64,000 nucleotides of DNA from Anaspis maculata (Eukaryota > Arthropoda > Insecta > Coleoptera > Scraptiidae). The translations under genes and the position numbers were made by a program. The stretch covers positions 33,745,042 through 33,809,041 of the forward strand of contig OX421966.1 of the NCBI GenBank assembly GCA_949128115.1. The letters run 5' to 3'. The notes under the pieces were generated by a model. The model was given only the letters and a program-made list of their open reading frames with translations. It searched no databases and was not told the DNA's origin. The first letter of the stretch is position 1. Every line of letters starts with the position of its first letter. Of this stretch, positions 1 through 64,000 are shown in pieces.

Positions 1-386
1 AGAAAATTCCATGACACTTTCCATCCCCTACATCCGTGAACAGGGGAAGGGGAAAGGGGCAAATTTTTTAACCTCTTCGATTTAGAGCAGCCTTTTTTTG
101 TTTGATAGGGAAACTTGCGGAGAGAAAATCTCCTAAGTATATGCCTTGCACAAATTCCCCAGCAACCCCCACCTCACTCCACTCTTCCAAAAACCACCCC
201 CTTTTTCCAAGTAGCTCCGATCTAAACCGGCATTTTTCGGTTGGATAAGAGAATTCGCGGGGACAAGAAAATTCCATGACATTTAATCCCTCACATCCTT
301 GAAACCGGGGAAGAGGGGAGGGGCAAATTTTTAAACTCCTTGATTTAGAGAGGCCTTTTTATGTTTGATAGGGAATCTCGCGGAGA
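1..386. repeat. Satellite-like monomers of about 130 bp (3 copies)
   Basis: Three diverged monomers (about 1-125, 126-263, 264-386) each end in a block like TTTGATAGGGAA followed by GCGG. Copies 1 and 3 also share AAAATTCCATGACA near their start and GGGGCAAATTTTT in the middle. The monomer length and G-rich runs resemble the array at 2.2-5.2 kb, but I could not align the two arrays convincingly. Confidence 0.6.
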
Positions 387-1458
387 TATAATATCTATCC
401 TAATGCTAATATTAAACAATATGGTGTCGTATTTGAAAATCAAATGTTGATGGCTCTTCCGATTATTTCCGGAAGATCGAATGGAAAGAAGTGTGTATAA
501 GTATTACTCTATTTTTGTTTTAAATGGTAATAATTAAGTATTGTTGCTTTGGCTCAAATTCAAGTTTCTGTACTATCCCTTTCTTCCATGTAGGTACATA
601 CATATCTTTATAAACTGCTCAAAAGTGAATAGGGGTAATGAAAATTTCCGCATTTTGTAAAATGGGAATATCTCGAACAAAAATTCTCCGATTTCAAAAA
701 GGAAGACAACGCCAGATAAAGCCTACTTCGGCTACGTGATGATGTAAAGGATAGTTTCATAATTGAAAATGTACATGATATACAGTGCGCCAAAAGGAAG
801 AGGGTCAAAAGGGTAAATTGTCAACGTTGTGTCACTTTTCTAAAAAAAATTGTAGATTATTTATAATATCGTTTTTTGAAAGGTAGCAATAATATCCCGA
901 AATGGTTTTTTAATTTTCAAATATTTCTTTCTTTTCAAAGGCTATGTGATTTTTTCAAAAATTAACATTTTTTTATTGCAATTCTCTTATTGGCCATATT
1001 ATTGACGTAAATTTGGCAGATATGCATAAACTCACTTTGATACACCTTCCCACGAAAAAATTCACCCCAACGACCCCCAAGGGGGCTGCCACCCGGTGGA
1101 CGCCAGCATTCGCTTTTGGAATGGGTTGAAATGAAGCATGCTGTGGCGGATACGATGCGTTTACCAATTCGGGGATCTTGACGTAACATCAGTAACTTCA
1201 TGTCACATCGTAATTACCATGGTTACGATATCACCCCCCTTCTGGTCATTTTTGTACAGGGTTATCAATTCCGAAAGTTGAAAATCGATAATTCGAGAAC
1301 GAATGCGCGTAGAGTTGAACTTTTTTTTAAATTTTATTGGAAATATTGGCGCATTTTTTGACATGTTGGAAATATTATTTAAGATATCCTCCTAAACTAC
1401 GGGTAGGATAATTTGTCGTGTTTGATGTTTTACGTAAATGTTTCACCAATGTCATTGG
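387..1458. other. Non-coding interval, nothing recognised
   Basis: AT-rich sequence with no ORF that reads like a protein family and no clear repeat. Short open frames on the minus strand around 970-1200 lack recognisable motifs. Confidence 0.5.
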
Positions 1459-2105
1459 CAACATAAGCATACACTCATGGCATACACTGTCATTTTCAAA
1501 ATATTATTCAAAGTAAAAGGAGTCATTTGAGTTTAATACAATATTTGTTTATCAATAGCAGAGCATAAAACATAACCATGGACATATGGACACCCTGTGA
1601 AATTAACGTAATGGAGTATTATACTAGAATGTTTTTTTGTCGAAATGGAAACTACATCGAAAAATAATTGACCCGTATTTTTTTATTCGGTCGAAAATCG
1701 AATCGTTTGGGCGTAATCGATAAAAGAAGATCAACTACTTGTGACTGCCTTTGTAAATGACGTCAGAACTAGTAAGAATTTAAGAGTTTCGTTTATTTAT
1801 TGCGGCCAAACGATTCCATTTCTGGCTAAACAAAAAAATATGGGTCAGTTATTTTCCAATGTAGTTTCTGTTCCCATCGAAAACAAAATATTTTTTTCAA
1901 AATATAATACTCTATTGTAAACTCGGCATTTCCTAATCACATTTTCACCAATTTCGTTGTGACGGTTTATTTAAATATAATTACTATACAGGTTGTGGGT
2001 TACATGTTTTGTACTCTGATATTGATAAAATATATTGTATGACGCTCAAAAATGACTCTTTTATTTTTAACCTAATTTTGAAAATGACAGTGTATGCTTA
2101 TGTTG
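1459..2105. mobile_element. Fold-back (palindromic) element, about 650 bp
   Basis: The left half reads CATACACTGTCATTTTCAAAA near 1479, and the reverse complement of the right end (near 2100) starts with the same string. The arms, about 310 bp each, stay alignable to a centre near 1775: blocks such as GAAACTACAT, TTGACCC/CTGACCC and GAATCGTTTGG recur in inverted order. There is no ORF. This is the structure of a fold-back or palindromic MITE; no target duplication could be resolved. Confidence 0.7.
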
Positions 2106-2224
2106 ACACTGAGATTCACTAATCAGGCTTTATTTAAAATGTTTTAGATTTTTTCATGGGGTCCCCTTTGCCCTCTAAAATCTCGAGTCCTAAGGGAACA
2201 TTTTTTAGGTGCTGCGGGTCAAAA

Positions 2225-5200
2225 CTTTCTAATGGGTGTGGACAACAACTGTGCAAAATGACTTGCTTGCTTGTATCATCAAATGCCACTTTTTTTTTGC
2301 GTACCGCAGGCACCTAATTCTAGTTGAAGTTTTAAAGTTGAGGTGGGTGAGGGCAAAAGGGGGGTAATAAGAAATATTCATAATATTTTCCTCAACAAAA
2401 AAGATAATAATTTTGTTCAATTTGATGTAAGTACCACAAAGTAATGCCCGTTCACGTTGCAAATTCAGCACAAGAAATTTTTTAATCAAAAATAAAGTGA
2501 AAAGCTGGAAAGGTATACGGCTGATGGGCCCTGATAGATTTGCGCCAAAACTTTGCAGGTCCCATCAGCCGTAGCCGTAGCCCTCTAACTTATCACTTTG
2601 TTTTTGATTCCAAAAGTTCTAGTGCTGAATTTGCAACGTGAAGAACAGCATATTATAGATGTTTCTACTTGAAATTGTAAAATAGAGGTCGGTGGGGGCA
2701 AAAGGGGAAAATTGAAAATTTTTAGAATATTTTTCTCAGTACAATTCTCTTCTGATGTATCACAAGGTAGGTGGTTTCATTTGAAATTTTAAAGTAAAAG
2801 GGTGGGTAGGGACCAAAGGGGATGATTGATAATTTTTATATTTTTCTTGGAAAAAGAATTCAATCCTCTCTAATCTGGTGAAACAAAAAGTACGTGTCAG
2901 TTATCATTTTTAGTTGGAACTTAAAAGAGTGGATAGAGCAAAAGGGGGGTTGATTAAAAAAAATTATAATATTTTTCTCACAAAGAAAATTTGATGTTTT
3001 CAATTTGATTTATCACAAAGTAAATTATCCTACATGAGTTTTTAAAGTAAGGGTGGGTGAAGACGAGAAGGGGTGATTAATATTTTTTATATTCTTCTCA
3101 GAAAGAGAATTCAATTCTCTTCAATCGGATGAACCGAGAAGTACGTGGTTTCATTTGAAAGCTAAGGGTGTTTGAATATTTTTTTCACAAAGAGAATTTG
3201 ATGTTTTCAATTTGATGTACCACAAAGTAGATGAGCCTACATGAATTTTTTCAAGTGGGTGTGGGGGGGGGGGGACAACAGGATGTGATAAATAAGTTTT
3301 ATATTTTTTTCAGAAAGAATTCAATTCTCTTCAATCTGGTGAACCATGCCAAAGTACGTGGTTCCATTTGAAATTTGGAAATCAAGGGTGGGTGGGGCAA
3401 AAGAGGGGTTAATAGAAAAAAAATGTTTTTCTCACAAAGAGAATATGATTTTTTCTGATTGATGTATCACAAAGTTCATTATTCTACATGAAATATTGAA
3501 GTGGGTGGGTGGGGACGAAAGAGAGTGATTATAAATTCTTATATTTTCATCAGAAAAAGAACTCAATCCTCTTCAATCTAGTGAACCGAAAGTACGTGGT
3601 TCCATTTGAAATTTAGAAGTTGAGTGTGGGTGGGCCAAAAAGGGGGTTGATCAAAAAAATTCATGATATTTTTCCCACAAATAAAATTTGATGTCTTCAA
3701 TTTGATGTATCACGAAGTAGATTACTCTACATGAAATTTTAAATTAAGGGTGGGTGGGGACAGAAGGGGGTTATTACTAATTTTTATAATTTTTTCAGAA
3801 AGAGAGTTCAACCTGGGGAACCAAAAAGCACGTGATACCATTTGATATTTAGAATGTAAGGGTAGATGGGGCAAAAGGGGGGTTGATCAAAAAAATTTAT
3901 AATATTTTTCTCATAAAGAGAATTTGATGTTTTCAATTTGCAATTTTCAGTTTTTTTCAATATACATGAAGTTTTTTAAGTAGGGGTGGGTGGGGACGAC
4001 AGGGGGTGATTGATAATTTTTATATTTTTCTCAGAAAGAGAATTCAAGACTCTTTAATCTGGTTAATCAGAAGTACGTGGTGCCATTTGAAATTTGGAAG
4101 TTAAGGGTGGGTGGGACAAAAGGGGGGTTGAACAAAAAAAATTATAATATATTTCTCACAAAGAGAATTTGATGTCTTCAATTTGATGTATCACGAAATA
4201 GATTATTCTACATGAAATTTTAAATTAGGGGGGGGTGGGGGCAAAAGGGGGTTATTAATAATTTTTATAATTTTCTCAGAAAGAGAGTTCAACCTGGGGA
4301 ACCAAAAAGCACGTGATACCATTTGATATTTTGAATGTAAGGGTAGATGGGGCAAAAGGGGGGTTGATCAAAAAAATTTATAATATTTTTCTCACAAGGA
4401 GAATTTGATGTTTTCAATTTGATGTACCACAAAGTAGTTCAATATACATGAAGTTTTTTAAGTAGGGGTGGGTGGGGACGACAGGGGGTGATTTATAATT
4501 TTTATATTTTTCTCAGAAAGGGAATTCAAGACTTTTCAATCGGGTTAATCAGAAGTACGTGGTGCCATTTCAAATTTGGAAGTTAAGAGTGGGTGGGACA
4601 AAAGGGGGGTTGAACAAAAAAAATTATAATATTTTTCTCACAAAGAGAATTTGATGTATTTAATTTGATGTATCACGAAATAGATTATTCTACATGAAAT
4701 TTTAAATCAGGGGGGCAAAAGGGGGTTATTACAAATTTTTATAATTTTCTCAGAAAGAGTGTTCAACCTGGGGAACCAAAAAGCACGTGATACCATTTGA
4801 TATTTTGAATGTAAGGGTAGATGGGGCAAAAGGGGGGTTGATCAAAAAAATTTATAATATTTTTCTCACAAAGAGAATTTGATGTTTTCAATTTGATGTA
4901 CCACAAAGTAGATTAATATACATGAAATTTTATAAGTAGGGGTAGGGTGGGGACAACAGGGGGTGATTGATGATTTTTATATTTTTCTCAGAAAGAGAAT
5001 TCAAGACTCTTCAATCTGGTTAATCAGAAGTACGTGGTGCCATTTGAAATTTGGAACTTAAGGGTGGGTGGGGAGGGGGGTTGAACAAAAAAAAATTATA
5101 ATATTTTTCTCACAAAGAGAATTTGATGTCTTCAATTTGACGTACTCAAAGCAGGTGATTATATTTGTCATTTTGAGAGGGGGTGAGTGGAGTCGAAGGG

Positions 5201-5230
5201 GGTGAGTGGGGACAAAGGGGGTACGTTTGG
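2225..5230. repeat. Satellite array with about 120-bp monomers and a 480-bp higher-order unit
   Basis: Tandem monomers of about 115-130 bp each carry a core TTATAATATTTTTCTCA, then GAATTTGATGT or GAATTCAA, then an ACATGAAATTTT or ACGTGGTNCCATTTG block, ending in a G-rich GGGTGGGTGGGG(A)CAAAAGGGGG run. From about 3811 the monomers are organised as four-monomer higher-order repeats: the marker ACCTGGGGAACCAAAAAGCA occurs near 3811, 4292 and 4766, about 475-480 bp apart. Copies before 3800 are more diverged. A MITE interrupts the array at 2451-2645. Reverse-oriented monomers recur at 7140-7655. Confidence 0.85.
2451..2645. mobile_element. Palindromic MITE, family M1, copy 1 (inside satellite)
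   Basis: About 195 bp whose two halves are inverted repeats: TTCACGTTGCAAATTCAGCA at the left and its reverse complement at the right. Internal AAAAATAAAGTGA..AGCTGG and a loop containing CTGATAGATTTGCGCC match copies at 21023-21239 and 27446-27640. It interrupts the satellite, so it inserted after array expansion at this edge. Non-coding. Confidence 0.8.
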
Positions 5231-5570
5231 AAATATCTTTTTATGCTCAGGTTGGTGATTTTAAAAAATCTGAATTTTCTACGACTTTTTGCTGGTGGGT
5301 GCCACAAAAGTACACTGATGCATTATGTGTGTGTGCAGATTGCGAAAGAACAACCAACACCATTGAATATATTCTTGGTTTAGTACTAGTGTGTGAACTC
5401 AAGGGGGCGCTTCAGCACAGGAGGTCACAAATGGGTGTCATACCCAAACTTGCACAAAGCACTTCTAATTACTTGTGGCAACCTGATGAATTCACTTATA
5501 CACCACTAAGTTTTGAAGATCCGAGGATTTCCTTCATATGCAAAGTCAATATGCTTCTATAAAAGCTGTT
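5231..5570 (+). other. Unassigned open frame, possibly a LINE C-terminal remnant
   Basis: An open frame (5206-5562) runs from the satellite edge into a segment with CVCADC, then TIEYIL about ten residues later. That pattern is reminiscent of the C-terminal Cys/His region of non-LTR retrotransposon ORF2 (compare the motif at 61.9 kb). No other domain is visible and the start lies in satellite DNA, so this is not a normal gene. It could be chance. Confidence 0.25.
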
Positions 5571-5713
5571 CTATAAGTTCTAGCCTTAAGCGGTGATTAT
5601 TTTTGAGACAGTGAAGGTTTTTGCTGTGGCAACCGTGTGTAAGACGCCACAACTAGAGCGGACGCCACAGCATAGGTCGTTGCACGCACAAGTCGCCACA
5701 GTTAATGGGGTAC

Positions 5714-5746
5714 AAACACACACACACACACACACACATACACACA

Positions 5747-5814
<68 letters not shown>
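5714..5814. repeat. (CA)n microsatellite
   Basis: About 100 bp of almost pure CA dinucleotides with two interruptions (TACA, CCCA). It creates several spurious poly-TH or poly-CV open frames on both strands, which should not be annotated as proteins. Confidence 0.97.
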
Positions 5815-5816
<2 letters not shown>

Positions 5817-6439
5817 CAGACATCATTCTGAAAATGGTCTTAATCGTCTTGGAGGACCTTAAAACGGATATATCCGGTGAAATCTCAAAACTTTTTTTCT
5901 GCACGATTACAATACTTTCCCTCCGTGTTCGTGGGTGGGCCGGGAAAGTAAAATGTAGTGGCGTTTTTGAAAGAAAATGAATTTCTGAGATTTATGAGTC
6001 ACCCTGTATGTTGAAGTATATATTATACAAGTTTTGTAAGACGTCGTATTGTCACAAGACTGGTTGGACGACAAGTTTGCGAGGAGCGCTCCAAAGGAAG
6101 GAGTGATAATACGTCTTAATAAACGAGTGTAAGATACTATTTTTACTATTTTACCCCAAGGAGATTAGAACCTGGTTCAATACTTGCGAAAAAAAGCCTA
6201 CAAGTTTATCTACTCGAACACAAGCTTGCCTTTGTGAACAAGATCAAAAAACACTATGGCTTAAGAAGACTCAGGGGGCTGCATGACTCGAACGTGGAGG
6301 AAATGGGGTTCTGTGGTTTTTTTTTGCTGGGAGAAGAAGAATACTTTTTACGCACGCCCCGGCTAGAATGACACCAGGGAAGTGTGGGACTCGCCGAGTC
6401 TTCGCAACCCTACCCGGTAAACTCCTCCTCAAACCTTAG
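5815..6439. other. Non-coding interval
   Basis: No supported gene. A CACCCTGTA string near 6000 resembles the end of mariner-type MITEs, but I found no inverted partner. Confidence 0.4.
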
Positions 6440-7131
6440 GACGCTCTCTAGACGGAACTGTTCAACATTTATCTTTGGTTCTCCACTTGATCGTAGAAAT
6501 CGGTACGATACCGGCTGAGAAACATCACCGCCGACTTACCCTGACTTCAAAATTATCGGTGTCCAGTCAAGGATCCAACTCCTCCAATATGTTCTTTATC
6601 ATATCAACGCAACCTTCGAAAGTTTTATTTACGGAGTAAAAACAAAAATTATCGGCGAATTGAATACACTTTGTCTCATCATCGCCTAACAAATGTGCAA
6701 CTGTAATGTACAAGTTAGAAAAAAAAGGACTGAATTTTGAACCTTGTGGTAGGCCTTGGCTGACGGCCCGCTAGTCGAGTGGACTGCGTATTCGCTCGAC
6801 AAGCTGAGCTCCCGGGTTCGATTCCCGGGCAGCAGGTCTGGGTGTGTGAGCGGATTTTTTCACATGTTGTTTTCACAAGATTTCAATAAATATGCAGCAA
6901 CTCCTATGGCATAAGAAATGCCGAGAAGGAGAAAAACAAATTTTTTTTTTGGTAGGCCTTGGCTGAGACTTCTAGGTCCGTATAGAATTGGTTGAGATGG
7001 TCTCTTACATACCGGGTGATCATTTGAAAACTATCCACCTGCAATAACTCCCGATTCCTAGTCAACATTTCTTCGAGCAAAAACAGGTCGATTTTTATAT
7101 CGAGGGGGACGTCTAAAACATACATTGGCAA
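6440..7131 (-). pseudogene. LINE reverse transcriptase fragment (interrupted by SINE)
   Basis: Reading on the minus strand from 7131, an open segment with a DVPLDIK..LFLLEEML stretch leads into an RT palm motif GLPQGSKFSPFF (about 6755-6720) and then QFADN (about 6655), the degraded equivalent of the FADD catalytic box. GLPQGS and F/YADD are hallmarks of non-LTR reverse transcriptases, which copy element RNA at a nicked target. The frame changes near the SINE insertion and stops accumulate after the ADN box, so it is dead. The D-to-N change in the catalytic box would itself inactivate the enzyme. It lies downstream of endonuclease and ORF1-like pieces (7.66-11.35 kb) on the same strand, consistent with one broken element. 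Confidence 0.8.
6764..6950 (+). mobile_element. tRNA-derived SINE with 16-bp target duplication
   Basis: A 187-bp element with a tRNA-like head: an A-box-like TAGTCGAGTGGAC and a perfect B box GGTTCGATTCCC (about 6814), the internal RNA polymerase III promoter. A unique body follows, then ACTCCTATGGCATAAGAAATG and a T-rich 3' end. It is flanked by exact 16-bp direct repeats GGTAGGCCTTGGCTGA (6748-6763 and 6951-6966), duplicated from the LINE RT motif it landed in. A related tail occurs at 39530-39705. Mobilised in trans by a LINE, as for SINEs in general. Confidence 0.93.
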
Positions 7132-7139
7132 ATTTCCAT

Positions 7140-7655
7140 CTTCAGCCCCCTCGCCCCCACCCTTCCCAAAAATAAAATTTCAAATAACACTACCTTCATT
7201 GCGATACATCAAATTGAAGAAAATTGAATTCCCGTTTTGAAAAAAATATTTAAATTTTTTTTAACTCTACCCCCTTCTCCCTAAAAATTATCTGAGTGTC
7301 CCATTCAATATTCTGGACCCTTCAAATCTCTTTAGTTTAGTCAGCATCATCCTGAATAGCCTCAAAAAAGAGAATTTCCGGTGGAAAAAGTGCCTCCCAA
7401 ATTGACCCCATTGTCCCCCCCCCTCAACTCTAAAATTTGACAAAATACCACCCACTTTGTGATACATCAGATTGAAGGAAATTAAATTATCTTTCTAAAA
7501 ACAATTGTTTTGAAATTTTTAACCCCTCTCCCATTTAACTGGACATTTGGAGTATTTTAGTAGGAAAACGGGGGTTTTGAAAATTTCGAAAAAATTGTGT
7601 TCAGGGGGAGAATTCAATTCCCTTTAATTTGATGTATCACAAAGTAGGTATTGTC
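7140..7655. repeat. Satellite-related monomers between LINE domains
   Basis: Monomers like those at 2.2-5.2 kb. About 7140-7550 is in reverse orientation (CCCCCACCC..., TTTGTGATACATCAGATTGAAG), while about 7600-7700 is forward (GAATTCAATTCCCTTTAATTTGATGTATCACAAAG). They sit between the LINE endonuclease and RT fragments, so satellite units have either been inserted into the element or exchanged with it. Confidence 0.65.
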
Positions 7656-7658
7656 ATT

Positions 7659-7935
7659 TTAGATTTTAAAGGTGAGGAGGGGGAAGCGAAGGGGTGAAAT
7701 TGGATGGCATTGTCGACCTATTATTCTCATTCGCCAAAAAAAATCGATTAGAGTATTTTCAACCACCTTCCAGTCAGCCGTACTCTCAACCCATTTCCGG
7801 TAGGGAAGGAATTTTTCTACATCAAACGATTTGATCAAAGTTGTTAGAATAGTAGGATAATGATCCGAACCTAAAGGATCGAAATCCACTTCCCAGGTTG
7901 TTTTTGTGATCAGCGACCTGGAAACAAAGCAACAC
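7659..7935 (-). pseudogene. LINE AP-endonuclease C-terminal fragment
   Basis: The minus strand reads ITKTTWEVDFDPLGSDHYP then TILTT. The (G)SDHYP motif is the conserved C-terminal catalytic signature of the APE-type endonuclease of non-LTR retrotransposons, where the D and H act in DNA nicking. The frame runs about 75 codons past it, then enters satellite. No full domain is present. Same strand and order as the RT (6.4-7.1 kb) and ORF1-like pieces. Confidence 0.8.
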
Positions 7936-8126
7936 GTGCTGGAATACGCTAGAAAAAAAATTGACGGTAAAAAATTGAAACAGTGAATCTCTTCAGAATA
8001 TTTCGCTCCTGTCTTTCTTAACGTCGATACGGATACTCTGAGGAAGAATCTTGCCCAAAGTTCTAGATTAGACCTAGATAGACTACCTGTCTGTTCAGAT
8101 GCAATCTTCTTTATGTTCTAATTATT

Positions 8127-8957
8127 TTATTTTCTGTGCAAGTTTTGGCATTGGGTCTCTGGAATGATACCGTCCTGTACAATCTCAATTTCGCTTCGTA
8201 GCTTGAGTATTTCTCCTTTTTGCCGTTCTCCTTCCGTTTTGAGCGTCACTGTTTCTTTTCGGGAGAGTCCATCTCTTCTTTTTTGGTTCGAGCTGCCTGT
8301 GGTAGCGCACGTTTTTCTTCTGTACGTTTCATTATGTTCTAGCTTCCTTCTGACTTCGATCGTGCTCTGTTTCGAGCTTTGTGTAGTTTTCTTCAAGTTG
8401 TCTCTGCTCTTTCGACACTTTTCAAACTTGTCCTTTGATTTTCGCTGTTTCAATTTTCAAACAAAGTTTCAATTTTCCTGAGGACATCATTGTTCGTTTT
8501 GCAAAAAATCGCTAGCTGCTCTGTATGGTTTGTTCAGGTCGTCCATAGCCGCCATTCATTTTGTTTTCCAGTTTTCTACCGGAGGGCGTGTCCATTTCGG
8601 TTGTGGAGGGCTTTTTTTAGAAAACTGAGGATGCTATTGCAAGGAGTTTTATTGATTATGTCGGCCTTGTTCTTTGACGCAGCAGTGGTCAAGTGGTCAA
8701 GTCCACGCTGGTGATGTCGATCGTGGGCAGATTGTATGTAGCCTCTTCTCTAGTCGGGGAGTGAAAGACACTTCGACTCATTTGGAAGGGATCCATTTCA
8801 AAAAATTGTGAATCTTGAGGGTGTACATGCTCTGTGCCGTGGTCGTCTCGTCTGAGGTTCCAGTTGATTAACTTGAGACAAGGGCCTGGTTTCCCACCTC
8901 TTGTCTTGGGCTGTCGCTGGGTGACCGTCGAGAGGAGCCCACTCTCATCCTTGAAGG
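8127..8957 (-). pseudogene. LINE ORF1-like, downstream part
   Basis: Two minus-strand open segments. The one ending near 8700 is reached from the transposon edge at 8957 and contains LSTVTQRQPKTRGG. The second (8453-8127) is a 108-residue highly charged stretch rich in K, R, E and Q, plausibly coiled-coil. Low-complexity charged proteins upstream of an endonuclease are typical of LINE ORF1, an RNA-binding chaperone. Assignment rests on position and strand rather than a diagnostic domain. The frame continues into 11120-11345 if the DNA transposon at 8966-11111 is removed. Confidence 0.45.
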
Positions 8958-8965
8958 GTACTGGG

Positions 8966-9221
8966 AAGGGTGAGCCGAAAAATATTTTTTTTTTAAATCG
9001 AATGCGGCCTGCGCTGAAAAGTTGTAACTAGGGTTCTTGAAAACTCTCAACCAAAAAAAAAAAATATTAAAAAATATCCAGCCGGGCCCCCGGGGGTCCA
9101 AACTATTTTTCTTCTATTTCCCAAAAATTAACTCGGGCTAGTTATGAACAGAATGTTTATTAGTTTTTGAACAAGAATATAAAAAGTTATCAAAAAATTT
9201 TAATTTTTAGCCGGGCCCCGC
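8966..9221. repeat. Left terminal inverted repeat of the 2.15-kb element
   Basis: About 256 bp, alignable by eye along nearly its whole length to the reverse complement of 10847-11111, with small indels in A/T runs. The innermost 14 bp TTTAGCCGGGCCCC is perfect. Confidence 0.85.
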
Positions 9222-9242
9222 TGCTATATAAAGAAAAATTTT

Positions 9243-10565
9243 GATGAAAATGACAGCTCATTAGCGTGTAGAAGACATACACTCCACTTGAGTTGTTTGT
9301 TCAATTTGGTTTCTAGCAGACGAATTACACCACCTTTCCCACTGGTTTTAACGTTAGTTCCAACACATCCTATAACCATAAGTTTCGGTAAGTCCACACC
9401 TTGACTTTCTATAAAGCCTATAATTCCTTCAGTGATATCTGTCGCTCGTGATTGCGAGAAAGCTACATGCCCGAAAAAGAAACTTCCCGGTTCTTCTATT
9501 GGAGCGATGTGTTCTTCAGTTTTGATTATTCGGCGACCATTCTCCTAAAACATTGTTTGATCTTTTCTTCCATCAAAATATAGGCCTCTAATCAAAACGT
9601 TTTCATTCATCTTAGCTTCTTGAAGCTGACGTCTGTTTTTGCTTTCTCTTCGAATCTAATTTTTGTTCACAACCATTGCTGGATCAACTTTTGAAATCAA
9701 GTTCAGGTCTTCTAAAGCAGCATTTGCAATTTTCACTACAGAACGATTAGACACACCAGTTAAATCTGCAACTTTTGCAGTTTGTGTCAGTGAAAGACTC
9801 ATTTGAGTTTTACGTTTTTGTTGGTTTAGTTTTGATGCCTTTTCATTTTCAAGTGGGCAAAACCATATGAAATTTGTATCGTTTGCTACTGTAGCCGTTG
9901 AAGTATCAACATCACTTTCAGTACTTTCGCTCTCATCAAGTGTGATGTCTTTACTGGGAATGTTGTCATCACAGAGTCGACCGCATGGAACCGGCTTGCG
10001 GCTCTTCAAAAGTCACGTTCATATTATCAACAAAGTTCCGTTGAAAGTCCTTAACTTCTCTGTCAGTTTTCTTCTTTAGTTCAACCGACACTTTCCTATC
10101 TAGATTACCAATCGCCATTTTTCTTTCACCTCTTTGATCTTCTGTGATTCTCCATTCTATTCCCGATATCTTCTTTGTCTTCTCACAGTTGCACGATAGT
10201 TTATTCAAACATTTGCTGGAACAGATATCAAACAATCGCTGTGCTTCATGTTTAAATGCCTTGAATTTTCTCGCTAGGACGGTGGTCTTTCTACTTTTTA
10301 TAGCCTTAATAGCAGCTTGATATTTGTTGTTGTAGTGCACGATCTTGTCGATTATTCTTTCGCGGGATACAATTGGAAGAGAGCCCTGTTCCAGATATCC
10401 TCCAATTTTTGAGCAACTACACTAACAACTGCTCTTGCTTCTGATGGCTGTTTGCTGCCTTCCTCTTTTAGTTTGAAGCGAAAACTTTGGAAACATCATA
10501 TCACATCCTCGTATGTTGGCAGCACATTAGTTTTTTTCGGGTGAAATGTCTTTTTCAGTGTTCCG
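9243..10565 (-). pseudogene. Decayed helix-turn-helix protein of an uncharacterised, mobile-like family
   Basis: Reading down from 10565, an N-terminal LPTYEDVI segment and an EEGSKQPSEARAVVS segment precede a Cys cluster (CSSKCLNKLSCNC, about 10230-10190) and WRITEDQRGERKMAIG. Next come an acidic linker, a helix-turn-helix candidate (KVADLTGVSNRSVVKIAN, about 9770-9715), GLYFDGRKDQT, and GCVGTNV..GGVIRLLE ending in CLLHANEL. Defects are stops near 10527, 9657 and 9552, frame changes near 10385 and 10000, and an abrupt end at the left TIR. From memory this order recalls a repetitive family in hemipteran genomes that usually continues past this point. The HTH plus an acidic-residue-bearing C-terminal part fits a DNA-binding recombinase or transposase, but that function is inference. 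It is the only gene inside the element. Confidence 0.6.
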
Positions 10566-10846
10566 AACCAGTGGCGTAACTAGAAGTGTCCAATGGGGGG
10601 GGTCACGACTGAAAAATATGCGAATATGCAAACAAAACGAATAATAAAGCGTCGCATTAAAAAAATTTCAGGGAATTCGATGGCCAATGGGGGGGGGGTT
10701 GACCCCGAAACCCCAAGTTGGCTTTTCACGCACGATCACATACGGTCATACGGACGCAAGTACATACTTACAAAAAGTAAATGATTTTACTGCTCACTGA
10801 TGAGTGTTGAAGTGCTCAAATGCTGCGTTAAAATAATTTTATATTA

Positions 10847-11111
10847 AAGGGGCCCGGCTAAACGTCCGAATATATTGAGGAAAAAAATTATACCTACCAA
10901 AATTACAGTATACAAACATTTGCAAACTAGCCCCAGTTGATTTTTGTAATTTTTTTTTTTCAAAATTTGATGACCCCGGAGCTTGGCTAGATATTTTTCA
11001 AAAAATTTCATATTTCGTGTGGAATATTACGGAACCAAGTCACAACTTTCTCACGCTAGCCGCAGTTGAATTTCCAAAAAAAATGTTTCTGGTCATTTTC
11101 GGCCTACCCTA
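10847..11111. repeat. Right terminal inverted repeat of the 2.15-kb element
   Basis: Inverse partner of 8966-9221. It ends at 11111, directly before the second GTACTGGG. Between it and the pseudogene lies a G-run region (10568-10800) starting AGTGGCGTAACTAG, a string common at the ends of insect DNA elements and possibly another small insertion. Confidence 0.8.
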
Positions 11112-11119
11112 GTACTGGG

Positions 11120-11345
11120 GTATCCCCCTGCACCGTAAACTGGTTTTCCTTCTCTGATGACATTGAAAATCAAAGCTTGTCCTGCGTTTTATACTTTTCC
11201 GCCAAGTTGGAGTCGTCGTTCCAGGAAAGTCTTCCTCCTTCGATGGCCTTCTTGGCCCATCAAAGGTTTGTGCTGTTTCTTGGCTTTCACCTCTCTCCAT
11301 CGACCTTTTCGGCATCATGAGTGTCCCTACCAGGGGCCTCTTCAC
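11120..11345 (-). pseudogene. LINE ORF1-like, upstream part
   Basis: A minus-strand open frame of 78 codons, charged and rich in R, K, E and T, with no recognised domain. It abuts the DNA transposon. Deleting the transposon and one 8-bp repeat joins an open frame here to the one entering 8957. Its LINE identity comes only from context with the endonuclease and RT fragments further down. Confidence 0.35.
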
Positions 11346-11399
11346 GTGACCTCCGCCAGTATAGCTCTCAGGATAATTGCAGTTACTTGAGCCCCTCCA

Positions 11400-13427
11400 C
11401 CAACTACAAGGTCTTACAGCAGTACAGCACCAGGAGGGATGGTTCTGTAGAGCTAGATAGACGTAGGTACAGTAGGTGCGATTGAAGTATCCACCACGGC
11501 GTATTGCCTTTTAAGTTCCATAACAATATGGCACCATGAAAACTGGAACACTGGCAAAGGTTGAATTTACGCAGAAAAATATTGCCTTGCGGACATTTCG
11601 ATCAGAATCTTACCTACTTCACAAATTGTTTTTCGTCCACTGTTGACCCAGCAACAATGTCTCGGTAGTGGGTACTGTGTTGATCCTCATTCTGCTCTAA
11701 CAGAAGCGACGAATCCACTCACGGAGTTCTCCCGGAACACACAGATATCTGGTGAAGAAATGGCTGGTCGCAATTTCACGATTCATAGTTCCTGAGAGCT
11801 TGGCAATTTGCTTCAGTAATCAGTAATGTTCTCTCTTCCAAGTCGTTGGGATCATCGGGCATTGACGATGAGGGTCGAGAATTTAGGATTGATTCGATTT
11901 GCACTAGGGCTGGTATAAAACTCTTCAAAATGTTAGTGAAGCATTATTTTGACATGGTTTCAGGTGATCTGTGACGCTTTTCACTTCAACCTCTCAAAAG
12001 CCCTCGAAAATACAACGGGTATGGAATGCCAATCGGCACTCTGGGTCACTTCTAGCGACAGACCTTCGAAAGGAAGCCATGCATAAGTGCCTCTCCCGAC
12101 AATAAAGTCACCAGTTTCAAATGAACGGCCTTCGTAACAAAACAAATAAACAAACTTGGTAACTAATCAACGCTGGCTGTGGCGGGCTGAAATTTATTTA
12201 ACAATTAATTCAAAATACCGAGATTCTGAATTTCAATCGAGTACCAGAGATCTTGGCCTCACAGGTCTTTCTACACTGCGCACTCTTGTGCTATAATACA
12301 CTTAGCCAAGCTTGGCATTCAACCGTGTGCCTCCACAGGGCTCAAACAACACGTCTGCATAATACATGCAGTGTGAAAGAATGCAAATAGGCAGGTTGTG
12401 ACTTATTAGTTCCATCAAACGAGCATTTATCTGTATATCGTCGCACCTATAGCCCCACAGGTCAGCTCGCGAAGCGCCCATCGCAGGTTTGTCGTGCCAT
12501 TATCGCTTCTCCGTAACAGCCACTTCAAGACCCGCGCCGAGACGACCGTTCCATACCAGGCCGTTTTATTATTTATACAGATAAATCAATTTTTCAAAGT
12601 TCTTGTTAGCGTAAGAGTCGTTGTTTGGCGATGGATTTGCCCAGATTATACAATATTGCTTGGCGCGCTCGTTTGCTCCATATCGAAATGCACATAAACG
12701 GTTATGGAGGTGCATGCACACGTTTTAATGAACACATCGGAATTTTCGTTGTTATTATGAAATGTTGCGATTTATAACGGGATAAAACAAGCTTTCTGTA
12801 TGCCAGAGCTACATAGATTGTTGTATGACGGGGAGAGAGAGCAGAGCTTTCGCGCGCGAGCCATGGCTGATGATAATAATTTAATTACTATTATTGTATA
12901 TGGCGGATCAACGGTGGTTTTTGTCAGACTGTTCTGCATTTAATTAAGCACCTCATGATGGTAAATGCAGTTGTTGGAGCTTTACGCCGCCGTTCTGGAA
13001 CCGCGATAAAAGCTGAGCATACATTGCATCGATCAGGAACTTAATAGCACGTGACTAACTCAGTTATTAGTTGTTAACTACCTTCTGGTTGGCTTCAAGG
13101 TGCTTCCTGAATGTGAAGTATCTTCCTCCAATCACGGACTTTTTCACGGCTAGTTGTACTCGGATTCAAATGCTGTTGGTCGTTGGCCGTTGGCCGTTGC
13201 CCGTTGCTCAAGGTCTAACAGTTCTAACATATTATTTGAGCTTATGACATGACTTCCGACGCGAAACCCTTTCAATGAGATGTTTCGGGTGCTAGTGAAA
13301 AAATGTGTCGATAGAATCAGGTTTTTGAGAACACTTGATGTTTCAACAACTTGACAATGTTTTTAGCGTTAACCATCCTTGAAGAAAGGAAATGAGAGAA
13401 CAACGGGAACTTATTAAATTAATCAAC
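11400..13427. other. Non-coding interval, nothing recognised
   Basis: About 2 kb of unique-looking sequence. No ORF carries a recognisable domain. The short frame at 12494-12697 has no support. Confidence 0.4.
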
Positions 13428-13444
13428 CTTCGTCAAATATAAAA

Positions 13445-13580
13445 ATAATAAATAAATAATAAATAATAACTTTATTGTTTCTTATGGGCTTAGCCCAAAT
13501 AACAATGAGTGGAAAAATAAAAAATAAAAACAAATCAAATTGAATGCAACCACGTTGAAAATCGTGGTCAAATCAATGGT
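13445..13580 (-). mobile_element. 5'-truncated LINE 3' end with 17-bp target duplication
   Basis: Direct repeats CTTCGTCAAATATAAAA at 13428-13444 and 13581-13597 bracket about 136 bp. Read on the minus strand it ends with TTGGGCTAAGCCCATAAG, CAATAAAGTTATT and an (ATTT/ATT)n tail. A small GGGCTNAGCCC hairpin followed by AATAAAG and a simple repeat is the usual 3' end of Jockey/CR1-type LINEs. The target duplication proves retrotransposition. Confidence 0.85.
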
Positions 13581-13657
13581 CTTCGTCAAATATAAAATAC
13601 ATAATTATCCTTATCTCAGTGATATCAATACAGATTAGTTGCCAAGGCTAACAAACC

Positions 13658-14008
13658 TCAGGTCAACCCAACGTCAAACTGCAGGTGGCTCATGTTTTGG
13701 CTCAACTTATATGCAAGTCTGACAATTTTGAATATATTTGTGACATCTGTGCCCGCTTTCGGCCAATGATATTTGCTTAAATCACGATTGGTCTTGTAGA
13801 CGCCACTGTGACCGGAAGGGAGTGAGTCGTGGTTTCCCAATAAAATCTTGGACATCTCTTGAGATGCGACTAGCAACCTCCAATCGTTTTTTTGTTCAGA
13901 CAGTCCAGGAAAAGGGTTCTTCTCAACCGGTATTTTCGTATCGCTAAGAAGCAACGTTGAGTGGAGTCTGAACGACCAGACACTAGTTTGCACATCTTCA
14001 CTTTTCAC
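13658..14008 (-). pseudogene. Ty3/gypsy element B: integrase zinc-binding fragment
   Basis: Minus-strand frame with HDSLPSGHSGVYKT, then YHWPK about 12 residues later. This is the HHCC zinc-binding N-terminal domain of a Ty3/gypsy integrase, which inserts element cDNA. The first two His are in this frame, but the CxxC (NCQTC) lies in another frame (about 13725), showing a frameshift. The rest of the integrase is missing. It is the downstream part of element B, whose RT and RNase H pieces lie at 18.0-19.4 kb on the same strand, separated by element A. Confidence 0.8.
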
Positions 14009-14050
14009 ATACTATTTTTTCTTGATTTTAAGTGGAGAAGAAAAGTGATG

Positions 14051-14122
14051 AGTTCAATCTATCACTGAAACGGATTTTGATAAAGCAGAGTTCAATCTAT
14101 TACTGGAACGGATTTTGATAAG
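14051..14122. repeat. 37-bp tandem duplication in element B next to the element A insertion
   Basis: GAGTTCAATCTATNACTGNAACGGATTTTGATAA occurs twice (about 14051 and 14088). On the minus strand both copies read as the end of the gypsy B RNase H region, so the duplication arose in B. The last bases, ATAAG (14118-14122), are the target duplication of element A. Confidence 0.75.
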
Positions 14123-14212
14123 TGTGATATATCGAGTTGGTAGAATAATTAAAATGTCATAAAAATAATCAATAAAGACATTCCGAATCCCGTGTACTTC
14201 GAATACATAAAA
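14123..14212 (+). repeat. 5' LTR of gypsy element A (90 bp)
   Basis: Starts TGTGATATATCGAGTTGG and ends GAATACATAAAA. It aligns without gaps to 17942-18031 with 9 mismatches by my count (90% identity). The flanking ATAAG (14118-14122) pairs with GTAAG (18032-18036) as a 5-bp target duplication with one change. A length of 90 bp is very short for an LTR, and the end is AAAA rather than the usual CA. Confidence 0.8.
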
Positions 14213-14291
14213 CTGGCGACAAGGATGGGATAGGCCATGCCGCGCGGAGCCTGTTCGGCCTATCCCATCCCAGCCGGTTCCGGAGCCGGCT
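14213..14291 (+). promoter_or_regulatory. Gypsy A primer-binding region and GC-rich leader hairpin
   Basis: Immediately after the LTR lies CTGGCGAC, where a tRNA primer-binding site is expected. Then comes a perfect 14-bp inverted repeat, GGATGGGATAGGCC (14223-14236) with its complement at 14257-14270, enclosing a 20-nt GC-rich loop. The leader jumps directly into RNase H coding sequence at about 14292, so gag, protease and most of RT are deleted. Confidence 0.6.
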
Positions 14292-15775
14292 TCGAAAGAA
14301 GCTATCACTTCAGATGTGGTACTGATTCATTATAATTCAGATCTACCTTTGAAAGTAAGTTGCGACGCAAGTTCATATGAAGTAGCGGGAGTATTATCGC
14401 ACATTTTACCTAATGGAAATGACAGACCAATTGGTTTCGCCTCAAGAAAACTAAGTAAATGTGAAATGGCTGATTCCACTGTAGACAAAGAAGCATTATC
14501 AATTTTTTTTTCCGTCAAAATTTCTTATCACTATCTTATGGGACGCAAATTTCTTTTAACAACAGATCACAAACCTTAAATTTATTTATTCGGAGACAAG
14601 AAAGGTATTCCTGTGATGGCGGCTGGCGGATTACAGCGCTGGTCTGTTTTCTTATCCAAGTTTGATTTTACCATCAAATATCTAAAAGGTACGTTGAATG
14701 GAAATGCAGATTGTTTGTCACGCTTACCTTCGTCTAAGTCTGGCGAAGTGGAGGAATTGAATTATACTTATGTGGATTTCATTTATGATAACCATGACCT
14801 ACCACTTACGGCAGCAGATATTCAGGATGAAACAAAAAAGGATGGAGATCCATCCAAGATTTCATCTGAAATTAAGGAGGGATGGCATAACAAATTGGAG
14901 GGGGATTCGTTTAAGTCTTTCATTAGTCGAAAAAATGAACTGAATGTAGAAAATGATATAATAATGTGGGGTTACAGAGTTTTAATACCGGAAAATTGCA
15001 GAAAGTTGTTGTTAGAGGAATTACATATGGCGCACCCGGGAATAGTAAAAATGAAAAGTGAAGCGCGATCCTATTTTTGGTGGCCAAAGTTAGATATGGA
15101 TTTTAAAAAGTTGGTTGAGGCTTGTGAGGCTTGTAGCAAGGCAAGGCCCAGTCCGCCTAGAGCATCATTGATCGAATATGAAAAACCTAGTTACGTTTTT
15201 GAAAGAGTTCATGTTGATTTTTTTGGTCCTGTTGGAAATACGATGTTTTTAGTTTCAATAGATGCATTCAGCAAATGGGTGGAAATCCATGGAATCAAAC
15301 CTGTTACGCCTGCAAGTACCATTGATATTTTGAGGAAAATTTTCTCCTGTTTTGGTTTACCCAAGCAAATTGTGACAGATAATGGTTCTCAATTCACTTC
15401 AGAGGAATTTTTAGTTTTTTGTAGAAGAAACGGGATGGAATTAAGTTTAACACCTCCATATCATCCGGCTAGTAATGGAGCTGCGGAGAATGCAGTAAAA
15501 AGTGTCAAAATAGCTTTGAAGAAATCTTTGGAAGATCCACAAAACGGTTCTAGCTCGATTTCTTATATTCTGTCAAGATATCTTTTGAATTACAGGACAA
15601 TGTTTCACTGCACGACTGGGGTGTTACGCTTCGTTTTGCGATGTTTGACAGAAATACTGAAGTGAGGCTAGACCTGCTCAAGCCAGAGAACTTGGAAGTC
15701 CAAGAAAATAATTTCAACATAATAAAGCCAGAAAGAGATATTCATTTTTCTGTGGGTGAGGAGGTCTCCCGTGAA
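14292..15775 (+). pseudogene. Ty3/gypsy element A pol: RNase H and integrase, broken
   Basis: Starts in RNase H (VSCDASSYEVAGVLSH, ASRKLSKCE, DKEAL, TTDHKP) and continues through the RNase H/integrase linker (LNGNADCLSRLP). The integrase zinc finger follows (HMAHPG..., CEACSKA), then the DDE core: D in HVDFFGP, D in TDNGSQFTSEEF and E in NGAAENAV. The D, D and E residues are all present. Breaks are an in-frame stop at 14577-14579, a frameshift near 15625, and the insertion of a 2.0-kb TIR element at 15766. The C-terminus resumes at 17793. RT and everything upstream are deleted, so this copy cannot be autonomous. Confidence 0.92.
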
Positions 15776-16507
15776 AAAGTAAAACCTAGTAACCAACATT
15801 TTTTGATAAAATGAGTTTTTCACATATTCGGAATCTTCTAAGTATTTCCTTCACTCAGATATTGGTTTTGGATCAATATTCAAAAAAATTAATAAATTAG
15901 AACGTATGAAATTTCCTAGTAAGTGCATTTCTAGTCTACTTTACAGTGGAAAAACATAGCACGTATCCCTTCCAAAGGTAAAACCTAGCATCTTTGCGGC
16001 ATTGGAGATATTTTACAATGGATAAACATAGCAGGGCGGCCTCAAGGGTAACTTACTAGGTTTTTCCGGTGTTTTATTCAGGATATTATGATCTTGATGA
16101 ACCCAGCATGGCTCTTACTGGATTTCTCCAATTTTTTGTGCGTGTTTTCCAGTCGAGCCGATAGTTCATTGATGGATGCTATGAATCCATATACTTCCGT
16201 TCATACTTTGTAGTACGTTGCTTAAATAGGTACCCTAAATTTACCTACTAGTCACACTTCAAGAAATCATTGAAGGTCAAGTGAATCAACTGCGCTTTCA
16301 AGCGTTATACCCAAAAAAAACACAACACAAAAAGATTTACACACCTCCAGTATAAACACTCTTAGCACCATGTGCCCCATTGTTGCCGTTTGGACCGTTA
16401 TACGATACGTGCTCTTGCTCGATTCTCCCTCTAAAACATCGAAGAGAGAGTATGATGAACTAGTTAATTATTATTATTGATAGCAATTGTGTTTTGCTGG
16501 CATAAAA

Positions 16508-16700
16508 ATGTCTTCTAGGGAAAAGCTTCCCGGAGCTTTGGCTACTAATAAACGTGAGTTTAGTTAATTTCATTGTTCCAGGAGCATTCAAGTTCTAATC
16601 GTCGTGATATTTTCAAAATTATAATTTTGTATTATACTGTTTCATTGTTTTAGGTTTACAAAAATACAACAACCAAGAACGCCGATTGATTAACGTGTAA
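16508..16700 (+). CDS. Candidate two-exon 30-residue ORF inside the 2.0-kb TIR element
   Basis: Exon 1 is 16508-16553 (ATG TCT TCT AGG ...), followed by a consensus donor GTGAGT. The acceptor is TTTCATTGTTTTAG (ending 16653), and exon 2 starts at 16654 and stops at TAA (16698-16700). The 100-bp intron has a good pyrimidine-rich end. The joined product is a 30-residue basic peptide starting MSSREKLPGALATNKR. It matches nothing I know. It may be the truncated first part of a transposase gene, or chance. The splice signals are what make it notable. Confidence 0.4.
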
Positions 16701-16986
16701 TTAATTAGGGGGTAGGTAGGTCTGACGCGCCGACATCACAAAAACTTCGACTTTTCTATTCTAACTATCAGGGAATACAATTGAGGCATAAATTCCTTTC
16801 AAAAAGACAAAAAATTTTAGAGAATTTTGCCCAAAATGCCACCTGTGGAGAGACTTTTCTGGAAAAATATTGCTTCGTCTGATGCATCATCTGGTTTGAC
16901 ATCAAATGTTGTTTATTTTTTGGTTTCGAATAAAGTTGGGAAAGTGTAATTTCTGAGCTATAATTTTTGTTGCCTGCTTTGGGTCT

Positions 16987-17122
16987 TATCACGGTGGCTC
17001 TTGTCATTAAAACAATATTGTAATTTTGTTAATTTTGCTATTATTGTTACGATTAATTAATACAAGGTTTATTGTAAAAATTACAATATTGTTCCAATTA
17101 CAAGAGCCGCCGTGATTAGAAC
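16987..17122. repeat. Internal inverted repeat in the 2.0-kb TIR element
   Basis: TATCACGGTGGCTCTTGTCA (about 16987) and an inverse partner containing ACAAGAGCCGCCGTGATTAG (about 17098-17118) form arms of about 40 bp that also share ACAATATTGTAATTTT. Possibly a nested small MITE. Confidence 0.65.
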
Positions 17123-17792
17123 CATCAGAAAAAAGTGCCATTGATGGAGATAAGTAGATATACTTTGATTTGGTTCATGATTAGGTACCTGGAAGTAAAT
17201 TTTGAAGGCATTGTTGTTTTTCATTTGTTTGTAATGTTAGTTACTTGGTTAGTTACCTATGTAATTGATTATTTTGTTTCGTGATTTGTTCAATCGCAAC
17301 TCGAATCGTAACTTTTCTTGCGTGCAATTTCGAATGTAAATCGCTGCCAAATATATCAATTTATATCGATAGGAATATTATTTTGGAAACGCTATCTTGT
17401 TTGTTTGTTGGTTCTATTTTTAAAAGTTACATCAAATATGATTTTTAACATAACAGGGATGATGATAATTGTACTTACTATGTTTTTCCATTTGAGATTC
17501 GATAGCTTTCAGAAGTTCCTCAATAGCAAGTCATTGTGCTAAGTTTTTCCAAAGTAATATGCTGGTATTCCTAATGGAAAAACAAAGTATGTCCATTATT
17601 TTCCAAAATACTACCCAAATCATGAAGATATTATGAAATATGAAAAATTCAACCTTAAAAACCCCCATTACCGCTGATAACTGTACTATTTTGCCATAGC
17701 AATCCTTATGGCAAGACTGGAAACTGCTTTTCGCTCTCCTGCACAATTTGCCCAAAGGCAGTTACTAGGTTTTACCTTTTCACGGGAGAGGT

Positions 17793-17941
17793 GTATGTAC
17801 GAGATTTTAGAAATGTTAACAAAAAAGATTGGTTGAAAGAAGTAATTACAAAGAAATTAGGACCCCGTGTTTATTTAGTAAAAAATATATTTGATAATAT
17901 TTGGAAAAGGCATTGTGATGATATAATTAGTGGTGGAGGTG
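17793..17941 (+). pseudogene. Gypsy element A pol C-terminus and polypurine tract
   Basis: Continues the integrase C-terminal domain after the TIR element: RDFRNVNKKDWLKEVI, then KKLGPRVYLV, the GPxxY/V pattern seen near the end of gypsy integrases. The frame ends in GTGGTGGAGGTG (17930-17941), a purine-rich tract directly before the 3' LTR, as needed for plus-strand priming. Confidence 0.85.
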
Positions 17942-18031
17942 TGTGATTTATCGAGTTGGTAGAATAAATAAAATGTCATAAAAATGATCAATGAAGACTT
18001 TCCGAATTCCGCATACTTTGAATACATAAAA
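17942..18031 (+). repeat. 3' LTR of gypsy element A (90 bp)
   Basis: Ungapped partner of 14123-14212 (9 mismatches), followed by GTAAG (target duplication). The flanking minus-strand sequence resumes the gypsy B RNase H frame. Confidence 0.8.
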
Positions 18032-18036
18032 GTAAG

Positions 18037-18255
18037 GCATCAGCTACGACGTGATTTTTACCGGGACGATGATTGAGTTGAGTTTATTGAACCATTTCAG
18101 ACTATAATGTTTGGTGATAATTGAAAGTTTGGAACCTTCTATGTAAGGCCGAAACCGTTCAATCGCAAAAATGACCCTCAAATATTCCTTTTTGGTAATG
18201 TACGGTACTTCCTTCCAGCTTGCCTGAACTATCTGGTGATGTATGGAACTAAACA
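18037..18255 (-). pseudogene. Ty3/gypsy element B: RNase H fragment
   Basis: Minus-strand frame containing KEYLRVIFAIERFRPYIEG and TKHYSLKWFN, the RNase H core between RT and integrase in gypsy pol. A one-base frame change precedes the terminal VVADA segment, at which element A inserted. On the upstream side it is cut by the fold-back element 18256-19036, after which the same strand reads RT. Confidence 0.85.
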
Positions 18256-19036
18256 ACAGGTGATCAATTGAAGTGGTTCTTCCAAACTACCTCCCTACCC
18301 TACCTCAACATTGAAAATCTCGAAGAAAAACCAACCGATTTCAAAGAATATGGTCATGCCGGATTGTTCATTCTTCTGGCTAAAAAATGCCATGCTGAAA
18401 CACGTGGACGTTGACATTTTTTACCATGTACAGGGTGACAACAAAATGAGTGGCAAAATGGTCAGTTTTCACCAGTGCACAACTTCAAAAGAAAATGGTA
18501 GAGTTTTTCCCATTGAATTTTTCAAAAGCTAATGGTAAAGGTAGAAGTGCATAACTCAACTCTATAAAGTAACCCTCAAGCAAATTTGATCTCACCGATT
18601 CTCAGAAACGCTACTTTCTGTGAACGTCTGCAACCCACTTTGCAGTCTTTTCCAAACAAAATACGTTCTCTTGATACATTGCATCCTCATCATCACAGGG
18701 CGGTTCAAATGAACCATCAAAACTCAGATGGGGGGATGAATCGAAAACCGTCTCGAGATATTGTGATGAGCTTCTCAAAAATTCATTGGGAAAAAATCTA
18801 CGAATGTTTTTTGTCGAAACTGTTGAAAATTGACCATTTCGATACTCATTTTGTTATCATCCTGTACATGGTAAACAATGTCAACGTCCACGTGACTCCA
18901 GCATTGCATTTTGCAGCCAGAAGAATGACCTATCCGGCATGACCACGTTCTTTGAAATCGGTTGGTTTTTCTTTAAGATTTTTGATCTTCAAATAGCGTG
19001 AAATTTTTTGGTGGACCAGTTCAATTGATCACCTGT
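18256..19036. mobile_element. Fold-back element inserted in gypsy B
   Basis: 781 bp. The left end ACAGGTGATCAATTGAAGTGG and the inverse of the right end ACAGGTGATCAATTGAACTGG match. The arms stay alignable for about 280 bp (AAGAAAAACCAACCGATTTC, GGTCATGCCGGAT, CACGTGGACGTTGACATT, TTTACCATGTACAGG), leaving a centre of about 220 bp. No transposase is encoded. The target duplication is unclear. Confidence 0.85.
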
Positions 19037-19445
19037 TTATATGCTGTCCATCTGAGTCCTCCTGGGATGATAGCGCACTCAGCCCAAAAGCGCTTGCATC
19101 CGCCTAAATCACAAAAGGCTTCTTGAAGTTTGGATATCATGTTAGAAAAGGTGCTGCTATGAGGAAATTTTTATTGGCTTGAAAAGCGTTGTCACATTCA
19201 GGTAACTCGATGAATTTTTCTTCAAAAGTTGATGAAGTGGAGCGACAACGGGGGCAAAGTTAGTGGTGAAACGCCGAAAACATGACGCGATTCCGACCAC
19301 CCTACGGACATCTTTTACACTTCTGGGCATTACGATCTGTAGATTCGCTTTGATCTTGTCTGGGTCCACTTGCAAACCATTATTATTTACGATGTAGCCC
19401 TCGAACTCATGCTCAGGGCGACATATTTGACATTTAGTGGGGTAG
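19037..19445 (-). pseudogene. Ty3/gypsy element B: RT C-terminal (thumb) and RT/RNase H junction
   Basis: Minus strand: KCQICRPEHEFEGYIV and NGLQVDPDKIKAN, then PRSVKDVRRVVGIASCFRRF and FAPVVAPLHQLLKKN, the conserved RT connection region of Ty3/gypsy elements. Then ADASAFGLSA starts RNase H and is cut by the fold-back element. Nothing of the RT palm is present upstream of 19445. Confidence 0.85.
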
Positions 19446-21022
19446 GGGTACGTAGTGGGATAGAGTGTATTGTTGGTTGCATAGTACCAGGAGCCGGGTT
19501 TATATTTTTTAATTAGAAACGTTCATTGAATTATAAACACGTTAGTATTTAATCCAAAATGCTCCAACGAAAAATTAAAATCAACATCACTATGATGCGC
19601 TACCTGCTTCGTCGAATACAGGTTTTTCTCACTAATTATTCATAAACTCGCGCCACCGTAATAACAATATATCTAACACGACTATGGGGGGTGCTGGGAG
19701 ATGTATTTGTGACAAGGAAAGAAACCTCCTTAATTAGCCGTTATAAGGGGTGGCTCTTCACTTATTCATGCAGGCATAAGTTTGATTTGTTCCATACATC
19801 GTTGTTAAAACGTGCCGTGCCAACATGACTTTTTAATGTGTCGACGTAAATTATTGACCGGAACAATCGAAGGAAAATAAGGAGTTTCTTTAGAACTTTC
19901 CCGCATCAATAATTGCCGCAGGCGTGATCACTTATTTATCAGATTTTACCACATTACATTACCCGATATTCATAAGAAAAAAAACGAAATGTGATGGAGT
20001 AAGTAAGTGCGACTTGACTTTTTTTCTGTAAGATAGGGTTATTTTCGATCACACGCGCATTTATTATGCAAAATGACCATAGCTCGTGTAAAGCCGAAAC
20101 GATCACAAAGCGAAAAGAATCACAGCTATTATGTTCTGGAAACATAATATTTTTGGACTATTAGAAGTTGTCCTGTTTCATAATGCATCGGAGATGGTGG
20201 TTTGAGTCGCCCGTCGAACCGCATACTTAAATCATAGACGTTTCGGGGTTGAATTCTCGCACACATACGACTCGGCATCGCACACACATATACACAAAGG
20301 GAATATCGTAGATGAGAGCCTGCCGGGGAGGTGTGTACCCTCTCATCTGCATACCGGGGTAAAAACCATCATCTCCGGCCCCAGCTCCTGCTACACAGTG
20401 CAAACTAGACGCTGGCTGGCCCGCAGCTAGCTGCTCTGGCATCGCACAACCAAGGGTTGTTTTAGGCCGAGAAATCCGGGGGTGGGTCCATTAATCTTGC
20501 CTCATCTCGGTCCCCCATTGCATATTCACGTCCACACATCACGGATTGCCAGGCAAGGACCCGGTACATGCATGCGAAGATTTACTTAAGACGTTGTTGC
20601 CATGGTCCGCACACCACATCCCCGCCCGCCGCCCTTCTCTAACCCTTCCTCAGTCCTCTGCCACCCGCATCCTTCGAGACCATTGGCGTAGACAAGGGGT
20701 CGTGCATTACAGATTACAGCTTCAATTTAGATACATCAAGTATATGAACTTACTCGAAGGACATTAGGGCCAGTTCTGTATCAAACCCGTAAAATTCAAA
20801 GACCGTTAGAACATAAGTGAGCAACCAAGCCGATTTCTGATCATTTCGACAGATGATCGGAGCTCTTTAAAATTTTAAGAGATATGTTTTAAGTTCACAG
20901 CACTTTCCCAGACGTCGAGTAAGTATGAACATATAGGCGCCTTTCTTTTATCACAGTCACAATACTCACCTCACCTCGCATCTCAATTGAAGAAAGAGAA
21001 AACGAGAAATCGCCAACAAGTT
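19446..21022. other. Non-coding interval, nothing recognised
   Basis: No supported gene or repeat. The 20.2-20.7 kb part is locally GC-richer but has no motif-bearing frame. Confidence 0.4.
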
Positions 21023-21239
21023 ATATCCCGTTCACTTTTTATTTTCAGTGGAATGATCTTTTGAAGCAAAAATAAAGTGACAGGCTGGAGCGCTGGGTGG
21101 GACGATACAGCCGATGGCCGCTGATAGTTTCGCTGCAAAACTTTGAAGGTGCCATCAGACGTAGCCGTAGACCCCCAGCTTGTCACTTTATTTTTGCTCC
21201 AAAAGTCATTCCACTGAAATTAAAAAGTGAACGAGATAT
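21023..21239. mobile_element. Palindromic MITE, family M1, copy 2
   Basis: Left ATATCCCGTTCACTTTTTAT and the inverse of the right end ATATCTCGTTCACTTTTTAA begin two arms that share TTTCAGTGGAATGA, GCAAAAATAAAGTGACA and GCTGG. The loop has CTGATAGTTTCGCTGCAAAA. This is the most complete of three copies in the window. Confidence 0.88.
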
Positions 21240-22159
21240 AGTGAGACACCACTATCAAATGAGGAGAAGGTACTCGACTTATATTCATGTGACGAGAAGA
21301 ACGCTGATAATTATCAGATAATTGGAACTCTTGAAAGAAACTGAGGAATCTTTTTTTGATTTTTTTCTTGAATTCTAGACGGTCGCTTTCAAACTAGACA
21401 ACTAAGAGTTGGATCTCGAGTAGATACACGGACCTCCCATTAGCCTAGGTGTCACGATACTATTTTCATACTATTTTAGTCGTTACACTAGCTTACTAAC
21501 CTAGTCTCTCATTCTATATTTCTAGCATCAAACTAGTACGAGAATAGTATCGTGATACTACATACGCTTTAATGAAACTGGACTGCTGATCAATATGTCT
21601 TTTTAAATTACAAAAATGACTCCCCTATGAAGGATACCATCTAGTTTGTTACCCAGTACCCAGTGGTTCTCAAACGGTAACGGAGCACATCAAAGTGCAT
21701 CTATGGAAATTAGACCATCAAGACCATTTCTAGAATGATGTCGTCTCTCTGTTTGTCTGTAATCTTCCAAGATAACTGCCTAACCACTTGATTCGATAAA
21801 CTTGGAATCTGGTATGCAGACAGTTTTGCTGTCGAATGAGCTGATGGGATTTATAAGCGTGAATTATCTATTATTGTGACTTACAGAGCCTGTAGCCATC
21901 TCATAGTGAAATTACAAGAAGGTTATGTCTGCAAGAAAAAGTCATGCTTGTAGTAGTAATAAGTTTATCCACTCCACGGGCCATAGGCTCCGTGTTATTT
22001 GCATTTTATGTACAATACAACTTTTATTTAAACTGAATTATTATTTACGATATTTCACCGGAATACTCGTTCTCTTGTTTATTTTCACTAACTTCATCCA
22101 CTTCCGTCCCCTTCCATATTCATTCAGCATATCTTGTTTTCTTTCCTTCTAATTTCTGT
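21240..22159. other. Non-coding interval, nothing recognised
   Basis: AT-rich, with no supported coding frame. A short inverted motif CTAGTACGAGAATAGTATCGTGATAC versus GTGTCACGATACTATTTTCATAC near 21450-21560 may be the remains of another small element. Confidence 0.35.
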
Positions 22160-22501
22160 TCAATTTTCACTGAAATAATAAGTTTCTATGCACTCAGCAA
22201 GTGTTTCATAGTTTCTGCTTCCACTTTCCACATCCTGCACTTTCTCGCAGTTTCCTCCAGCCCCACGTCTGAATTTGCCTTTGATTTTTATTTCATTTCC
22301 GTTCTCTCCTTTCAGGTACTTGGGCTCTTTTTTTGTTATTAGCCTCTCGCAATCTTTGTGATATCTGGATTCTCTGATTCTCTCCCTTCTTTGTTGTCTA
22401 TCCACATCACTGTTCCTCACCCTTGAGTCTTCTCTCATCAATCTTTCGCTTTTCCCTATTGTCTTGACTTCTTCACTTGAATATCCTGTACTTTCTAGCA
22501 T
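22160..22501 (-). pseudogene. LINE ORF2 C-terminal fragment
   Basis: Minus-strand 113-codon frame with RIRESRYHKDCERLITKKEP, then YLKGENG and RNYETLAECIE. The pattern (I)R.S.Y...Y, then PxYL, then a TL(EH)..EC zinc remnant matches the far C-terminus of insect LINE ORF2, but the Cys/His ligands are mostly lost. An RPB5-like retrocopy sits immediately upstream. Confidence 0.6.
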
Positions 22502-22764
22502 TGTTCTATTTTTTTTTTAATTTTCAAAATGGTTTATTCAGAAAAATGAGTACACATAAACATAGAAGTAGAAGGTATAGATTATAGACACTACAGTGTC
22601 GTTTGATTGTCGGTTACAAGCTTGTAGTAAAAGTAAATTCCGGCGGTGCCTGATCTCTTAGTCATCTTGATCAGCTGGCCTATCTTCCATCCATAATATT
22701 TTATCACTGGATCTCCAATCTTTATTTTTGGAAGCTGGTTTTCTTTCAACTTATATCCAGCCAT
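22502..22764 (-). pseudogene. RPB5 (shared RNA polymerase I/II/III subunit) C-terminal retrocopy
   Basis: The minus-strand frame 22764-22591 (57 codons) contains YKLKENQLPKIKIGDPV followed by KYYGWKIGQ and SGTAGIYFYYKLV. This is the C-terminal assembly domain of RPB5/RPABC1, which is normally about 210 residues, so about three quarters is missing at the 5' side. Downstream are an AATAAA signal (22533-22538) and an A-rich tail (T run 22509-22518 on the plus strand), as expected of a processed copy. Many positions that are normally invariant differ, and the product carries a DNQTTL extension. Alternatives are a terminal exon of a divergent paralogue (a TTATTTAG acceptor-like site precedes the ATG) or a truncated LINE-mobilised pseudogene, which I prefer. 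Confidence 0.65.
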
Positions 22765-23159
22765 CTAAATAACCATCATTATATTAGCTGTCTACTTCAA
22801 CTCCCCTATTTATTTCTCGTCCGTCTCCTCTCTTCAGCACTCCTGCAGTAATTTTCATTGCTCTTTGTACTCCATCGTTTCCTCATATTTCACTGCTCTT
22901 GTACCAGTTCATGTTCTTAGTTTCCATCTCTTGCGCTATAGACCAATACTATTTTCTAGACGTTTTTTCTTTTTCCAATTCTTGATGTTCTTTCCATCAG
23001 ATGAATTGAAATCTGACGGTACTTTGTCAATCTTTATTAGAGCTTATTACATTACCGATTTCGAGAGCATCATCTCATCATCAGGTGTATATCGTCACAA
23101 ATAATTAATGAAAATGTAACTTGGAACAAGACAATTATTGGAAAAATGCATCGTGAAAC

Positions 23160-23545
23160 TTTATTTTCTAGTCACTTGGCGACATCGGATTGCAGATTGA
23201 ATGGTGGATGGCTGGATGGCCATAAATTTCGGAGAAAAATTGGAGTTTCGGTGGGTTCACGTGTTTCGATCGCCAAAAGGAGGATCTTCCCATCATATCG
23301 GGCGTGTTTTCTTCTTCATTGTCTTCCTCTTTTATCTCTCTATTCACTCTCACCAGCATCCCCACTCTTGCTAGACTTTTTCGCCCCTCTTTTATTGCTG
23401 CTTGATATTTCAACTTACATTCGTCTGGTAACTTTTTTCTTGTTCCAATTTCTTTCTTCTACCATGACTTCGACAGACCCACAACTCGAACTTTCCCATA
23501 TATTCCCAGAAGCTATCTTCTTCATTTGTTACTCCAAAAAGTTTT
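23160..23545 (-). pseudogene. LINE endonuclease N-terminal fragment
   Basis: Minus strand, in two frames: FWEYMGKFE then VGLSKSW (about 23530-23470), followed by LPDECKLKYQAAIKEGRK and GMLVRVNREI. The order matches the start of the LINE APE endonuclease (F.DVVGLVETW ... L.....GRA.GGM). Frameshifts and a stop are present. It is probably the same element as 22160-22501, with the RPB5-like copy and lost sequence between. Confidence 0.55.
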
Positions 23546-24182
23546 AAAAAAATCTTGATATTTCTTTTTTGGAAGTTCCGCTCGCTTTTTTTTTCCTTTA
23601 TTGTTTCCCTTAAATTATTTCTGTTTTCTTGTCCGTCCCTTTTGATGCCTCAATCTTATTTGTTTCTGTCCGGTTTCTAATCCTACTCATAATTTTTTGC
23701 TGCAGATTTTAATCCCTCCCCTTTCCAAATGTACGTCTTGCTACTGCTACTTGTGGTCATTCACTTTTCAGTAAATTACCTTTCTCTTATTTTTCCTTCC
23801 CCGAAAGAAGATTCTCCTCCTCTCCATGAGGTGCTTCCATGCTTATACTTGCCATAACTTCGAGCTGGTCAAAATTATCTCATAGAGCCCAATTTTTTGA
23901 ACCTGCATTTCGAAAAATGACTGAAAGTTGAATGACGACAAAAATAAACGGGGAATTTTCTAGATTTTTTGACACAGTATGTTCAAAGTATTGCTGATCA
24001 AACATTCCTTTCGTGTCAACCTCTGAAATCTGATGTTCACCCCCCAATAAATAAATAACTTCTGCAATGCGCTATTGGAAATAAATTGTTACTTGGTATT
24101 ATGTATTGGAAAGGGTGGTCCACGTTGATCTCTTATGTCCACTCACCCTTACCCCTATAGCCCCTATGCCTTTGAAAACATC
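23546..24182. other. Non-coding interval
   Basis: Pyrimidine-rich; no supported gene. Confidence 0.4.
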
Positions 24183-25328
24183 CTCAGTATTATTATCATT
24201 ATTATTATCATCATCATTATTGATTGAAACGACCAACAGGCTCGAGCCCAATGGACTACTTGCCTAATTTTTTTTTTATGGGCTCAATCGATAGTATGGC
24301 CAAAAATAATGTACCCGTATTTTTTCTTTTCCCTGAATTCTCAAAATTGCGGCCGTGATGCGTGTTTTGAAAATATATCTGTGACGTTACAAATATACTA
24401 AAAACTAAACAAACAGCACTGTTGGATTGAAAACTCAAAAAACTGGTAGAATGGCATCACAATATTTGAGAAATATATACATAAAAATCCCACTGAAGTT
24501 TCCCTACTGTTACCAAGCCTTTGAAAAAAAAATCGAAAAAAAAATCTTTTAAACCAATTGATATTTTTTTCAGAAATATTCAGGAAATACTCTTTATTAC
24601 TCTTGTTGATGATTAAAAGTATTTCCAGCCAAAGTTATTCCTTAAGCAAGTACCCCATTACAGGTCGAGTTTAAAAAAAGCCGTATATATTGAAGCAGGG
24701 TGCAGAACAGGATGTCGACGTCATTTTTGATCAAGCTATGATTTGGGAACATCCTGCTGAGAGGAGAAGATGCCATAAGTTTTGTTGTGACAAAAGACAG
24801 CAGATACAAAACCTTTGATCTCAAATGAGCACCAAGTATGCGAAAGTCAATCCTGCTCAGAATCTCAGCTCAGTCAACTCCCCCAAAAAGAATCTTGTGT
24901 AGGTAAATAACGAAGTAGGCAGCCCTGCGATGGTTCAAACTCTGTAAGTGGAACCTGTTCTGCAGCTCTCTGTCAGGGAAACCCCTAGGATGATAGACGC
25001 TGTCCACCCTGAAGGACAGAAATTTTAAAAATCTCCGCTGTACTCTCTCTAGGCTGTCAATATAAATCTTAGATAAGAGGCTCCAAATAACAGAAGCATA
25101 CTCAAGCTTCGACCTGACAAACGTGCAGTACAGCAGACGAATAGTAGCGACGTATGCAAAGTCCCTTGAGTTTTGGACGACAAAGCCCAGACTTCTGAAC
25201 GCCGATTGGACGAAATCGTTCATGTGCTTCCCGAAGGAAAGCTCTGGGTCAGAACCAAGACCAACCAACACCAAGATCTCTAACGCTGCCAGGCCTAGAA
25301 AGAGTGTATGCGCCCAGGTTGTAGTCAT
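24183..25328 (-). pseudogene. Jockey/CR1-like LINE: ORF2 C-terminus and 3' end
   Basis: Minus strand from 25328: SDPELSFGKHMNDFVQSAF, SLGFVVQNSRDF, YCTFVRSKLEYASVIW, LERVQRRFLKFL and RVDSVYHPRGFPDRELQ. These blocks follow the RT domain in Jockey/CR1-type ORF2. The frame continues to about 24656, where a MITE (24249-24654) interrupts. Beyond it, CTCGAGCCTGTTGGTCG and a (GAT/AAT)n tail mark the LINE 3' end near 24183. The upstream RT domain is absent, as in a 5'-truncated copy. Confidence 0.85.
24249..24654. mobile_element. TIR MITE, family M2, copy 1
   Basis: About 405 bp with ends AATGGACTACTTGCC and the inverse of GCAAGTACCCCATT. It is nearly collinear with 43482-43885 (shared ACCCGTATTTTTTCTTTT, AAATTGCGGCCGT, ACAAATATACTAAAAACTAA). 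Inserted at the end of LINE coding sequence. Non-coding; the shared short open frames are shadows. Confidence 0.88.
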
Positions 25329-25429
25329 AGAGAGTTAGGTTGCGCTTTCAGGTTGCCTTGCACCACCCATCAACCATGTCAAGGTTTGCCTGAAGTAACT
25401 GACAATCATTACCCAGGCAACACACGTTA

Positions 25430-25640
25430 GTTTAATAAACGTTTATTCAACGTATAATCGGTATATTTTTGGTTCAAGTCTGGTAAAGGTATATCGCATA
25501 AACGTTTATATTAAACGAATTTATAACTAAACGTTTGAAAATCGTTTTATAAACGTATGCAAAAATCCATTTTTGTAAATGTAATTTATTATCTATTGAA
25601 TTTAAACGAATAATATCATAGTTTATTCAACGATTTTAAC
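25430..25640. repeat. AT-rich segment with repeated AAACGTTTAT motif
   Basis: AAACGTTTAT or TAAACGTTT occurs at least five times in about 200 bp. This is low-complexity sequence of unknown origin. Confidence 0.5.
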
Positions 25641-25659
25641 AAATCAAACGTGAACCATT

Positions 25660-25800
25660 CTTGTCTGATTTGTCCTAATTCAAGTAAAAATAATGGTTTG
25701 TCTGGATTTTAAGCAAAAATATTGATTTGTCCTGATTTTGAGCAAAAATACTGATTTGTTCTGGTTTCAAGCAGAATCCTGGTTATTCTGATTTTGAATT
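25660..25800. repeat. Minisatellite, about 33 bp x 4
   Basis: Four imperfect copies of TTGATTTGTCCTGATTTTNAGCAAAAATA. Confidence 0.75.
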
Positions 25801-27100
25801 CACCGCGAAAATATCGAGCGATTCACCACCTCACTCCTCTCCTACATAATCACACTTCTCTTCCACATACTTCCGTTCCTGTGGACGTAACATCTTACTA
25901 GTGGCGCTTGTGTCTACAAAAAAAAACAACTTTGCTTTCGCTGTCGTCATTTTGTCAACCGTCAACCAAACTATCGACCATTTTGCAGTTGCCCATCACA
26001 ACAAACAAATGCACGATAAATAAATGTCAAAAAAGTAACCATGCAACCACGTCAAAGTTGTTTGCTGTCAAAGAATAAGTCCAACAAGAATTTCTAATTT
26101 CCACCACCATGGGCTCTGTATGTCCTACGCGTTGACCGCTCAAGGTCATATGTACGTAGCTCATACTGGTAGATATGTCCTACAGCCTACCGAAGAAATA
26201 AAAGGTTTAATTTTGTGTTCAGTTTTTCCATTATGGAATTTTATTCCCAATGATCACATTTGAATTTCTTTTGTTATCAATAGGGTTGCCAGAAGGTCTA
26301 TTTTTTAAAGAGGACATGTTTTCTTTTTCGACGGGGATTTTTTCTTTTTTTTTTCTCCCAAGCACAGCCCAGGAGAGGTTTTTTTTCATTTCTCATCAAT
26401 TGTTGTATTTTTCTTGTTGGTAAAATTTTTGGGAAAAAGGGGGCATTTTGCTCCACCCCTCTAGCCCCCCCCCCTCCGTTTTCTTTCTGCGTGTTTTGTG
26501 TTTTCTGTTTTTTGTTTCATTGTTTTGATTTTAATTCATTTGAAGTTGGTCACCTTCTTAATTATTATAGGCGGGAATTATACAGGATCGCTTTCTCACA
26601 GGAAATGTTTGTAGGTCTTAAATAACAAGTGGAAGAAATCTGTATCATTCTGTGCAGGTTTATTGAGTATAGGTCTGTGAATTATCTCCATTTGAATATT
26701 CAAAGGCCATTTACTCGAAACTACTATGGTTCCATATAAAACTTATTTGTCCACCCCACACGACGATTTGAAAGCCCTTGGAAAACTGCATTTGAAACAG
26801 TCGTTAAAAATTGAAAGTATATTTCTCCAACTCTCTTCGGTCAAAAATTGAAAAATGTCAAAGTTCACAGCTTCACCTACGTTGAAGTTTGTTGTGATAG
26901 ACACTTGTGGTTTGACTCCAGTATACGTTACACTTCTTCGTGTTCTCAAAGTCTTTTAGGATGAAATTAATTTTGGGAACCAAAAGAAATCTTGATTGTC
27001 TCCATGAAGAAGAAGTACCTACTTATTCAAAATTTACGCCAATAGATGACTCGAAAACATGCTTCTGTTTATCCAAATTCATATATCCCATATATTTGTT
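25801..27100. other. Non-coding interval
   Basis: No supported gene. The minus frame 26743-26949 has no recognised motif. Confidence 0.35.
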
Positions 27101-27104
27101 TGCT

Positions 27105-27445
27105 CATATTTGTGATGTTCAGGGTTCCACGCGTAAATTCAAGATGCACCGAGACGTTTTACCTCCCTACTACTACTAATGTTCTTAAGGCCTCTCCCAT
27201 ATATCAAATGTGCTCTAATTATACGAGTGTCCAGGATCGAATTGACATATTCTCTTGTTCTGTTGGCCAGATCAGGTCTTGCTTTGACGGATCTGCTTCT
27301 GGCGGTGTTGAGTGATCGCGGTTCTTTTCTTGTTGTCTTTTTTTTTTCCTCTTCTCTCTTAGCTTGATGTGCGCCTCACTCTGTTAATGGGTATCTACCT
27401 GTTGAGTGGGAATCTCAATAATAATAATAATAATAATAATAATAT
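27105..27445 (+). pseudogene. LINE ORF2 C-terminus and (AAT)n 3' end, plus strand
   Basis: The plus frame reads FRVPRVNSRCTETFYLP, TTTNVLKASPIYQMCSNY and DRIDIFSCS, the last conserved block of Jockey/CR1 ORF2 (also seen degraded at 24.7 kb). After about 180 bp of UTR, TTAATGGGTATCTACCTGTT and (AAT)9 end the element. It is the only LINE here on the plus strand. An M1 MITE starts right after the tail. Confidence 0.75.
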
Positions 27446-27640
27446 TTTCTATTTTCAGTAGAATGACTTTTTGGAGCGGAAGTAAAGTGACAAGCTGGGG
27501 GGCTACGACTACGGCTGGATGGCACCTGCAAAGTTTGGGAGCGAAACTATCAGCGGCCATCGGTCGTATGCTCTCAGCGCTCCAGCTTGTCACTTTATTT
27601 TTACTCCAAAAAGTGATTCTACTAAACATTAAAAGTGTGT
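27446..27640. mobile_element. Palindromic MITE, family M1, copy 3
   Basis: Arms begin TATTTTCAGTAGAATGACTT, with an inverse at the right (AAGTGATTCTACTAAACATT). The internal AAGTAAAGTGACAAGCTGGG and the loop GCGAAACTATCAGCGGCCAT match copies 1 and 2. It abuts the LINE (AAT)n tail, so it may have inserted into that tail. Confidence 0.85.
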
Positions 27641-29335
27641 GGGATACCTACCTATTTATCGATAAAATTGTGCTGGATTTTAGAAATTTGTATCCGTGAA
27701 TATACGGTAGTAAGTAAGGTATAGGTGCACGGTGTATGAGCATTTCCAATAACAGTGTGGCTTTGATTCAGCTATCATATTTTCTCTGTAATCAAAAATC
27801 GATGAGATAACCGCTTGCATCATTAATTAAAGTGTCGTGCATAGTAATTAGAAAAACCGATAACCAAACAAAACTGGAACTAATTCTTTCATCATGAAAT
27901 CCCGCCTATGCGACGGCACGGACAATTGACCCAAAATCTGCCCTTCATTGCGATCGGGATTATTAAAACATCCAAATCGGAGAGGGCTTATTGACCAGTT
28001 TCACCTACTTTCCACCAAGATGATTTCCCATCACAGAACATCAATGGCGGTATTGGTAGCTTTGAATACAACAAGTCGTAGCCAAGCCAAAGCAACAAAT
28101 GAAAGCACTTGATTAATTCAACAAAACCGAATTGATTCCATGATTTTTTAAAACGACAAGTTCAGCAGCAAGAGTACGCATACTCATTATCGAAACACGC
28201 TTTAATAATGCAGTTCTAATCGTCAAATTTCCAATCGATTAATAATTGAGATGAGACCGGGTGCGGTTAGCGTGACTCGTCGCCTCCAATTTTTATGTGC
28301 TTGCGAGTGCGAGGATCAATCATAGAAAAATCCGATGACGGCAAGACCGCCTGCGGGAATTTTCTTTCAACAGGTCTCTCCTTATATGTGAGCGTGGTGT
28401 ATTATGCACCCTTGGGTCGTATAAAGGCAGTTTATTGGACAAATAAAGAGGCGAATTCATGATCGCGCGAGAGGTGGTATAGGAGGATGTGAGCGGTTTA
28501 GCTTGACGTGCTTATGGGAGCTTCAATCTATAAAAACGGGCGAACCAGTTGTAAAAATCCAGTAGGTAATGTGCATGCACTCTGGCGTCTGATTCTCCTG
28601 GACATATTGCATCAACCCTTATAGCTGAAGACATGTGATGCATATACCCAATTATCCACGAATAACTTGAGGCTGCATGAACGACCTACTCTACAGACCT
28701 GAAGTTGATGCCTAGACGTCCGACTGAAGATCAATTCTCTCAATAACTTCATGTACGGGCTATGAGGGTGCAATGTGCTTTTCGCCAGATCGCAACTCGA
28801 ACACTCGTCTGGTACCATAACACAAGACATCAAAACTGCCTAATACCCCTCAGTCACCCAAGCCTCGTGAATAACCGTGAAGACCCAAGCGGAATCATCA
28901 CGGTCCCCCGTCGATTTTCTGAAAAATCATCCTGTGCCAGAAATTGCCCATTCGCCCAACAAATATGCTCTTCTTGGCCCAAATGCATCATATTTCACAA
29001 CTGCTGCAACCATTTCTACGGCAGCTGTGGTTGGTGCTGTTGTAGTTGCATCGAAAGAATAAAATAGTTGTTTATACACCAAGGGACTAAAGTGAGTTTT
29101 TAGTTCCGCAGGTGAAGTTTGATAACCAAGGGCCCTTGCCAATGAAGTCTTTGTCACATGGTCATTGAATTCATATTTGTCAGTGAAACTTCCTGCCGCG
29201 TTAGATCGTTTGCAATTGACACTTTGGATTGTCTAAGTAGCTACTCTGTTTCAAGATGTCCAGTTTCTTTCGATAGTGCACGAATCTCGCAATGATCGGC
29301 CTTCCACCCCGGGCTTTTCCAAATCTATGCAGGTG
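27641..29335. other. Mostly non-coding; weak LINE ORF1-like frame at the right end
   Basis: Nothing recognised up to about 28900. On the minus strand, 29413-29201 contains HLHRFGKARGGRPIIARFV, which resembles the RIGK.RG.RPI.V.F motif of LINE ORF1 (RRM region), followed by an open frame to about 28930. Fragmentary; confidence applies to the ORF1 resemblance. Confidence 0.4.
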
Positions 29336-29919
29336 GCTAATTAGGCCAGGCGGTATGTCGGTAAAATTACTACAATCTGGAAAATACTCCGACAAAAGCT
29401 TTAATGGTGTCAAACTCTTCGTAAGGTCAGTAGGTATCTACCACTGAGTTTCCGCCCAAAAACGAGTTTTGCTGATTCCTCCACATCTGCGCGAAGGTAA
29501 AGAATGCCTTGAAAGTGCAAAAAACCCTGCTAAACCTTCCTACTTTTTTGTTATATTTACCTCAGTGCAAACGTACAACTCTTACGCAAACATTGCAAGC
29601 ATCTGTCATTATCTCTGTGCCACTCTTACTGTTAAAAAAAAGATTTATTTGTGTGGGTCAGATAAATTACATTTAATCGTTTTTCCACACATGAAAACGA
29701 TGGAGCAACATGTATTTTGTATGTTTTCTAATAACTTGTATCCATTTAACCCATTTATGGCGTTAAAATTTCAATAACAGCATTTTTGAAGATGTTACCA
29801 GCTAAGAAGTGAATAATTTTTACCCGCCTGTTCAGCAGCAGCTCTTCCAATTTCACCAAACACCGTTTGCGAAAATTTTATGAGGAATGAAAAGCTCAAA
29901 CTCTTCTCTAACTATATCG

Positions 29920-30289
29920 TGCCTGGCTTAATCGCGGCACTCACTTGAAAATCTAAAAAGCTCATTTCTTTTTGAGCGGTCTTATTTCACCCGAGTGCGG
30001 CCGTGCCTATTTGACATAGACGATTACACGAGGTTAGAAATGTACTCTTTTCCAGCTTTGAAACACGACCATTATTACCAAGACTTTGTACATTGGTTGA
30101 TGAAGAAATTATATATTATTTTATCAATAATGGTCGTGTTTCAAAGCTAGAAGAGAGTACATTTCCAAGCTTTTGTAATCAGTTCGGTCTATGTCAAGTA
30201 GACATGGCCGCTCGCGGATAAAATAGAACGGCTCGAAAAGAAATCAGTCTCCTACACTTTCAAAAAGCGTGCTGCGGTTCAGCCAGACA
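29920..30289. mobile_element. Palindromic MITE (370 bp) in the left arm
   Basis: Left TGCCTGGCTTAATCGCGGCA and the inverse of the right end TGTCTGGCTGAACCGCAGCA. The arms remain alignable to the centre (CTCATTTCTTTT.GAGC, TATTTGACATAGAC, AGCTTTGAAACACGACCATT). Absent from the matching place in the right arm (near 33890), so it inserted after the inverted repeat formed. Confidence 0.9.
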
Positions 30290-32010
30290 TAATATCATTA
30301 TAGTAGAGGAAAAATGAGACTCTATTGTGACTTTCGTGTGCACGGAAAGGTAAAAAGCTGGGGTGCATTTTTTATGGTGTAGTATGGCTTGGGGATGAAG
30401 AATCCACTTGTCGTCAAAAAATCGTCCAGTGTGGGGGCGGTATGGGGGCGGTTTTGTGAAAAAACAGTTTTTTTAAAAAATGTTCTACAGTTTGTCAGCT
30501 TTTGGCTGATATTAGCTTGGAACAAATCCGTCAACTGTAAGTTGTCGTAAATAATTTATGAATAAAAAGGTGATCATTTACTTTGCCATTAGAATACACG
30601 TAAAACTTGACTGCCTCGTGCGCAAAGAACGTTGAATATCTCAGTAACGTGTTGAATGACATTTTCCATTCCACTCCCACTCGATTATCTCCGTAACCAC
30701 TAGTTCAATCAAAAAAGTTCCTTCTGTAAACCATGTTACCTATTCCATTGCGATTCTTGCGGTTTTTTCAGATTTGATTTATCTTGAATAGTAACTGAGC
30801 TAGGGACGGAATTGTAATGTACTGCATGCAGCGGACAACTGCAGCGCTGAGGCCCTCGCGTACCCCTGCCATCCGCGCACCCCCGCGAAGGCCATGGTGT
30901 ATTGAGGCGGGAAATCTGCAGATTTATTATTGTGGCTGATGATCGAAACATTGTAAAAGTGTAGTCGGTAAATTTGCAATATAAATAAATAAATCCCCCT
31001 GAATTACGACGTACGTCTTCACATATTATAATAGTCCAGTCAAAATAGGTTTTAACCGGAAATAAATTCGGAAGTTGACGAAATTTGGTGGATCGATGCA
31101 GAATTGAACGTGGAATAACATACTGAAATTCCCAAAAAGCTTGTTTTTTTTAGGACCAATAAAAAAGGGCCATCCTTGAAAATTTTCTTTTTTTCTGAAT
31201 GGCTTGTGAACTATTATCTCTTCAGAACACAGCACCAGCACCAGCAAAGCAAATGTAGCCCGTTAAATTCCCAAGAGATCGTACAAAACTCATCACTTTT
31301 TGGTCAATAGCCTCTGTGATATCGAGTCTACAAAAACGCAGTGAAAATTACTCAAAATATATTTCCGGATTTTATGTAAAAATATGCATGGTGTCAATTC
31401 AGGGGCTGTAACGTGGACAGCGAATGTGCGAATTTCAATGTGTTTTACATGCGGGAAAAGCTAATTCAACATTCGGTATCACACTTTTGTCTAGAAGTCA
31501 AGAAGTCGCCAACTTCAAAATGGTACTTTTCCTCGACCTGTGAAATCGATACTTGCTGTCTCGAAGAATCCCCAAAAATCGATTTTTTTCATACCATACT
31601 ATTTGCCTCATTTTTCACTTAGGTAGAGTAAAACCATCCAGGGAAAATATGAAGAATTGAATACAGAAAAAATAACATGTTTCGGAATATTTATCCTATA
31701 GTGATGGTTTCTGAGTTGTATGGGTTGAAAGACTAAAACGACCTATTCAGAAAAAAAAGGTAGTCCGGACACTAACTGCTGAATATTGTACTTGCATTTG
31801 ATGATTGTTTTTAAATTCTTCAGATGTCAATATAACATTTGTGATGTTGTCGTGGAAGAACGGACAAAAGAGCTTGATGGAAATGTATGGAATAATAGAG
31901 CTAATAAATAATGAAAGCAGGATGGTTGACTAGATAGAGAAAAAGTTATTTGAATCAAAGGCGTTGTAAAAATGTTTAAAAGGGAAATCTATACAATCAT
32001 TTAGGCAATT

Positions 32011-32220
32011 TTGGAAAGAATTATTAATCATAATCATCTAATCATCAAAATCATCTCAGAAAATCATAACTTCGTCCTTGGAACTAATTTTGAAATTTTA
32101 CATGTTTGTAAAAAAGGACGGCTTTTAGATAGTATAGAGGTTCTTGAAATTTGTAAAGCAACTAATAATTCTGTCCGAAATTGCCTAAAAGATTGTATAG
32201 ATTTCTTTTTTAAACATTTT
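32011..32220 (+). pseudogene. Penelope-like element C-terminal fragment at the palindrome centre
   Basis: The plus frame at the centre reads ENHNFVLGTNFEILHVCKKG, then RLLDSIEVLEI. This pattern (..F.ILH.C.KG..LD..E..EI) resembles the end of the GIY-YIG endonuclease region of Penelope-like retroelements, which combine a telomerase-related RT with that nuclease. No RT or GIY-YIG catalytic residues are present here. The frame continues into arm sequence. Penelope elements often carry inverted or tandem terminal copies, which suits the location, but this identification is from pattern memory only. Confidence 0.45.
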
Positions 32221-33956
32221 TACAACGCCTTTGCTTCTTTCTTTCCATTCAATCATCCTTTCATTCATTCATCACCCACCTTGTACCATTTTTATTAGCT
32301 CTATTATTATTTCATACATTTCCATCAAGTTCTTTTTTCCGTTCTTCCATGACAACATCACAAATGTTATACTGACATCTGAAGAATTTAAAAACAATTC
32401 ACTAATCATTCACACAAACTTTATCTTCACCATTTATACAATGTCGGTGATTCGGTGTGTTATCGTTCACCTTTTATGTACCTACCTACTTGTTTTCTGT
32501 ATTTTATTTTAGACTCCACACTTTGATGAAGAAGGGCCAGAGACCTGCGAAACCGGTCAGAAATAAAAACAATCAATTTGAAGGAAGACTGCGTGCAGAT
32601 CATTCTATTTATGGAAAAAATCGATTTTTGCGGGTTCTTCGGGACATCAAGTATCGATTTCAAAGGTCGAGAAAAAGTACCATTTTGAAGTTGGTGACTT
32701 CTAAACAAAAGTGTGATACCGAATGTAGAAAAAACACATTGAAATTCGCACATTCGCTGTCCACGTTACAGCCCCTGAATTGACACCATGCATATTTTTA
32801 CATAAAATCCGGAAATATATTTTGAGTAATTTTCACTGCGTTTTTGTAGACGCGATATCACAGAGGCTATTGACCAAAAAGTGATGAGTTTTGTACGATC
32901 TCTTGGGAATTTAACGGGCTACATTTGCTTTGCTGGTGCTGGTGCTGTGTTCTGAAGAGATAATAGTTCACAAGCCATTCAGAAAAAAAGAAAATTTTCA
33001 AGGATGGCCCTTTTTTATTGGTCCTAAAAAAAACAAGCTTTTTGGGAATTTCAGTATGTTATTCCACGTTCAATTCTGCATCGATCCACCAAATTTCGTC
33101 AACTTCCGAATTTATTTCCGGTTAAAACCTATTTTGACTGGACTATTATAATATGTGAAGACGTACGTCGTAATTCAGGGGGATTTATTTATTTATATTG
33201 CAAATTTACCGACTACACTTTTACAATGTTTCGATCATCAGCCACAATAATAAATCTGCAGATTTCCCGCCTCAATACACCATGGCCTTCGCGGGGGTGC
33301 GCGGATGGCAGGGGTACGCGAGGGCCTCAGCGCTGCAGTTGTCCGCTGCATGCAGTACATTACAATTCCGTCCCTAGCTCAGTTACTATTCAAGATAAAT
33401 CAAATCTGAAAAAACCGCAAGAATCGCAATGGAATAGGTAACATGGTTTACAGAAGGAACTTTTTTGATTGAACTAGTGGTTACGAAGATAATCGAGTGG
33501 GAGTGGAATGGAAAATGTCATTCAACACGTTACTGAGATATTCAACGTTCTTTGCGCACGAGGCAGTCAAGTTTTACGTGTATTCTAATGGCAAAGTAAA
33601 TGATCACCTTTTTATTCATAAATTATTTACGACAACTTACAGTTGACGGATTTGTTCCAAGCTAATATCAGCCCAAAGCTGACAAACTGTAGAACATTTT
33701 TTAAAAAAACTGTTTTTTCACAAAACCACCCCCATACCGCCCCCACACTGGACGATTTTTTGACGACAAGTGGATTCTTCATCCCCAAGCCATACTACAC
33801 CATAAAAAATGCACCCCAGCTTTTTACCTTTCCGTGCACACGAACTTCTCAAATAAGCACATTTTGCTTCATATTTTCCTCTACTATTAGAGAAGAGTTC
33901 CAGCTTGTCATTCCTTCTAAAATTTCCGAGAACGGTGTTTGGTAAAATTGAAACAA

Positions 33957-35713
33957 GTGACTATGCCTTCTCGTGCGTGAGTCTCAGTAGCGCATTTTCT
34001 CAAAGAGGCATATTGTGAACGTAAAGAAATTTGGTTGAAGGAGAAACACCATTCCTTGTCCACTTTCTTCATTCGAAACTCATTGTGATATTGTGTTATC
34101 AGAATGGGGTACTTGCCAATGAAATAGATTTGAATGAAAATTCTTTCACTCATCAATATATTTTTTTGTTTGAGGGCGGGAGCTGGGAGCGGCGACTAAC
34201 CAACAGTAGTCTATTCTTTCCCATTTTTAGTCGGCCATCCATATAGCGAAAGAATTAGATCGCTATGTCTTCGGGTTTATGTTTTCCATTTATCTCTTAC
34301 TTTGAGGGCAGCGTGTGGGGGTGGCAGCATTCGGCAAAGTTACTGTTGCACAGTTTGAGTTGAGAGTTTCTAAATGTTCAAGGAAATATGACAATCAGTG
34401 AAAATTGTGAAAGTTGCATTTTTTTTGTTTGGGGGCGGACGCTGGAGGCGGCGACTAATCAAAAGTGGCCTCTCTTCCCATTTTAAGTCAGCTATCTATA
34501 TAGCGGAACAATTAAATCGCTATGTCTCAAGGGTTATGTTTTACATTTATCTCTTACTTTGGGGGCGGCGTGTGGGAGCGGCAGAGTTTGGCAAAGAAAT
34601 TCTTCCACAGTTTGAGTTGGGAGTTTCTGAATGTTTGAGGTAACATTGAAATGTAATTCAGTGGAAATTATTGAAAACTGCATTTTTTTTCTTTTGGGGG
34701 TGGAAGTTGGAGGCGGCGCCATGTCAAAAGTGGCCTATTCTTTCCCATTTTTAGTTAGCTATCCATATAGCAAAAGAGTTAGATCGTTATGTCTTCGGGT
34801 TCATGTTTTTCATTCATCTCTCACTTTGAGGGCAGCGTGTGGGGGCGGCAGCATTCGACAAAGTAACTGTTGCACAGTTTCAGTTGGGAGTTTCTAAATG
34901 TGAAGGAAATATGACAATCAGTGAAAATTGTGAAAGTTGCATTTTTTTTGTTTGGAGGCGGCAGCTGGAGGCGGTGACTAATTAAAAGTGGCCTATATTT
35001 TTCCAATTTCAGTCAGCTATCAATATAGTGAAAGAATTAGATCGCTATGTCTTCAGGTTCATGTTTTACATTCATCTCTCACTTTGGGGGCGGCGTGTGG
35101 GAGCGGCAGAGTTTGGCAAAGAAATTCTTGCACAGTTTGAGTCAAGAGTTTCTTAATGTTCGAGGTAACATTATCAGCTAAATCAGTGCAAATTGTTGAA
35201 AGTTGCACTTTTTATCGTTTGGGGGCGGAATCTGGGGGCGGCGACTAACCAAAAGTAGCCTATCCTCTCCCATTTTTAGTCAGCTATTTATATACCGAAA
35301 GAATCAGATCGCTATGTCTTCGGGTTTATGTTTTTCATTTTAAAGTGCTTGGAGGCGGTTTTTAGCAGTTTTTTCATGTCGGTGGCGCATATTGAAGACG
35401 GAATGTTTCTTGGCTTACGTTTATAAGTGGCAACTAGGTATTATCCAAAAAATGAGAACACCAGAGCATCAGGTCTGGTAGAAAGTGCAATATTATGTTA
35501 TTTCAAGTTTATCGGGGGCGGTTTTCTCTATGTTGGCGGCGCAATATAGACATCCAATATAGCCTAGCCCTCCTTTGGGAGTAGCAGCTATGTAACAGCG
35601 AAAAAATTAGAAAGCTAGGTCGTCTAGTTTGGGAGGAGTTCGAGGAACGGACGGACGGACGGACAAAGCGGTTGCAATAGCGATTTTCATCAAGATGAAA
35701 AATGCGCTAAAAT
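33957..35713. other. 1.76-kb insertion specific to the right arm
   Basis: Left-arm sequence is continuous across 29840, while the right-arm homologues are separated: 33885-33956 on one side and 35714 on the other. The insert contains a partial M2 MITE end (34103-34160), the 262-bp tandem repeats and a (GGAC)n run at 35650. No coding motif. Confidence 0.75.
34161..35345. repeat. Tandem repeat, about 262 bp x 4.5
   Basis: Units start near 34161, 34418, 34682, 34940 and 35207 with TTTTTTTGTTTGGGGGCGG. Each contains CGGCGACTAA, a TAGNTATCNATATAGCGAAAGA-like block, CGCTATGTCTTCGGGTT and GGCAGCGTGTGGGGGCGGCAG. G-rich strand on plus. Confidence 0.9.
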
Positions 35714-36110
35714 TTGCTGCTGAACAGGCGGGTAAAAATTATTCACTTCTTAGCGGGCAACATCTTCAAAAATGCTGTTATTAAAATTTCAACACCATAA
35801 ATGGGTTCAGTGGGTACAAGGTATATTAAACATCCGAAATACATGTTGCTCCATCGTTTTCTTGTGTGGAAAAACAATTAAAATCTGATTTATCTGACTC
35901 GCACAAAGAAATCTTTTTTTTTTAAGTAAGACTGGCACAGAGATTATGACAAATGCTTCCAATAATGTTTCCGTAAGAGTTGTTCGTTTGCATTGAGGCA
36001 AATAAAATGAAAAAGTACGGGGGTTGAACAGGTCTTTTTGCACCTTCAAGACATCTTTTACCTTTGGGCAGATGTGGAGGAATCAGCACAACTCGTTTTT
36101 GAGCGGAAAC

Positions 36111-36413
36111 TCAGTGGTAGATACCTACCGACCTTAGGAAGAGTTTGATACCATGAAAGCTTTGGTCGGAATTTTTTCTATCCAGAATGACCCACCGCCT
36201 GGCCTTAATGTCGTTTTCCTCGATACTCAATTGCAGTTTTTCATTGAAGAGTGCCAGGACCTTGGGGTACAAATTTTCTTTTTCTTCAGTTCTGTCTTCT
36301 TCCAGTCCGAATAAGATTGTTTCACTTTGCATCTCTTTGGCTTTCCAATAGTTTGAGGAGACCCCAGGTATATTTTTGAACTTCTGAATGGGTGGACAAC
36401 CCATTATACTCAC
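36111..36413 (-). pseudogene. LINE ORF1-like fragment at the right edge of the giant repeat
   Basis: Minus frame with ILFGLEED, then ENLYPKVLALFNEKLQLSIE and NDIKARR. The block (F.GLEE...L.......F....L.....I..A.R) is the RRM-like core of many LINE ORF1 proteins. The C-terminal 30 residues lie in the inverted-repeat arm. No zinc knuckles are visible. Confidence 0.5.
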
Positions 36414-37540
36414 ATTTAATTAATCTTATTTGAATTAAACTGCCTTACTCACAACCACGATGGTAATTGATTCATTACATACCTAGTACGAGGTCGGGAA
36501 GTGACCCATTGCCGACCTCCCGAGAAAGTGAAGAAATAGTAGCTTTAGAAAGGAAATTTCAAAATTTGGATCGAACCAAACAATAAGTGTGTTAATCAGT
36601 ATTTCCTGAACCACGTTTCAGCAAAATTAATCGGCCTATCTGGAAGTTATGACAAAAAGTTAATTTTCAGATTTCAACTTTTGAACGCCTGTAATCCTGC
36701 AAGCTGAGTACATGGTTGTGAGTAAAATAGTATACATACTTTCGACGGTGAATACATCATTCCAGCTTCGGGCTAGCTCGGCCAGCTCTGTGCCCTCAGC
36801 AGTAATGATGTACTCCCCGTCTCGGTATGTAATATACTATTTCCCGCTTTTACGTTCGCGACGGTCTAGGCGGGATCATCGAGTGGGACCCACCCGGCGG
36901 TGTTTCTTCAACATCCTCGTTTCCTCGCAGATCTCATTGGGGTACTCCTTTTTATTGTTCTTATAAAAGTGTTGAGTATGTTGGGCTCTATATCTAACGA
37001 TTTGAAAGTAAATAAACTCGGTACGCCATAATAAATTTATGGGACATAATTATTTATTCAGTTTATAATACACTACAGCGGTGTGATGTAGAGCGTGGTC
37101 GAATTCGATTTTTATCCATTCTCACCTCTCTTCCTTTGGTTACTTAGTTACTTCTTCCCGTCGTACCTGAATCACCTCGCTTTACAATCTCTCCTTTTTA
37201 ACCCTGCCACTCATAGGTAAGCCTTGCGGTAACCTTGGGCACCCCTCAAATTTCCATCAGTCTCAACAATTTGCTATAGTATTAGCAATTAGAGATAACG
37301 TTACATTCAATGAATAGTCACAAAATACGTAGAAGTCGACGTAGATTCCTCACCGTCTAGGCTTTTAAAGCCGGTATGTGCGATGACCCCTTTTTTTATG
37401 GAGCCTCTTTTAAAAGGCTAAGACTGTTTTTGGGCTATGGTTCTCTCTTGCCCGTTTGGAAAGGATTGGGTTTAGCTTGCCTTTGTATGAGCCTTCAACC
37501 TTCTTTCGCCGTAAACAATGGGTAGGAATTTGTCACCAAA
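36414..37540. other. Non-coding interval
   Basis: No supported gene or repeat. Confidence 0.35.
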
Positions 37541-37544
37541 GAGT

Positions 37545-37865
37545 TACAACTTGTTTCTCGGAGGCGGATCGAAACTCAACATCCAAGGGCCTCAACTCTA
37601 CATCCTAGAGGTGGGTCGGAGCTCGTTAAAAAGTAGCAGCTCATCAGCTTCTGGGTGGGTCGAAACTTGTCCTGGAAGGATATCAGCTCTGCTGCTCAAG
37701 GGAATCGAAACGCATCATCATCAATGAGTTCCAACTCGAAATTCTCCAGGTGGGTCGAGACACATCATCCGGGGTTTCAACTCGGCTTCCTCAAAGTGAG
37801 TCGAGATTCATCATCGAAGGGCTTCAACTCTACTTTCTCAAGGTGGGTCGAAACTCATCATCTCA
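37545..37865. repeat. Minisatellite, 46-49 bp x 7
   Basis: Copies of CAACTCTAC.TTCTCAAGGTGGGTCGAAACTCATCATC with GGTGGGTCG-like cores near 37565, 37611, 37655, 37700, 37750, 37796 and 37845. Because 48 is a multiple of three, open frames run through it and should not be trusted. Confidence 0.88.
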
Positions 37866-39400
37866 CGTCAGTCGCACAACGCACAACTTACCAAAGTCTT
37901 CCATCCTGGGTCAGGAGGCTTCGCAATCTCCACGCCAATACCATACCCTCAGAGACTGGCCAGGTTCTTCACGGACAAGAACTTCGTTTCCACATCTGGA
38001 GGCATATTGTAACGGTAACCTGTCTCAAAACTACTAGTTCCCAGTTATTGTGCTCCGGTGCTCATATGTCGGCGGCTGGGTGTGGGTTCCGTTGGGTGTT
38101 CTCTGAAATTTATAAGGCGCCAATCGAGTGCAAAAGTAATCCTGTTTCTGATCACCCGATAGATCATGAAACTCTGCTCCCGGTAGACCCAAACGCCCGT
38201 AGTAGGCACGATGTACCGCTGAAGCGTCAAACTGACAGCCATACCTTCCAAATGTCACCTTGACAGCTCGTGATAATTTGGAGGGAAAATAAACGATAAG
38301 TGAGGTTATAATAACATGTAATTGCTGGCTTTATTGCGTGAATAAATGATAAAAGTGAATTTTAATTATGAGAAATTGTGTGGCGAGAGACTTCGCACGG
38401 CCTGCGATCGCTTCGCCGCCGTAGGACAAGCCTAGTGGCACTCTTGTCTTGGGCAAGGTGCCCTCTTTGGTGGACCGCTATGCCGATGTTCCGGCGAGAC
38501 TCCGGGACGCCCACAATGCCGAAAAAATCGCGAAGCCCTCCCGTACGACACTCGCTCCCTAACCAGGACCGGCAACGTCCCAACTACCTCACCTTCATGG
38601 CCTACCGGGGCCTCCATGAAACAAATCACGAGCTACCACGAGCAGGACTCTCCCAGACACAGATCCACGATGCTGTCCCGGAAGCTCACAAGACACTATG
38701 GACACGGTCCCCAAGGATGAAATTCCGTCGTGATGCTCCTGACGAAATCAGCAGACAATGACAAGGAACGGCGATTAACAGTTTACTCCCTGTCGGATTG
38801 ATCCATTTCTAATCTTCCTTCTCAGCTGCTATGGGTCCCATCGAAGACTGCGCTTCCTAGTCCGGACTACTGTCGGCCCCGTTGCTAAACGCTAGCAACG
38901 CAAGGACGTCCCGTGAAGACTGAAGGGCGGGAGCTAGGAGGTATCAGAGACCCATATACCGAAGACCGCGCTTGAAACCTATATGAAAATAATAATTTTG
39001 GGGGTCTGGGGCTGCAGGATAAAACGTACCTCGGCGGAGATGGTAACCGGTAGAGCCAACCCCTGCGGGCGGATCGACACCGAGGTTTCGGCTTCGCGGA
39101 AATTATCTGAGTGCTCGAATGTCTTTTCTCTGCTTATCGTCAATAAAAAATCTTATCAAAACCTTTTTATCCGTTTCATTTCCCCACGTCGTTCAAACCG
39201 TTACAATATGACGCACCCGGAAAGCTACCTCGGTTTCTTCGGTGTCGCAGCGGGATCCATGGGTGTGCATTATTTCTTGTGAAGTACTTCTCTCTTCTCT
39301 TGAACCTACCTCATATCAGGTTAGTTGGTGCTTTTGAACTGAATGCCTAAAACAAAATTATTAAAACGAAATCTCGAAAACGATTTATTTCAGGTTTTTA
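37866..39400. other. GC-richer unassigned interval
   Basis: Several overlapping open frames (for example 38378-38761 plus, 38432-38629 minus) with no recognised motif. The base composition is richer in GC than its surroundings. It could be a decayed gene or retroelement leader; I cannot assign it. Confidence 0.3.
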
Positions 39401-39529
39401 TCTCTTCAAAGGTGACTGGTCCTCCGTAGCCTCACATCCAATCCAAACTTCGAATCATTTGCATTCGTTTGTATATAACTTTTCCATCCTTTTCGGCCAC
39501 TCCTCCAATCCGACACAAAATGCCAAAAT

Positions 39530-39705
39530 ATGAAGTATTGCTGGTAGGCTTCAAGCTCCCAGCAGTCCCGGGTTCGATTCCCGGTGAAAAGTCTGGGTGT
39601 TGTGTTGTCCGAAATTTGCACTTTTCTGAGTTTGTATAATTGATTAATAAACGGGCAAACTCCTATGGCAAGAAAAAACCCGATAGGGAGAAAAACATTT
39701 TTTTT
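39530..39705 (+). mobile_element. tRNA-derived SIN­E, second copy
   Basis: B box GGTTCGATTCCCGG (39562-39575), then AAGTCTGGGTGTTGTG, then ACTCCTATGGCAAGAAAAAA and GGGAGAAAAACA before a T run. The body and tail match the SINE at 6764-6950. The 5' half of the tRNA head is degraded and no target duplication was found. Confidence 0.8.
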
Positions 39706-40197
39706 TATTTATATAGTTTTTCAAGGAGTTTACAGTTTTGTCGATATACAGGGAGGGTGGTCCAGGTTATAGTAGCAATAATTCACCATTCGATGGTCAA
39801 TCGAAAACTAGGTCGACATGCATAATTTAATTTTTCTCCAAAACGCTTCCCAGGGGAGATAAAGCCCTTCAAAGTTCGGTTTTTTAATATTTTTTTTTGT
39901 AATAACTTTCAAGTCATTGAAGCCATTTTGACCAAATTTGGTTCAAATGCTAACGAAATAGAAATTCATCACTTGACGCAGATAACTTTTGTTGTCAAAA
40001 TTGTCCAGTGGTGTAGATATGGGGGATTGTTCAACTTCTCCCACCCTATTTTCTACGTCACTGGATATTTTTGGAAAACTATACTTTTTTTGAATTCCTT
40101 GTTCAATTTAAAAAAAGTTACTCTCGTAAAATTTTGATTGGAGGCTTAATTTCCGAGATATTTGGTTTTGAAACTTTGGAAAACGCCTCGAAATCGC

Positions 40198-40231
40198 GAC
40201 GGTGTTGAATTTTTACCAATTCAACACCGTC
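40198..40231. other. Perfect 14-bp hairpin
   Basis: GACGGTGTTGAATT, 6-nt loop, AATTCAACACCGTC. Confidence 0.9.
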
Positions 40232-40254
40232 CTCAACTGTTGAAGTTCTGAATG

Positions 40255-40315
40255 TCGGAAACCCGCGGTAAGTGGAGATCGAACTCACGACCCACATTAT
40301 GGCAGAAAGTTGCAT
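40255..40315 (-). other. tRNA-like (B box) segment, minus strand
   Basis: The minus strand reads GGGTCGTGAGTTCGATCTCC, close to a T-arm and B box. No A box or body could be defined, so this is at most a SINE or tRNA relic. Confidence 0.3.
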
Positions 40316-41952
40316 CTCTTTTTTCTAATCTTCTCGTCAACTTGCAGATTCAAGTTGTCAGTAAAAGAAACCTCGACAGAAACACATTGATTTTAGACAG
40401 ATAATTAAGATTCGGTAAGGATTACGCAGGAATACTCAAAATATTTCAAACTATGCACGCGGTCACTTTTGCATATTATTTCACTCGCCTCTGTTCAAGC
40501 TTTTGTCGCGTACATTCATAGTTCGCTGTACCGAAAACCTGTTGGGGAATTTTCTCAATCATATTGTAAGACCGGAAGGTACCCAACATTTTTGACATGC
40601 ACCGTGGTTTCGCACTTTTTGCTCAACCCTGTATTATTACGAAGTACTCCAGCTCGGGTATCTTGTAATGCTTGTAATACATAAAGAAGAACACGGCGCG
40701 CGGAGAGTGTGCATGCATCGGTGCATTCATTTTCTCTACCACGACACACTTGATTGAGTGTAAGAGAGAATAGTGAATCCGTTCAGGTATCCAGTGATTT
40801 ACCTGATTATTGGATCGAATCCGGCTCTCTCGGTATTGTTTGGTAAACGTTCCTTCCCACGGTCATTTGTTTTGCATGTCGTGCTAATATGTTCGAACTG
40901 TTCGTCCCGAATGCGGAGGCGACTTACCCTCCTCATACGACGGACCACGGAGGACGCCTCCGGGGCTCCGGAGCTTTTGCGGTTCCTCCATGCACAATAC
41001 TACGACATGTGGCCCTTTGTTTTGGGTAGTAACTTTGGATTTATATCTCCGCTGCAGCATATTATCCTCGAGAGGGGGATATGTGGAGGCCGATAATGTC
41101 TGTTTTGCGCCATTTATATTCGCGCAGTGGCTTTTGCAAGGTTGAGATGGTACTTTCGGCTCACCCTGTTTTGACTCCCAGAGGCATTATTCTCTGTGTG
41201 CATCGATATGAGGTAGATAACAATTATGGGCAGAGAGACCTACCTTATGCACCACACACGTATTTCATCGATCAACCGGCTACAACAACGACCACTTTGC
41301 AAATTTCTAGCCATCAGTCCGGGAACAATAATTTCTAAACGCATAATTGCTTTCGACACGCCAGTTGACATTTGCAGTTAGTTTAGTAGAAATCGAATTT
41401 GCATGTCTCACCACAACCTCTCGTAGAAATCTATTCATACGGTGCACTTTTTGTGCAAAAGTAGATATGCTCACTTTCTGGGGATCTACGTGAGTACTAC
41501 AACAAGTATAGATTTTTATCGCAAGTAAGTACCCACCTATACAATTATACATACCTGTAAGCTACCTAGCGGTCGATTGCTTAGTTCGAGTTCGCCGAAT
41601 GCAAATCAATCACACTAAAGCAAGAAAGACACTTGCATGGGAATTAGATACACAGTTGTCTTTGAACTAGCCTCTTCGCTCTATTCGACGATAGGAGGAG
41701 ACTCCTGTTTTTATCATGTATTGTCTGAGGCGCCAGGTTTTATAATAAGTAGATATCTATAACAGATATCTGATTGTTTGAAATATTTGCATTGATGAAC
41801 TAGCGCTATGTCATCTGCCTAAATGAACTTCCTTGATTTCGTTTGTGGTAAGTCTGCAGTATATAAAATATATTGAAAAGAAGAGGTGCAAGGACAGACC
41901 CTTGAGGAAGCCCGTCCCGTCATTCAATCTGTAGCACTTGCTAGTTTGGCCA

Positions 41953-42563
41953 TGTATTATCCGTTCCACCCTTATTTGCCACACAGCAAGCCATGATATT
42001 GTTCTGTTAGGTTTAGCATACCGACGAAACTATCAGTTTCTTGACAAATTTTGACAATGTCAGGTCAAATCCGTTTTCAAGATGCCAAATCATCCGGCAT
42101 CAAACGAAAATACAAGTTTGCAGCATGTTCAGGCCGTTGAGCGCCTACAGTCAGACCTGGCCAAAAACTTGACGGTGAATGGGACCGCTTTAGTTCTTGG
42201 GGTAAGTAAAAACTTACGGCTCTTTTACTCTCAGCTCAAGTTTGACTTGGAGTCAAGCAATTCATGTTTCAGTTTCAAATAATAATTCACCTGTGCTTTT
42301 TTCTCGCTTTCCTTGGGCCTAGACCCCTGGCCCAAATTCTTCTCCACGGCACGGCGTCATCACGGTATCATTGTGGTGATATTGGTTAGAAGTCGGTTTG
42401 ACAGTTTTGACAAAATCGATCTTCGTATTATCAGTGTCAGAGCTACATAATCTTCACTGCGTGAAATCCCTGGTGTGTCTCATTGATACCAACGTAATTG
42501 GAATTTTCCATAGCTTGCTGAGTGGCAAATAAAGGTGAAACAGATAATAGGTGCAGTGGTGCA
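41953..42563. mobile_element. TIR insertion (about 610 bp) in the Jockey-like RT
   Basis: Left GTATTATCCGTTCCACCC and TTATTTGCCACACAGCAAGC; the inverse of the right end has CTATTATCTGTTTCACCT and TTATTTGCCACTCAGCAAGC. Inverted ends of about 45 bp thus interrupt RT coding sequence between the SNRQFEVHH and LPQGS blocks. It contains an open frame with a donor-like GGTAAGTAAA (42082-42282). Confidence 0.6.
42082..42201 (+). other. Candidate exon inside the TIR insertion
   Basis: The open frame starts MPNHPASNENTSLQHVQAVE and reaches CTTGGGGTAAGTAAA, a consensus 5' splice site. No family recognised and no matching acceptor found. Could be chance. Confidence 0.2.
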
Positions 42564-43481
42564 CTTCGAATTGTCTGTTGCTGAGCATATTTTCAAGCTC
42601 AGCGTAACGATGATTTCACAAGGAATTACGTTAATCAACTTCAGAATCATACCATACCTTGTCGCCATATCGTGTCAAAGGCAGCTGTCGGATCAATAAA
42701 TACTGCGACTAATTTATTTAGATCTTGGAAGCCTTTTTCAACGTACCTACGTGGTTAGCGCCATTACTCGATTGCAGCAATCACGATTTGGCCGGAAACC
42801 CGCTTGTTAGATGGGGACATGTTGAAGTGCTCTTGATGAAATTCTGTGGTGTATCAGTCTTTCAAACAATTTATAATGTACAGTATACACTCAACAATGC
42901 AATTGGTCGGTAGTTCTCAGGAACATTACCTCCTCTGCCAGGCTTCCAAATTACGAAAATCTTTGTTTTCTTGAATAATTTTACATGTTTTCCAGTTTTT
43001 AAACATATTTGTATAGAATTTTGCCAAGAACTGTGGTAGGACCTACATGCTTAAGAAATTCCGGATAAATGCCATCCAAGCACGCAGCCTTCCCGGTCTT
43101 CACTCTTATTAGAGCTGTTACCACTTCGTCTTCTGAAAATTCATCAGAGAACTCTCGGCTTGGTGTTAAAGTGGCCACCTTTTGCTTTAGTTTGAGTCTG
43201 ATTCGCTTAGTTTCATTCTCATCTTCTTGGCTTGATTTTCTCGTTAGGTTCACGATTCTTCTTGCTATTTCGTAAGGTTTTACCTCACTTGTTTGAACAC
43301 TTGGCAATGTAAAGTTTGTTCCAAGTTTATGTAACAGACACCATGCTTTTTTGCTTGATTTTGTAAAGTCTAAGTTTTTCACAAGTTGGGTCAATTTTCT
43401 TCTCTACTCTGATCCAAAGCTTGTAACAGCTCATCTGCAATCATTAAGTCTTTGGTGTTTTTGTATGATTCATACAATGGG

Positions 43482-43885
43482 CTACTTGCCCAAATTTTTT
43501 TTATTGGCTTAATCGAAAGTATGGGCAAAAATATTGTACCCGTATTTTTTCTTTTTCCTAAATTCCCAAAATTGCGGCCGTAGTGTCTGTTTGAAAAATA
43601 TATTTGTGACGTCACAAATATACTAAAAACTAAACAAACAGCACTGTTGGGTTGAAAACTCAAAAAACAGTTAGAGTGGCTTAACAATATTTGAAAAATA
43701 CAGACAGAAAAATTTCACTAAAGATTCCCGACTTTTACCAACCTTTTGAAAAAAAAAATCGAAAAAAAAATCTTCTTAATCAATGGATATATTTTCCGGA
43801 AATTTTCAGAAAATACTATTTATTACTCTTGTTGATGATTGAAAGTGTTTCCAGTCAAATCTGTTTCATTGGCAAGTACCCCATT
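43482..43885. mobile_element. TIR MITE, family M2, copy 2
   Basis: Ends AATGGGCTACTTGCCCAA and the inverse of TTGGCAAGTACCCCATT. Collinear with 24249-24654 over about 400 bp. Interrupts LINE coding between CHE and YESYKNTKD. A partial third copy lies at 34103-34160. Confidence 0.9.
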
Positions 43886-44439
43886 CATGGCATCTTGGGC
43901 TCCAACCAGGAATATAATTTTTCCGGTATTTTCTTCGTATGTGCCTCTTCGCTATGGCTTTGGTCAAGTCGGAAGAAAGTTCAAAATTACTTGATACTGA
44001 AGGTATCCATTGAATGTTTCGATCCAATTCACTGGTGAATACTTTCCACTTAGCTTTGTGGAAATTCCATCTAGGCTTAGGTAATGACCTTATTATTGGA
44101 ATTTGCAGACCTAGATTCACAAGAATAGGTCTGTATTGACTCCGAGGAAAGTCAGGAAGGACTTCCTTGAAACCTAGTGCAATGCAGTGGTCTTCCTTGA
44201 AGGTCTTTCGAGACGAAACATAGGTCAGGCGTATAGTCCTGTCTCCATCTGGCTAAGTGAGAAGTGCCTGCATCTCAAGCGTCGTATATAGAAATATATT
44301 TCCAAATTCAGCCCAGTCCGATACATGCTAACCATCGGTGTTGTTTCTTTGATAGCCCCATTTCGTATTATGACTATTAAAATCTCGAAGTAGGTAGGGG
44401 GAGTGCGGAACACTTGAACCACTTTTTCTTCTTTATTTT

Positions 44440-45010
44440 TTTGTCAGGTTCGGGGCTCTATCACATAAGTACCAAAAAGCCTTACGGAATGTGTAGACAT
44501 CCTAGAATTCATAGTGTATTTTTTGTTTTGAAATGATTCCCAAATCCAAAGAGTGGAACCATATTTGAAAAAAAAATGCTTCTGGATCATGTCTCCCTAA
44601 CCAGTGGAAGAGATGAAACCGCTAATGGGGAGATTTGACCATGCTATCAGGAAATTAGGAAAATATAACAAATATCATAATATCAGGAATTTCATTACAA
44701 AAATTTTATCAGGTAACCAAAGGTAGCATTGCGTAACATTAAATCGATAAAATTCGTGAATTTCTGTTGAAACAAATATACCTATAAATAAAGTTTCAAA
44801 TCTCAATATGTGGTCAACAAAACTTGGAGCACTCTGTCATAAAAAAAACAAAAAACAATAGCATTCTGCCATACAAAAAAAAACAATTTGAAAATAAGAT
44901 AGCTATGAAGCAAAACGAGGATTGTGGTAAGTATAGTACCTAGATATAGTAATACTGATAGTATCAGTCAATCAACTTAAAACAAGTTTCATCATAAGAA
45001 AGAATATAGG
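44440..45010. other. Non-coding interval
   Basis: Nothing recognised. Confidence 0.4.
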
Positions 45011-45015
45011 AACAT

Positions 45016-45615
45016 TCATTTGGTGCAATTAGGACCATAAAGTATTCCTTTGTCTTCTTTGGTCAATCCAACACAAGCTTCGTGGACATAGATGTTACAT
45101 TTGGCACATCTCCGCATATCTATCATCTCATCAGTCTCACAAACAGAACAGAACCAACTTTCATCAGGCGTGTCTTCTTCGTTCCAGGGACTATCTGAAT
45201 CGTCACAAATCACCCCCGGCTCTGATTCAGACTCGCTTTCACTGCTAGATTGTAGAACTTTTCTTTCAACGGTTTTCTTTGGCTTAGCTTTTTCACTAAG
45301 TTTGTTCTTCATTATTGCTTTTCCTTTGTTATTTCCTCCTTCTTTCGTTTTCTTCTGAGTGGCACTCTGTTTCTTGGTTTTTGATTTGAATTTCGAAGTG
45401 TTGCCTCCAGCTGGTGATGTGGCATCCTCGTCATCAAATTTCTCAGGTGTTTCCGTCAGAATTTGTGTTTTTCCTTGTTTACGGCCCTTGTTTGTTTTCC
45501 TTGGTTCAGCTTTTGGAAACGGCTTGACCATTTCAGGTGTGATTGTTATCAATTCTGACGGATTCAATGAAGATGTGGACGGCAAATGGGATATGACTTT
45601 AAAATGAGTTTTCAA
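45016..45615 (-). CDS. Pogo/Tigger-like transposase C-terminal tail with PHD-like zinc finger (5'-truncated)
   Basis: A 199-codon uninterrupted frame. Residues 26-58 (ITPEMVKPFPKAEPRKTNKG, then RKQGKTQILTETPEK) match the linker that follows the DDE domain in pogo/Tigger and jerky-like transposases of insects. A Lys/Ser/Glu-rich low-complexity region follows, then a Cys/His module, WFCSVC..RRCAKCNIYVHEAC..NC. The spacing CxxC-CxxC-HxxC-C resembles a PHD or degenerate zinc ribbon with the last Cys pair incomplete. The HTH and DDE catalytic domains are missing, and DNA upstream of 45615 is unrelated. The open frame suggests recent decay or possible domestication of the tail. Confidence 0.65.
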   Translation of the reverse strand: MKTHFKVISHLPSTSSLNPSELITITPEMVKPFPKAEPRKTNKGRKQGKTQILTETPEKFDDEDATSPAGGNTSKFKSKTKKQSATQKKTKEGGNNKGKAIMKNKLSEKAKPKKTVERKVLQSSSESESESEPGVICDDSDSPWNEEDTPDESWFCSVCETDEMIDMRRCAKCNIYVHEACVGLTKEDKGILYGPNCTK

Positions 45616-45677
45616 ATAATATTTAACTCATTTTTACTGAATACGCGACTTGGCCCAGCTAGAGTCAGTAAACACCG

Positions 45678-45830
45678 TGCTAATGAAAAGTGCAATGTAC
45701 CCTCCAAACAGTACAATGGTACCTATTTCAAATACCACATCTCCGTGATAATGAAAAGTGCAGTGTGCCTTCAACAGTGCAATGGCATCTATTCCGAATA
45801 CCACACCACGTGTATCAAGCGTGATTATGA
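45678..45830. repeat. Tandem duplication, about 75 bp x 2
   Basis: GTGNTAATGAAAAGTGCANTGT...AATACCACA recurs at 45678 and 45753. Confidence 0.8.
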
Positions 45831-45894
45831 TTAATTCTCGGTTTGTCTAGCCGGGTGATCACCTCCGATACAAATGAACTGACCCTGTGCCGAT

Positions 45895-46095
45895 CCGTAC
45901 AATGAAGCCAGGGGATACTACAAGGCTCCTAAATACAGCTACACTGGGCCATTCGCTAATCTCACATCGTGCAATGAGGCCAGGGGATACTCGTATAAGG
46001 CCCCTGTATAGCGTATTAGCGCAGACAACTAATCCCGCATCGTGCAGTGCGCTCAGGGGAGACTCGCACATGGCCTCTGTAGCGTTTTAGTTCAG
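45895..46095. repeat. Tandem repeat, about 72 bp x 3
   Basis: CGTGCAATGAGGCCAGGGGA-like starts at 45896, 45968 and 46040; each unit includes ACT.G.A.AAGGC(C/T)CCT and a CTAATC.CGCAT end. Confidence 0.85.
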
Positions 46096-46099
46096 ACAA

Positions 46100-48120
46100 A
46101 ACCTCAACCGTTCACTCTGTATAAGCAATGCTGAGGTTCTCATGTTTGATTATTCACATGAGCACAATCAATCTACAGTACACAAGTAGGTATATGCCCT
46201 GTGAAAAAGACTCACTGTTTGGATGCTGACAGCACGTCGTAAAGTCACCAAAAGTAGAAGGTAATGCACCTTGTAAAACAATAGGTGTCTCATAATCAAT
46301 ATCGATAGAATACTGTTTTCAGGGATTCTCCTTATTGTCTCTTTGGAATGAAGGCTACTTGGATATTTTGCAATTTTTTTGAGTGAAGAACCCAGTTTAC
46401 GCGAAAAAAGAAGTAATGATGGAGGCACCTGCCGATGCCGTAGCGTTTCAAGTGAATGACCGTGAAGAGTATAAGTGCATTTTATACGTTTGTATTTTGC
46501 ATTCGCAATTTAAAGGTGCCGAGGAGTTCGATTCGGCTCAACCAGCAGTTGAAAAGAAAATGGCGCCGATTCAAATTAAATCGGCGCGTCGGGATTTGTT
46601 TGGCAAATTTTTATTTGTCCGCCTAAACAAATCCATTCCAACTTTTCTCTTAATTCCGGCCATAATCCCTCTCACCGTACAGAAAATTAATTTTATGTAG
46701 GGATGTGTTTCCAGTTGAAGTAATTTCGATACGATGCCGCCGCTCCGCCGCCGACTGCGATACCGCCCCCTTCTTCCGCCGCCGCCGTCCGGCCCGGGCG
46801 AGCTTCACATGTTACTCGAACATGATGATGATGCAGGTTAACTTTTAAATAATTGCTCCTTTGAGTATACATGCGATAGCCGACCGAAGCCACGCGGACG
46901 GACACCACAAATGTGCACGGTAAAAAACACCCTCGGACTCGTCCTTTTCAAATTACAATTAAATCATTCCGGTGTTTTAATTAAAAACACATAACATTGA
47001 AGCGGATACTCCTAATTGGACGTAAGATAAACAAAGCTATGCAACGCCGCCCGGTGTTGGTGCTGATGCCCGGCGAGCGAGAGCCCTCTTCTCTCGCTCC
47101 TCTCTCCCAACACCTGATACAAATTACCTTCCGGCGGAATAAAATAATTCGTGAACCCACACCACACATAGCACTATAAACGTAATGCAATGCACAAGTA
47201 TTCCGGTCAGGTTTCGTGAGCTGCGCTTTTGGATTACCTAAGACACGTGTGTGGTGTCCACGGCGTCGTTTTTCCTAATCCGCTGTGCGGTTCGATTTCG
47301 TGATTTTATTTGGGGTAGGTATCAGGCGTGCTCCAGACGGGAATACCTGATCAGACGAATTTCTGTTTATTGTCAGTTTAAATTGCGTAGTCTGCTGAGA
47401 AAGCCGCAGCCAGCTTCTCACTCCAGGATTGGTTCTACTGAGTAGGCAACCAATTGGTTATCGTACTTAAATTTAATAATTCATCTTACTCGAGTTGAAA
47501 CTCTATTGCCGCTTTTGGAATTGCATGACTGATGATCGTCCAGTGTCAGAACACCGTTTCGATGGACGAAAGGTCGAAACATCGGCGTTTCGCTCCCTCG
47601 ACGGAAAGTCCAAATTGGTTAACCGCAAACAGGACAGTCAAGCATTCCCGTTCGGTGACGGTGTAGTTTTGCTACGCTCTGCTCAGGGTCCCGCTGGCGC
47701 ACGCTACAACTTTTCCTCCTACGTCGACGTCTTGGGTCGAAACGGTTTTCAGTCCTGTGTTTGAATTTGAAACATCGTATTGAACGACAAAAGGCTTTAA
47801 GAAGTCCACTCCTGACAAGGCAGGAGCCGACACTGAGGCGTCATTGACTCTGACATTTCAGATTCGGGCAAAGTACTAGAGAGCTATTACGGCTTGAAAT
47901 CGTAATTGAAAGTAATTGATTCCGTGGTGGTGATAGTTGGGATTGAGAGAATTAAAAATACAGAATAAACTACAAAAATCAGGTTTATGATCGGGAAGTT
48001 AAGGTTCAAGAATATTTACAGTTCAACTTGACATGGCGTGTTAACAAAAATAAAGGGCGTTGCGCAGAGGACGCCAATAGAAAGGGTGAGCAATACCGCG
48101 AGATTCGGCTTACAAACTAA
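46100..48120. other. Non-coding interval with a GC-rich patch
   Basis: No gene recognised. 46730-46805 is a CCG/GCC-rich patch and 47040-47110 is GC-rich with a CTCTCTCGCTCC stretch. Such patches in AT-rich insect DNA can mark promoters or 5' exons, but no TATA box, ORF or splice pair could be tied to them. Confidence 0.3.
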
Positions 48121-48124
48121 ACTG

Positions 48125-49495
48125 CGCACCAATTGAAATGGGCCACCCAAAAGTTTCAGTTGAATTCAAATGTCATTTATACAGGGTGTTACACTGAAGT
48201 ACTGCAAAATTGTAAAAGTTTGGATCCCTCCCAATCGACGAAAAAAAATTCAAATTTTTTTTCAACCTGTTCTGGGGAACTGGTATACTTGTGTCTCGGA
48301 ATGGTTTTTCAAGTTTACCTCCATCTCCTCTACAAAGAAAATGGGAAAAAGTAGTGTTTCAGACCTTCGGTGATAACTTTTCTCAATGTTGATCGATCTC
48401 CAACCTATGGGGCTTGTGTCGAAGCCAAAACTTCCAGTCAGCACGATATAGGATGAAAATTTGTTCAAGATCAACACTTAGAATAGGAGGCTCCACCAAA
48501 AGTTACCCAAAAATGGCCATTCTGAAATCTGTTTGTGGGAACCAGCAATTAAGTTGACAGCTGTTTTTGAGAGAGCAACTCATTGTGACCAATTTGCAAC
48601 GGTTTTCAGTTCATTTGGCTGAAAACTTTTGGCGTCAAAATCAATAGTCCTTCTGCATGTTTGAATGAAGAAAATCGCCCCCATTCACCTGAAAAGTTAT
48701 CGTCTCTTAGGTTACGGAAAAATCTAATAATGAATACAAACAGGGCATTCAAACTGTCACGTGCTGTTACTAATGGATTTTTTCGTAACCCAAATGACGA
48801 TAACTTTTCAGGTGAATGGGGGCGATTTTCTTCATTTAAACATGCAGGAGGGCGATTGATTTTGACGCCAAAAGTTTCTAGCCAAATGGACTGAAAGCCG
48901 TTGCAAATTGGTCACAATGAGTTGCTCTCTCAAAAACAGCTGTCAACTTAATTGCTGGTTCCCACAAACAGATTTCAGAATACTGGCCATTTTTGAGTAA
49001 CTTTTGGTAGAGCCCCCTATTCTAAGTTTTGATCTTAAACAAATTTTCATCCTGTATCGTCCTGACTTGAAGTTTTGGCTTCAACACAAGCCCCATAGGT
49101 TGGAGATCGATCAACACTGAGAAAAGTTATCACCGAAAGCCTGAAACACTACTTTTTACCGTTTTCTCTGTAATTAGAGGAGTTCGAGGTAAACTTGAAA
49201 AACCGTTCCGAGGCACAGGTATACATACCAGTTACCCAGAACAGGTTAAAAAAAATTAAATTTTTTTTTCGTCGATTGGGAGGGATCCAAACTTTAACGA
49301 TTTTGCAGTACCTCAATGTAACACCCTGTATGAATGATAACAAAATATTCTACCAAAAATGGACTGTAGCATCTTTTAGCACAATAAATGAGCTATCCAA
49401 GGAATAAAAAAGTTTTGAAATTAGTCAACCTCCTTTGAAGCTACGACATTTTGAATTCGACTGAAATTTTTAGGTGGTCCATTTCAATTGGTGCG
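48125..49495. mobile_element. Large fold-back element, 1.37 kb
   Basis: The left end CGCACCAATTGAAATGGGCC and the inverse of the right end CGCACCAATTGAAATGGACC match. The arms (about 600-700 bp) stay alignable to a 50-bp centre at 48727-48776. Shared blocks include GGATCCCTCCCAATCGACGA, TGATCGATCTCCAACCTATG, CAGCTGTTTTTGAGAGAGCA and AAAATCGCCCCCATTCACCT. The right arm has about 105 bp extra near its outer end (49330-49445). An internal ACAGGGTGTTACA box resembles mariner-type ends. No transposase. Confidence 0.92.
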
Positions 49496-49744
49496 TGGTT
49501 TATAACGTAGGTACCCACCTTTTCGATGACGCTGCGATAACTCGAAGGGCCCAACGGAGCTCCAGCGACGACACTGAAACAGAGTACCTACACGAAAAAC
49601 AACATACTGCCGTCCTACCCCAAGGGAAATTGGTGTAGTAAACCGGTATAGCCACTCCCTAATAACGTTCCTTACTTCACGCAGAGACAATAATACATAT
49701 AACAACAACACGCTAAATATCAAATAGGTAACTAAATTCTAAAA

Positions 49745-49905
49745 CAGTAAAATCAAAAATAAGAGGCGACACTTGGTTTGCCCATCAACGAGTCTTGAAC
49801 GCATGAGCTTCGGGACAACCACAACGATTAGCAGAATCTCGGTAATCTGGACCAACTGACAACGTTGGCGAAGACGCCGATTGGACGGTAAAGTAGTGAA
49901 CTGAT
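49745..49905 (-). mobile_element. Possible tRNA-derived SINE head, minus strand
   Basis: The minus strand reads TTGTCAGTTGGTCCAGATTA (A-box-like D arm), then about 35 nt later CATGCGTTCAAGACTCG (B-box-like). Degenerate; tail not defined. Confidence 0.4.
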
Positions 49906-50199
49906 TTGGTACCTTTGAACATTCCAGAAGCTCACCATACGCTCTGGCATCTGGGACAGACGAGAGAAATAAAACCGAGATGGTCACTTCAACGAAGTTG
50001 GCGATTACTGACAGTTGCTGTCAACCAAAGGCGGCGTTCTAGGAGTGGTGTTAAGCACCGCTTTCGTTAATTTTGGTTCTTGAATCTTGAGGCACATCCC
50101 ATGACTGGTGGTACTGCTTGCCATCAACAGGAACAGCAGAGAAACACTCAATCGCTACTCGACCGATTGTTAGTGGATCTTTCTTTGCAGAATCAGCCG

Positions 50200-50375
50200 G
50201 AACCCCCTTTTTTTTTTTTTTTTTGGTTTCCCAGGTTTCATTCTTCTGTATTGCCAATTCGATTTTTGAAACCGTAACAGAGCGCATAGAGAAAAGTCAC
50301 CTGCCCCGGCGGGATTTGAACTCCGGATGTTCTTGTTTTTAACCAAGTCGTTTATGGGGCAGATAATAGCTCAAA
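50200..50375 (-). mobile_element. tRNA-derived SINE with poly(A) tail, minus strand
   Basis: On the minus strand: GCCCCATAAACGACTTGGTT, then CCGGAGTTCAAATCCCG with a perfect B box, GGGGCAGG, a 90-bp body, and a run of about 19 A residues (T run 50206-50224 on plus). A different family from the T-tailed SINE at 6.8 and 39.5 kb. No target duplication found. Confidence 0.7.
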
Positions 50376-50464
50376 AGTTCAGAGTAATCCGTCGATTCGA
50401 TACCATGTAACGCTTGGGAAACTGATGATTCAAAAAGAGCGGGTGAACAATTTTGTTAGTACAG

Positions 50465-50819
50465 TCAAACACGCTGGCACGTTAAAGCTAAGGTTTTTGC
50501 GGGTCCTTTCCAAATTGCAAGAAACCATTTTGCACGTGAATTCCGGTAATCCAGCGATACCGTCCGCCTTTTGCCGTTTAGAACATCTTTGAAAGCGCCC
50601 TGATGTGATGAGTTATCGTGGGCATCTGCAAGAGGAAGCCGGGGTAAGCGAAATTGAAAGCAAATAGGGAGTTCTGAACCGACACTTACAGGCGTTGCAA
50701 ACATTGTGGGATTCAGTTGGAGATTCAGCTAAAGGCTCAACTGTGGATTCGGTTCGGAATCCGAGCTGCGATTCAGGCCGTCGACCGTAGAGAATCCAGC
50801 GCCGCACGTTTCGTACCAT
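50465..50819 (-). CDS. Candidate two-exon coding segment, unrecognised
   Basis: The minus-strand frame 50819-50702 (ESTVEPLAESPTESHNVCNA) meets a donor GTAAGTGTCGG. After 64 bp an acceptor with a strong pyrimidine tract, GGCTTCCTCTTGCAG, leads to AHDNSSHQGAFKDVLNGKRR in the matching phase, ending at TGA near 50469. A short intron with both consensus sites and a preserved frame suggests a real exon pair of an unknown gene. Upstream coding is ambiguous, because three frames are partly open to about 51040. No domain recognised. Confidence 0.35.
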
Positions 50820-51049
50820 CCCAGGTTATCGGGAGACGCCTTTTTACCAATACAACTGTAGCCGCTTTTTCCGGCATCAAGGGGCTGTTCACCGCCGTAG
50901 CGGTTCCACTGAAGAACCAGCCTGGCGTGGGTTCGCAAGTGACGTCCAGGTCGGCCAAACCCCACTTCATCAGTCATCGTAGAAGTATTTGGTGTTGCCG
51001 GAGACGAATAAGCCGTTCCATTCCAGGGAATAGTTGAAAGTTGGGTAGG

Positions 51050-53160
51050 TGCCCCCTGTGAGTGTATGTAAGTTATTCCGGTCCTGACAGTCGCGTCCTT
51101 GTTTTCATTACGGTCTACGAGACCGAGAAAATACCCCCAAACCAGAGCGCTCTCGTTGGTAGGTTATTGGTAGGTTTTCCACGGTACCTAGGGTACTTTG
51201 ACGTGACTTGTGGATTCTGGGGATAGCTGAGGGTACTTCCTGACCGGCAACGGTCCCGCTGGATGAGGCTTGGAGTCTCAAAGACTGCCATTGTTTCTCG
51301 TCACCAAAATGAAGTTTGACTGTTTCATCTAATGACCTGTTGCATTGATATTTGATTTATAAACTTTACACTGGCTGTTAGACTCGGAATTTTGTATTTT
51401 CATTTATTTATTATTTCCATTGCTGCAGCCTAACTGTGGCTTTTTAAGTAAAATGCAAATTGTTATTGTTTGTTGGCATCCGACATAACCTCCAAGCACA
51501 CATTCGAAGTCTCAGTTGTGACAGTCGCATGTCACAGGATGCGATCCAAGATCCTCTCTTCTAGATCTCTTTAGAACGTTTTTTCTTCCACAGTTTAATG
51601 GTCCGTCAGAGCTAATTTTTCTTCCTCCCTCTTCTTTTTCCCAAACACTCGATCGCCAGCTGCCTTTTTCCCACCGCGCCGGGATTCGTGAAGTTACACT
51701 GTACTGAATACGGCGTCCTCGTCCACACAAGGCCAAAGGGAACCACAATGAATTGGTAAAGTCCGCTCTCTGATAGAGCAAAGGGCGGGACGACGGATCC
51801 ATACCTGAATACATAAAAGTAGGTTCAGCTTTGTCTACACCTTTTCACCTTTAATTTCGTGAAAAGTGACTTCAATTTCGGAAAAAGTGACATTAATTTC
51901 GAAAAAAATGAAATCAATTCGGAAAAAAGTTCTAACAGTCAACAATTGATCATCCGAACGTTATGTTGGGTTACTTCGTGGGACACAATAAGCAAGCGCG
52001 CTTCAAGACCTAGTAAAAAGTGAAACTGGCAAATCCACTGCTTCAACTTTTGCTACAAAAAAATCATCGAAATAGACCACTTAAGGCCACTGAGGCAATG
52101 CCACAAAAGAACCTCAGCGTTTTAAATATACAGAAAGAAAATGGTTGGTAAAATAATGCGCATACCGACCGCTTGTATCGCCCTGTCGGTGTCGGTGCCG
52201 ATGCCGGTCCCAGTGCATCTCTACAAACTGCGACTTACGTCTCGGCATTGTTGCCAGATGTGCTGTCAGGAGCACTGTATTACATACATCAAAATTTTTG
52301 TATCTCCAAAAAATGTGACATAGCCATGAAGGAGCCCTTACGTAGTACATTCAACATGAAGCCAGGAACCAAGCCTTTTATTCTGTGAGGCCATAGCCAA
52401 TGAAGCAAGACCTTGTCGTTTTTTTTCTATTGACAAAATTTTTTATGTATGCAGTATTTTATTGCTCCTGACGATATTACTTCGATAGTATTTGTACTAC
52501 TTTTCCACTATCATGTATTACGTACTAGCGACGTTACGGTAGTACACAGTTTCGTACTACAATTGGAGTATTTGTCATATAATGGAAGCCCAAAATTCTT
52601 TCTTTCCTTCAATTGCTCGTGCAATGTCTCATTGGTACCTAACTTATTTTCAGTGTATTTTCATTTCCGCACAATGTCACTTTAATTTCACACATGTCAC
52701 TAACGTTGATTAAACGTCGAATGAACGAATTTGGCGGTTTTTAGGAGGCGGGTCGGCCGGAAATGAGCCCAAAGTGCAAAGTGAGGAAAATTTCAAGCCA
52801 AGCGCTTCCTCCCCTCTCCCAGACCCCTCTGCCCTTCTTGTGTTCAAATTTTCAATAGCGTACCACTTTCTCCAACCAAAATACTACTGTTTTCTAACTC
52901 ACGACATTCATAAATCTGGCAACACTGCGTCTTGGTCTTAATTTATACGCATACGATCGATGACGCAAGGTGCATCTTTAAATAATTGAACTGTACATCA
53001 GGGTTTGCGGACCATGCGGCAATCAACAAACGTCAACGACTGTAGCGATCAAAGAAGCTTATCGTTACGTGTCACTTCCGGGCCAAAAGATGGAAGAGCT
53101 ACTTTATACCCTCTTATTGGAGCAAGTAGACAATATACTGTAATCATTGTGAGTCGTATT
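51050..53160. other. Non-coding interval with a short repeat patch
   Basis: 51845-51925 has four copies of a 20-21 bp motif (GTGACTTCAATTTCGGAAAAA). Loosely similar inverse sequence near 52640-52690 could be a partner end of a decayed element. Nothing else recognised. Confidence 0.35.
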
Positions 53161-53167
53161 TAGAATG

Positions 53168-53232
53168 TGTATAAAACGTTGCAAGCTCTTCTCAAAACAC
53201 AACATTTTGTGATAATTTGGTAAGCATTTTGA
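53168..53232 (+). promoter_or_regulatory. TATA-box plus 5' splice-like module 1
   Basis: GTGTATAAAACG (TATA near 53171), then 50-odd nt later TTTGGTAAGC, a donor-like site. Compare module 2 at 53801. Confidence 0.3.
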
Positions 53233-53264
53233 CTAGACCTGAAAAGGTAAAATTGACAATTAGG

Positions 53265-53590
53265 TATGCTCGTATGCAATACACCGATAGGTGAGGTGTA
53301 TTATTGCTACATCGAAGATTTTCACGAGGGGATCCGAGTGTAAATCGAGATGTAAGCGATAATATATCGAACCTAGAGGTGTATTATTTGTTTAGACAAT
53401 TATTAACCGAACAACACTGAAAATCTTCCTAAAAAAGTGAAAACTATTGGAATGTTCAAGGTTGGTCATTCTGGAGGGGTGTTTTCGTATGTAATACACC
53501 GATAGGTGAGGTGTATTATCGCTAAATCGAGGATTTTCACGAGGGGATCCGAGTGTAAACCGAGATGTAAGCGACTATATAATACATTGA
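53265..53590. repeat. Repeat cluster R, left (1.4 units of about 225 bp)
   Basis: AATACACCGATAGGTGAGGTGTATT, GATTTTCACGAGGGGATCCG, AAATCGAGATGTAAGCG, CTAGAGGTGTATTATTT, CTGAAAATCTTCCTAAAAAA and GGTCATTCTGGAGGGGTGTT form one unit, repeated from 53487. The same unit recurs at 55296-55830. Confidence 0.9.
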
Positions 53591-53800
53591 ACAAGAACCA
53601 ATCAAAACTCTTAAAATGCGAATAGGCAGCCAATCAGCACGTCTGTACGCGTACCACCCCGGCAATACAGGCGCCCTCCTTGACGTAAATATTATCGCTG
53701 TGGTACCCTGGTCCTTCCCCCTCTCCCAGACCAGGGCAGTGACTGTCATTCAGAGCGCATTTACGCAATGTCAGTAGTCACTGGTTGTCACAATCAAAAT

Positions 53801-53870
53801 GTATAAAACTGAACATTGCCAGAACGTTTTCCATGCATTATAGATCATTTTCTACCACTTGAAGGTATAA
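53801..53870 (+). promoter_or_regulatory. TATA-box plus 5' splice-like module 2
   Basis: ATGTATAAAACTG (TATA at about 53802), then after about 58 nt CTTGAAG|GTATAAGTA. An acceptor TTTTTGATTTATAG ends at 53942, giving a 76-78 bp candidate intron before the open frame at 53962-54198. Confidence 0.4.
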
Positions 53871-53942
53871 GTATTCCCACTTTCCTAGTAAATTCTCATT
53901 CCACACCGTTAGTTGTTAAATTTTGTGCTTTTTGATTTATAG

Positions 53943-54198
53943 GAGAAGAAAAAAAGAAGCCTAAGTTTTGTTGAACTGGGAACAGGACACACGCTGTTTA
54001 ATTTTCCAAGAGGAATCTCAATTTTATCTACTCACGGCCTTCACCAAAAATGGCTTATACAACGGCTTTCAAATTACAAGCAGACGCTTCTGCTACATTA
54101 AAGAAAAATGTCCTTCGGTTTCATTAAAAACATTGAATCAAGATACAACTTTGCATGTGCATGAAGACTCTCCCCAGCCTGTTACAGTATTTGAGTGA
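53943..54198 (+). CDS. Unrecognised open exon within the repeat-bracketed cassette
   Basis: After the acceptor at 53942, the frame open from 53965 encodes about 77 residues (LNWEQDTRCLIFQEESQFYL ... GFQITSRRFCYIKEKCPSVS ... DSPQPVTVFE) ending at TGA. It has no in-frame ATG, so a start would have to come from an upstream exon. The F.......C-K..C spacing is faintly like a small zinc-binding or FLYWCH-type module, but I cannot assign it. Codon content looks coding-like. Alternatives: decayed gene or chance. Confidence 0.35.
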
Positions 54199-54604
54199 AT
54201 TGTGATAACATAAAGTGTGAGCAATAGTTTTTTCATCTATCCATGCATGCTTTACTGGAGTATGTGTCTTGAATCTCAACTCCGTGTCACTAACTTACCG
54301 TTCATGCAATAATCATGTTTTTTTAAGTATGTTCCTCGACTCTCAACTTTGTCTTACTTCCGTATTGTTTCATTAAATTATTAAAACAAATTCAGTACAA
54401 ATATAACGCATTTTACTCAATTGCCTTTTGCAAATAATTTGTATTGAGAAAATTTGTATGCTACAAAGTGTCAATCGATCAAAACGTTCCATCTCCATTG
54501 CTTCATTCAGAGAATTTCTTGAACCTTCTGCACTTTCCAAGATCAGTCTAAGGTTTCTTTTATGCTGAAGAAGAAAAAACCTTCAAGTATTTCAATAAAA
54601 TCAA

Positions 54605-54945
54605 TCATAACTTTGTATAACCTACGCCGTCTTGTCCATTCTCTGGTATAATATCCTCTGATTTGTCCATTTCACAGTAGCACCCTGAATTTGGTGAGAA
54701 ATTACAGTGTAGCTGGATATATGGCATGGAAGCCACTCCTGATTCTGAATAGGTCCACTGCACTTTTTGTTTGAAAGCGTTTTTCATCTTCTGATTTCCA
54801 ACTGCAACTAACCTACAAACTCGAACGTCAAACAATGACGTTTCCAACTTTTGACTTATATACCGACGCAGCATCTCGAGATCTTCCGTTGCCAACGTTA
54901 AGAAAAAAGCGCCATTGCGCTGCGCTAATAAGAACGCAGTTTATT
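54605..54945 (-). CDS. Unrecognised open exon, convergent with 53943-54198
   Basis: The minus frame is open from about 54955 to the TAA at 54605. It encodes NGAFFLTLATEDLEMLRRYI, KLETSLFDVRVCRLVAVGNQ, QWTYSESGVASMPYIQLHCN and CYCEMDKSEDIIPENGQDG. A TTATTAGCGCAG acceptor-like site precedes it (54930s). Four Cys lie in the C-terminal half. About 96 residues from the first M used. Not recognised. With the plus-strand exon it forms a convergent pair enclosed by repeat cluster R. Confidence 0.4.
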
Positions 54946-55085
54946 ATGATGATGAAGTGAATATTAAAAACCATTTTGAGTAAAGAATAAGATTACCCTG
55001 ATTAATCAGTGTATACCACAAAGTTCTTTGTAAAATTTCAACCATTTGAACAACCCAGAATCTTGGGTAGCGCTCTGTCAATTCA

Positions 55086-55295
55086 TTATATAGTCTTATC
55101 AAATACAATGCGTTGTACGCTTAATCGTCAGATAATTTTTTAATAATATCATTTCGTTATAATCCCAATGCAAGAAAATACAACTTGCCCTATGGGCTCG
55201 TTGTATTTTCAGCTTTGGGATTATAACTCATAATATTACTAAAAAATTATCGACAATAATCGTACTACTCATTGTATTACTACTGACTATATATC
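55086..55295. mobile_element. Near-perfect 210-bp hairpin (MITE-like)
   Basis: The left arm 55086-55184 (TATAGTCTTATCAAATACAA, GATAATTTTTTAATAATAT, TATAATCCCAATGC, GAAAATACAAC) pairs with 55200-55295. The loop is TTGCCCTATGGGCTC. It ends at the edge of repeat cluster R (ATATCGAACCTAGAGG). Confidence 0.88.
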
Positions 55296-55830
55296 GAACC
55301 TAGAGGTGTATTCGTTAAGACAATTAACCAAACCACCCTGAAAATCTTCCTGAAAAAGTGAAAACTGTTTGAATATTCAAGGTTGGTCATTCTGGAGGGG
55401 TGTTTTCACCAATGACCTTGGTGGTAATACACTTGAACGGCCTACTATTTTAAGAAGTGAGGTGAATTGTCACCAATAACCTTGGTGGTAATACACTTAT
55501 ATGGCCTACTATTTTAAGGAGTGAGGTGAATGGTCGTATATGTAATACACCGATAGGTGAGGTGAATTATCGCTACATCGAGGATTTTCACGAGGGGATC
55601 CGAGTGTAAATCGAGATGTAAGCGATGATACATCGAACCTAGAGGTGTATTTATTGAGACAATCGACCGAACAACACTGAAAATCTTCCTAAAAAAGTGA
55701 AAACTACTTGAATGTTTGAGGTTGGTCATTCTGGAGGGGTGTTTTCACCAATGATCTTGGTGGTAATACACTTGAACGGCCTACTATTTTGAGGAGTGAG
55801 GTGAATTGTCACTATAACTTACTCATCAGG
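55296..55830. repeat. Repeat cluster R, right (about 2 units plus 66-bp subrepeats)
   Basis: Same unit as 53265-53590, beginning TATCGAACCTAGAGGTGTAT. Here each unit is extended by a 66-bp block, CACCAATGACCTTGGTGGTA ... GTGAGGTGAATTGT, present three times (about 55405, 55470, 55745). Direct orientation relative to the left cluster. Confidence 0.9.
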
Positions 55831-58425
55831 TACAAGAAAATTTGCATCAGGATCGTTTCTTTTTTATCCAAAAAAGATTACACATAACAATCCCCATAAC
55901 TCATGCACTGCGTTCTTGTGTAGACTTGACGCCGTGCCTGGAAGAGCATCATTGTCCGGAGAAGGGTCTTGACATGTTCCTTCATTCTTGTATACCGTAT
56001 ACCGATGTGTGTGTGAGAGACTGGAGTAGCAGGTCTTGATAAGACCGTGGAGCTGGGTTGGTTTAGTGCGGGGCAAGGATCTTAGGAGAAGGAAGGTTTC
56101 GGGCTACGGCTCATTTACATATACAGACCACGACTATGTGCGCCTCTCGTATACACATACCCGCTGGTGCGTCCGTAGTTTGCTGACAGGCTCTCGGCGT
56201 GCCGGCCTCCGTCCACTTCGCTTTGCCTTTCTTGTCATTGTTAGTAGGCCATGGAGGAGAGCATTATAAACAATTATACCGGAGATCGATTTGTTATCGC
56301 ACGATACAACAATGTCCGCAGCCAAACTTTATAGGGCTAGAAGCTAGAAGCCTCCTTATTGCCACGGCAGCAACACGATTTAGTCAGGGCCGGACAAAAC
56401 CCAAAGCCGTGGCCGTGGAAATTAAATTCGAATGTAAAAACCCGGAAAGAAAATCTCCCATGATGCACGACAAAATTTATTTCGGCTACATCTTTACATT
56501 TGCTGAACTGTTCACATAATATAAGTAATGACAATGAGTATAGTTATCAAAATTAGCAAACTTCGCTAGTGCTACGTTGATTTCAGGAATCTACCTATGT
56601 AGAGCTCTTGATGACGGGAAAGTGAAACTATGGCAAAAATGTGTCATTTGATGCTCAGTTAATGCCCAACTAGGACTAATCACTACCATTCTGTGCCAAT
56701 CGTGGGACGCATGAACCCATATCGACCCGTCTAGTTCTGTACCATTAGCGGGATGATAAAAATGAAAGTTGTGTGAGCGGAAATTACGGTTCTCGTGCTG
56801 TCTTGGTCGGACCTCACAGGATTTCGATTGCCAAACTAGACTTATTACCATTTTAATGTCTTCATTATACCATTCGACATAATCGCACCGCATTTTGTTA
56901 ATACAGTCACGAAATTGTATGCTATACATATACGAATACGAATTTTGTACTACAACTCATATGTCGTTGGCTTGGGTAATTGCCGTCTGCTGATGAGAAC
57001 GTTTCCATGTGGGCCCCCAAACTACTTCTAATTCCAGACCCATACATTAACCGAAAGTAGATGAGAAAGCAATGGAAATGTGTTTCTTTGAGATTCCCCG
57101 ATGATAAGGCCCGCAAACGCCTGATTGACAGCACCTAATTTCCAGGTGCTGGGAAACACACGTATAGGTATTAAATATGAGTGTATTAGGTGGTATAAGG
57201 ACAACCTACAAGGCAAGTATACGAAATGGTAATTCATGAGAAATTCGCATTCGTAAAACGTTGCGTCTAAAAATGTAGGTAGGTGCATAACAATGGGGAA
57301 TAAGAAGACGGTGCTAGTCTATGCTAGATGGAAGAGGAGTTGTTGGAGGAGTTGCTTCTCTCTCCGGTTCATTGATTGAAGTTGTGTATGCGTTTTATTT
57401 ATTTTTGTGCCGGAACGGAATCGGTGCAGTCTAATAAATCAGAAACGAGGAAGGCCCGTATCGAACCGTGAATACAGCTGCATGTTTATTAATTGTATTC
57501 ACGCAAACGCTTTGTCCGACTGGTGGATGTACACGGAGCACTATAGCCGAATTTACTACTGCCGGATCGGTTTTAACTACTTTTGCTCGGTTGTAATTTT
57601 GAAGAGCAATGGCATTTTGTACGAAAATTGTCAGAGACCATAGCATCAGATACGTGTGTCGTGTGTCTATCTAGTCGGAGTGGTACGATTTTATTTATCG
57701 CTATAATAGACAGCCTGCCCTTCGACATAACAACATATTAACTCCTCACACCAGAGAATAATTCATTTTCGCTTAGGACACATCATTATTTCCCATTATG
57801 TATAAAAAAAGATGCCGAGAGAAGCAACATTTTTGTGAAATATATGCGGATGGGGTATGTTTTCTAACTAATTTTGACCTGCTAAACACGAATCTCAAGT
57901 TTATTTTTGCATTGGAAATCAATATGATCACATATTTTTCATCGAAAAGCCAAAAAAAAAACTAGAGACTAAAAATATTATTTCAAAATTGAATAAGGAC
58001 ATAAGAATATTAATCCACTAGTCGAATGGAACGTGCACCTGCTCGTCGATTGAGATTTCCAGGTTCGGTTCTTGGTGAAGTGAGTCTTGGTGTTGTCATG
58101 AAAATGAAATTATTGAAATTATAATGAGGCAAAATGAACCCCTGTGGCCGTAATAAGTGCCGATAAGAAAAAAATTGTAGATTTCAATGAAGGTTTTTTT
58201 TTTGAGCAATACACTTATACAGGTGTCCCGAAAATACACCGACAACGTTCTAAAGCGGCTCCCTCTCATCAAAACAACAAAAAAAGTTTCCAGAAATATG
58301 GGCCCGGAAACGCTTCCTAAGGGAGCTACAGGCCCCTAAAGGTGGGACCCTGAAGATGGTGTTTATTCAATATTTCCTGTACCTGTTGTTACCAGCTGTA
58401 AAGCACTGGACACTGACTGCATTTC
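55831..58425. other. Non-coding interval
   Basis: No gene recognised. 58216-58345 (ACAGGTGTCCCGAAAATACA, GGGCCCGGAAACGCTTCCTA) looks like a dispersed mariner-like or similar repeat fragment next to the LINE end. Confidence 0.35.
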
Positions 58426-58429
58426 CAGA

Positions 58430-60060
58430 TTGAGTGAGCGTAGTGATTAAACATAGTTCCATCCGGCACACAGGCCTCACATTTGGCTCCTATGTACCAT
58501 CTCCCCAATGTTGCCCCTCCCCTCTCGGTCAGTCGTCAAGCCAGCCACGCCGTTCGACAAACTCGAGAACACGGCCAGGTAGGGTGCCAAGGCTGGCCAT
58601 ACTACGCCATAGGTCCCCCAGTATGGATTCTCTTATTTATGAAAGAACTGGGCAGTGACAGAGCACATGCTCAGATGTTTCATCCTCTTCTTCACAGCCT
58701 CGACATGTGGGGTAATTTCTGATTCCTGTCTTGTGCATGTGGTAGTTAAGCCTGCAATGCCCAGTCAAGCTCCGCAGAAGCTTCCTAAGTTTCACCCCAG
58801 ACAATAATAGCAAGCAGTGATTGGCTACATTTCTGGAGAGTTGGGCCATCGTGGCTCTCCCCTGCCTGCATTCTTCCGGGTTTATCCATCTGTCTGGATG
58901 ACATCTGAGGGTATCTTCTTCTCTTAGGTTTTCGACGGCAGTCATGGTTAGCGGTAGGATTGGCTCAGGTCCGCAGGGTATAATTCCCGCAGCCTGCCGC
59001 GTCAGCCCATCAGCTTATTCATTTCCCTGTTCTTCGCGGTGTCCTTTAACCGACTCAAGCTCGACGACATTTGTCTCTACTATTCATTTCAGGGTCTGGT
59101 GGCACTCCCAGACTATCCCGGAGGCTACTCTGCAACTTGCCAGTGCCTAGAGCGCCGTTCTACTATCTGTCAGAATATGCACCGTTTGGTTCCTGACCTA
59201 TTTTCCAGAAACTAGGTTTGTTCCGTGAGTCACGCTAATCAATTTCGCCTGAAACACAGTGGCGTGACTTCCCAGAGGTAGGTTTTCTCGGATCTCCACC
59301 TGTTCAGAGAAGATTCCTGCACCAGATCCTCGGTTGGTTTTGGAGCTGTCCGTGTAAATGAGGATATCCGGCTCTTTCCTATCTTCATTGTTGAGTATAA
59401 TGTGATGAAGCTTTCTAAAATTATATTTTGTGGGGATTCTGTCACTGCCCACCCGCAACAGGGGCGTTTTTTCGAACGCCTCCCCTAGCAGTTGAGCGTG
59501 ACAGCTCACCCTTCCCTTCGCATTCCATTGTCGCACTGATCGTAACCACCACCTCCCGTCGACATTGCCAGTATGCCATGCATGCTTTGTTTGTTTTCTG
59601 TTCTAGATGCTTACTCCAATTCAGTTTATTGTCAAGTATAATTCTCAGATACTCAACACTGTCTGACAGAGTCAGTCTCGTACCGTCGAGTTGAAGGAGC
59701 ATAAAGAGCCCACTTCCTTTTTCCAGTAAACAGCTACTTGAGTTTCTGTCGGGTTCACCGACAATGAGTGTTCCGTTCACTATTTTCCTACTATGTTTAG
59801 TGCACTCTGCATGCATGCTACTACCGGAGCTACTACTAAGGTCCAGTATTATAATGTCCGGTTGACCACCGGTTGGATTTCAACCGGAGGTTAAGGACGT
59901 CCAAACCAATGACAGCGCTCAAATTTGCTTTTAACCGGAGGTTGAATATCAGCCGGAAGTTCAAATCCGTTATAATACTGGGCCTAAGACTTTGCGCCAG
60001 TTCGACGGAAGCAAGTCCGTGAATCATCATGACGTCTGCTAAGCTATGGGCAACTCAGTG
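58430..60060 (-). pseudogene. LINE with RNase H (I/R1/LOA-like): RT end, RNase H and C-terminal zinc motif
   Basis: Minus strand: a degraded ADV-MMIHGLASVEL near 60035 (RT ADD box region), GTRLTLSDSVEYLRIILDNK, LNWSKHLEQKTNKACMAYWQ (RT thumb), ILIYTDSSKTNRGSGAGIFS (RNase H; the catalytic D of the first strand is present), FQAKL with the usual E changed to K, and LTGHCRLNYHMHKTGIRNYP then CRGC..HVLCHCP (C-terminal zinc motif). Multiple frame changes and stops. Presence of RNase H separates it from the Jockey-like LINEs elsewhere in the window. A MITE (59840-59984) interrupts it. Confidence 0.88.
59840..59984. mobile_element. Harbinger-type MITE, 145 bp, TAA target duplication
   Basis: Left GGTCCAGTATTATAATG and the inverse of the right end GGCCCAGTATTATAACG; TAA flanks both sides (59837-59839, 59985-59987). 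Internal CAACCGGAGGTTAAGG and AACCGGAGGTTGAATAT are inverted or direct subrepeats. A TAA/TTA 3-bp duplication and GG-starting TIRs are typical of PIF/Harbinger. The LINE frame is continuous on both sides. Confidence 0.85.
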
Positions 60061-60069
60061 GAAGGCACA

Positions 60070-61700
60070 ACGTTGCATTTCTTCCACTGAGAACGGATCA
60101 CACTTGGGACTTTGCAGTCATAGCAAAATAACGTTGACGCAAGTTTTGTCTCTTTAGAAGGGTTGAGCGAAACGGAAGGTTCATTTTTCTTATGTTTAAA
60201 TCAGGTGTCCAACAAACATCCTTCTTATGACGTTACGGAACAACGATACATCATTTTTAGACAGTAGGTGTAGGTATCCTTTTTCAACTTGTCTTGTAGT
60301 TTTCGAAGTTTGCATGCCCGCTAATTTTGGAAACACCGACATAGGTGTAGACACCGGTGTCATCGTGTTTACTGAAAAACAAGCCTCGAAACAAATATGT
60401 CGATTATTTGGCAACGTTGCAATCGCCGGAAAACAACGTGCATGATCCAGAACTGCAGTAATTGCAACCGATACCCCTTCTTTTTCCCCCTTCGAAGTTT
60501 TCCTATAGTATACACGCTTTAGCGGCTCGTCATGCCAACCTAGAATCTAGGTGCTATAGAAAACAATAGAGAGGCAAATGGAAACAAAACTATGGCGCAG
60601 CTTTGTCTGCCTACTTCTTTTCTTTTTTCCTTTTTTGTATACCTACCTACGCCAACACATTGCATATTCACCGGTAAAAAGCCAGAAAGCTCTGAATTTA
60701 TACCCGTGTAATTAAGCATGGTCACGAAGATTAACAAGTCTATTACGTGCGCCTCTGGGAAACTACAAGGTGTTTTGGAAGCATTCATACGCTGTATGCC
60801 GTTTTCGAACTTTATTTTTTATCGTTTTACACTGTAAGTAGGTACAAATGTACAATTATAATGCAGTGTCGACGCAAAAATAATGACGCTATGACTGTGA
60901 CTATGACTCCTAGTCGGAGACGTTCCTTGTTTAGCTTGGTACTGCGATCAGCAGTCCAGTTAAAGTACAGGTCCATGGAATGAATAGACGCAAATCCTGC
61001 ATTTTTTTTTTGCCTATTACTGTCTCACAAATACCGTGGCATTGTGCTCACTGAGAAATGCAGGATCTTCTCTTTCCCGTTCAAATGTACTTAAGCTTAC
61101 GAAAAACTGGTACCCCACCCGCTGTCACTTTCGACAATTAGATTCAAATGATTGCCACCATTTTATTTATGTCATTTTTTGCTGCCATTTTTGTTTTGTT
61201 TGTGTATTTGAAGTCAAATTTTGGAAAAGCTTCCTTTTTCTTTTAATCCATTGCACACAAGAACAGGTTTTATCTACTTTGCGCTACTAATGGATTCATT
61301 ATTGCATCGGAAGCGGTACTTTCATGAAGAATTTTAATCAACTGCTTTTCAACCAATAGCAACAATTTATTGTCTATAGAAGGTAGGCGAACGTCATTGC
61401 GGAGGTGTCACTTGTCAAATGTTTCTATTTTCAGCAGCCAGAATTTTATCTGAATGTTATGATCGCCCAGAATTGCAATTTCTGGGCGATCATAACGTAA
61501 CATAACATCAATTTATTGTATGTAGGTTCTGTACAAAACCACTACAAGAGTTTGGCATAAGAAGAAAAACAAAAAGCTGGTGCATATTCCCAAGATTAGA
61601 TATCAAAACAAAATATTTGCTAGACTAACGTAAATCACATTCTGATCAGATCATCACACAAAACCAAATTAACATCAAATAATATGGCAGCAATACAGCA
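60070..61700. other. Non-coding interval
   Basis: No gene recognised. Contains the perfect palindrome at 61457-61497. Confidence 0.4.
61457..61497. other. Perfect 17-bp stem hairpin
   Basis: GTTATGATCGCCCAGAA, 7-nt TTGCAAT, then the exact inverse TTCTGGGCGATCATAAC. Confidence 0.95.
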
Positions 61701-61719
61701 TTACCCACCAGATATGCAC

Positions 61720-64000
61720 AACAAACTAGACCGTAATGAAAAGAGAAATGATTATTCATTGAGTACAAAAGATCTCAACCGCAAAACACCATACAAACGT
61801 TTGACCAAAATTTTGACTTTACACAAATCATTGCTGCCCAGTATGGCGGACATATCATTCAGGTCTCGAATTAAAGATGACCCGGTTGATCTAATTGAAG
61901 AATATAAAGGGCATTCAAAAACATGTGCTGCAGAGTCTCAGGCATTCTCATGTTACACATAGTACAAACATCAGTCATGTTTATGACATAGCTGGTCCTT
62001 CCATGATAGAGACGCAAAGTATCTTTGTTTGACAGTCGAATCTGGGCAATAGCTCTTATGATATTGATTGGTGTTTCCAACCCTTAATATAAGCTATGAG
62101 TCGTAGATATCTCAAAAAACTTATATAGTACCGTAAAAGAGGAGTTCCTCACACTTTCCACATCCTTCCGGAACACTCTCTCCCTGAACCCGTCAATAAT
62201 CAAACCGCTTGAGCTTCCCAGCGAGTCCCGCGAAAAACTATTCCAGAATTCAGCCTGACTACCCCCTTCCATCAAAAGTCTCACCTGTGTTGCCCAATTG
62301 TATCTTATACTCGATCTTATATGTATTGGAGTCTGTGGTATTGGGTTGGATCATGTCAAAACGTTTAAGTCGCTCAATGTCTGGGATATCTTGCCGGAGT
62401 CATATGCATCAGTGTGTTCAGCCAAGAAAGAGTGAGCTTGAGATGGTGCCACGCCAGTTTTACAACACCCACCTCTAACCTGACTATATAGTCTGGAGTA
62501 TTCTTTGGAAGGCACAAAAGCTTCTTGAAAAAAAATAGCTGTACCCTTTCCATTATTTCAGCATATCTTAAGAGTCCTCTGTACGCTCAGAGTGGCTCCA
62601 ACTAAAATGCTTCTAAATCGAAGCCGGTGATTTTCTTTGAACTGGCATTTGGAGATTCCACTTCATATCTCTATATAAACATGTTACCGGAAAAAAATCA
62701 GAGAAAAACCGATCACAGCCGAAGATAGTCAAATCTTACGCGCGCACCCTAGGGCTTTTATTTGACTTGAAACAATAATAATTTTTTCAGGGTGGACTCT
62801 CAACAGTATTCTGCACAATCGTACCGGGTGGTTTTTCAGTAAAAAAATTTCAGTTGAAGATATGGGGCTCCAAATTTTTGAGCATTTTTTTAACAATTTT
62901 CACAGCCAAATAACTTCGGCTCCAGATATTTTATTCAAAAATCACCTGGTACGTTGGTGCAGAATACTGTAGAGAGTCCACCTTGGAAAAAGAAATTTTC
63001 TTCCAAGTCAAATAAAGGCCCTAGGATGGCGCCCGTAAAATTTGACTATCTTCGGCTGTGATCGGCTTTTCTCGGATTTTTTTCCTTTCGCATGTTTTTA
63101 TGGAGATATGAAGTATAATCACCAAATACCAGTTGAAAGAGAATAACCGCCTTCGATTTAGAGGCCTTTTAGTCGGAGCTGCTTTAAGCGTACAGAGGAC
63201 TCTTAAGGACCAGATTGGGGCGCAGTATGATAAGACGCTCGCTACCATGGCATCATATAACTGAAGCCTGGTGTCCCAGTTAGTGACCTTTGGACGAGCC
63301 AGAATAGAAAGCACCGACGAATAGCTATCTTCCCCCTATCAGCTGTCGACCTCGCCATCCCCAGGTAGACCCCGGAGGACGTGAACGTCACTCCCAAATA
63401 AACGTACCTCTTGACAACCTCAAGCCTCGAACCATCTTAAACAAAATTAAAATCCGGAGTTCTACTCGACGCACTCCTAGAAAAACATACAATCTTTGAC
63501 TTGTCCAAATTCACAGTCAGCTTGCTCATTTTACAATAATCATTTGAAATTGCAAGTTTTCTGTTCACGTCCACCGGAGAATCACCCAGAATGACGAGGT
63601 CGTCCGCATACAAGAGCAAACAAACATCGTTTCTACCATCAATAGCCAACCCTTCCGCCCCACGATGCCTAAAATATTCCTCAATGTTCGCCACAAACAA
63701 TGAAAACAACAAAAGGCGGACTGGGTCTCCCTGAAGCACCCCTGAGCTAACCTCGAACTTTCTAGTGTAGCCGTCAGCACCCCTGATCCGAACGTTAGCA
63801 CGATTATAGTGTTTTTCCAGAAGTCTTACCCACTTTGCACTCACCTCCATAGTGTATAACTTCTGCCATAAAACAGCATGAGACACCGAGTCAAAAGCTT
63901 TTGAAGTCTATGAATGTCGCAAAAACCTTTCTCCTCGGAAGCCTCAGATGTATCTGTATTATTGAGCTAAAAGTAAAAACATTGTCTGCACAACCCCTCC
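61720..64000 (-). pseudogene. LINE ORF2: RT domain to C-terminus (runs off the window)
   Basis: Minus strand from 64000: CADNVFTF, an F.TFIDF..AFDSVSHAVLW box (one frame change near 63905), KWVRLLEKHYNRANVRIRGA, SSGVLQGDP (RT box 4), LLLYADDLVILGDSPVDVN (catalytic YADD intact), LTVNLDKSKIVCF and VLSYCAPIWS. After the 62572-63202 insertion: MERVQLFF, LAWHHLKLTLSWLNTLMHM and RDSLGSSSGLIIDG. At the C-terminus: TPINIIRAIAQIRLSNKDTL and CTMCNMRMPETLQHMF (zinc motif; the last Cys is changed). A stop near 62085 and frameshifts show decay. The endonuclease should lie beyond 64000. Confidence 0.9.
62572..63202. mobile_element. Fold-back element, 631 bp, TTAA target duplication
   Basis: TTAA at 62568-62571 and 63203-63206. 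The ends are GAGTCCTCTGTACGC and its exact inverse. The arms of about 300 bp share CTCTAAATCGAAG.CGGT, GATCACAGCCGAAGATAGTC, CCTAGGGC.TTTATTTGACTT and GTATTCTGCAC. The LINE reading frame continues across when the element and one TTAA are removed. TTAA duplications are typical of piggyBac and Kolobok elements. Confidence 0.92.

Follow-up and report, generated by a model that had tools for sequence, protein, structure and literature searches.

A decayed, internally deleted DNA transposon of a probable hAT-like family in the beetle Anaspis maculata

Hermes, a transposase of 612 amino acids from Musca domestica, contains RW and CxxH residues that serve the flank-hairpin step. In the pertinent passages of PMC10368747, the element is described with terminal inverted repeats (TIRs) of 17 bp and with the target pattern nTnnnnAn, which is unlike the pattern nnnTAnnn given for TcBuster in part of PMC10512250. 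The Ac, Buster and Tip groups of hAT elements share target site duplications (TSDs) of 8 bp and an element length of 2.5–5 kb, with TIRs typically spanning 10–25 bp (sections of PMC3942097), and a passage of PMC6027215 quotes (T/C)A(A/G)NG as the hAT terminus consensus. Galileo, a member of the P superfamily, is portrayed in part of PMC4168063 as combining long TIRs with TSDs of 7 or 8 bp, a DDE core, a THAP domain and a D(2)H motif.

The element described here is located in a stretch of 64,000 nucleotides from Anaspis maculata (contig OX421966.1, positions 33,745,042 to 33,809,041), termed the window in the following. We regard it with high confidence as a cut-and-paste DNA transposon, of which this copy is dead, internally deleted and non-autonomous. 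Its gene would belong to a mostly uncharacterised family of hAT-like DDE transposases.

Boundaries and gene remnant of the window element

The element extends from position 8966 to 11111 of the window and is directly flanked by the sequence GTACTGGG, found at positions 8958–8965 on its left and 11112–11119 on its right, as described in an initial sequence-only reading. Considering base composition, an exact match of 8 bp at two fixed places would arise by chance with a probability of about 2e-5. The left TIR (8966–9219, plus strand) with its terminus AAGGGTGAGCCGAAAA and the right TIR (10849–11111, minus strand) with its terminus TAGGGTAGGCCGAAAATGACC both reach from the termini to AGCCGGGCCCC, and their length of about 255 bp each, which is close to the 260 bp initially proposed, exceeds the typical hAT range and the 17 bp of Hermes. 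The arms are imperfect, with 182 of 313 aligned columns being identical and the best local stretch showing 67.9% identity over 168 columns. Arms that are only about 58–68% alike could reflect a chance association or an assembly artefact, an explanation that we consider negligible in light of seven other copies that lie elsewhere between different flanks and have these ends in full or in part. Arms of the window type, conserved within each side, recur on the left in six and on the right also in six of these seven copies, and the left terminus reads TAGGGTGGGCCGAAAA in the six copies retaining it compared to AAGGGTGAGCCGAAAA in the window. Close to the right TIR, about 145 bp of another repeat (10569–10714) replace about 74 bp of the element, a feature that is absent from the seven other copies. 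This repeat is itself present in high copy number, with at least 28 other places at 88–93% identity.

The proposed reading of a host LINE frame through the empty site could not be established. Once the flanks are joined, three frames (two on the minus and one on the plus strand) stay open across the site for more than 100 codons, and an open frame at this position thus proves little. The neighbouring frames at 7659–8117 and 11109–11510 showed no match to Pfam at E-values up to 0.01. Further along the window, a retroelement-type integrase fragment is found on the plus strand at 14580–15665 (Integrase_H2C2 and rve, Pfam), and an open frame on the minus strand at 45016–45627 carries at its end a weak PHD/C1-like zinc finger that is below Pfam cut-offs.

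The interior of the element harbors the remnant of a decayed transposase gene (9248–10573), which, as all of its features, is located on the minus strand and matches residues 12–443 of P0001, a relative of 757 amino acids. The decay is manifested in frame switches that spread the gene over two frames, in several in-frame stops and in the replacement of a catalytic residue. An N-terminal Cys cluster (CSSKC...CNC) is found at 10185–10223, with one otherwise invariant Cys replaced by Ser, followed by a predicted helix pair at approximately 9700–9802, which probably forms a helix-turn-helix (HTH) and corresponds to about residues 263–289 of P0001. The first catalytic Asp (D335 of P0001, within FDGRKD) is located at 9572–9574, and the second (D405), which is a Val in the window copy (GCVGTN), at 9362–9364. 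Beside the left TIR, the sequence CLLHANEL (9254–9277) comprises the C(2)H motif defined by C434 and H437 of P0001. Here the gene stops at an internal-deletion junction (9226–9254), which is the same in the seven other host copies, thus sustaining the view of the element as an internal-deletion derivative. Non-autonomous derivatives of this kind, such as BuT2, are also found in hAT groups, as reported in a section of PMC3942097.

Copies and insertion sites in the host genome

The host copies of the window subfamily were identified in an assembly of 758 Mb comprising 50 contigs by scoring 40 of 534 candidates, and copy numbers are therefore lower bounds. Including the seven fetched copies (L010–L016), the eight members of the subfamily share pairwise identities of 86.7% to 98.6%. 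Besides the window, exact TSDs surround L010 (CTGTATAT), L013 (TTGGTGAG) and L014 (CTGCTTAA), and in L011 the two flanks, GTATTCAT and GTATTCAA, match in seven of eight positions with two extra bases. Three of the eight copies lack two recognisable ends, with L012 and L016 each missing one of them. In L015, the right end is damaged and the flanks fail to match each other. L016 contains a nested insertion of about 1.66 kb (555–2213), which looks like a pair of long arms in inverted orientation. L011–L014 have an in-frame stop and a 2-bp insertion in common, indicating that these copies spread after the gene had been broken, presumably mobilised by a transposase from elsewhere.

A protein search of the host, in which 59 of 455 candidates were scored, resulted in 65 matches, and 12 of the longer gene loci (L047–L058) were fetched. 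Five of these carry both ends (TAGGGTGG) and an exact TSD of 8 bp (L048, ATACGCAG; L049, CCGTACAC; L050, TTGAACAC; L051, CTGATTAT; L052, GTCCCTAA). The remaining seven are without two recognisable ends: L047 has retained the left end alone, and in the incomplete genes of L053–L058, the tests applied detected no pair of ends with a TSD, with one stray ACCCTA present in L053. Four recent copies, L047–L050, are 99.4–100% identical over matched stretches. Among them, L049 encodes an uninterrupted frame of 742 amino acids in which every catalytic motif is present, and L047 and L048 each contain one stop in the gene. L050 is interrupted by a nested insertion of 657 bp at element positions of about 1707–2364, which is absent from its near-identical sisters. 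This insertion ends in TAGGGTAGTGACC inverted repeats and is possibly a small element of hAT type that inserted recently. L051 and L052 constitute separate decayed subfamilies, whose arms match at 69% over 191 and at 79% over 260 columns, respectively, and the gene match of L052 lacks about residues 182–330. The subfamily of L047–L050 shows short terminal similarity only, and a BLAST comparison of the window ends with those of L049, L051 and L052 revealed no similarity past the shared first bases. Long TIRs characterise some of the subfamilies only.

These loci bear on the question of whether the gene encodes the transposase of the element or was captured by an element that is moved by an unrelated transposase. 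Capture and ownership cannot be separated by the window copy alone, and no ends of an element were detected at six of the gene loci. Still, we consider capture highly improbable, since four subfamilies (the window, L047–L050, L051 and L052) pair the gene with TAGGGTGG-like termini and TSDs of 8 bp, whereas the sequence behind the first bases of the ends differs among them. Moreover, the family protein itself has a predicted DDE fold, and L049 contains no second open reading frame above 83 amino acids. With both ends and an exact TSD at five gene loci, and with four near-identical loci including one with a frame of 742 amino acids, the family very probably is the transposase of the element, and a guess made at the outset has thus gained firm ground.

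Ten insertions have both ends and matching flanks, and in all of them the TSD measures 8 bp, nine being exact and the one of L011 agreeing in seven of eight positions. At their target sites, T occupies position 2 and A position 7 in nine cases each. The pattern nTnnnnAn, which was noticed in the first five insertions (fitting four) and then held in the next five (again fitting four), thus applies to eight of ten sites at a background of 0.099 (P 3e-7), the misfits being the G at position 7 of the window site and the C at position 2 of the L049 site. It is the same pattern as reported for Hermes. The hAT terminus consensus fits 22 of the 25 recovered ends, with the left end of the window (AAGGG) and the right ends of L011 (TGGGG) and L015 (TATCA) falling outside.

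Relationship to hAT transposases

In its predicted model, the P0001 family contains an RNase H DDE core with a helical insertion, which finds its best structural match in the PDB in Hermes, although as a whole the superposition by Foldseek is poor (TM of 0.26 by query length, rmsd of 15.3). The transposase of the bacterial insertion sequence ISCth4 gave a shorter match with lower Z. The residues D335, D405, C434, H437, R529 and W530 are invariant in 60 of 60 aligned family members and E709 is found in 58, with the exceptions P0005 and P0067 having C-terminal ends that diverge or stop early. Compared by order rather than by a residue-by-residue structural alignment, the two Asp, the RW pair and the Glu follow the same succession as D180, D248, R318, W319 and E572 of Hermes. 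The initial impression of a misfit to a standard hAT element found no support, as the length of the TSD, the target pattern, the TAGGG terminus, the predicted fold and the order of the key residues fit. What departs from hAT is the long TIR seen in the window subfamily, together with the N-terminal domain and the failure to match hAT families in Pfam.

The latter is reflected in P0001, for which no Pfam family was found, and in the presence of PF14372 (hAT-like_RNase-H) in 2 of 60 members with a best E-value of 0.028. Similarly, Hermes was not matched by a sequence profile search of the PDB at E-values up to 10. The hATC dimerisation domain (PF05699), which a section of PMC3942097 mentions for the proteins used in that study, did not match P0001 and is not among the 25 of 42 Pfam families shown, limiting it to at most one of 60 members at E-values up to 1, and the BED zinc finger is likewise not among these 25. 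Because neither domain was seen among the families shown, the family is not filed in Ac, Buster or Tip. It has the TSD of 8 bp, an element length within 2.5–5 kb and the occurrence of non-autonomous internal-deletion derivatives in common with these groups. With about 750 residues, its proteins are longer than Hermes, from which they also differ by the N-terminal Cys-cluster domain and the lack of a recognised BED finger.

The long TIR of the window would be expected in a Galileo-like element of the P superfamily, which also has TSDs of 7–8 bp and an RNase H transposase. We find this assignment very unlikely, since the motif is C(2)H in 60 of 60 members, where P has been described with D(2)H, and P0001 is without Pfam match. 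The THAP domain is missing from the 25 of 42 families shown, so that at most one of 60 members can match it at E-values up to 1. Additionally, the target pattern is nTnnnnAn and not GTANTAC, and it is Hermes that provides the best structural match. A less remote, though still doubtful, alternative is a separate DDE superfamily that is sister to hAT and has its own N-terminal DNA-binding domain, which differs from our preferred reading in rank but not in mechanism. It is conceivable, if not the outcome we would favor, that such a superfamily extends across animals, combining a Hermes-like core and target rule with an N-terminal Cys-cluster DNA-binding fold of its own, and that it has transposed recently while being mostly left as ‘uncharacterized protein’. 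Against this reading, the TSD, the target pattern, the TAGGG termini, the RW pair and the catalytic layout agree with hAT. The family resembles a remote branch of the hAT transposases that was active in recent times, and its protein very probably works like one. Its new aspects comprise an N-terminal Cys-cluster domain whose model has no clear match in the PDB, the missing Pfam hAT assignment and the long TIRs of some subfamilies.

As a branch of hAT, the protein would bind the ends of the element via its N-terminal Cys-cluster and HTH regions, and its D-D-E RNase H core would perform the cuts at the termini of TAGGG. A role in the flank-hairpin step is probable for the RW and CxxH residues. 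Insertion would then proceed into nTnnnnAn sites with a stagger of 8 bp. In the window lineage, a single event would have removed everything from CLLHANEL onward, followed by a spread that may have relied on transposase supplied in trans. The N-terminal domain is a candidate for a new way by which a hAT-type transposase recognises its ends. The assignment as transposase is directly testable on the host copies that are nearly identical, one of which retains a frame without interruption.

A search with the read-through protein of the window identified 106 proteins, with named sources including Brassicogethes, Callosobruchus, Daktulosphaira, Petrolisthes, Helicoverpa, Anthonomus, Biomphalaria, Myxine and Uroleucon. 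A profile search, in which the 7996 best-sharing candidates were scored, retrieved at least 451 family proteins at E-values up to 0.01, and among the 120 listed, the named sources include Amyelois, Cacopsylla and Diatraea. Named records thus include beetles, moths, hemipterans, a porcelain crab, a snail and a hagfish. Among the matches listed, family proteins contain no precomputed Pfam domain and bear names such as ‘uncharacterized’ or ‘hypothetical’, and in UniRef the Petrolisthes protein is named as DUF4371 domain-containing. If these proteins are read as transposases, both the annotation of genes and the masking of repeats would be put right. An uncharacterised bracovirus protein (BFVD O92526, Bracoviriform inaniti) showed a weak structural match with an E-value of 0.009. 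A fragment of the family is also encoded at one contig end (L001, 3657–3896) in what is recorded as a metagenome-assembled genome of Anaerolineae, which probably reflects contamination or a chimeric contig.
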